Below are positions 1-32,326 of a stretch of DNA of 32,326 nucleotides, one piece after another. The stretch's first letter is position 1, and every line of letters begins with the position of its first letter. Origin of the DNA: a virus; the IMG/VR virus record IMGVR_UViG_3300028840_003343, positions 1 through 32,326 of that record; one strand, given 5' to 3'. Under the pieces are notes generated by a model, which made no database searches, had not been told where the DNA came from, and saw only the letters and a program-made list of their open reading frames with translations. The position numbers and the translations under genes are program-made.

Positions 1-1203
1 AGCCTCCTTCATGTTCCATTCCATGATTAGTTTTGCCGCCTCTTCGGCGACTTCCCTTCTGTTTGATTCGCCTGGATACTTGTCGTCCGCCTTCACGTAC
101 CAGGCTATTGATTCAGAATCTTCCTCTCTACAGGCAGGCAGGAACGAACACAGACCGTGAACTCCTTTGCACGCACCGATGTTCTTCGGCCAGATTTCTC
201 TCCTCCGCTGCCGCTTGATGTCAGAGAACACCTCCCAAGCTTCCCTTTCCCAATGAACTCCGCCAGCCGGGGAAACTGGAGTCTCGAACCTGTAGGCAAA
301 GGTCTCGCCTTTCACCTTCAGACGGTCGATTACCCTTCCACACTTCTCCTTTATTTTGTCGGTGTCAAGGTGTTTATGTTTCAAAACCGCAGAAGACCAC
401 ACGCGAAGGGTCGTATCAACTGATTCCGAGCTGGGCAGCCCCACGCCTGTGTTTGCGCACTCTTCGCACCCCTTGCCCTTACACTTTGTACACTTGAGCA
501 TCTTCGGCTCTCTTGGTGCTTTTGTCCTTACGACATCAAACACGATTCTGTCGATGGGTACCTTGAGCAGGTGCATCGCAAGCCAGAGGTGAGGTCTCCA
601 ATCTATTCGCTCTCTCAGTTCCGATTCAACCTCTTGCCTGTTCGGATTCGAAGTGAAGTACCTCACAAGCAGCGCCGGCTTCATTCCGGTCGAACATTCG
701 TGCATCACCACACCGTCCAACCTAATCGCCACCTTGCTCATGCTCTGTCTTCGCGTTTTGGGGTTCAGGATTCTGCCTTCGAGGATGCGACCGACCAACG
801 GTTCGAGCTTCTTCGATTTGGTGTTCCTGAGTCTACTCGCCTCAACCTGCTTGAACGACAGCCTCCTATCTTCCGACAGGTGTGTCGCGTGGTAGTACGC
901 CGCGATATTGTTGGCTTCATCGCAGATCTCTCGGATCTCTTCTTGGTTGAACCCTTCCTGCGTGACCTGCGCTTTCCACATGTGCAGCGCTGTGTTCATC
1001 ACCCTCGGCACATCCGCGATGCTCATCGCGATGGCGATGTCTCTCGCTCGAAACAGCTCCGCAAGAAGCTCCTTCAATGAGAGCTTCCCACGACCTGCTC
1101 TCCGCAGTCCGTTGACGTGGGCCATCTCATATTTTTTGCGGCATGTTGCGAAGATTTCGAGCATACGGGGGGTGTGCGATCCAAGTCGCTTTCTACGTCC
1201 CAT
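1..1203 (-). CDS. PD-(D/E)XK superfamily nuclease-like protein, Cas4/AddB-type cysteines (3' end outside window)
   Basis: The frame is open from an ATG at 1203 to the window edge (401 codons, no stop), so the C-terminus is missing. A GGGAG ribosome binding site precedes the ATG. The N-terminus has FATCRKKYEMAHVNGLR (residues 18-33), the entry helix typical of Cas4/AddB/PDDEXK_1 nucleases. RLDG (161-164) fits the catalytic Asp motif. The expected ExK is E169-C-S171, so the lysine is not at its usual place. Cys21 plus C345-X6-C352-X5-C358 resemble the four-cysteine iron-sulfur cluster of this family. An extra CX2C-X4-CX2C knuckle (C238, C241, C246, C249) is inserted between the nuclease core and the late cysteines. 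Known family members process DNA ends in phage replication or recombination; that role here is inferred. The altered ExK leaves activity uncertain. Confidence 0.72.
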   Translation of the reverse strand, partial: MGRRKRLGSHTPRMLEIFATCRKKYEMAHVNGLRRAGRGKLSLKELLAELFRARDIAIAMSIADVPRVMNTALHMWKAQVTQEGFNQEEIREICDEANNIAAYYHATHLSEDRRLSFKQVEASRLRNTKSKKLEPLVGRILEGRILNPKTRRQSMSKVAIRLDGVVMHECSTGMKPALLVRYFTSNPNRQEVESELRERIDWRPHLWLAMHLLKVPIDRIVFDVVRTKAPREPKMLKCTKCKGKGCEECANTGVGLPSSESVDTTLRVWSSAVLKHKHLDTDKIKEKCGRVIDRLKVKGETFAYRFETPVSPAGGVHWEREAWEVFSDIKRQRRREIWPKNIGACKGVHGLCSFLPACREEDSESIAWYVKADDKYPGESNRREVAEEAAKLIMEWNMKEA

Positions 1204-1234
1204 CTGTTGTTTCTCCCTTCTGTTCTCTGCATTT

Positions 1235-1337
1235 CCTGGGAGCGGCGGACGCATCGAATCGAGCGTGGCAGGCTGAGTCGGCAAGAGTGAAGGAGGAACT
1301 CAAACCGACTTGACTCGGCACGTCCGCGGCTCCCAGG
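1235..1337. repeat. Long inverted repeat, probable structured RNA or attenuator
   Basis: The arms 1235-1251 and 1321-1337 are complementary at 16 of 17 positions and enclose 69 nt. Within the loop, GAGTCGG (1275-1281) can pair imperfectly with CCGACTTGACTCGG (1306-1319), which extends the stem. The structure fills the gap between the XRE gene and the nuclease gene and would be transcribed as one hairpin of about 103 nt. No U-tract follows either arm, so it is not a standard intrinsic terminator. An attenuator, a processing site or a small RNA are all possible. Confidence 0.5.
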
Positions 1338-1350
1338 AACAAGGAGTCCG

Positions 1351-1626
1351 CTAGAGATTGTCTAGCATCAACCTCCCGTACTCTTCCGCCGTGACCGGGG
1401 TAAGAAGCATCTGAATGTCAGTGTCCAACGCCTTCGCCAGTTCCGCCATCTGGGAAGTCGTAGGGTCGTTCCGTTTCAGCAAGTGCGCCAGTGACTGAGG
1501 AGTGCGCCCCATCTCCCTGGCCAGCTCCGAAACTTTCATACCCTTTGCTGTGAGCAGCATGTTCACACGTGCCGCTACATTCACACTTTCTTTGTTTTTT
1601 CCGCCAGCCATGTCTTTTTCTTCCAT
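1351..1626 (-). CDS. Small XRE/Cro-CI family DNA-binding regulator
   Basis: This 91-residue protein has a helix-turn-helix of the XRE type at about residues 23-75: a VNMLLTAKGMKVSELAREMG helix pair, then TPQSLAHLLKRND as the recognition region, and a short tail. The length fits single-domain Cro-like regulators, which bind operators as dimers. Two starts are possible. The ATG at 1626 gives 91 residues. The ATG at 1611 (MAGGKNKE) has the better ribosome binding site, GGAAGA seven bases upstream. A promoter lies immediately upstream (1653-1679) and an everted repeat overlaps its -35 box, which suggests autoregulation. It is the only recognisable transcription factor in the window. Confidence 0.85.
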   Translation of the reverse strand: MEEKDMAGGKNKESVNVAARVNMLLTAKGMKVSELAREMGRTPQSLAHLLKRNDPTTSQMAELAKALDTDIQMLLTPVTAEEYGRLMLDNL

Positions 1627-1652
1627 TTCTTTCTCATTCCGCTTTCATCTAC

Positions 1653-1679
1653 ATTCTACCAAAAACGTTCATTTGTCAA
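1653..1679 (-). promoter_or_regulatory. Sigma70-like promoter of the XRE gene
   Basis: Read on the minus strand, TTGACA (1679-1674) is followed after 15 bp by TAGAAT (1658-1653). The spacer is short, but both hexamers are close to consensus. The start codon at 1626 lies 26 bases beyond the -10 box. Confidence 0.55.
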
Positions 1680-1688
1680 ACGTTTCAC
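1675..1688. promoter_or_regulatory. Everted GTGAAAC repeat over the -35 box, candidate XRE operator
   Basis: GTCAAACGTTTCAC (plus strand) is a 14-bp near-palindrome, two GTGAAAC-type half-sites back to back with one mismatch. It overlaps the TTGACA box of the XRE promoter. A second AACGTT lies at 1664-1669 inside the spacer. The position fits a repressor site. The same half-site forms the large palindrome at 2154-2199. Confidence 0.45.
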
Positions 1689-1693
1689 GGTCC

Positions 1694-2062
1694 CTATCTG
1701 TCGTTTTGTCCGTTTTGACCAAAAGGGGGAAACGGCAAAACTCCGCCCTCTTCCTCCATCTTCTTGAGTTCTTTTTCTGCTACCTCTCCTACTGATTGCG
1801 GCTCCGAGGAACGCGATGTCACAACCTCGAAGTCCACCGTTGATACATACAGCTCGTGTCCGCAGGCGCTGTCCCATATGGCCATCGTGTGAGGAGAAAC
1901 AAAGCGTGTCACCTCCACGATCTCTCCGCGATGAAAAGGCTCGTACTCGTTCTTCGGCTTACCCAACGTCTCTCCAATGGTCCCGTGAACGGCTGCGTCC
2001 CTCACAATGCACTTCGCGTATGTATTCGGATTCGCGTTTCGTGGATATTGCTGTTTGCTCAT
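1694..2062 (-). CDS. Hypothetical protein, 122 aa
   Basis: No family was recognised. The start ATG at 2062 follows a GGGAG ribosome binding site and a clear promoter (2102-2129). The first 90 residues look like a small beta-rich domain: HRGEIVEVTRFVSPHTMAI and ELYVSTVDFEVV alternate like beta strands, as in SH3-like barrels, but this is only an impression. The last 30 residues are acidic and then Gly/Pro-rich (EKELKKMEEEGG, then PFPPFGQNGQ) and are probably disordered. It is the only gene between promoter P1 and the XRE promoter and so forms a single-gene unit. Confidence 0.75.
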   Translation of the reverse strand: MSKQQYPRNANPNTYAKCIVRDAAVHGTIGETLGKPKNEYEPFHRGEIVEVTRFVSPHTMAIWDSACGHELYVSTVDFEVVTSRSSEPQSVGEVAEKELKKMEEEGGVLPFPPFGQNGQNDR

Positions 2063-2101
2063 GTTGTCTCCCGTGTTGCTGTGTTTTGTGTCTTTTCTTT
2101 T

Positions 2102-2129
2102 ATAATACTCACATTACTTGTTTTTGCAA
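2102..2129 (-). promoter_or_regulatory. Promoter P1 of the TTGCAA family
   Basis: The minus strand reads TTGCAA (2129-2124), a 16-bp spacer and TATTAT (2107-2102). An A-rich stretch, CTTTAAAAAGAACAAAAAA, sits directly upstream and closely matches the one at P3 (7576-7603). The gene start at 2062 is 39 bases beyond the -10 box. Confidence 0.72.
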
Positions 2130-2153
2130 GTTTTTTGTTCTTTTTAAAGTCTG

Positions 2154-2199
2154 CGTGAAACACCCACCCGTTTCACGTGAAACTCCTTTGTGTTTCACG
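2154..2199. promoter_or_regulatory. 46-bp nested palindrome with a parS-like core
   Basis: Outer arms CGTGAAACAC (2154-2163) and GTGTTTCACG (2190-2199) are perfectly complementary. An inner perfect 14-bp palindrome, GTTTCACGTGAAAC (2170-2183), has the same centre, with 6-bp spacers on both sides. The inner core matches the central 14 bases of the known ParB parS consensus. The element overlaps the stop codon of the gene ending at 2195 and lies about 25-70 bp upstream of the P1 -35 box. No T-tract follows, which argues against a plain terminator. It may be a regulator site, a centromere-like site or a cruciform. Confidence 0.7.
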
Positions 2200-2503
2200 G
2201 CCAGAATGGCTCTACGGCCTTCAGTACCGCCCGTGTAGCCTCGTTCGCCTTGTCAGCGTTGTGTGTTGTTGCAGCCTCGCGAAGAGCCTCTACGGTGTCC
2301 CAGAGCGGCTCTAGCTTATCGATAGTCTCGGCTGAAAAAGTCGCTTTGGTTCGCGTGGAGTCGGAGATCAGCTCTCGCATAGCATCCACCTGCGAGATCG
2401 CCTCACCCTCCTTCCCGGCGCTCATCAGCGCATCAAACTTCTCAATCCAGCTCACCATGTGCGTCTGGAGCTGCAACAAGTATGATCTTTCTTTGTCTCT
2501 CAC
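2195..2503 (-). CDS. Small helical hypothetical protein, 102 aa
   Basis: No family was recognised. It starts with GTG at 2503, overlapping the TGA of the gene before it (GTGA), with AGGAGGCG just upstream, so the two are translationally coupled. The protein looks entirely alpha-helical, with heptad-like leucines and isoleucines (YLLQLQTHMVSWIEKFDALM, DTVEALREAATTH) and no cysteines. It is the last gene of the operon containing the RavA/ViaA-like pair, so a link to that complex is plausible but is only inferred from position. Its stop codon lies inside the 46-bp palindrome. Confidence 0.75.
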   Translation of the reverse strand: MRDKERSYLLQLQTHMVSWIEKFDALMSAGKEGEAISQVDAMRELISDSTRTKATFSAETIDKLEPLWDTVEALREAATTHNADKANEATRAVLKAVEPFWP

Positions 2504-2898
2504 GCGTCGCCTCCTATTCCCATGCTGATGAAGACCGGGCCTGACCCGAGCTTCTCAACACTCCATCTCACAATCCGTGTCATGATGAGCGCAGTCGCAC
2601 CATTGATCTGAAGCTCCATGACAGTGCCTTCTCCAAGCTCCATCGCCTCCATGGCGTTCTCCGCGCACCTGCTCATGGCCTCGACATTGCTACCTTTCGG
2701 CAGCGTGCCTTCCAGAAGTTTCTCGGACAGATCTTTCATCTCCAAAAGAAGTTCGTTGGCCCTCTTCACTTTGGCCTTCATCTGCTGGTCTCTGGCAAGT
2801 GCCGCCTTATCTGCTCTCTCTCGTTCTCTCTTTTCCTCCAGGTCGACATCTTCCTTCCGGATTCTCTTGCCGCCTGGAGTGACAATCCATTCGCTCAT
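2500..2898 (-). CDS. Hypothetical protein with N-terminal coiled coil, 132 aa
   Basis: The start is placed at the ATG at 2898 (MSEWIVTPGGKRIRKEDVDL), one base after the ViaA-like stop, with GGAGG just upstream. A longer frame from 3006 exists but overlaps the previous gene heavily and has no advantage. Residues 1-20 are a short basic and acidic leader. Residues about 20-65 are strongly charged and heptad-like (EEKRERERADKAALARDQQM), fitting a coiled coil. The second half, ending VEKLGSGPVFISMGIGGDA, is more globular. No family was recognised. Coupling to both neighbours puts it in the AAA+/VWA operon, perhaps as an adaptor. Confidence 0.75.
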   Translation of the reverse strand: MSEWIVTPGGKRIRKEDVDLEEKRERERADKAALARDQQMKAKVKRANELLLEMKDLSEKLLEGTLPKGSNVEAMSRCAENAMEAMELGEGTVMELQINGATALIMTRIVRWSVEKLGSGPVFISMGIGGDA

Positions 2899-2899
2899 C

Positions 2900-4363
2900 T
2901 CAAACCTCCGCAAACAGGTGATGCATCTTCTCATCATCCGCAATCGCATTGGCCAGGAAGACAACATCATCGCTGAACTTCTCGACCGTGTGTTGTCCGC
3001 CGGCATTTCCCACCAGGATGCTCCAGAAGCTGAACTTCAAGGACGACTTCGCAGAGTCAAACCCCATCAGCCACTGGTCTGTCACATGGCAGGCTCCATC
3101 CGTCACCATCACGATGTCAGCCTTCTCGAATACCTTCTGTTTTTTCACCTTCTCTACGGCCTTCGTGATCGGCCCCTCAAACGATGTGCCGCCTTCGCTC
3201 GCCTTCCGTCCGACGATCTCCATGAGTTTCGATACCTTTTCGCTGTACTCCCCAGGGAGTATTTCAAGCTCTCCCACAACTCCCACACCGAACATCATCA
3301 CGCAGAACGCTCTCTTCTGCCTTGCTGCGATCTCCATGAAGGCCATAGCCACCGCCGCCGCCCACGAGTCCGCATCGTTGGCATTCATCGACGCGGACTT
3401 ATCGAGCAGCATCACAATCGGCCCCTTGGCCTCTTTCTCCCTGGTCTTTGTCTCGTACTGGAGAAGCGACTTGTTCATGAGCTTCCGTGCAAAAAGGACC
3501 TCTCTCACCGGGTCCATCGCGTCCATCATCTCGCTCGGCACAACCCTACTGAAGTCCGCTCCCATCTCGATACCTGTGAAGCATCCGTGGCTCTTCTTCG
3601 GTTTCGACTTCTGCTTGTTCACCGCGATCCTGCGAAGGCGACCCGCCAGCTCCATGATCTTGAAGATCCTGGGGTTGTTGGCGACCACTTTCGCCAACTT
3701 CTTACCCATATTGTTCCGTCCATCTCTCCCGGAATGAAGTCCCTCGCCGGCGGCCAGGCCAACTCCATCGATTATCGTATCTACCGCGTCGATAGCCTCG
3801 TTGACCTTGATCGCCGCCTCGCGTGCTGCGTTCCTGACCTCCAAAGGATCAATCAGGTCTCCCGCATCAACGCTGTGCTTTCTCTTTGCGTCTGCCCTGG
3901 ATTGAGCCTGCTGTGCCTGCTGCTCGATGCTCTCTTTCAGCGCCTCATCCTTCTGTGTGACCGCCAACCTCCGGAGGTACTCTGCCACCTCTTCGTCCTT
4001 CGTGGGGTCCTCCACCTTCTCTTTCGAGTGGGCAACCTTCTCCATGAACGACTTCATGAAGCTCGTGGCTGCCATGCCTGCCCACCAGTTGTTTCCCTCG
4101 CAACGCTCCAGGAGAGCCTTCCCCTCGCCGATACCAAGGGCCTCGTGAGCCTTCTGCGCCCATCGCATATGGTCTGCCACTTCTTCCGAACGCTCCACCT
4201 TGTCACCGGTGAACGCCCTGGCGAAGACCTCCGCAGCGAAGTCATCGAAGTTGTCGTACTTGCCCTCTCCCTTGGCCACGGCCTCCCTCGACGCCGGTTC
4301 ACCAGATTCGTGAACCTTCCACAGCGCCTCCTGGAATTCCGATGTCTGATAAACGTGGGTCAT
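2900..4363 (-). CDS. ViaA-like von Willebrand factor A (VWA) domain protein
   Basis: At 487 residues it is close to the size of E. coli ViaA. A helical N-terminal half (1-260) leads into TGIEMGADFSRVVPSEMM (263-280), a region shared with ViaA-type proteins. The VWA domain follows (about 314-487). MIDAS residues are visible: DKSAS (321-325, usually DxSGS), Thr393 in GGTSFEG and Asp422 in VMVTDGA. In the known system ViaA partners the MoxR-type ATPase RavA as a chaperone-like pair. Here the gene begins three bases after the RavA-like stop, so the pair is probably one unit. An alanine replaces the usual MIDAS glycine. Which phage or host protein it acts on cannot be told. Confidence 0.88.
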   Translation of the reverse strand: MTHVYQTSEFQEALWKVHESGEPASREAVAKGEGKYDNFDDFAAEVFARAFTGDKVERSEEVADHMRWAQKAHEALGIGEGKALLERCEGNNWWAGMAATSFMKSFMEKVAHSKEKVEDPTKDEEVAEYLRRLAVTQKDEALKESIEQQAQQAQSRADAKRKHSVDAGDLIDPLEVRNAAREAAIKVNEAIDAVDTIIDGVGLAAGEGLHSGRDGRNNMGKKLAKVVANNPRIFKIMELAGRLRRIAVNKQKSKPKKSHGCFTGIEMGADFSRVVPSEMMDAMDPVREVLFARKLMNKSLLQYETKTREKEAKGPIVMLLDKSASMNANDADSWAAAVAMAFMEIAARQKRAFCVMMFGVGVVGELEILPGEYSEKVSKLMEIVGRKASEGGTSFEGPITKAVEKVKKQKVFEKADIVMVTDGACHVTDQWLMGFDSAKSSLKFSFWSILVGNAGGQHTVEKFSDDVVFLANAIADDEKMHHLFAEV

Positions 4364-4365
4364 GA

Positions 4366-5553
4366 CTAGCTCCCTGAGCGAATCAGCTCAATCGAACGTT
4401 TCTCGCAAAGGCTCATGGCGCCATCCACCTTTTTGCACGCCTCTACCACTTGCGGAGGAGCATCCACTCCCGCGTCCAAAGCGTCTTTCGTCAACTGGTT
4501 GAGTTTCTTCCTCATGTCCTGAAGCTGTCCGGACACCTTGGTCACATCCGCCACCAGTTCATGGGCTGGCTTCTGTTCGAGCAGGGCCAGATCCGGAAGA
4601 CTCCGAACCGCTGCGTCTGCCAAGTCGGAGATAGCAAGCGCCTTGTAACCGAAGGGGTCTGCCGCCAGGCCAATCACCTTGCTCATTCTGTCCTTGTCCG
4701 TGTGCTGGTCCCACAGGCTATTGGACAGCGCCCTGAAATCCTCCGGTGTGATGTGCTTTCTACCGTTGATTACCGCTGAGGCTCTCAGAATGGCCTTGGC
4801 TTTGACCCACCGCCTGTCTGACACCGTGAACCCTGCGTCCTTGATTCCCGCCTTCACATCCAGCAGGAGGCCGACTGGAACGCCTTCCAGTGGGATGGTC
4901 TCGGCAATCTCGCGAAGCTCTTCGATGTCTCCATCCTCCAGGTGGTTCTCGATGTCGCTCACGCCGTCCACAAGAAGCGCTTCCATGTTGTCTCTGTCAG
5001 AGATGTATTCCACCCAGAAGCGAACAGTAAACCTGTCGAACAAAGCCTCCAGCCCTTCGTCGTCGTCTGGGTATTCGTTCGACGCTCCCACGGTGATTTC
5101 CAGGGGCATCTCCTCAGCCCCATCACCATTCACGAACATTCGCTCCTCCAGCGCCATCAGCAACGACTGGAGAATAGCTGGCGACGACTTGAAGATCTCG
5201 TCTGCGAAGAACACCGACGCCTCCGGAAGACGCATACTCGTCACCCTTCTGAGCTTGTCCTTCTTCAATCCCTCGAACGACACCGGCCCAAAGATGTCGT
5301 CCATCAGCGTGAACTTGCCCATGAGGAACTGGAAAAAACCACCCTTGGCCATATCACCCATCGCGTCTGGGGTGATCGTCTCGTAGAACTTCCGGACCAG
5401 GAGTGACTTCCCTGTTCCCGGAGGCCCCAGAAGCAAAACGTTCTGCATGGCGATCAGCGCGATGAATAGACCATCGACCACCTGCTCCCTCTCCTTGAAC
5501 TTCGACTTCAATTCTTCACGCACCGCTGCGAGTCTTTCGATTGCACTGCTCAT
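4366..5553 (-). CDS. MoxR/RavA-type AAA+ ATPase
   Basis: The 395-residue protein carries Walker A GPPGTGKS (43-50), Walker B VFFADEIFKSSPAILQSL (114-131), sensor-1 GASNEYPDDDEGLEALFDRF (156-175) and a C-terminal helical lid. The wording of Walker B and sensor 1 (bulk of DEIFKSSPAIL, SNE followed by LEALFDRF) is that of the RavA branch of MoxR ATPases. It is shorter than E. coli RavA (about 500 residues), mainly at the C-terminus. AAGGAAAGGAA precedes the ATG. It lies directly upstream of the ViaA-like gene and downstream of a small acidic protein, all under promoter P2. It is expected to form an ATP-driven hexamer that remodels a complex with the VWA partner. CobS/CobT-type chelatase is unlikely because no cobalamin genes are near. 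Confidence 0.9.
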   Translation of the reverse strand: MSSAIERLAAVREELKSKFKEREQVVDGLFIALIAMQNVLLLGPPGTGKSLLVRKFYETITPDAMGDMAKGGFFQFLMGKFTLMDDIFGPVSFEGLKKDKLRRVTSMRLPEASVFFADEIFKSSPAILQSLLMALEERMFVNGDGAEEMPLEITVGASNEYPDDDEGLEALFDRFTVRFWVEYISDRDNMEALLVDGVSDIENHLEDGDIEELREIAETIPLEGVPVGLLLDVKAGIKDAGFTVSDRRWVKAKAILRASAVINGRKHITPEDFRALSNSLWDQHTDKDRMSKVIGLAADPFGYKALAISDLADAAVRSLPDLALLEQKPAHELVADVTKVSGQLQDMRKKLNQLTKDALDAGVDAPPQVVEACKKVDGAMSLCEKRSIELIRSGS

Positions 5554-5582
5554 GTTTTTTGTTCCTTTCCTTTATGATTTCG

Positions 5583-5840
5583 CTACCTTGAGCGAACGAT
5601 TGTGATCTGAAACTCGGAGCCGTCAGCATTGCGAAGAACAATCCCTTGCTGACACGTCATGACGCCGGCATCTTCAAAGGTGACCGCTTTATCGACCGTG
5701 GTCCCCATTCCCTCTTCCATGAGTTCGGCTATCTCTTGAACCGTTTCTCCAAGCTCGTCTGCTTCCATGCCGTTCACGGCGTCGTTTGCGAGATTGAAAA
5801 GGGCTACCATTGCGCTTTGGATATTTTCGTCGTGGCTCAT
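5583..5840 (-). CDS. Small acidic hypothetical protein, first gene of the RavA/ViaA-like operon
   Basis: The preferred start is the ATG at 5840 (MSHDENIQSAMVALFNLAND), which has GGAGG at good spacing, giving 85 residues. An in-frame ATG at 5876 would add 12 residues (MNSNTPNKLEEI) but would sit at or near the predicted transcription start, so it could be used only by leaderless initiation. The first 55 residues are acidic and helical, with conserved-looking ELGETVQEIAELMEEG. The last 30 (VLRNADGSEFQITIVRSR) look like a beta hairpin. No family was recognised. As the leader gene of the operon it may be a regulator or adaptor of the ATPase; that is inference. Confidence 0.8.
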   Translation of the reverse strand: MSHDENIQSAMVALFNLANDAVNGMEADELGETVQEIAELMEEGMGTTVDKAVTFEDAGVMTCQQGIVLRNADGSEFQITIVRSR

Positions 5841-5882
5841 GATTTCCTCCAATTTGTTTGGTGTGTTTGAGTTCATACATAT

Positions 5883-5910
5883 AACCTAACATTATTACCT
5901 ACTTTTGCAA
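5883..5910 (-). promoter_or_regulatory. Promoter P2 of the TTGCAA family
   Basis: The minus strand reads TTGCAA (5910-5905), 16 bp, then TAGGTT (5888-5883), preceded by TTTTTAAAAAATTAC. From the -10 box to the start codon the leader is the same length as at P3 and shares GTATGAACTCAA-CACACCAAA with one or two differences. It drives the five-gene RavA/ViaA-like operon. Confidence 0.72.
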
Positions 5911-5962
5911 GTAATTTTTTAAAAATAAAACGTTTTTTTATAATTAAAGGGAATCGGTGTTT

Positions 5963-6955
5963 TTACGCGGCGGGTTCGGACTGGGAAGAGCGAGCCATGA
6001 TGATGTCCACACCCTGCTTCTCAAGGTCCTGGATGGCTTCCGCGATGTCATTGGTCTCGACCTCGAAGTAGCGGCGCCAGACCTCCAACTTCGTCCGGAG
6101 GTTCTTGAGATCGTCCATGCGCTTCTCGATGGTGGACTCTCTGGTCTTTTCATCGAACTTCTCGACCTTGGCCTTGAGAGATTTCACCTGCTGCACCGCG
6201 CTGTTCTCGACCATGCGCTTCATGGTCTCCTTCGCCTTGTCCGTGCTGAAGATGGGAATGATGACCGGCTGACCACCGAGGGCCTTCAGGAATCGTTCCC
6301 AGCCTTCTACCTCGCTGGTTCGGTGTGAAGGAATCCACCACATTCCACCGTGGTCGATGACTCGTACACCGTCCCAAGCTTCGAACGCTCGCTGGAAGGC
6401 GATCCGTACATCGTTGGGACGAATGGTGTCACACGCCTGCTTGTACGACTCGAAGATCTCGTTGGCCACGTCGCTGTCGTTTCCTGCAACGAAGCACTCC
6501 GCTGTCACGCCGCCGGCGTTGTACTTCTTCTTGTCAAAAGCAACTCGAACCACCTCATCGAAGTGGGCCTCTTTCCCTGCCACGAAGTCCGCAGCGTCGG
6601 TCTCTTCTCTCGTGATCTGTCCGCTCGCCAGTGCCGCTTCGACCACCGAGCGCTCCACGATGGCATGGACCTGCTTGAACTCATTGTTCTCCAAAAGGAT
6701 CGGCTCGAACTGCTTCGTGTCCGACACTCCCGTGGTCTGGTCCCTGACCGCCCTGAGATACGCACATGGCGGTGTGATGTTGGGAACCTTCAGGAATTCT
6801 GCAATGCCACACTCCGCGGCGACCCTGATGGCCTCCGTCTTCGTGGTGCTGACACCGGTGAGCGACCAGCCCACGAAGTGTCCGAGCAGATGCTCCTTCA
6901 TGTCCTTGTCCGTCAGCGCTTCATTCAGAACCTTGATTGTCTCTGTCTTCGTCAT
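5963..6955 (-). CDS. Coiled-coil hypothetical protein, 330 aa
   Basis: The ATG at 6955 (MTKTETIKVLNEALTDKDMK) is preceded by AAGGAGG and lies after the stop of the upstream gene. A longer frame from 7060 overlaps that gene and is rejected. Residues 1-230 look globular, with GMWWIPSHRTSEVEGWERF near 215-235. Residues about 240-320 form a long charged coiled coil, and the end is short and polar. I recall similar uncharacterised phage proteins (possibly DUF6744-type), but this cannot be checked here. It is the last gene of the P3 operon and sits directly upstream of the RavA/ViaA-like operon. No catalytic motif was seen. Binding of DNA or of the VWA protein would be speculation. Confidence 0.85.
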   Translation of the reverse strand: MTKTETIKVLNEALTDKDMKEHLLGHFVGWSLTGVSTTKTEAIRVAAECGIAEFLKVPNITPPCAYLRAVRDQTTGVSDTKQFEPILLENNEFKQVHAIVERSVVEAALASGQITREETDAADFVAGKEAHFDEVVRVAFDKKKYNAGGVTAECFVAGNDSDVANEIFESYKQACDTIRPNDVRIAFQRAFEAWDGVRVIDHGGMWWIPSHRTSEVEGWERFLKALGGQPVIIPIFSTDKAKETMKRMVENSAVQQVKSLKAKVEKFDEKTRESTIEKRMDDLKNLRTKLEVWRRYFEVETNDIAEAIQDLEKQGVDIIMARSSQSEPAA

Positions 6956-6966
6956 CGGCTTCCTCC

Positions 6967-7287
6967 TTAGATTTCTTTCCACCCGCCTGCTTCGTCCGGG
7001 TATCCGCCACATACCGGACACACTCGCCCGGCATTCTCTTCGATTGTATCCTCCAGGCAAATGGGACAGCGGTATGCTGCTACCTGGCTGTTATTCAATG
7101 ATCTCTCTTTCCAGATCCGTAGTGCATCGTCCTTATCATTGGCCTCCACCGTTCCCAGTATGGTCTGAAAACCATGTTGGAATCTCTCCTCTTCCGGCTC
7201 AGTGGGCTTTGCTATTTCGATAGTCTTGCTGTTGAACACACCCGTGAACTTCCAAATCGTGAAGCTTCTTTTCTCTTGGTTCGACAT
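6967..7287 (-). CDS. Small zinc-ribbon protein, 106 aa
   Basis: The ATG at 7287 directly follows the TAA of the preceding gene. The N-terminal 70 residues look beta-rich (FTIWKFTGVFNSKTIEIAKP, ILGTVEANDKDDALRIWKER), reminiscent of small phage domains that precede zinc ribbons. The C-terminus has CPIC (about residues 74-77) and CPVC (about 90-93), two CX2C knuckles 12 residues apart that form a treble-clef or rubredoxin-like zinc site. No catalytic residues were seen. It could bind nucleic acid or protein. It is the second gene under promoter P3 and precedes the 330-residue coiled-coil gene by 11 bp. Confidence 0.82.
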   Translation of the reverse strand: MSNQEKRSFTIWKFTGVFNSKTIEIAKPTEPEEERFQHGFQTILGTVEANDKDDALRIWKERSLNNSQVAAYRCPICLEDTIEENAGRVCPVCGGYPDEAGGWKEI

Positions 7288-7533
7288 TTAGGCACCCACC
7301 ACTTCTTCAAAGATTTCGCAGTCTTTGACGTTGTATATTGACACACCGCGAAGTCCAATCGATTCGCCATGCTCTATCTCCACCATCACATGAGGAAAGT
7401 TCTTCCAGAACTCCACCTTTGTGACTTTGCCCAGAACGTTGTGTTTGGGTCCGCCCCAGACAACAACACCCTCTTGGATTGGGCTGGATGAATGCGCTTG
7501 CCTTGCTTTTTCTATCAGTTCATTTTTGCTCAT
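7288..7533 (-). CDS. Small beta-rich hypothetical protein, 81 aa
   Basis: The preferred start is the ATG at 7533 (MSKNELIEKARQAHSSSPIQ), with AGAGAG upstream. An in-frame ATG at 7569 would add MNSSTPKQESKN, the same arrangement as in the first gene of operon P2. After a short helix the protein is beta-rich: EGVVVWGGPKHNVLGKVTKV, then PHVMVEIEHGESIGLRG and VSIYNVKDCEIFEEV. This fits a small SH3-like barrel, but no family was recognised. It is the first gene under P3. Confidence 0.78.
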   Translation of the reverse strand: MSKNELIEKARQAHSSSPIQEGVVVWGGPKHNVLGKVTKVEFWKNFPHVMVEIEHGESIGLRGVSIYNVKDCEIFEEVVGA

Positions 7534-7732
7534 GTTTTTGCTCTCTTGTTTTGGTGTGCTTGAGTTCATAAGTTAAACCTAGCATGTTTGCCCGCGTTTG
7601 CAAGTTATTTTTGTTTTTTAAAGCATTTTTTTCTTTTGCATGTTTTGCTTTATTATTCACATTGTTTGGCATGGTATTTGGCTGGCATCCGGAAACATCC
7701 GGATATGCATCGAGAAGTGACCGTTGTTCCAT
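7520..7732 (-). CDS. Possible small Lys/Asn-rich ORF overlapping promoter P3
   Basis: An ATG at 7732 with GGAG ten bases upstream opens 70 codons. The first 25 residues (MEQRSLLDAYPDVSGCQPNT) look plausible as protein. The rest is Lys/Asn-rich and simply translates the A-rich upstream element, the P3 promoter and its leader. If real, its translation would run through P3. It may equally be a chance frame in a gene-poor gap. Confidence 0.25.
   Translation of the reverse strand: MEQRSLLDAYPDVSGCQPNTMPNNVNNKAKHAKEKNALKNKNNLQTRANMLGLTYELKHTKTREQKHEQK
7576..7603 (-). promoter_or_regulatory. Promoter P3 of the TTGCAA family
   Basis: The minus strand reads TTGCAA (7603-7598), 16 bp, TAGGTT (7581-7576), preceded by CTTTAAAAAACAAAAATAAC. 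The leader TATGAACTCAAGCACACCAA is nearly identical to that of P2. It drives the three-gene operon 7533 to 5963. Confidence 0.72.
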
Positions 7733-7938
7733 CAGGCTGTATCTCCTAAGTCGTTGTGTACGTATGGTTTTCAGGAATTACAGTGCCGCAAATTCCCGGA
7801 TGTATCGTGTTGGACGTTCTCGCGTTTTGAATATGAGGATAAAGGGGAGAACTATCTCAGCGTACACGTTGGATACGCAAGCCTACGCTCACATGGACTT
7901 CAAGCAGGTTTCTGGTGGATGGCGGATAAGTATCCAGG
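7604..7938. other. Gap between tail module and non-structural operons
   Basis: No confident gene was found in this 335-bp stretch. It holds the A-rich upstream region of P3, direct CATCCGG repeats around 7686-7704, and the weak small ORF described separately. A plus-strand frame is also open here but lacks a good start. No intrinsic terminator was found after the fibre gene. Confidence 0.5.
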
Positions 7939-10323
7939 TTATCGGTGGTTTATAAACGGCACCCTGATGGTATCGTCGACGTTTCTCGCAAACGCTCCAT
8001 GGATATGGATTCCATCGAAGAGCATTCTCGCCGGCGCATAAGATCCTGAAGCCCAGCCGTCAACCAGGCGTAAGACCTCCGAGCTTTCCTTGTTGTCGTT
8101 CTTATCATCGACCCTCATCACCGGGAATTTCTCGATGTACAGATAGTCGTTCGTGTCATCGTCCTCACTCTGACACCAGACGTTCATTCCGTCGAAGACC
8201 ATGTACAGCGGATGATGCTGCGCCGATGTGCCACCAGTGTAAGCCAGCTTGAACTCCAGCGGGTTGTAATCCGGCGTTCCGGAGGGATCGACGATGTTTC
8301 CAAGGCGCACCGCGGTGGTTCCATCCTGGAGTCTCGCCGGTACCCAGATCGCTCGACCATCCCAAAGCAAAGAGCGAACACGAGTGTTGCCCGACTGCGC
8401 CCACGGTCCGTTGGAACCACCGTTCGCACAGTTCGCTGTGCTTACCGCACACACTCTTGCCGTGGTTCCGTCGAGCGTCGACACGTAAACATCCGTACCG
8501 TCGTAGCAAATACCTCCATCTGAGTACTCCGTTGCGCTGCTTCTGCCACCTGGCCCTTCGCTCTGCTGCACTCCTTCCTTGTTGTAGATGATAAACGGGC
8601 CTGTGGCGGCGTTCATCGCAAGCGCTCCGCAAACCACGAAGATGTTGCTTCCGCCAATGAAACAAAGCGCATCTTTCTGGTCGCTCGCAACACCGCCTGC
8701 CGGCAAACTCACAGGCCATGAAAACGACGTGTCTTCTACGAATGCTCCACCCGTAATGGCGAATCTGCGCAACGTATCATCGTCGAACATGACCACAAGA
8801 GCAGACCCGTCACAGATCGCTGCCGATGCTGCCACCCCTGCACTTGCGTAGATATTCGTGCTGATGACCGGACCTGCGCTCTTGTTGTGTGGATCGTACA
8901 GCAGGGCAAAGTTGTTTCCTGTCGGTCCCGTGCTGTATACGTAAACTATTCCTGGCCTACTTCCATACCCATCCCCAAAGTCGTGATTCATGATCCCAAT
9001 GTCTTTGAATTGATATGAAGAGTCCGGAGCGTGGGCATTTTCTCCCAGCCATGGATACCCGCTGTGGGCATCTCCGAATATATTTGACGCCAATCCAGAG
9101 TAACCGAGGTTCTTCGGAAGCATGGATACTCGCCCCTGCCTCACGATCAACTCAGCTTGCTCATGCAGTCCACCGCCTTGGTAGTCCTTCGAAGACTTCG
9201 CAACGCTGTTGGTAACTCCGGCCTGGAGAGTCTGGAGCGCTGAGCGCACATCGCTCGGCGTGGTTCCATCGTAGAAACCAACCCTGGAGGCTCCGTCATT
9301 TGCTGTGCTGTTTCCTCCAATGATGTTAACGATGGAGGCAAACGCTGCTTGAACCGTAGCTCCTGTAATCCACGTCTCGTCCGAGAATGTGATGGCCGTT
9401 GCTGCGTGGTTCGGCGCTCCGCCGGCGACGTGTCCGTCGATGGCATCCGCTGTGGCGACCAATGCCGCATACGCTGTCGTATCGCCCCAAGTGACGTGGC
9501 TTCCACCCGTTGTGTACCCCTCGGCACCGATCTTCTTGAGTCCGGAGTCAGTCGTCACTTTCGCCAGGTCGTAAACTATGGCGTCAAGAGCCTTCTGCAT
9601 TGTGTTCGGCGGCGGCGCCGGGCCAGCAACATCTACCGAACCAGCCCACTGCTGGCCGAAGGTGAACGGCAACGAGCCGCTCCAAGACTCCAGCACCGTG
9701 TACAGATCCTGCAAAGCAGAATGCACGTCGCCAAACGTCTTGTCTCCAAGCGTGGAGTACGTCTCACGGAAAAAGTCCTCTCGACGATCCTTGAGAATGT
9801 CTCCCGTGTTGATCTCCGTCTGGCCGTAGCTCAGAAGAACATCGCCGATGAGCAACGCATCTCCGAGCAAGGCCGGCTTCGTGGCTGCCCCAACCGCAGC
9901 TTCCGCACCCTGCCTGATGAACAGAGTGTAGGACTCGTACTGCCGGGTGTAGACCTCGACACCGTTCCCATCCACAACCGGGTCCTGGGCGTTGCGTGCA
10001 AATCTCACGAACAACGAGATGTACTTCTCGTTTCCGGACGACGCCACCGCGGTCGAGGAGCCATACTCATCCACCGAGGCGTCAACGTCTTCCGTGTTCA
10101 CCAACTGGATGCGCTCTCCACTCTTACCGAATGCCACACCTGGGCCGCCGACCCTGATGGCCATTCCCGGCGTCGGAGTCTCGGTCGGCGTGTAGTTCGA
10201 GACGATTCCACTGAAACCGAGATCCATCACGATTTCGCGGTCCGCATCTTCCGCCCACTCGAAAGCCTCATCCAGGTCTCCCTGAGTTACAATCTGTTTG
10301 TAATACCAATCTCGAAGGTTCAT
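7939..10323 (-). CDS. Long tail fibre with C-terminal beta-propeller-like domain
   Basis: At 794 residues, it starts at the ATG at 10323 after a strong GGAGGG site. Residues 1-200 resemble baseplate-anchored fibre bases (DWYYKQIVTQGDLDEAFEWA; repeated DALLIGDVLLSYGQ). Residues about 200-440 are the shaft, Ala/Thr-rich with LQDLYTVLESW and ALQTLQAGVTN repeats. From about 455 to the end, a motif close to xxxDGxxxxV repeats: AAICDGSALVV, GGICYDGTDVYV, RSLLWDGRAIWV, YMVFDGMNVWC, RMLFDGIHIHG, with two weaker copies, giving about seven units of 40-50 residues. This spacing fits beta-propeller blades. As the last gene of the tail module it is probably the receptor-binding fibre; that is inferred. 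No chaperone follows it. Confidence 0.8.
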   Translation of the reverse strand: MNLRDWYYKQIVTQGDLDEAFEWAEDADREIVMDLGFSGIVSNYTPTETPTPGMAIRVGGPGVAFGKSGERIQLVNTEDVDASVDEYGSSTAVASSGNEKYISLFVRFARNAQDPVVDGNGVEVYTRQYESYTLFIRQGAEAAVGAATKPALLGDALLIGDVLLSYGQTEINTGDILKDRREDFFRETYSTLGDKTFGDVHSALQDLYTVLESWSGSLPFTFGQQWAGSVDVAGPAPPPNTMQKALDAIVYDLAKVTTDSGLKKIGAEGYTTGGSHVTWGDTTAYAALVATADAIDGHVAGGAPNHAATAITFSDETWITGATVQAAFASIVNIIGGNSTANDGASRVGFYDGTTPSDVRSALQTLQAGVTNSVAKSSKDYQGGGLHEQAELIVRQGRVSMLPKNLGYSGLASNIFGDAHSGYPWLGENAHAPDSSYQFKDIGIMNHDFGDGYGSRPGIVYVYSTGPTGNNFALLYDPHNKSAGPVISTNIYASAGVAASAAICDGSALVVMFDDDTLRRFAITGGAFVEDTSFSWPVSLPAGGVASDQKDALCFIGGSNIFVVCGALAMNAATGPFIIYNKEGVQQSEGPGGRSSATEYSDGGICYDGTDVYVSTLDGTTARVCAVSTANCANGGSNGPWAQSGNTRVRSLLWDGRAIWVPARLQDGTTAVRLGNIVDPSGTPDYNPLEFKLAYTGGTSAQHHPLYMVFDGMNVWCQSEDDDTNDYLYIEKFPVMRVDDKNDNKESSEVLRLVDGWASGSYAPARMLFDGIHIHGAFARNVDDTIRVPFINHR

Positions 10324-10335
10324 GCCACCCTCCTG

Positions 10336-11697
10336 CTAGGCGTGAAGCTCTGTTGTCACATCCAGCTCTGCCTCGCCCAACACCCAAATGTCCGGGAATG
10401 TTATTTCCTCGGAGCTTCTGACCTGAATCAGGTGGGTGTGTGCAGGCTTCATGTAATCGGCAATACGCCGAATTATTTGTTCTTCTTCCGACGTTAGCAC
10501 GTCATCCGTCTCAATGTCGAATGAATACAAAGTCGCGCTCTCGCTCGGACCTAGTATTGTTCCACCGGTTCCGGACGCCGCTGCGTCCTCACCGAATTGC
10601 CACCCCATGGCGTCGTAGAGATCTCCTCCGAGAAGCTCTATCTCAGCATGTTCTCCAACCGTGGTCGAATAGATGGCCAGGTTGCTTGTGTCGACCCCGG
10701 CAACTGTCGCCGGCGAGAAGTTGAGAATCGCCGCCGCTGTGCCTCCAACGATGTCGATTGTAGCTGTCATTCCTCGCTGGATCGTCGCCAGGCGCACCCT
10801 ACGGCCACTCATTCCCTGGATCTCGGCGCCCTGGGCGTTGATTACACTCGGAGCCGTCAACATCAATCTGGCTGCAACCTCGTCCGCCGTGGCCGTCCCT
10901 GGAGTCACGAAGTCGTACGGCCTGAACACCGCCGTGTACGACTGCCCTTCTATCTCGAACACGAGGGTCTCTCCGCCCACCAGGTTGAAGGTCTCTGCGT
11001 CTGAAATGGTGACACCATGGGTTCCCGGATGCACCGACCTCGCCTTTGCACCCAGCAACTGCGCATTGAGAGACACCACGATCTCCTCTGTCTCTACCGC
11101 CGCTGGGTCTGCCACGTCTCCTATGTTGAGTTCCACCGTCTCCGTGGTCGTCTTGTCGACCAGCATCTCAAGATCAAGCGGCCAGGTCAGGCCGCTGAAA
11201 TCGTACGGCTCTCCCGCCGGCGACACAACCTCTGCGATACCGGCCTCTCCAAGCTCGTCCTCCCCAAGGGACCATCCCTCTACGGCGTAGGGGATAACTC
11301 TCACGGTCTTGTTGAGCAGGAAGAACACTACGCTCTCGATGCCGATGTCTGTCCCCTTGAGCTTGTAGATAGCCACCAAATACCGGAGCAACTTCTTTTC
11401 CTGGTTCTCTGTCAGCTCCAGCTCGGTCCAGTCCTGAAATGGATTACCCATGTCTCTGAGCATCTGCCGGATTACGTCGATGTCTGCCTTGTCCGGATCT
11501 CCCAACTGCTCCGGGAACAGGTCCAGGTCGTACAGAAGATGATCGAGAACTTCCTGCCAACAGTTGACGATTCTCCGCAACGCCCTGGTGACATCCTTCT
11601 CCCTTGCTTTCTGCGGAATCACTTGCCTCCAGAGATCGAAGAACCTTCCCTGTGGCTTTGGAGGCGTGAACCCTGTGAATGTCGCTGTCGTTGTCAT
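10336..11697 (-). CDS. gpI-like tail/baseplate protein with inserted domain
   Basis: The ATG at 11697 overlaps the previous stop (ATGA). Residues 1-170 match the P2 gpI type: an N-terminal helical bundle with DLFPEQLGDPDKADIDVIRQ, then LRYLVAIYKLKGTDIGIES (105-122). The matching C-terminal element, EEEQIIRRIADYMKPAHTHL, is at 404-423. P2 gpI is about 180 residues, so this 453-residue version carries an insertion of roughly 230 residues. The insertion includes the recurrent GGTA domain (234-328). gpI is a baseplate wedge component that links to the fibre, and here it directly precedes the fibre gene. The C-terminal 30 residues (FPDIWVLGEAELDVTTELHA) are extra. Confidence 0.82.
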   Translation of the reverse strand: MTTTATFTGFTPPKPQGRFFDLWRQVIPQKAREKDVTRALRRIVNCWQEVLDHLLYDLDLFPEQLGDPDKADIDVIRQMLRDMGNPFQDWTELELTENQEKKLLRYLVAIYKLKGTDIGIESVVFFLLNKTVRVIPYAVEGWSLGEDELGEAGIAEVVSPAGEPYDFSGLTWPLDLEMLVDKTTTETVELNIGDVADPAAVETEEIVVSLNAQLLGAKARSVHPGTHGVTISDAETFNLVGGETLVFEIEGQSYTAVFRPYDFVTPGTATADEVAARLMLTAPSVINAQGAEIQGMSGRRVRLATIQRGMTATIDIVGGTAAAILNFSPATVAGVDTSNLAIYSTTVGEHAEIELLGGDLYDAMGWQFGEDAAASGTGGTILGPSESATLYSFDIETDDVLTSEEEQIIRRIADYMKPAHTHLIQVRSSEEITFPDIWVLGEAELDVTTELHA

Positions 11698-12488
11698 TGG
11701 ATCGCGTTCCCTGCCTTGTCTGTTACTGTGCTGCTCACATCAATCTGATACTCACATCCAGGGGTCTGCTCCCACTGAAAGGTCAAATCAAATTGCACAT
11801 CGTTCGAGCCTGCAACGGCCTCAACGCTCACCACCTGGAGGTTGACCGCCGGCGTCGGCGTCACGTTGTGCCTTGTGATCGTGTACGCATCTGCGTTCAA
11901 CGCAGACCCTGCCCCACTGGTGGCCATCGGTTCGTCGAACTCAAGCCGCAGAGTCATGCGGTCGATAGGAGTAGCCGACACGAGGCTCGGAGGATCAACA
12001 TCTGCAATCGTGAACGTCCACGGAAGCGACGACCCCGCCACCGCCGGGCTGTGTCCCCATGGGAAATGTCCCCACGAACCATGTCCCCAGCCAAGCGAGC
12101 TACTTCCAACATCAATTCTGACATCGACCTCTTGCTCACTCGTAAACTGCGGCGGCGCTGTCTGCTGCGCAACGATGTCGTAGAACACGTAAGGGTCTGT
12201 CGGTCCCGACTGGGTGACTGTCCCTGTCCATGGCCCTGCCCAAGTAGCCGAAGCTCCATCCCAGGAAAGAACCTCCACATCTTCGACGTACATCTTGAAC
12301 ACACGAGGCGGAATCGACGCCGGGTCTCCGTTCAGATCAACAAGCGTTACTCGTATATCCGTATCCGGAGCCATGCCCGACTCGTCGGGCTGCGGGTCTC
12401 TCATTATCGCAGCAAACCCACCATCCTGGATCTGAGACTCGACGTTCTCGATTTCCAGAGCAGCAAGTATTTGTTCAACTGTCGCCAC
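11694..12488 (-). CDS. Ig-like tail-tip protein with WGH repeats
   Basis: It starts with GTG at 12488 after GGAG. Residues 40-130 look like one beta-sandwich (DIRVTLVDLNGDPASIPPRV). Residues 133-146 contain WGHGSWGHFPWGH, three WGH units with five-residue spacing, encoded by near-identical 15-bp DNA repeats. Residues 163-264 resemble an SbsA/Big-type Ig domain: DPPSLVSATPIDRMTLRLEF, ADAYTITRH and the closing VTDKAGNAI typical of that fold. Ig-like domains in tail proteins often bind cell-surface glycans weakly; that is family knowledge. The gene lies between a 58-residue protein and the gpI-like gene and overlaps the latter by four bases. Confidence 0.75.
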   Translation of the reverse strand: MATVEQILAALEIENVESQIQDGGFAAIMRDPQPDESGMAPDTDIRVTLVDLNGDPASIPPRVFKMYVEDVEVLSWDGASATWAGPWTGTVTQSGPTDPYVFYDIVAQQTAPPQFTSEQEVDVRIDVGSSSLGWGHGSWGHFPWGHSPAVAGSSLPWTFTIADVDPPSLVSATPIDRMTLRLEFDEPMATSGAGSALNADAYTITRHNVTPTPAVNLQVVSVEAVAGSNDVQFDLTFQWEQTPGCEYQIDVSSTVTDKAGNAIQ

Positions 12489-12497
12489 GTCTTCTCC

Positions 12498-12674
12498 TTA
12501 CGGCGTCACACGGATGAGCTTCGGTACCAGCCGAACCTCCTCTCCACCGCCGTCGATGGTTCCTGGGTCGCCAAGGCCAAAGCCTTTGTTCCCTTCGTAC
12601 TGTTTGGTCTCGAAGTCTTCCTTGTCTGCGTCCGCTCCAAGGTAGTCAATCGATCTTCCATCCCACTCAGCCAT
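12498..12674 (-). CDS. Very small tail-region protein, 58 aa
   Basis: The ATG at 12674 sits three bases after the upstream stop, with GGGGGTAAG just before it. The protein runs MAEWDGRSIDYLGADADKED and so on to LIRVTP at 12498. It is acidic and Gly-rich, with EGNKGFGLGDPGTIDGGG in the middle, and no family was recognised. Tight spacing on both sides (3 bp and 9 bp) supports it as a real gene. It may be a small baseplate connector. Confidence 0.65.
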   Translation of the reverse strand: MAEWDGRSIDYLGADADKEDFETKQYEGNKGFGLGDPGTIDGGGEEVRLVPKLIRVTP

Positions 12675-12677
12675 GTC

Positions 12678-13658
12678 TTACCCCCAAACCGGGACTGAAC
12701 CGTTCCACGGCCAGATCACTTTCCCAACGGCGATGAACTGCCTGGTTCCATCATCCGGAAGCGTGTCGAATATCGCCATCTCAATGGGCCTCCACCAAAT
12801 GTCCGTAAGACGTCCGTTGCTTCCTTTGATCCCTGGGTCCTTTCCGTACAAGCCCATCGGTTGCAACAGGTACCCTCCACCAGTATCCAGGTCCGAAGGA
12901 TTGCAGTCTGCCCTTTGAGTTATAGGCTCGTTACCATCAGCGCACGCTTCACCGGTCGCATACATTTGGTGTATCGATCCGTTGACCTCCGCATAGATGT
13001 TCAGCCCAGTGTACCACCTCGCAAGAGTCGGCCACGTCTCATCGTTGGAGTCACCGATCCAGTCGAAGATAATCGGGTTCGTCCAGCCATCCGGAGCATT
13101 CGAAGGTTTCTCCAAGATGAAAGCTGCTACGCCAGGGTTGGTACCGTTGCTGATCGCGTAGAACCTGAAGCACTCTCCATCTGTCGACCACATGGAGTGC
13201 AATACCACGCGAGTCGATCCTCCATCTCTCCCAAGCGCTGACGACGTATTCGCATAGGTGATCTCTGTGTTCGCCGAAGTCGGCTTCGAGGTGGTGAGAC
13301 CATCAGCGTTGTAGTGTCCCTTCACCAGGTAGACGTCGCACTGGTAGTCGTACGACGCCTGCATATCGATACACAACGATACTCCCAGCGTAGAGTTGTA
13401 AAGGATGCACCATGATCTCGTAGTAGAACCCCTGTTCAGGTCGTCTTTGTCGATCCAGAGGTCCGGGTCTGCGTCGCCCACATTCTTGTACGACGTAGCG
13501 TCACTCGACGCCTCTACAGCCCACTTCCCAGAATCAACCAACTGCTCCTTCATGTAGAAAAGGAGTGCGCGAGCGCGTTCGATGTCTGTCGCCGCAGCAA
13601 AATCTCGGATTTCGTTAACGTCGTAGTTCCAGGTTTTTTGAAGGGTTGGCAGTCCCAT
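12678..13658 (-). CDS. Hypothetical tail-tip protein, 326 aa
   Basis: No named family was recognised. A short helical start (IRDFAAATDIERARALLFYM, about 17-36) is followed by a beta-rich region with many aromatic residues (SWCILYNSTLGVSLCIDMQA at about 92-111; TRVVLHSMWSTDGECFRFYA at about 149-168). The pattern of an amphipathic start and a beta-sandwich fits phage tip or decoration proteins. Six cysteines are present, which is notable, but no CX2C pair is evident. Position between the baseplate J gene and the gpI-like gene, three bases from its upstream neighbour, makes it structural. Confidence 0.75.
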   Translation of the reverse strand: MGLPTLQKTWNYDVNEIRDFAAATDIERARALLFYMKEQLVDSGKWAVEASSDATSYKNVGDADPDLWIDKDDLNRGSTTRSWCILYNSTLGVSLCIDMQASYDYQCDVYLVKGHYNADGLTTSKPTSANTEITYANTSSALGRDGGSTRVVLHSMWSTDGECFRFYAISNGTNPGVAAFILEKPSNAPDGWTNPIIFDWIGDSNDETWPTLARWYTGLNIYAEVNGSIHQMYATGEACADGNEPITQRADCNPSDLDTGGGYLLQPMGLYGKDPGIKGSNGRLTDIWWRPIEMAIFDTLPDDGTRQFIAVGKVIWPWNGSVPVWG

Positions 13659-13660
13659 TT

Positions 13661-15262
13661 CTAATCTCCTTTGAGGCGAACGACAACGTCGATGGTGATC
13701 GCGTTCGCACCGTCATTGTTTCTCAGTTCACAGGCCAGGTCCCCGGCTGTGTTGACCTCCAGCCACCACTGGTTCCTGTCTTCGTAGTCCGCAGTCTGCA
13801 AATCTACGTTGTTCGTCTGATACAAGATGGTCCCGCCGGTCTGGTCCAGAATCTCGAAAACGATGTCCGTGGACAACCCACTCACCTTCGAGAGCTTCAC
13901 CAGCTCCATGATGCCGGATTTGATATTTCCTGCTTCAATGGTAAAAGCAACATTGCCACCGGCGGGAACCACCACTTGTTCTGCTGAGCTACGATTGTCC
14001 TTGTAGGGGGTCATAGCTCGGTACAGCATCCCAGACACACCGTCTTCCCATAATCCTCGCATCGATTCAACAACCCACACCGACCCGGTCCCGCCGGTGT
14101 CTTTTACCAGCGCAACCGTCAGCTCTGCATACTGCTCTTTCGAGCGAAGTCCAACGAATGGTGTTCCTGAATCGCCTGTGTCCAATCCATCCGGGCAAAG
14201 CAGCAAGTCGTTTGCCTGCGGCTTCACCGTAATCGAGTACGTCGCATTCGTTTGCACGAACCTGATTCTTGCTCCCTCGCTCTGGGTCGTCGTTCCATTG
14301 ATAAGCGTATGGGTAAGGTTCGCCGTCGCTGCATCGTTCGTCACAATGAGGTTGTTGGCATTCTCTGGAGAGTCGTCGCTCGTTGGGTCATCGACCCATG
14401 GCGTGACCTGGCTCGCAACATGCTCATGAGACTCCCTCGCATAGTCTCCCACCGAGGGGTTGAACACCATGCTCGTGTCCGCATTGTTGATGATAGCGAT
14501 GTCGCAACTGGCCATGAACCACATCCACGAACCAGGAGACACCTCTTGCGCCGACACATGAAGATACCCAGGCTGGTTCGGGATCTGGATGGCTGTCCAC
14601 GGCGTCGGGTAGAACTTTCCGTACGAACCGATAAGGCCAGGCGCCGGCACTCCGAGAATTCCAGGCGTCGTCGGTCCCTGGCTCGCAATGAAGAAATTCA
14701 ACCCTTCCTGTGCCGCCGGAAGCGTGGCCGTGTACCCAGACTCGATAACGATGGCCTTGCCGTTGTCGGCAATGTCAATCGTCGTGGTCGAGCTGATGTC
14801 AACACGTCCGTCTGGCATCCTCGGAGACACCGAGAGTTTCATCTCAGGGATCAGCACTCTGAGCTGAGTGCCGTTCCTCACAGCTACCGGGATGACATCT
14901 CTCGCGCCATCAGCAGCCGTTGGCCATGCACCTGCTACGAGCGCAAGCGTGTTGCCGTTGAACGGTCTCGGGACGTTGGCCACGTAAACGATCTCGCCGT
15001 TGTTCATGGCCACTGACCCTGCGCTCACAACCAGGTTGTCTCCGTACCTCGCAGAGTAGATCTTGAACTCCGGGAAGTGGAGTGTATTTCCAGCCGCGTC
15101 CAGCGCGAAGGTTCCTGTCTTCACCAGGGTAAGCAGCTTGTCCGATGCGTTGGCGTCCACCCAGTTGTCGATGTCCGTGGCGTGTTCGTCATCAAAATTT
15201 ACATTGAAAGGATCTGTGTACTCCGCAGGAGTCCGAATCCCTGTTTTTGGCATCGTTCCCAT
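13661..15262 (-). CDS. Beta-rich fibre-like baseplate protein, 533 aa
   Basis: The ATG at 15262 follows AGAAGGTG, two bases after the previous stop. A second ATG at 15253 is possible. The N-terminal part (TPAEYTDPFNVNFDDEHATD, about 11-30, then GDNLVVSAGSVAMNNGEIVY, about 74-93) resembles tail fibre bases. GTQLRVLIPE near residue 131 and repeated Asp/Gly turns suggest a beta-helical or barrel middle. The C-terminal 110 residues (VVVPAGGNVAFTIEAGNIKS to VVVRLKGD) look like a jelly roll with strands ending in DVVVRL. No enzyme motif was seen. It could be a second fibre or a wedge-attached adhesin. Confidence 0.75.
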   Translation of the reverse strand: MGTMPKTGIRTPAEYTDPFNVNFDDEHATDIDNWVDANASDKLLTLVKTGTFALDAAGNTLHFPEFKIYSARYGDNLVVSAGSVAMNNGEIVYVANVPRPFNGNTLALVAGAWPTAADGARDVIPVAVRNGTQLRVLIPEMKLSVSPRMPDGRVDISSTTTIDIADNGKAIVIESGYTATLPAAQEGLNFFIASQGPTTPGILGVPAPGLIGSYGKFYPTPWTAIQIPNQPGYLHVSAQEVSPGSWMWFMASCDIAIINNADTSMVFNPSVGDYARESHEHVASQVTPWVDDPTSDDSPENANNLIVTNDAATANLTHTLINGTTTQSEGARIRFVQTNATYSITVKPQANDLLLCPDGLDTGDSGTPFVGLRSKEQYAELTVALVKDTGGTGSVWVVESMRGLWEDGVSGMLYRAMTPYKDNRSSAEQVVVPAGGNVAFTIEAGNIKSGIMELVKLSKVSGLSTDIVFEILDQTGGTILYQTNNVDLQTADYEDRNQWWLEVNTAGDLACELRNNDGANAITIDVVVRLKGD

Positions 15263-15264
15263 TG

Positions 15265-16782
15265 CTACACCTTCTGAGCGAGCTGGAGACGCAAGGCCAC
15301 CTCTCGCGAGCTAGTAACGCGCCTGACAGGCGCCCTGAAGTCAGTCCACAAGCGGTTCTCCGTGTCGCCAATGGCACGCTGAACATAGGGAGTGCCGTCG
15401 ATGCGCATTGCCATCTGCCACTCCATATCGTAGGACGCCGGGTCAACCACACAAGCTTGGTAGTCGTCTATAATTTCCAACTGGGTTCTCGCAGTCTTCT
15501 GCAATCGAACCTGGTCCAGCATCCCAAAGAACGAAGGGTCTCCCATTTCGATGGCCCAGTCTTCCGGATACGGCTCCATAGGATCGTTGAACAAGCCGCC
15601 GTTATTGGCTCTCAAGACTCCTGCACCCTCGTAAAGAGATAACTCCTGCATGGCAGGCAACGTCGCGTCGAAAACAATCGACCAGAACCTCCACCCTGAC
15701 TGTGGTGCAATCATGTAAACAAGGCTTGTTCCGTGTGAACCACCTGTGGCGCTGTAGTGGGTCACAGCTATGTACCAGTTCAATGCGCCGACGCCAGCTT
15801 GCCCAAGAAGATACACTTCGATGCCGCCTCCTTGGCTGATTCCCTTGATGCCACCGCCGATCTTGAACAAGGGGAAATCTACTCCCCAGCTAGTAGTGTA
15901 CGCTCCAGTTGGGTCCAGGTTCATCCACCACTGAAGCGTGTACCTGTTCTGTGTCGCGGTGTTGTACTGCGGCGTGTTCGAGGCGATGAGCTTCGCAGAT
16001 CCGGAGCCTACCGGGTTGTTCGGTGGGAACAACCTGCACTTCGTTCTATGTCCAACTGGCGCATAGTCCTCGTCCGTTGCCTCAATCTCTCCTACGCCTT
16101 CCAGATCCCATCCACTTGCAACGGCATTCGTCGCGCCCTTGATGTCCCTGTCCATCGGGAAAAAGAACAGTGTATCGTCGTCCACCTGCAATCCAACAGG
16201 GTCCGTGTAGGTGTGTCCTGGCGTTCCTCTCGTTTGAATCGTTGCACCGACCAGGTCTACACCGTCCAGGTCAACAACCTGCTTTATCTCGGCATAGTCG
16301 TCCATCGTCAACTGCGCAACAATTGGGTCGACGTTGCCCAGCACGAACTTGTAGCTCACATCTGAACCCGTAACCTCATCCGTGCTAAAGCCAAGGATGG
16401 CATTCGCCGTTCCTCCGGTGACCTTGATTCTCGCGGTGCTTCCTGAATCGTCCGATTCAATCCCAAGACCTCCGCCGAAGATGGATACCCCCTTCGCCCC
16501 TTCAAGCTCCGAGGTGATCCTCGCAATAACCTCTGCCGAAGTAGCCGCCGCAGGAGACACGAACACTGAATCAGGGAAGGTGATCTTCTGGGCCGCAAGC
16601 TCACCCACCTCCACGAACAGTGTCTCTTCGATACTGCCCGAGAAGTCGAATGTCTCGACATTCCCTGCCACCAGAAGCGCCGGGCGTGGGCTATTGGGAA
16701 CTTCGATACGTCCAGAGGTCTCGCCTCTTCCCTTTTCAAACCACGTTCCCAGCGTCGTGGGAGATCCACCCGATCCGGTCAT
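15265..16782 (-). CDS. LamG/concanavalin-like tail protein with GGTA domain
   Basis: The ATG at 16782 overlaps the previous stop (TAATG). Residues 43-132 are a copy of the recurrent domain: FDFSGSIEETLFVEV, FVSPAAATSAEVIARI, then GSTARIKVTGGTANAILGF. Residues about 200-470 look like a laminin-G/concanavalin lectin: LFFFPMDRDIKG, YTLQWWMNLDPTGAYTTSWG, WRFWSIVFDATLPAMQELSL, and FFGMLDQVRLQKTARTQLEI, the typical closing strands of the fold. A short tail follows. LamG domains usually bind sugars, so a role in host-surface contact is likely but inferred. Confidence 0.82.
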   Translation of the reverse strand: MTGSGGSPTTLGTWFEKGRGETSGRIEVPNSPRPALLVAGNVETFDFSGSIEETLFVEVGELAAQKITFPDSVFVSPAAATSAEVIARITSELEGAKGVSIFGGGLGIESDDSGSTARIKVTGGTANAILGFSTDEVTGSDVSYKFVLGNVDPIVAQLTMDDYAEIKQVVDLDGVDLVGATIQTRGTPGHTYTDPVGLQVDDDTLFFFPMDRDIKGATNAVASGWDLEGVGEIEATDEDYAPVGHRTKCRLFPPNNPVGSGSAKLIASNTPQYNTATQNRYTLQWWMNLDPTGAYTTSWGVDFPLFKIGGGIKGISQGGGIEVYLLGQAGVGALNWYIAVTHYSATGGSHGTSLVYMIAPQSGWRFWSIVFDATLPAMQELSLYEGAGVLRANNGGLFNDPMEPYPEDWAIEMGDPSFFGMLDQVRLQKTARTQLEIIDDYQACVVDPASYDMEWQMAMRIDGTPYVQRAIGDTENRLWTDFRAPVRRVTSSREVALRLQLAQKV

Positions 16783-17519
16783 TAGTCGTTCCTGTATGCC
16801 TCGATGCCATCGAAGGCACCTCGGCGGTTCAAAGCCCTGTTCACTGCGAACGCGAACCCGCAGTACCCACCGAGCAGCGGAGCGCTTCCCGTGGCAATCT
16901 GGAGCCTGTCGTCAATGAAATCGTCCATGCCGAGGATCGGCTGCCAGTCCGGAGCCGTTCCAAGCGGATGGGCAGTGAGGTCGTTGCCTTCCACCACGAG
17001 CTTCACATCGGCATTCGGCTGCACAATGCATTCGAGTCGCACGTGATGATACAGATCATCGCCCATGCTGAACTGCTCCGAGGATTGGCGTAGGACCGTC
17101 ATGTCCTCTCCGTCTCCCGGAACGCCTGCCGCCAGGACACCTTTCGCAAGGACAATCCGATACGGGTCCTCGTTCGAGAGCGCGATCATGTATGCCATGT
17201 CGTTCACTGTCGGAGGCGACCCCTGGAGGGCAAAGAACAACATCGGCGTGAAGCCAGTGTTGTTGGACGATGCATACCTCTTGAGAACACCTGCGATGAC
17301 TCCGCCTCCGTCCGCCGTGGCTGGACCGCTGCCGGTGGGGGTGAACCCCGGTCGGTCGACGTACTTGCCGTGTGCGCCCACAACATCTGAATCCAGGGAG
17401 TTGTACCCGTAAACAAAAGAGCCTCCGCCTGGCGGCGGGGTGATTCCTGCTGTCACACCGCGAGCAAGCGACGCCTCTGAGAGCGATGACCCAACGTCTG
17501 CGAAATCAGCGTATCCCAT
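16782..17519 (-). CDS. Jelly-roll tail-tip protein, 245 aa
   Basis: The ATG at 17519 follows TAGGAGGATGAG. The N-terminus (about 1-70) is Gly/Pro-rich (ITPPPGGGSFVYGYNSLDSD). The rest looks like one concanavalin-type beta-sandwich: LYHHVRLECIVQPNADVKLV (about 156-175), then GSAPLLGGYCGFAFAVN (about 212-228) and a closing GAFDGIEAYRND, a pattern common in such lectin-like domains. No catalytic residues are evident. It overlaps the LamG gene and is one of several sugar-binding candidates in this part of the tail module. Confidence 0.72.
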   Translation of the reverse strand: MGYADFADVGSSLSEASLARGVTAGITPPPGGGSFVYGYNSLDSDVVGAHGKYVDRPGFTPTGSGPATADGGGVIAGVLKRYASSNNTGFTPMLFFALQGSPPTVNDMAYMIALSNEDPYRIVLAKGVLAAGVPGDGEDMTVLRQSSEQFSMGDDLYHHVRLECIVQPNADVKLVVEGNDLTAHPLGTAPDWQPILGMDDFIDDRLQIATGSAPLLGGYCGFAFAVNRALNRRGAFDGIEAYRND

Positions 17520-17528
17520 CTCATCCTC

Positions 17529-18695
17529 CTAGAACGGGAAAGGCTCTTCGTCCCACAGCTCCTCGAAGCTTTCCAGCGTCGTCGGAGTCCCTGTCCCGTA
17601 ATCGTTGAAAACTGCTGCTGTGAGATCCCCTGGGTCGTAACGGTCTTTCCAGACCTTGCCTGCGCCAAACCATCCCGTGAGAGTGAACATCTCAAAGTAG
17701 GACGGGTCTGCCGGGTCGTCGAAGACCACCGGGGTTCTCGCATACTCAAGAGCGAAGTCGTAGAGACTCCGCGGTTCCGTTTCTATCGTGTATCTGATCT
17801 GCGACCACTGATCTACCCACCATGTTTCCGTCGACAGCGACGCCGGCGGCAAGGTGTTCAGAATGGCCAACGGCAAAGACACCGTTCCAGCTCCACCCGT
17901 GGGACTCAGCGACTTCAATCCGATGGTCTCACGAATGTCTCTTGATTTCCTGTCGTCGCCCGGATGGCAAAGCAACACATTCTCAGCGTGAGTTCCACTT
18001 CCATCCCAGCCGAGCCAGATCATGTCGTCTCCGGACGAACCGAATTGCAACGACTTCGTCGCAGCGCCAAACGCTGTGTCGAGAGCTGTGTCGAGAGCAG
18101 CGGCCAGCGCGGCGGCTGTGCTGTATTCTCCTGCGGCTACCGTCATCTCCATGATGTCGAGATCATCGACACGGAAAAGCCACATCTTGTTCCTGTTGGA
18201 CGTAACAATCAGCGGAAACGTGAGCGCATCGCTGAACAGGCGACCTCCCATAGTGCTTCCTGCTATCCACTTGGGGCCTGCCTCCGTGGACAGCGGCTCA
18301 TTCAGCCATGCTTCATCGAACGACTCCTCCGAAAGAGGATATGTCGTAACTCCGTGAAGTTCGTTGTACCAAGAGGTCCACTCTGCCGCCGTCGTCGTGA
18401 AATCGTCCCTCCACGGGAGTCCGTCCCACAGCTCGAAGCTCTCTTGGGTCGACTCGTACTGGCCACCACCTTCGTTGAAGACTGCCGCAATCAGATTCTC
18501 AAGCTCGTCAATCCAGTCCTCGTTGTCATCCCAGCCTGCTTCGAAGCTCTCCATCGACGCGGCGTACGCAGGTAGAGCCTCGTTGAACAGCGCCCAGCCA
18601 CCTTGGGCCTGGACGTGTCCCCAAGTCCAGTCAGCAGCTTCACCTTGAGCTGCACCTGCGTTTGAGAAGTCACCGTTGTCAATCGGATCTGCCAT
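17529..18695 (-). CDS. Tail-tip protein with repeated ESFExxW motifs, 388 aa
   Basis: The start is placed at the ATG at 18695 (MADPIDNGDFSNAGAAQGEA), overlapping the J-gene stop as TAATG. A longer frame from 18758 lies inside that gene. The motif ESFExxW occurs four times (MESFEAGWDD, QESFELWDGL, EESFDEAWLN, LESFEELWDE). AAVFN plus Gly-rich spacer plus ESFELWD is present near the N-terminus (about 70-97) and again at the very C-terminus. The middle (DDLDIMEMTVAAGEYSTAAA, about 200-219) is beta/alpha and may be a distant form of the GGTA domain. The repeats look like short binding elements or a partner-binding tail. Function unknown. Confidence 0.78.
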   Translation of the reverse strand: MADPIDNGDFSNAGAAQGEAADWTWGHVQAQGGWALFNEALPAYAASMESFEAGWDDNEDWIDELENLIAAVFNEGGGQYESTQESFELWDGLPWRDDFTTTAAEWTSWYNELHGVTTYPLSEESFDEAWLNEPLSTEAGPKWIAGSTMGGRLFSDALTFPLIVTSNRNKMWLFRVDDLDIMEMTVAAGEYSTAAALAAALDTALDTAFGAATKSLQFGSSGDDMIWLGWDGSGTHAENVLLCHPGDDRKSRDIRETIGLKSLSPTGGAGTVSLPLAILNTLPPASLSTETWWVDQWSQIRYTIETEPRSLYDFALEYARTPVVFDDPADPSYFEMFTLTGWFGAGKVWKDRYDPGDLTAAVFNDYGTGTPTTLESFEELWDEEPFPF

Positions 18696-20209
18696 TACAT
18701 TGCCGTCCCTGTGTCTCCGTTGATAAGAGTCAACGAGCCGTTCGCTGGGAACTGCCAATTCCCAATGGCCACGTCGTTCTGCAATCCGTTCAAGAGGAAC
18801 TTCGTCGGTTCCACCTTACGGACTCCAGAGACGTCTCTCACCACGTTGAAGATGTCACTCCATGCGATCTCGCCGGCGGGGTTGCCGTCAGCATCCTTGT
18901 AGTACCAGCCGAAGTCCACATTGGGGTTCTCGGTACCGTCCGCCATCATCGGCTCGTAGTAGTCCTCCAGGGCCTCCTGGATGGCTGTCTTCACGGTGGA
19001 TGCATCTGCTCCCTCTGCCAGGTAGATCCACGCCTCCGTGTCTATGGTCTTGTACACCGGGTCCAACACCTCGAACTGGAACGTCGTGGTGTTGGGGTAG
19101 GTCTCTGTACACATCGTGTACACGGCGTTCTTGAGGGCCGTGGACGGCGTTCCTCCGTCGGAGGGTATGATGTAGAGCCTTCCCCTGTTCTCGGCGATAC
19201 CGGTCTGTTCGTTGCTCGTGAGGAACAGCGCTCGACCAACCCCTACAACACGCTTGGCGTTGATTTCGTAGTCCTCTCTTGAGACCGTCCTGGTCTGCAC
19301 ACGAAGACTCGCCGGGCCATTCACTTTCGATGCGCTCACTTCCTCCCTTGGAACTCCTCCGGACGTGTCTGCGTCGTTGTACGCTTCGACGTATGCCTTG
19401 TTTCCGCTGGAGTCTACGAAGTTTCCTTCAATTACCGTCAACGCGCCTGGTTCCAAGTTTCCTGCGATACCTCCACCGGTCTTGTAATTCACGGTCACGT
19501 TGCCAACAGGGATAGCCCCTTGGTTGCCGTCTCCGAATGTGATGGTTGCACGGTCAAGATGATCTACACCCACGACGTAGTGGAGATCCGTCGGCCTGCT
19601 TTGGAGGAAATTGTCCACCTCCTCCCATGGGGACTGCGTAGGCGTTGATACCGACGCCGAGTCCTCCAGGTAGGGACCAAACGGCAAGTACATTGAAAAG
19701 TCCGGAAGTCCGGAACTTGCTACCACCTGCGGACTCTGTGTGAGGCTATGCTCCCACGAGCCTGTCATTTCGCCCGTTGCGACAACGATGTTGAGATCTG
19801 CCTGAAGCTCTCCCTTCACCGGGTCCGTCACCTCCACCGTCCGGATGATCGTTCCTGCCGGGATATTGACTGTGCCGCTGAGAGCAGACGCATTCTTGAG
19901 GATGACCCTCACGTCTCCCGTCGCAGCGCCGGCACCAGGCAGCTTGTAGTCAATGAGCTTGGCCAAGGCGATGACGTTCTTCCGCATCTTGGCCGTCATC
20001 CATCGGGTCTCTCTCGCAAGCTTATCGAGGTAGAACCCGAGTAAGTCGCCGACGAACGAAAACCCGCCTACGAGGATGTTTCCGAAGTTGTGTCTCTGCC
20101 TGTTCGTCCACTTCGGGAAAACACTTGAAATCAAATCGAAAATCCGTGATTCAATCGAATCCTGGTCTCGACTCGAATAGTTGTCATATGGGGATGGGAA
20201 GATTGCCAT
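18695..20209 (-). CDS. Baseplate J-like wedge protein (gpJ/gp6 type)
   Basis: The 504-residue protein starts at the ATG at 20209, directly after the gp25-like stop. It shows the Baseplate_J pattern: ALSGTVNIPAGTIIRTVEVT (about 113-132), then NVTVNYKTGGGIAGNLEPGA (about 237-256), then VSASKVNGPASLRVQTRTVSREDYE, and VQTRTVSREDYEINAKRVVG, the hallmark segment before the C-terminal wedge domain. VLDPVYKTIDTEAWIYLAEG and IAWSDIFNVVRDVSGVRKVE complete it. In contractile tails this protein forms the baseplate wedge ring with gp25/gpW and gpI. Order gp25-like, J-like matches P2 and eCIS clusters. Here six extra genes separate it from the gpI-like gene. Confidence 0.92.
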   Translation of the reverse strand: MAIFPSPYDNYSSRDQDSIESRIFDLISSVFPKWTNRQRHNFGNILVGGFSFVGDLLGFYLDKLARETRWMTAKMRKNVIALAKLIDYKLPGAGAATGDVRVILKNASALSGTVNIPAGTIIRTVEVTDPVKGELQADLNIVVATGEMTGSWEHSLTQSPQVVASSGLPDFSMYLPFGPYLEDSASVSTPTQSPWEEVDNFLQSRPTDLHYVVGVDHLDRATITFGDGNQGAIPVGNVTVNYKTGGGIAGNLEPGALTVIEGNFVDSSGNKAYVEAYNDADTSGGVPREEVSASKVNGPASLRVQTRTVSREDYEINAKRVVGVGRALFLTSNEQTGIAENRGRLYIIPSDGGTPSTALKNAVYTMCTETYPNTTTFQFEVLDPVYKTIDTEAWIYLAEGADASTVKTAIQEALEDYYEPMMADGTENPNVDFGWYYKDADGNPAGEIAWSDIFNVVRDVSGVRKVEPTKFLLNGLQNDVAIGNWQFPANGSLTLINGDTGTAM

Positions 20210-20635
20210 CTATTCCTCCAGCTCCACCTCGGCGGAGACTATCGTATTCTCGTTTGAGTTGTATCCAACCGGCTTTACGACTGTCTTCACCAGGAGCATG
20301 TTCTCCTGGCCGCCCTGGTCTAGAATCTGTGTCGTGGTCTTTCCGACTCGAACACGGTTGTCCCACCTTCGAATCGTCTCACCAGTGTACTGACTCGCAA
20401 GCGCGTTGGTGAGATCGCTGTGAATCTGCCTATGTTTCAGCTCCACAATGCGACTACCAAGCTCGGTCGCGAACGGCAACTCACCTGGGCCATCTACGCT
20501 TGGGCCAATGACACCAAGAAGCATACTTATGTCGGATGACAGGCAATCCAGCTCGCCAGCGTTGGCGAAATCACCTTTCTCATCCCTCACAAACGGGAAC
20601 AAAATCCCGTGTCCGAATTTGTCGACTTCTGCCAT
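20210..20635 (-). CDS. gp25/gpW-like baseplate wedge protein
   Basis: The 141-residue length is normal for the GPW_gp25 family. The ATG at 20635 follows CTGGAGAC. Features include GHGILFPFVRDEKGDFANAG at the start, then LPFATELGSRIVELKHRQIH (the typical ELGS motif) and a closing beta part (IRRWDNRVRVGKTTTQILDQ). The C-terminal strands NENTIVSAEVELEE fit the family. The T4 homologue, gp25, connects sheath initiation to the wedge. Directly upstream of the J-like gene, as expected. Confidence 0.9.
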   Translation of the reverse strand: MAEVDKFGHGILFPFVRDEKGDFANAGELDCLSSDISMLLGVIGPSVDGPGELPFATELGSRIVELKHRQIHSDLTNALASQYTGETIRRWDNRVRVGKTTTQILDQGGQENMLLVKTVVKPVGYNSNENTIVSAEVELEE

Positions 20636-20647
20636 GATGTCTCCAGA

Positions 20648-21424
20648 TTAGCATTTCTGTTCTCCCAGGGCCAGCGTCAGAGCGAAGTCTGGGTCTGGTA
20701 TCGAGTCTGCAATCTCCGCCAAGAGATTGGCCAACTCCAGGAGCAGATCGATAATAAAGTCGAGACCTTCCAATATATTGCCCTCAATGAGGTCTCCAAA
20801 GCAAGGAATCTCCGGTCCACCGAACAACTGCATGAGAATATTCACAAGCAATATGATTCTTCCAATGCCCTTGAGGGCCTCCGCCGTGGAGAGGATTCCT
20901 TTATTCGTATTGTCCTGCGCACAGACCAAGAAGCCGTTCATTTTCACGTCTCCGAGGTCCGCAGCGCGGTCAATCAGGTCAATGATTCGCTGTATCTGGC
21001 TCTTCAGATACTCGAACTCCATGGCGATGCTACGCAAAAGCGCCGCCAGGTTGTTGATGATCGCCTTCACCATCTTCGGAAGGCTCAGGTACGGAAGCAG
21101 GTCGAGCAGCTTGTCAATCAGCTCTGCAAGCGCCGGCATACAGTTGAACAGTTCCGAGGGGTCGAGCGACGTAATGGCATCCGGAACGGCTTTCACGCAC
21201 CGGAAGATCGCCAGCACCGTATCCAAGACAGAGAACAACGGAGCCAAGAAGGACATCGCAGGACCAATCTGCGAAAAGAAGTCCATGTTCATGTCCGCCG
21301 CTGTCGGTATCTTTCCGATGGCATCCCAGATGTAGCTCAGGCAGAACCCTCCTGGGAAGCAGATGTCATCCACTGTCGGGATGTCCGGAAGCTCGATGCA
21401 TAGTGATTCTGGGGGGAATGCCAT
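20648..21424 (-). CDS. Helical hypothetical baseplate-region protein, 258 aa
   Basis: The ATG at 21424 overlaps the spike stop (TAATG). The protein is nearly all helical and rich in Leu, Ile and Ala, with hydrophobic runs such as MSFLAPLFSVLDTVLAIFRC (about 57-76) and GRIILLVNILMQLFGG (about 187-202). These may be membrane-active or may pack as amphipathic helices. The N-terminus (LCIELPDIPTVDDICFPGGF) and C-terminus are Cys-containing. No family was recognised. Its place between spike and gp25-like gene makes a baseplate-hub or tip role likely. Membrane insertion during infection is conceivable but speculative. Confidence 0.75.
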   Translation of the reverse strand: MAFPPESLCIELPDIPTVDDICFPGGFCLSYIWDAIGKIPTAADMNMDFFSQIGPAMSFLAPLFSVLDTVLAIFRCVKAVPDAITSLDPSELFNCMPALAELIDKLLDLLPYLSLPKMVKAIINNLAALLRSIAMEFEYLKSQIQRIIDLIDRAADLGDVKMNGFLVCAQDNTNKGILSTAEALKGIGRIILLVNILMQLFGGPEIPCFGDLIEGNILEGLDFIIDLLLELANLLAEIADSIPDPDFALTLALGEQKC

Positions 21425-22026
21425 TAGTTCACCGGCCTACTGGTGGGCATCACCTGCCTACCGTTGAGCTGGACCTGTGGCGAATTCAGATCGATGATCG
21501 CTGCCTCAAGCCCAATGGCCGAGTCGGCATAGATGTGAATCGAGTTGTCATCGTAATTGAACTCTACCCACGCCACGTCTTCCTCTGTACCGTTGACATC
21601 TCTGACTATTTTCGCCCTGGCAGTCTTCGGCTGCCCTTCGATTTCCCTATTGTCGATGACCAGCCTGAACGGCCCGATGCCGAAGACGCTCACATCCGGA
21701 GCTTCATGCTCTGGGAACGCTTCCGATGTTCCTCCAGGCTTTCCGTGTGCCGCCGCTCGGTACACCGGTCTATTCTCCCTGCCGTTCACGAACTGCACAA
21801 ACACATCGCATCCAAGTGGCGGAACCGCATTCTTGCCCCACTGTGCTGCTCCGCCTCCTTCCGGAAGCGCCCATGCAGACTCTCCGTCGATGATCCCTGG
21901 GATCTCTACCTTGACTCGGCTGAGCTTCTCCGGGTCGTCTCTGTTTACTACTATCCCGGCGTACAAGCCAAAGAGACCAGATCCCTCAAAATTGTCGCCG
22001 TCAAATCCTGTATTCGGTCCACCCAT
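21424..22026 (-). CDS. Tail spike protein, gpV/gp5 OB-fold type
   Basis: At 200 residues it resembles Phage_base_V proteins. Residues 18-90 form the OB-fold: GLYAGIVVNRDDPEKLSRVK, VEIPGIIDGESAWALPEGGG, then NAVPPLGCDVFVQFVNGREN with the typical RPVYRAAAHG ending. Residues about 115-200 look like a short triple-stranded beta-helix (SIHIYADSAIGLEAAIIDLN). No lysozyme domain and no PAAR tip motif is fused. In contractile tails this protein caps the tube and punctures the envelope. It follows the gpD-like hub gene by six bases, the standard order. Confidence 0.9.
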   Translation of the reverse strand: MGGPNTGFDGDNFEGSGLFGLYAGIVVNRDDPEKLSRVKVEIPGIIDGESAWALPEGGGAAQWGKNAVPPLGCDVFVQFVNGRENRPVYRAAAHGKPGGTSEAFPEHEAPDVSVFGIGPFRLVIDNREIEGQPKTARAKIVRDVNGTEEDVAWVEFNYDDNSIHIYADSAIGLEAAIIDLNSPQVQLNGRQVMPTSRPVN

Positions 22027-22032
22027 TGTTTC

Positions 22033-23421
22033 CTACTCATCCGGCAGAACAGATTGTGTTCCCTGATCTGCCAACGATTGAAGGACATGCTCCGGTAGAT
22101 TCGCAAGCTCGTACCAGTCCGGAGTCATTTCCCTGCCTGTAGCTTGGCTCATGTCTTCCTTGTAGATCATCACCGGCTGTGGAACGCCTTCGTCATTGTA
22201 ACGAATGACCATTTCTCCAATCAGCACCTTCGGATCTAGCTTCTCGGGTGGCTGCGCTCCACCCTTCGGATTCTTCTTGCCGCGCTTCTGTTTCTTCTTC
22301 GTTGCCTTGACCTCTCTCAACGAGTCTTTTCGACACGTGAGCGTCTGTACAAATCTCCCGTCTGAGATCTCTGTCTCGCAAACCTTGATGTAATACAGCC
22401 CATCGAACGACTCCGAGAAGCCCCAAAGGTCGATAACCATCTTGCCACCAATCCTCGGGTCTCCAATGGTCTTCATCTTGAGCTTGTACTTCTTCTTCGC
22501 TGTCTCCCTGAACCTGGCCCTTGCTTCCGCATCGGCCTCGGCCTGGGTCATATAACCACCGTGTCGCTCGTCCACCTTCGTGATCCGCGCCGCTCTCTTT
22601 CCCATCTCGGCATCGGACGCATCCGGATCTCCGTACTCATCCTCTTCTCCGAGACTCACCATGTCTGCATTCTCGTCGGTGACCTCCGCGATCACTTGCT
22701 CCTTCGTAAACGGGTCCCTTGCCAGAACGCGAACCTTGGCCACTCCCCTGGTCATGTTCGCTTCAATTTCCGGAGGCTCCAGGATTAAACAACGGTGAGG
22801 GTCCTTCGAGTAAATGAACGTCTTCGCCGGGTCAACGTCGGTCTTCCTGGCTTTCCAGTGAAGCCCAGAGCCGTCTATGTAGAACTGAAAACCATTCCTC
22901 TTCGCAAGCTTCCGAAGCATCCTGGCATCCGTCATCCACTTCGGCTGAACAATAGCCTCCCTCACCTCTGTCGTTTCATCAAGATGCAGTAGCGTGCCTT
23001 GGTACCCATACTCAGCAGCAACCAGCGCCACGTATTCCGAGTCAGTCATGCCTTCGTTGATACGATACTGCTTCCTTCTATCCAGCTCCGAAAGCGTGCA
23101 ATGGCATACCACTCTCAGCGTCGCTCCTCCGACCACCTTCTTCACGATCATGCGCCTCGGAACAGCCATGTCCCCCTGCCATCCCCATGTCATAAGCAGC
23201 TTTTGGCCTCTCACAAACACCGGGTTGTCGAGCAGTGCGAAGTCGTCGTTCTTCAGCTCCAGGACTGCCTTGTCCATCTTCACGTCGTGGTCCGTGAACG
23301 TGAAAGCCACAAGGCGCTTGTCGAGAATTTCGAGCATGTCGAGCCATGTCCCGTACCAATCCTCGTCTCCGTCATCCCAGTCGAGAAGCTGGATGATAAC
23401 CTGGGGTCCTCCGAATGGCAC
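22033..23421 (-). CDS. Baseplate hub protein, gpD/gp27-like (late control D family)
   Basis: It starts with GTG at 23421 overlapping the LysM gene stop (TAGTG), with AAAGGA upstream. Its 462 residues fit the Phage_GPD family (P2 gpD, T4 gp27, VgrG N-half). Recognisable parts are DKAVLELKNDDFALLDNPVF (about 50-69), the EGMTDSEYVALVAAEYGYQG region (about 138-157), KWMTDARMLRKLAKRNGFQF (about 174-193) and GGKMVIDLWGFSESFDGLYY (about 317-336). A Lys-rich linker (KATKKKQKRGKKNPKGG) near 368-384 separates an extra C-terminal arm. The trimeric hub joins tube and spike. Confidence 0.9.
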   Translation of the reverse strand: MPFGGPQVIIQLLDWDDGDEDWYGTWLDMLEILDKRLVAFTFTDHDVKMDKAVLELKNDDFALLDNPVFVRGQKLLMTWGWQGDMAVPRRMIVKKVVGGATLRVVCHCTLSELDRRKQYRINEGMTDSEYVALVAAEYGYQGTLLHLDETTEVREAIVQPKWMTDARMLRKLAKRNGFQFYIDGSGLHWKARKTDVDPAKTFIYSKDPHRCLILEPPEIEANMTRGVAKVRVLARDPFTKEQVIAEVTDENADMVSLGEEDEYGDPDASDAEMGKRAARITKVDERHGGYMTQAEADAEARARFRETAKKKYKLKMKTIGDPRIGGKMVIDLWGFSESFDGLYYIKVCETEISDGRFVQTLTCRKDSLREVKATKKKQKRGKKNPKGGAQPPEKLDPKVLIGEMVIRYNDEGVPQPVMIYKEDMSQATGREMTPDWYELANLPEHVLQSLADQGTQSVLPDE

Positions 23422-23756
23422 TAGTGATCCTTTCTGCGGTCGTTGTCGAATACCCTCAGTCGTAGGTACCGCATCGAGGGTATGATCACCTTGACCCCTG
23501 TCTCAATCTTCAACGTCGGGTCAACTACTGTCTCTGGCTGGAACTCTGCAATGACCCACCAAAGACGGCATCTGTCAGCGATGTTGCCGAAGTAGATATG
23601 TGCCAGGCCCCACCACGTATCGCCTTCCTTGGCGATGTGGACAATATTATCGAACTGGTCCGAGTATTCTATCGGCTCCGGCTCCGTGAGATAGGTCACA
23701 TCGTCGTCGTCTCGATGCAGCTCACAGTACCGGTACCGGCTGTAAATCGTAAGCAT
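23421..23756 (-). CDS. LysM-domain baseplate protein, 111 aa
   Basis: The ATG at 23756 follows GGGGAGAATAGACC, one base after the upstream stop. Residues about 37-93 form a LysM domain (HIAKEGDTWWGLAHIYFGNI and a closing TLKIETGVKVIIPSMRYL). Small LysM proteins beside the gpD-like hub are common in contractile tails (for example T4 gp53-like and eCIS Cis7/8-type), where the LysM domain packs in the baseplate rather than digesting wall. It overlaps the hub gene's start codon. Confidence 0.88.
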   Translation of the reverse strand: MLTIYSRYRYCELHRDDDDVTYLTEPEPIEYSDQFDNIVHIAKEGDTWWGLAHIYFGNIADRCRLWWVIAEFQPETVVDPTLKIETGVKVIIPSMRYLRLRVFDNDRRKDH

Positions 23757-23759
23757 GGT

Positions 23760-24374
23760 CTATTCTCCCCACGTCCGTACCATGCCGACTTCTAGATGAT
23801 CCTGCATGGTGATCCTTCCGAGTGGAGCCTCCTTAAACGACACTGTAGCTCTCACCTCGCGCAATCTGTCCTTCTGGTCGAGCTGGTCAAACGTGATATT
23901 CACGTCTTGGACCTTCACTCGAAGCGTGAGAATTCCTGGTAAGCACAAAATGAACGGTGCTGTCTCTCCTGTGATAACTCCGGATGGAGCCGCCGCCGGC
24001 AACACACTTGCCTCCAGAAAACGACGCGACGCCTCTACGTAGTCGTGTGCCTCATCCAGCGTTACACCTGTGTCCTTCACGTACATGAGAGAGTTCCAGT
24101 ACAGCGCAAAAGAAATAACCGGGCCGACAGTGTTTCTGAAGCTCTGAAACTCTCCCGACATTCCTACCGGAGCGAAGTCCTGGTAGTTGGCTCTCAGCTT
24201 CTCGCTAACCTGCTTCGGAGAGAACATGAACCTCATCGTGTCGGACACCAGCTTGCTTATGTCCGGCTTGAGCAGCATGTTCTTCAGGTAGCCCCTGGAG
24301 GCATCACTGAAGTTCTTCGCAATGCCCGACGTGTTGGGATTTTGCGGCTTGTTGCTAGGTGACTCTTCCGCCAT
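23760..24374 (-). CDS. Tube-initiator/hub protein resembling CIS-tube family
   Basis: The ATG at 24374 overlaps the tape-measure stop (TAATG). Of 204 residues, 1-45 are a flexible lead (SPSNKPQNPNTSG). From about 48 the pattern FMFSPKQVSEKLRANYQDFA, then NTVGPVISFALYWNSLMYV, then TAPFILCLPGILTLRVKVQD and RLREVRATVSFKEAPLGR resembles the tube-initiating protein encoded before LysM genes in eCIS and many myoviruses (PF19266-like). The identification rests on strand pattern and gene order. It would cap the inner tube at the hub. An unknown baseplate protein is the alternative. Confidence 0.72.
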   Translation of the reverse strand: MAEESPSNKPQNPNTSGIAKNFSDASRGYLKNMLLKPDISKLVSDTMRFMFSPKQVSEKLRANYQDFAPVGMSGEFQSFRNTVGPVISFALYWNSLMYVKDTGVTLDEAHDYVEASRRFLEASVLPAAAPSGVITGETAPFILCLPGILTLRVKVQDVNITFDQLDQKDRLREVRATVSFKEAPLGRITMQDHLEVGMVRTWGE

Positions 24375-26971
24375 TAGTAACCTCCAAACTCAGAGACCGG
24401 GATGTCGGTATCCAAGCTTGTCTCTGCATCTTCTTGTGCATCGCTTTTGAGTGCGCCTCTCAACTCGGAAGCATTCACCTTCACTGAGAACTTCGCATCC
24501 TTGATAGCCTTAACAATGTCTCTACCCATTGCCGCCGAAAGCAGATCTGGAGAAATCTCATCACCTGCCTTCATCCTGAAGAACATCTCCTTCATGGCAC
24601 CTGTTCTGCGCTGTCGCTCAAGCTGCGCCCTGGACAATGCCGCTGTCTCTGCGTACTCATCCTCTTTGCCAAACAGCTTTGCTCCAGCCTCTCCAAGATC
24701 GACGCCGGCGCGACCGGTTTCTCCATACGCTCCTTCGACACCTCTGAGCTGTCGATACAGAATTCGCTTCTTCGCTGCTTTGGATTCTGCTTCGTCTCCG
24801 AATAGACCGGTCCACATATCTCCGAAGTTGCTGACCATGCCACCGATGGTGTTTTTCACGAACAGCACCAACACTCGAATGGCGTGATACACGACAGCCA
24901 CTGTCTGTCCGATCTTCTTCAACACTGTCCAGATGGTCTTAAAGACCTCCGCAATCTCATGCAGTCCGTTGATGACATCCTCTGCTGTGAGGTTGGCCAT
25001 CCACTCGACTGCCTTCTTGCCGAACTTGATGAAATGGTTCAGGGCCTTCAGGGCAATCTCTCCGAAGCTCGCAAGCTTCTTTCCGAGGCCCTCGCCTTTT
25101 TCTCCCCAGTCAGCAAGCACCGCTGCTGAGTTCTCCGCATCTCCCGTGAAGGTGCCGAACAGAGTCTGCATCGTCGCAATGAGCTGCTTCATGGCGCTCG
25201 ACTCCGATAGAGCCGCAACGCCTTCGTCGAATCCTCGCTTGATACCTTCCCACATGGCCTTCATGCGCTCGACGAACCGTTTGAAGCCGTTGACGAAGCC
25301 AAGGACGCCTTCGTTCCCTGCTTTGCTCAGCTCCTTGTTCATCTTCTTGCTCAGCTCACCCTTCCCGATGATCTGAACAACAGCTCTCCAGCCAAGCTTT
25401 ATCTTCTTGACCATGTCCTCCCACGAGTCGCCGATGCCACCCGTGTTCTTCTTGAACGCTCGGAACGCTGCGTACGCTGCGACACCGAGACCTGCCAAGA
25501 GGATGGTGAGCGGAGCCAGTACCAGGACGAACTTCACGAGAGCGAATACCAGTCCGCCGATTGAAACACCGAGCATACTCATGATGCCCTTGAGAATGAA
25601 CAGGCCACCAACCATCGAGATCAGCGTGCCGAGGCCACCGATGAACGCGATGATTACCTGTCGCGCCTCCATGGGGATGGTGTTCAAGAACCCGGCGATT
25701 CCGGAGATGATCGTGTAAACCACCTTCGACAGCGGCTTCAGCACCTTTGCCGCGGCCTCTCCAAGGACAGTCAGCAGACCCTCCTTGGCACCTTCAATCA
25801 ACTTGCGCTGGCCCTTGAGCGTATCGAGCAGCTCCTCTCGAAACTTCTCTGCTGCGCCAGTGGAGCCTTGAAGGGCCTCTCCCACTCCCTCGATACCAAT
25901 CTGCGCTTCAAGGGACTCACGCTTGAAGTCGCTCATCGCGTCGGTAGCGTGCATCATCTCCAAGCGAAGTGCCGCGATGGCCTTCCTTCCCTTGAGGTTG
26001 TGCTTCACGCCGTTGACGGTGATTGTCTTCTGCGCCTGGGCAATGGCGTTGAACGCGGCCATGCCCCTGGTACCGAAGGCCAAGGTGGCCATGCGCATTC
26101 TCTCTTTATCTGTCATCTTCTTCGTCGCATCGGCAACATCGAACATCACGTCGATGAACTCTCGCGCTTTGCCGGTGCGCTTGTCAAAGATGTCAATGCC
26201 CTTGCGTGTGATGAGCTGCTGCGCCCTCTGATCGGAGGCCATTCGTCGCCACGCTTCTCGCAGCGAGGTGGACGCAACACTCGCCTCGACGTTCATGTTC
26301 CGCAGCGCACCCATGGTGATGAGCGTGTCGTCGAGGTTCTGCCCGTAGATCTTCGCCGTAGATGCCGCCCTTGAGAGACCGACATCGAAATCCCTGGCCT
26401 GGAAGTTCGTGAGCTGCGTGATCTTGAGCAGCTTGTCTGTGACAACGGCTGCGTTGCTTGCCTCCATGCCGAACGCCTTGAGCGTACCGACAACGGCATT
26501 TCCTGCCTCCGCCAGGCCAAGCTGGCCCAGCGAGCCTGTGGCAAGGTCAAGGACGGGCTTGAGAGCCTCCACCGCTTCCCCTGCGCTCAGACCTGCCGCA
26601 GCGAGGTTCTGGAGGCCCTCCGTCGCCTCCTCTGGACTGAACTGGGTTGCCATAGCCGCATCGAGCGCGGCATCGTGCAACCCCTTCATTTCTTTGGCAG
26701 TAGCCCCTGTGATGACTCCAATTCCGGCAAGGTTTTGCTCAAACGTCGCCGCTGCATCCGACATCGCGGTGATCGAGCCGGTCATAGCCTTCCCGATCTG
26801 TCTCGCTTTCATTCCGATGGCCATGGCGCCGAGGGAGCTGCTCATGGTGGCAGCCCCTCCGACGACCGTTTTAACCATGCCCATGAATCTGCCGGCGACT
26901 CGTGCAAAGACGGGAGATGCGGCATCCCTACCAAATATCGTAAAACCCGCACCGAATTGATTCATCGCCAT
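24374..26971 (-). CDS. Tape measure protein
   Basis: The ATG at 26971 follows TGAGGT; a second ATG lies two codons later. Its 865 residues include a PhageMin_Tail-type core (about 70-310): FEQNLAGIGVITGATAKEMK, then SPEEATEGLQNLAAAGLSAG, then DVGLSRAASTAKIYGQNLDD, TMGALRNMNVEASVASTSLR and RMATLAFGTRGMAAFNAIAQ. Residues about 415-505 are strongly hydrophobic (VIIAFIGGLGTLISMVGGLF, FVLVLAPLTILLAGLGVAAY), a usual feature of tape measures that insert in the membrane. A long helical C-terminal part follows. At about 0.15 nm per residue, tail length would be near 130 nm (inference). It lies between the frameshift chaperone and hub genes, as expected. Confidence 0.93.
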   Translation of the reverse strand: MAMNQFGAGFTIFGRDAASPVFARVAGRFMGMVKTVVGGAATMSSSLGAMAIGMKARQIGKAMTGSITAMSDAAATFEQNLAGIGVITGATAKEMKGLHDAALDAAMATQFSPEEATEGLQNLAAAGLSAGEAVEALKPVLDLATGSLGQLGLAEAGNAVVGTLKAFGMEASNAAVVTDKLLKITQLTNFQARDFDVGLSRAASTAKIYGQNLDDTLITMGALRNMNVEASVASTSLREAWRRMASDQRAQQLITRKGIDIFDKRTGKAREFIDVMFDVADATKKMTDKERMRMATLAFGTRGMAAFNAIAQAQKTITVNGVKHNLKGRKAIAALRLEMMHATDAMSDFKRESLEAQIGIEGVGEALQGSTGAAEKFREELLDTLKGQRKLIEGAKEGLLTVLGEAAAKVLKPLSKVVYTIISGIAGFLNTIPMEARQVIIAFIGGLGTLISMVGGLFILKGIMSMLGVSIGGLVFALVKFVLVLAPLTILLAGLGVAAYAAFRAFKKNTGGIGDSWEDMVKKIKLGWRAVVQIIGKGELSKKMNKELSKAGNEGVLGFVNGFKRFVERMKAMWEGIKRGFDEGVAALSESSAMKQLIATMQTLFGTFTGDAENSAAVLADWGEKGEGLGKKLASFGEIALKALNHFIKFGKKAVEWMANLTAEDVINGLHEIAEVFKTIWTVLKKIGQTVAVVYHAIRVLVLFVKNTIGGMVSNFGDMWTGLFGDEAESKAAKKRILYRQLRGVEGAYGETGRAGVDLGEAGAKLFGKEDEYAETAALSRAQLERQRRTGAMKEMFFRMKAGDEISPDLLSAAMGRDIVKAIKDAKFSVKVNASELRGALKSDAQEDAETSLDTDIPVSEFGGY

Positions 26972-26980
26972 TCGCGAACC

Positions 26981-27963
26981 TCATTTTCCAAATGCGGATT
27001 TGTATTCAGCTCGACGCGCCTCCGAGATCATATCAAGTAGTTTATCGACCTCATCAAGCGATACATCAAGCGTCTCACCCCACCGCATCGATAGCCCACT
27101 GCCAAACAAAGGCAGCCAAGCTAGCTCAAATCGTTGTCGGAGGATGTCTCCTTCTGAGGTTCCTCCGAGGATGCCAGCCCAAGGCGGCGTTCCTTCTTCC
27201 GCTTCCTGGCTCCACGGGCTGGGGACCAGAAGCTGTCGTCGAAAGGGAGGTCAATCTCGTATGTGCCTCGGCATTCCGGGCATTCAAGCTCCACCTCCGT
27301 GTCGATACCGACGTCGTACTTGTCGTAGAGATCCCGAAGCACCTCCGCGTCTGCCGACGTAATTCCTTCAAATCCTCCCTTGCCCTCGCCGTCCAGCCAG
27401 TTGATGATCTGGTGGTCCGGCACGCCCTCAACGGACGTAAGTCTCAGGCAAAGGGCAACGGCCATCGCTCTCTCAGGCCACTTCTTGCGAAGCTTCTGAC
27501 CCTTGGTGATGTCCCTCACAAACGAGGGAGCGAACTCAACCTTCTTGCCGGCCACCTCGCCGGTGAATGGCGTCTTGCTTTTTACCGCCGCGAACATTTC
27601 GTCCGAAATCGACTGCACCGAGAACTCCTCGCGAAGGTTCGCCTCCGCTGTGTTCAACGAGCGACAATACGGACACTGAGAACGGAACTCGTACAGATGC
27701 CCCTCATCGTGGGTGACCATCCGCAGCTCGAACATCGTTGCGAACCGGTCTCCCTGAAGCATGTTCATCCAGTTCGGCCTCGTGCCGAGATTCTCGTACG
27801 GACCTGGGTCCGTGATCTCCACACAGCACGCCGCCAAAACCTGATTCAGGGCCTCTTCAGCTCTCTTTCCCTTGGTAGACGCAAGGATGCTCTCTTCGCG
27901 CAGCGTGAGCGCACGTAGAACCATCTTGAGCCTGGACGGGAGTGTTACTTCTGCTTGTCTCAC
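26981..27963 (-). CDS. Tail assembly chaperone, -1 frameshift long form (G-T type)
   Basis: This is the predicted product of a -1 slip at C CCT TTC (27247-27241). Residues 1-241 come from the zero frame; 86 residues follow from the -1 frame, giving 327 residues ending at the TGA at 26981-26983. The -1 frame opens just two codons before the slip site, has no stop for 87 codons, and reads as good protein (RRQLLVPSPWSQEAEEGTPP; MRWGETLDVSLDEVDKLLDM). The stop lies nine bases before the tape measure ATG. Lambda-type G/GT chaperones use the long form to bind tape measure and tube subunits. Confidence 0.82.
27121..27963 (-). CDS. Tail assembly chaperone, unshifted form (T4 gp26-like domain, zinc knuckles)
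   Basis: It starts with GTG at 27963 after AGGAGAAGAAC and ends at the TAG at 27121 (280 residues). The N-terminal part (LKMVLRALTLREESILASTK; NMLQGDRFATMFELRMVTHD) resembles the gp26-like family found between tube and tape measure. Two knuckles, C97-X2-C100 and C228-X2-C231, could bind zinc together. The last 40 residues are basic, then polar (GARKRKKERRLGLASSEEPQ) and are skipped in the shifted form. The position between tube and tape measure is that of tail assembly chaperones. The hub-protein reading (gp26) is the alternative; the frameshift favours the chaperone. Confidence 0.85.
   Translation of the reverse strand: MRQAEVTLPSRLKMVLRALTLREESILASTKGKRAEEALNQVLAACCVEITDPGPYENLGTRPNWMNMLQGDRFATMFELRMVTHDEGHLYEFRSQCPYCRSLNTAEANLREEFSVQSISDEMFAAVKSKTPFTGEVAGKKVEFAPSFVRDITKGQKLRKKWPERAMAVALCLRLTSVEGVPDHQIINWLDGEGKGGFEGITSADAEVLRDLYDKYDVGIDTEVELECPECRGTYEIDLPFDDSFWSPARGARKRKKERRLGLASSEEPQKETSSDNDLS
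27201..27247 (-). promoter_or_regulatory. Programmed -1 frameshift signal: C CCT TTC plus stem-loop
   Basis: Heptamer CCCTTTC at 27247-27241 lies in frame as X XXY YYZ (codons CCT 27246, TTC 27243). A 7-nt spacer (27240-27234) follows, then a stem-loop: 5' arm GCTTCTGGTCC (27233-27223), 9-nt loop (27222-27214) and 3' arm GGAGCCAGGAAGC (27213-27201), 11 pairs with two bulged G residues. Spacer length is in the 5-9 nt range of known stimulators. Confidence 0.78.
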
Positions 27964-28006
27964 TGTTCTTCTCCTGTTTCTAAAACTGCTCTTTTTCTAA
28001 GGATTA

Positions 28007-28030
28007 GCCACCCCCGTTTCCAGGGGTGGC
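28007..28030 (-). terminator. Hairpin after tail tube gene, partial terminator or mRNA stabiliser
   Basis: On the minus strand GCCACCCC (28030-28023), an 8-nt loop and GGGGTGGC (28014-28007) form a GC-rich hairpin between the tube and chaperone genes. No U-tract follows, so full termination is unlikely. Such hairpins often keep tube mRNA abundant relative to downstream genes. Confidence 0.6.
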
Positions 28031-28055
28031 CTCTCCAGTCTGTTCTTTTTCTTGG

Positions 28056-28514
28056 CTAGGCGACCTTCGCCTTCTTCCAATGGTCGTAGGCGATGACGAT
28101 GCTCTCGATCTTCACTTCGGAAGCATCCTTGTCCCAATCTCCTGCCGAATACCGCTGGATGAAAGCGTCGTACACGGTGTAACGTGCCAACTCTTCACCA
28201 TCACGGTCCAACTGAACGATGTCGACGTTGCGGAACAGCGTCGGCTCCGGCTGACCGGTACCCGCCGCAGCGTTGTAGCAGTCGATCATCCAGTTGTAGA
28301 AGTCGTAGTCGTCCGCCATGCCACGTTCCATGGTGATGTCCGGATACGTGACATTGCCGGGTGCCTGATGTGGGTGCGCTCGTTTGCCTTCTCGATGAAC
28401 AACCTTCTCGAACTCTACCGCGAATTCGGAGCAGGTCTTGAGTCCGGCCCTTGCGATGCCCTCGATCTCGACAACGAACTCGAACTTCTTGTCGAATTTT
28501 ACTGGCGTTGCCAT
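28056..28514 (-). CDS. Tail tube protein (gp19/gpFII type)
   Basis: At 152 residues, close to the T4 gp19/Phage_T4_gp19 family, with its typical strand order: KFDKKFEFVVEIEGIARAGL, then KTCSEFAVEFEKVVHREGKR, PGNVTYPDITMERGMADDYD, RNVDIVQLDRDGEELARYTV, and SAGDWDKDASEVKIESIVIA at the end. The ATG at 28514 follows AGGAGGGAAG. It forms the inner rigid tube inside the sheath, stacking as hexamers. It lies directly downstream of the sheath gene, the standard myovirus order. Confidence 0.95.
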   Translation of the reverse strand: MATPVKFDKKFEFVVEIEGIARAGLKTCSEFAVEFEKVVHREGKRAHPHQAPGNVTYPDITMERGMADDYDFYNWMIDCYNAAAGTGQPEPTLFRNVDIVQLDRDGEELARYTVYDAFIQRYSAGDWDKDASEVKIESIVIAYDHWKKAKVA

Positions 28515-28526
28515 TGTCTTCCCTCC

Positions 28527-30806
28527 TTACACACCAAGGCTTTCGACGTAGGCGCGTGTGTCCTGGGAGACAACTACAGGGATGAACTCCGTCGGTTTGT
28601 TCATAGCCAAGCCGAGCTTGATGTTCATCACGCCTGCGAACTCGTCCGCCGGAGTGTTGATGGCGTCCGAAGTGTTCACATAGAACGCCTCGTCCGGGTT
28701 CGTGCTTCTGAAAGCGTTCTTCGCCATCTCGCGAAGCAAGAACGCTGTGATGATACGGTTGGCCAATGCGCGGTTGGCCTTGTTGTTCGGGCGATGCTTG
28801 AGAACAATCAGCCCGGCTTTGATGGTCTGCTCGATGTGGATAGCGCCGCGACGCTCCGCCACCGATGGGAAGTTCCCGGTCGACTTGAGGGTCCTGGAAC
28901 CGTCGATGTGCCAGGTCGTTCCCTCCAGTTTGGTGATCGGGTTGATGCGTTTCGGGTAGATGAGATCCCGCTTGCCTTCGTCGAGGACCTGATGTTCCTC
29001 GGCGCCGCCGGGGTCGTCTTCCACTCCGAGCATTCCGGAGATGACTCCCCAATTGGAGAGCGTACCAGCCGGCTGCTCGTAGACACCACCGTTCCTGCCG
29101 TCATTGCGAGCCATGAGACCCGCGATGTGACCGGACGGTGCCACCGCGATAGCATCGTCGTCACCGAAGACCGCCGTCGAGGGGTTCGGAATCTTGATTC
29201 GAGGCCAGTAGATGGCTCCGAACTCCGAACGCTCCAGGAGCGACGCAGTAGTCTCCACGTAGGTGACCATCTGCTCGGCGGTGTAACCCTCGGGTGGGTC
29301 GAGAACGCAGAACATGGACCCGAGCCTGGTTGTCTCGGCGTAGGTCAACATGCCCTGGTGAATCGCCGGCGTCGCCTTTCCGGGGACGATCAAGATGCGA
29401 CCACCGCTTACGCGGTCGAAGCAGTGCAATCCCGTCGGCCCGGCGGAGGAACCCAAGTAGTCGATGTCGACGATACCCGTGAGGCCGTCGTCACCGCCGG
29501 TGAGCGTCGAGGAAGTGCCGTTCGCCGGTCGCTTGAGCAACGCGGAGTAGGCAAGACCTTGGTCGGTCACCGCTATCAGCTTGGAGCCGAAGTTGGCGTT
29601 GTTCACCACCTTCTCGACGTAGTTCGCTGCCGAGTCGTCCATGGTGACATTCGGGAAGGTCTCCGTGACAACACCGTCCGACAGAACCTGGAAGTTGAAC
29701 TCCGCTGCCGTGCCACTGGTGGCGTCCGCAACCACGGTGGAGATCTTGTCGCCGAACGCGCCGGGAGTCTTCCCGTCGACTTTCAGCGTGTCCTCCGGAG
29801 TCGCATCGGCACCGGTGTGCTGCGTGTTGTCGAACCCGAATTTGCCGTCAGCGGTGGAAGTGGCTTCCACACGTACCCACGCCGACGCGCCAACAGTCAG
29901 AGTCTCGATGGACATCTCGCCACCGGACTCCTGGGACACGGCCACGTTGGACACCGCACCTTCCACAACAGCTTCGATTTCGGATGCTGTGGGATTGGCG
30001 AGGTCCGCTACGTTTCCGGTACCCGCATAGACGCCTACGGTGAAGTCGAGCAACGGAGCTACGCCAAGCGCTGTACCGCCGATGATCTCCAGGCGAGCGC
30101 CGCTGCCTGCTTGATCGGTCTCGATCTTCACTGCGGTTGTGTCGTCGGTCACTTTCGCGCCGTTGATCACCGCATTCAAGGCCGCTGCGACCTCGGCCCT
30201 GGTGGCCGAACCCGGCGTGACGATGAACCCTGCGCCGATGCTGAGCGTCTGAGTCGGCGCCGTCGCTGCGGGACCGACTTTCACGATGACCGTCTCACCT
30301 CCGGATAGGTTGTACGGCCCGGCTCCACCTGTGGAGGCTTTTCCGGTTCCGCCATTGAACGTCGCGGTCGTCGGTCCACCGAGTTCCGTCGTAATGTCCA
30401 ATGTGTCACCGTCCTCCAGTGGGACAGGCAGAGCGTTGGTTCCGGTCACCTTGCCAGCCGAGTCCGCGGTGCCTGCTGTCTGAAGCATTCCCGTGGATGC
30501 GGCTGCCGTTGCCGATGCCGGAGTGTTGATGTCTGTGAAATGAACGGTTCTCACCGTCCAAAAGAATAGACCGCCGTTCTGGTAGAAGCCGTACGATGCA
30601 AGCGCCAAATCAGCGTCTGCCGTGAAGCCTCCCCACAGGTCTACCCATTGGTCGAAGGATGTCGAGAGCTGTGCGTCCGCGATCTTACCTCGCTCGGTGA
30701 CGCCGCAGCCAAGCACTACGGCGCTTGCCAAAGCGGCAATCGCTGGAACTTTTGGCTCCTCTTCGAGAATGACGACCTTCGACGAGAGAAATTCCGTCGA
30801 TGCCAT
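28527..30806 (-). CDS. Contractile tail sheath protein with inserted domains
   Basis: The ATG at 30806 follows GGAGGGAGC. Of 759 residues, the N-terminal part (1-95, ending GGLFFWTVRTVHFTD) and the C-terminal half (about 460-759: MLTYAETTRLGSMFCVLDPP, FGAIYWPRIKIPNPS, APSGHIAGLMARNDGRNGGV, RRGAIHIEQTIKAGL, FRSTNPDEAFYVNTS) match the Phage_sheath families. The conserved Pro/Gly-rich segment APSGHIAGLMAR is the hallmark. Between them, an insertion of roughly 300 residues includes the GGTA domain (166-257) and a degenerate second copy (268-326), probably displayed on the sheath surface. T4 gp18 is about 660 residues with similar surface insertions. Confidence 0.95.
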   Translation of the reverse strand: MASTEFLSSKVVILEEEPKVPAIAALASAVVLGCGVTERGKIADAQLSTSFDQWVDLWGGFTADADLALASYGFYQNGGLFFWTVRTVHFTDINTPASATAAASTGMLQTAGTADSAGKVTGTNALPVPLEDGDTLDITTELGGPTTATFNGGTGKASTGGAGPYNLSGGETVIVKVGPAATAPTQTLSIGAGFIVTPGSATRAEVAAALNAVINGAKVTDDTTAVKIETDQAGSGARLEIIGGTALGVAPLLDFTVGVYAGTGNVADLANPTASEIEAVVEGAVSNVAVSQESGGEMSIETLTVGASAWVRVEATSTADGKFGFDNTQHTGADATPEDTLKVDGKTPGAFGDKISTVVADATSGTAAEFNFQVLSDGVVTETFPNVTMDDSAANYVEKVVNNANFGSKLIAVTDQGLAYSALLKRPANGTSSTLTGGDDGLTGIVDIDYLGSSAGPTGLHCFDRVSGGRILIVPGKATPAIHQGMLTYAETTRLGSMFCVLDPPEGYTAEQMVTYVETTASLLERSEFGAIYWPRIKIPNPSTAVFGDDDAIAVAPSGHIAGLMARNDGRNGGVYEQPAGTLSNWGVISGMLGVEDDPGGAEEHQVLDEGKRDLIYPKRINPITKLEGTTWHIDGSRTLKSTGNFPSVAERRGAIHIEQTIKAGLIVLKHRPNNKANRALANRIITAFLLREMAKNAFRSTNPDEAFYVNTSDAINTPADEFAGVMNIKLGLAMNKPTEFIPVVVSQDTRAYVESLGV

Positions 30807-30830
30807 AGCTCCCTCCTTGGGGGTTGATGG

Positions 30831-31205
30831 TTAATCTTTCTTCTTGCTCTTCTTCTTGTCGTCGTTCTTGCCCGTGGGCTTACCCGAGGTCTGCGCTCCT
30901 GGTTTGGACGGCTTCGCGTCCTTGTCCGCCGGCGCAGGTGCCTTTGCTTCCTCGACCTTCTTGACCTCGCGACTGGTAACTTTGATGGTCGGTGGGTTCC
31001 CGTTCTTGGCCTGTACAATGTCCGGAGCGAACAAGTATTCCTCCGGAATATCGTCACGCACCTCTTCGGCAGAGAGATGCAGAGAACGCGGTTGTCCGTT
31101 GATACATCCACACCTTCCGGCCTTGATGCAACAAGGGCGGTGGGGGATCACAAACGTACGAGATTTCTTTTTCAAATTGGTGATTTGATAAACTTTTGTC
31201 GCCAT
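30831..31205 (-). CDS. Small Cys-rich N-terminus, Lys-rich C-terminus protein, 124 aa
   Basis: The ATG at 31205 follows GGGAGGAAAG. Residues 1-70 form a small domain with Cys25, Cys26, Cys32 and Cys34 (RPCCIKAGRCGCINGQPRSL) that could bind metal. Residues 85-124 are Lys/Pro/Ala-rich and end in KKKSKKKD, probably disordered and nucleic-acid or partner binding. No family was recognised. It lies between the TIG-containing protein and the sheath, a place where myoviruses carry neck or sheath-accessory genes. It could also be a scaffold-like helper. Function unknown. Confidence 0.78.
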   Translation of the reverse strand: MATKVYQITNLKKKSRTFVIPHRPCCIKAGRCGCINGQPRSLHLSAEEVRDDIPEEYLFAPDIVQAKNGNPPTIKVTSREVKKVEEAKAPAPADKDAKPSKPGAQTSGKPTGKNDDKKKSKKKD

Positions 31206-31218
31206 GGGGCTTTCCTCC

Positions 31219-32172
31219 CTATACTTCGACGGACGGTTCGCCGTCGTTGGCGTAAATGATGTAACCCTTCTCGATTATGGTACCAGCTTCCGGTGCAATA
31301 TGCACGCCTCTGATTACACAACGCGCCTGGAAACTTCGTAAGTCGTCAAGAGCCGCATCTACGTCGTAGTCTACAGGCTCATCCGGAAGTATGTCCAATT
31401 CATATTGCTTCGACCCCTTCGAAGGGTCATCCTTGTCAATGTCCACCTCAACCCACTTGACGATATTGAACATCTCCTCGACCGCCTGGCCCAGTGAAAA
31501 CAGGTGGTTCGTGTTGTCCACCCATCCACGAATCCTGAACTCCAGATCCCTTGTCACGGGTCGCTGGTTCCTGAAGTAGGCGTTGGGATCGACCGGGTCT
31601 TCCTCGTACGGCTCCTTGGTGCATTCGTAGAGGCCGTTTCTCCTGGTCGTTGGTCCAAGGATGTGGATGGAGGGAAGGTTCGCCGTCAGCGTCTCCTGGG
31701 AGTCCGGATCTTCGGCGTAGTCCCTTTCCACTGTAAGGAACGTGCCTTTCAAAACATGCCGCTGGAACAACAGGACGAACTCTCGTATCACGCGCTGGAG
31801 GTACTCCTGCCCGACGAGGTCCGGTTGGGTCCTTGAGTAGCCGTCGGCCAGCGTTGCATTCTCTCCTGGAATCTCCACGCCGCTGTCGTCCAGGTTGGCC
31901 ACTCGCACATCCTGGGACAGTGGGTATGTCACATCGAACGATCCGGCGTAAATGGGGACTCTCGCTCTGATGAGCGTATCGGTGAAAGCGTCGGCCAATT
32001 CGCACTCTACATCGTCGAACGTAACCTTCACTGTTTTCTGCGCTGGGCCTTGCTCTTCGGGGTCCACAGGATGCACCGGCACTTTGAAGTTCGTGCCTTG
32101 AATCAGCACGATGTTCTTGCCCATCGTGGACCCCGTGTCCGGGGAAACTGACGTAATCGTTGGTACAGCCAT
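31219..32172 (-). CDS. IPT/TIG-domain protein, candidate tail terminator/neck protein
   Basis: The ATG at 32172 lies three bases after an upstream stop. Residues 1-95 resemble an IPT/TIG Ig-fold (PTITSVSPDTGSTMGKNIVLIQGTNF is the classic start, split here as PTITSVSPDTGSTMGKNIVL then IQGTNF). Residues about 110-317 form an alpha/beta region (EYLQRVIREFVLLFQRHVLK, RDLEFRIRGWVDNTNHLFSL, FQARCVIRGVHIAPEAGTII) like small tail-terminator or neck proteins, which sit just upstream of the sheath gene. Identification is by position and fold impression only. TIG domains are common in surface phage proteins. Confidence 0.7.
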   Translation of the reverse strand: MAVPTITSVSPDTGSTMGKNIVLIQGTNFKVPVHPVDPEEQGPAQKTVKVTFDDVECELADAFTDTLIRARVPIYAGSFDVTYPLSQDVRVANLDDSGVEIPGENATLADGYSRTQPDLVGQEYLQRVIREFVLLFQRHVLKGTFLTVERDYAEDPDSQETLTANLPSIHILGPTTRRNGLYECTKEPYEEDPVDPNAYFRNQRPVTRDLEFRIRGWVDNTNHLFSLGQAVEEMFNIVKWVEVDIDKDDPSKGSKQYELDILPDEPVDYDVDAALDDLRSFQARCVIRGVHIAPEAGTIIEKGYIIYANDGEPSVEV

Positions 32173-32175
32173 GCT

Positions 32176-32325
32176 TTATCCTATCACCATCACCGAAATA
32201 ATGGAAACTGTTGAGCAACTCTCCTTGCGAACGAGTCTTGAGCCTCCCTTGACCAGACCTTGTACGCCGGCACCAGCCATGGTCGTGGAGAGATTCCTTT
32301 GTGATTTAGCACCGAGGTCGAATCC
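32176..32325 (-). CDS. C-terminal part of an unknown gene (5' end outside window)
   Basis: One frame is open from the right window edge to a TAA at 32176-32178, ending three bases before the next ATG. The 49 residues include NLSTTMAGAGVQGLVKGGSR and end in STVSIISVMVIG. The tight junction with the next gene supports it as coding. It is too short to name; by gene order it should be a neck or head-tail joining protein. Confidence 0.5.
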   Translation of the reverse strand, partial: GFDLGAKSQRNLSTTMAGAGVQGLVKGGSRLVRKESCSTVSIISVMVIG

Positions 32326-32326
32326 T

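Follow-up and report, generated by a model that had tools for sequence, protein, structure and literature searches.

A conserved C_CCT_TTY heptamer and a probable −1 frameshift in a PF12322 tail gene of contractile-tailed phages

The gene between the tail tube and tape-measure genes of this uncultivated phage raises the question of whether a single locus supplies two forms of a tail-assembly chaperone, the longer one through a −1 ribosomal frameshift, in the manner of gpG and gpGT of lambda. The stretch of DNA analysed, referred to here as the window, is a viral record of 32,326 bases. The original prediction held that a complete cassette is present and that its extension had been missed by ORF calling; the list of open reading frames indeed contains no −1 ORF of at least 60 aa. 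On the strength of sequence comparison, we consider it very probable that this is a lambda G/GT-type chaperone gene with −1 slippage at C_CCT_TTC. Frameshifted tail chaperones are already known, and what the locus would add is a new G family and an unusual slip heptamer.

To gather relatives, viral contigs were scanned four times and bacterial genomes once; this yielded 13 distinct lineages, the window's own included, with pairwise amino acid identities of 36-76%. A protein 100% identical to the predicted chaperone of the window is also encoded in a 78-kb IMG/VR contig (L002).

Gene neighborhood and the zero-frame protein

All of the genes around the putative chaperone are on the minus strand, in the order sheath, tube, 280-aa protein, tape measure, and baseplate genes. 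The tail sheath (28527-30806, minus strand; phrog_17610, E = 2.4e-44) identifies the phage as contractile-tailed. The upstream neighbor of the 280-aa gene encodes a tail tube protein of the T4 gp19 family (28056-28514, minus strand; PF06841, E = 1.5e-29), and the gene that follows encodes an 865-aa tape-measure protein (24374-26971, minus strand; PhageMin_Tail, E = 2.5e-33; phrog_1533, E = 5e-48). Flanked by tube and tape measure, the 280-aa gene occupies the position of lambda G and T.

Some other matches in the window deserve mention. No Pfam family matches the 759-aa sheath, which does have a strong match to phrog_15814, listed as being of unknown function; as the same protein also matches phrog_17610, phrog_15814 can probably be named a tail sheath family. 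At 4366-5553 and 10336-11697 (both minus strand), the window additionally encodes an AAA ATPase (phrog_19600, E = 1.5e-71) and another protein whose CobT match is weak and does not reach the Pfam cut-off.

The zero-frame ORF, or G form, spans 27121-27963 on the minus strand, with a GTG start and a TAG stop at 27123-27121. Its product scores 26.3 bits against PF12322 (T4_baseplate), for which the curated Pfam cut-off is 24.5, and matches phrog_150 with E = 1.6e-9; two relatives score 49.2 (L027) and 27.0 (L036) against PF12322. The AF2 model has a pLDDT of 86.8, and Foldseek identifies the hub subunit of SP-15 as its best neighbor (E = 2.8e-16), with T4-like hub proteins also among the matches. 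As modeled, the zero-frame protein shares the fold of PF12322 members. The family includes both gp26 and gp51 of T4, and its proteins carry the annotation "baseplate hub" rather than tail chaperone. A fold search of the PDB gave no significant match at all, solved tail chaperones included, with HK97 2ob9 at rank 46 (E = 5.3), and no sequence link to the solved chaperones was detected. Known G proteins share little sequence, and the missing 2ob9-type fold match therefore bears more on homology with the HK97 type than on the working principle.

The putative slip heptamer and the −1 extension

The heptamer was predicted to lie in frame, and C CCT TTC is found so at 27247-27241 (minus strand), where the codons CTC CCT TTC encode Leu239, Pro240, and Phe241 of the 280-aa protein. 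The window contains a single CTCCCTTTY where 0.79 would be expected by chance, so the significance of the heptamer must come from comparison. In the comparison with relatives, which had been set beforehand as the refuting test, both the heptamer and the −1 extension are present in all 13 lineages, and CTC-CCT-TTY is in frame at the aligned Leu-Pro-Phe in every one. Leu239 and Pro240 are the only fully conserved four- or six-codon residues that use a single codon throughout. Computed from the codon usage of each lineage, the joint probability of these two frozen codons is ~10^−17 (log10 P ~ −17), a value that is overstated by the relatedness of the lineages. The contrast with the rest of the gene still stands, because Leu, Pro, Arg, and Gly residues that are likewise invariant there differ in codon among the 13 lineages. 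The gene has one other in-frame XXXYYYZ sequence, GGGAAAG (27871), which was rejected as a slip site; it is far from the overlap and absent at that place in the relatives.

The −1 frame follows the predicted anatomy closely. A TGA blocks it two codons ahead of the slip site, after which it stays open for 88 codons counted from the first C of the heptamer, 86 of which follow the heptamer, before ending at a TGA (26983-26981) 9 nt ahead of the tape-measure ATG at 26971. The extension, or T part, thus occupies 26981-27247 on the minus strand. The overlap of the two frames, anticipated at about 120 bases, measures 117 nt from the heptamer to the zero-frame TAG (27121-27240 with the stop included, minus strand). 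This upstream TGA is not a constant feature of the cassette. Of the seven lineages tabulated, four have a −1 stop two codons before the heptamer, and the others have it 15 to 205 codons before.

The extension is homologous across the 13 lineages, in which it is 88-111 codons long and ends within ~11 nt of the tape-measure start. The zero-frame stop falls 57-150 nt past the heptamer; every overlap has a length divisible by three, and therefore both frames persist. A core of LRFxLSWLPLFGxGL is conserved, with RFELAWLPLF as the window version, and a profile of the extension finds exactly one place in each of the 12 contigs searched (E = 1e-33 to 1e-43). Past the zero-frame stop, the −1 frame contains 0 stops in the 13 lineages, versus 31 and 33 in the other frames. 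Differences in this region are distributed over the three codon positions as 0.39/0.29/0.65, a third-position excess like that of the main gene, and pN is lower than pS. Judged by these patterns, the −1 frame genuinely codes for protein and is under purifying selection. A tblastn search of a phage collection with the extension returned no match, and the T part of the window has no detectable similarity to any named family.

Stimulatory elements, mechanism, and alternative routes

The cassette was also predicted to contain an 11-pair bulged stem-loop. The bulge and the 7-nt spacer from the heptamer are both present in our fold (27201-27233, minus strand; −14.2 kcal/mol), which has 12 pairs instead of 11 and a stability that is ordinary in the window (z = −0.85 against shuffles, 40 of 200 of which fold as well). 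A hairpin starting 7-8 nt past the heptamer can be drawn in most lineages, and the combined z over lineages is −2.8 against dinucleotide shuffles and −3.1 against synonymous recodings. RNAalifold over the lineages gives neither covariation nor a consensus structure, no unique peak stands out at the hairpin in the sliding-window energy profile, and an Rfam search returned no match. Because covariation and a unique energy peak are both missing, a stimulatory role for this putative element is only plausible, and the stem-loop is the least well supported component of the cassette. No Shine-Dalgarno stimulator upstream of the heptamer is conserved across the lineages.

In the proposed mechanism, most ribosomes would read the zero frame and produce the 280-aa G-like form. 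A minority, with CCU in the P site and UUC in the A site, would slip back by one base, upon which tRNA-Pro would re-pair with CCC and tRNA-Phe with UUU (tandem −1 slippage). The product would be a 327-residue G-T fusion, the last 86 residues of which are read from the −1 frame. On the model of lambda, the G moiety may coat the tape measure and the T moiety recruit tube subunits, and the slip frequency would set the G:GT ratio.

Alternatively, no frameshift may be involved, and the extension could be a small gene in its own right that relies on internal initiation or on translational coupling for its expression. Stand-alone small ORFs do occur at this place in related phages (KVP40.0327 and SSM2_011), where KVP40 and cyanophage S-SM2 seemingly use no frameshift, and near the core, GTG or TTG codons accompanied by an SD-like sequence occur in some relatives (L004, L005, and L013). 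In the window, however, the first ATG, GTG, or TTG is codon 46 of the 88, by which point the RFELAWLPLF core has already begun. Several other lineages also lack a start before the core, and the start positions are not conserved. Internal initiation was rejected on these grounds as a general account of the extension; it would, moreover, leave the frozen CTC-CCT codons unexplained, and we regard it as improbable. Less likely again is a genuine shift by some other route, whether through transcriptional slippage or through slippage of a single tRNA at another place in the overlap. The short CCC and TTT runs would allow some slippage, and two lineages possess a second in-frame XXXYYYZ downstream (CCCGGGT in L005 and CCCGGGC in L034), but C_CCT_TTY is the only site common to all lineages, and runs of three bases are too short for typical polymerase slippage.

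The least credible explanation is that the heptamer is kept only for its Leu-Pro-Phe residues, the −1 ORF being due to chance or to a sequencing error that splits one gene. These residues are invariant in the zero-frame family, and a single CTCCCTTTY is what a window of this size would contain by chance. The invariance nevertheless extends to the codons in 13 of 13 lineages, when other invariant Leu, Pro, and Arg codons vary freely, and both frames are maintained across independent contigs. The comparison of sequences already refutes this account.

The PF12322 family and known chaperone systems

The hub genes of SP-15, LIS04, and GXN1 resemble the window locus in that a PF12322 G protein, encoded between tube and tape measure, is overlapped by a second-frame extension. 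The G parts are homologous to that of the window (hhalign 99%, E = 4e-19). Unlike in the window, the extensions lie in the +1 (= −2) frame at Phe-Phe codons and no CCCTTTY is present; their T parts are not alignable to the window T, with a marginal hhalign value of 1.3%. The equivalent gene of Mel-JY01 has an overlapping +1 (= −2) ORF as well, and in all four phages this ORF is either unannotated or separately annotated (GXN1, L014 5638-6004; SP-15, L015 5551-5872; LIS04, L016 5569-5875; Mel-JY01, L038 2641-2929). In SP-15, only the tail of the extension is annotated, as SP15_046. The four extensions are probably reached by a +1 or −2 frameshift, and the hub genes of SP-15, LIS04, and GXN1 probably lack an annotated extension. 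The 595-kb uncultured phage LR756511 may provide a separate case of frameshifting: an extension in the −1 frame overlaps its PF12322 gene where this encodes Gly-Phe-Phe-Phe (L041 3121-3391).

A different arrangement is seen in KVP40 and cyanophage S-SM2, where a small gene, separate from gp26, lies ahead of the next large gene, which is tape-measure-like. These hypothetical genes, just after gp26 (KVP40.0327, L050 3322-3489; SSM2_011, L039 3696-3869), look like stand-alone T-like proteins. A T-ORF profile built from SP-15, LIS04, GXN1, KVP40, and S-SM2 matches the C-terminal tail of gp51 (hhalign 82-92%, E ~1e-5 to 1e-6), and none of 60 column shuffles match as well; gp26, the N-terminal part of gp51, and everything else tested gave no match. 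When whole T4-like genomes were searched with this profile in six frames, only gp51 tails were found (Aeromonas phage 31, E = 8e-5; Proteus phiP4-3, E = 0.005); T4 itself and five other T4-like genomes gave no match. The T-like segment corresponds to the C-terminal ~48 residues of gp51 (T4 gene 51, L037 8480-9229; also gp51 of L044 and L045).

The gp26 and gp51 proteins are paralogous (hhalign 99.5%). Two PF12322 genes are present in T4, Aeromonas 31, and Xman, and one in KVP40, S-SM2, SP-15, LIS04, GXN1, and the window relatives where detected, a copy number that fits a gp26/gp51 split. These data suggest the hypothesis that gp26 of T4 is G and gp51 is G plus a T-like tail, encoded as separate paralogues. 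The window is connected to T4 by way of PF12322 and of the SP-15 group (99%); compared directly with the gp26 and gp51 profiles, the window G gives weak values (hhalign 1.4% and 0.4%). Homology of the window T to the gp51 tail is unsupported (hhalign 0.1%, 51 of 60 shuffles as good). Since the window T is not detectably similar to the T of gp51 or the SP-15 type, the T parts within the family may have separate origins.

Taking the family as a whole, we lean towards the view that the PF12322 proteins annotated as "baseplate hub" act as the G chaperones of phages with contractile tails, and that G and GT are encoded in several ways: by −1 frameshifting at C_CCU_UUY in the window clade; by a +1/−2 overlap at UUU codons in SP-15, LIS04, GXN1, and probably Mel-JY01; by a separate small T gene in KVP40 and S-SM2; and by duplication in T4 and its relatives, with gp26 as G and gp51 as G plus the T tail. 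We found no publication that equates gp26 and gp51 with G and GT or that joins PF12322 with frameshifting; many subscription papers were outside the search, so the novelty of the idea is provisional.

Among phage chaperones, C_CCU_UUY was not found reported as a slip site in the open literature searched, and the original description of CCCTTTC as uncommon is correct to the extent that the heptamer is unusual for this gene class. It is not exotic, as C_CCU_UUU is the slip site of West Nile virus (PMC11507841). That site belongs to the same heptamer class, but it is found in a eukaryotic virus, in an unrelated gene, and with a pseudoknot as stimulator. The deeply conserved C_CCU_UUY heptamer is an added candidate slip site for bacterial viruses.

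In lambda, gpG and gpGT are produced by −1 frameshifting at G_GGA_AAG, a mechanism reviewed in PMC5009743. The window shares with lambda the position between tube and tape measure and the overlapping −1 ORF. It differs in its slip heptamer, in its contractile tail, and in its predicted G, a 280-aa PF12322 protein with CxxC pairs where lambda gpG is small and helical. A published precedent for a two-gene arrangement is the gp143/gp144 tail chaperonin of 0305phi8-36, with G and GT made as separate paralogues and no frameshift (PMC2147016); that paper makes no mention of gp26 or gp51 of T4. The two T4 proteins, listed as hub assembly chaperones (PMC3004832), belong to the same Pfam family as the zero-frame protein of the window. 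The two PF12322 genes of T4 come with no frameshift ORF, whereas the window clade has a single gene with a −1 extension. The G/GT frameshift is widely conserved and sets the stoichiometry of tail assembly in most long-tailed phages, with T4 as the exception (PMC5009743). A frameshift cassette inside the gp26/gp51 family suggests that T4 kept the two-form chaperone and split it into two genes. If true, this would explain the exception and give the essential gp51 a function.
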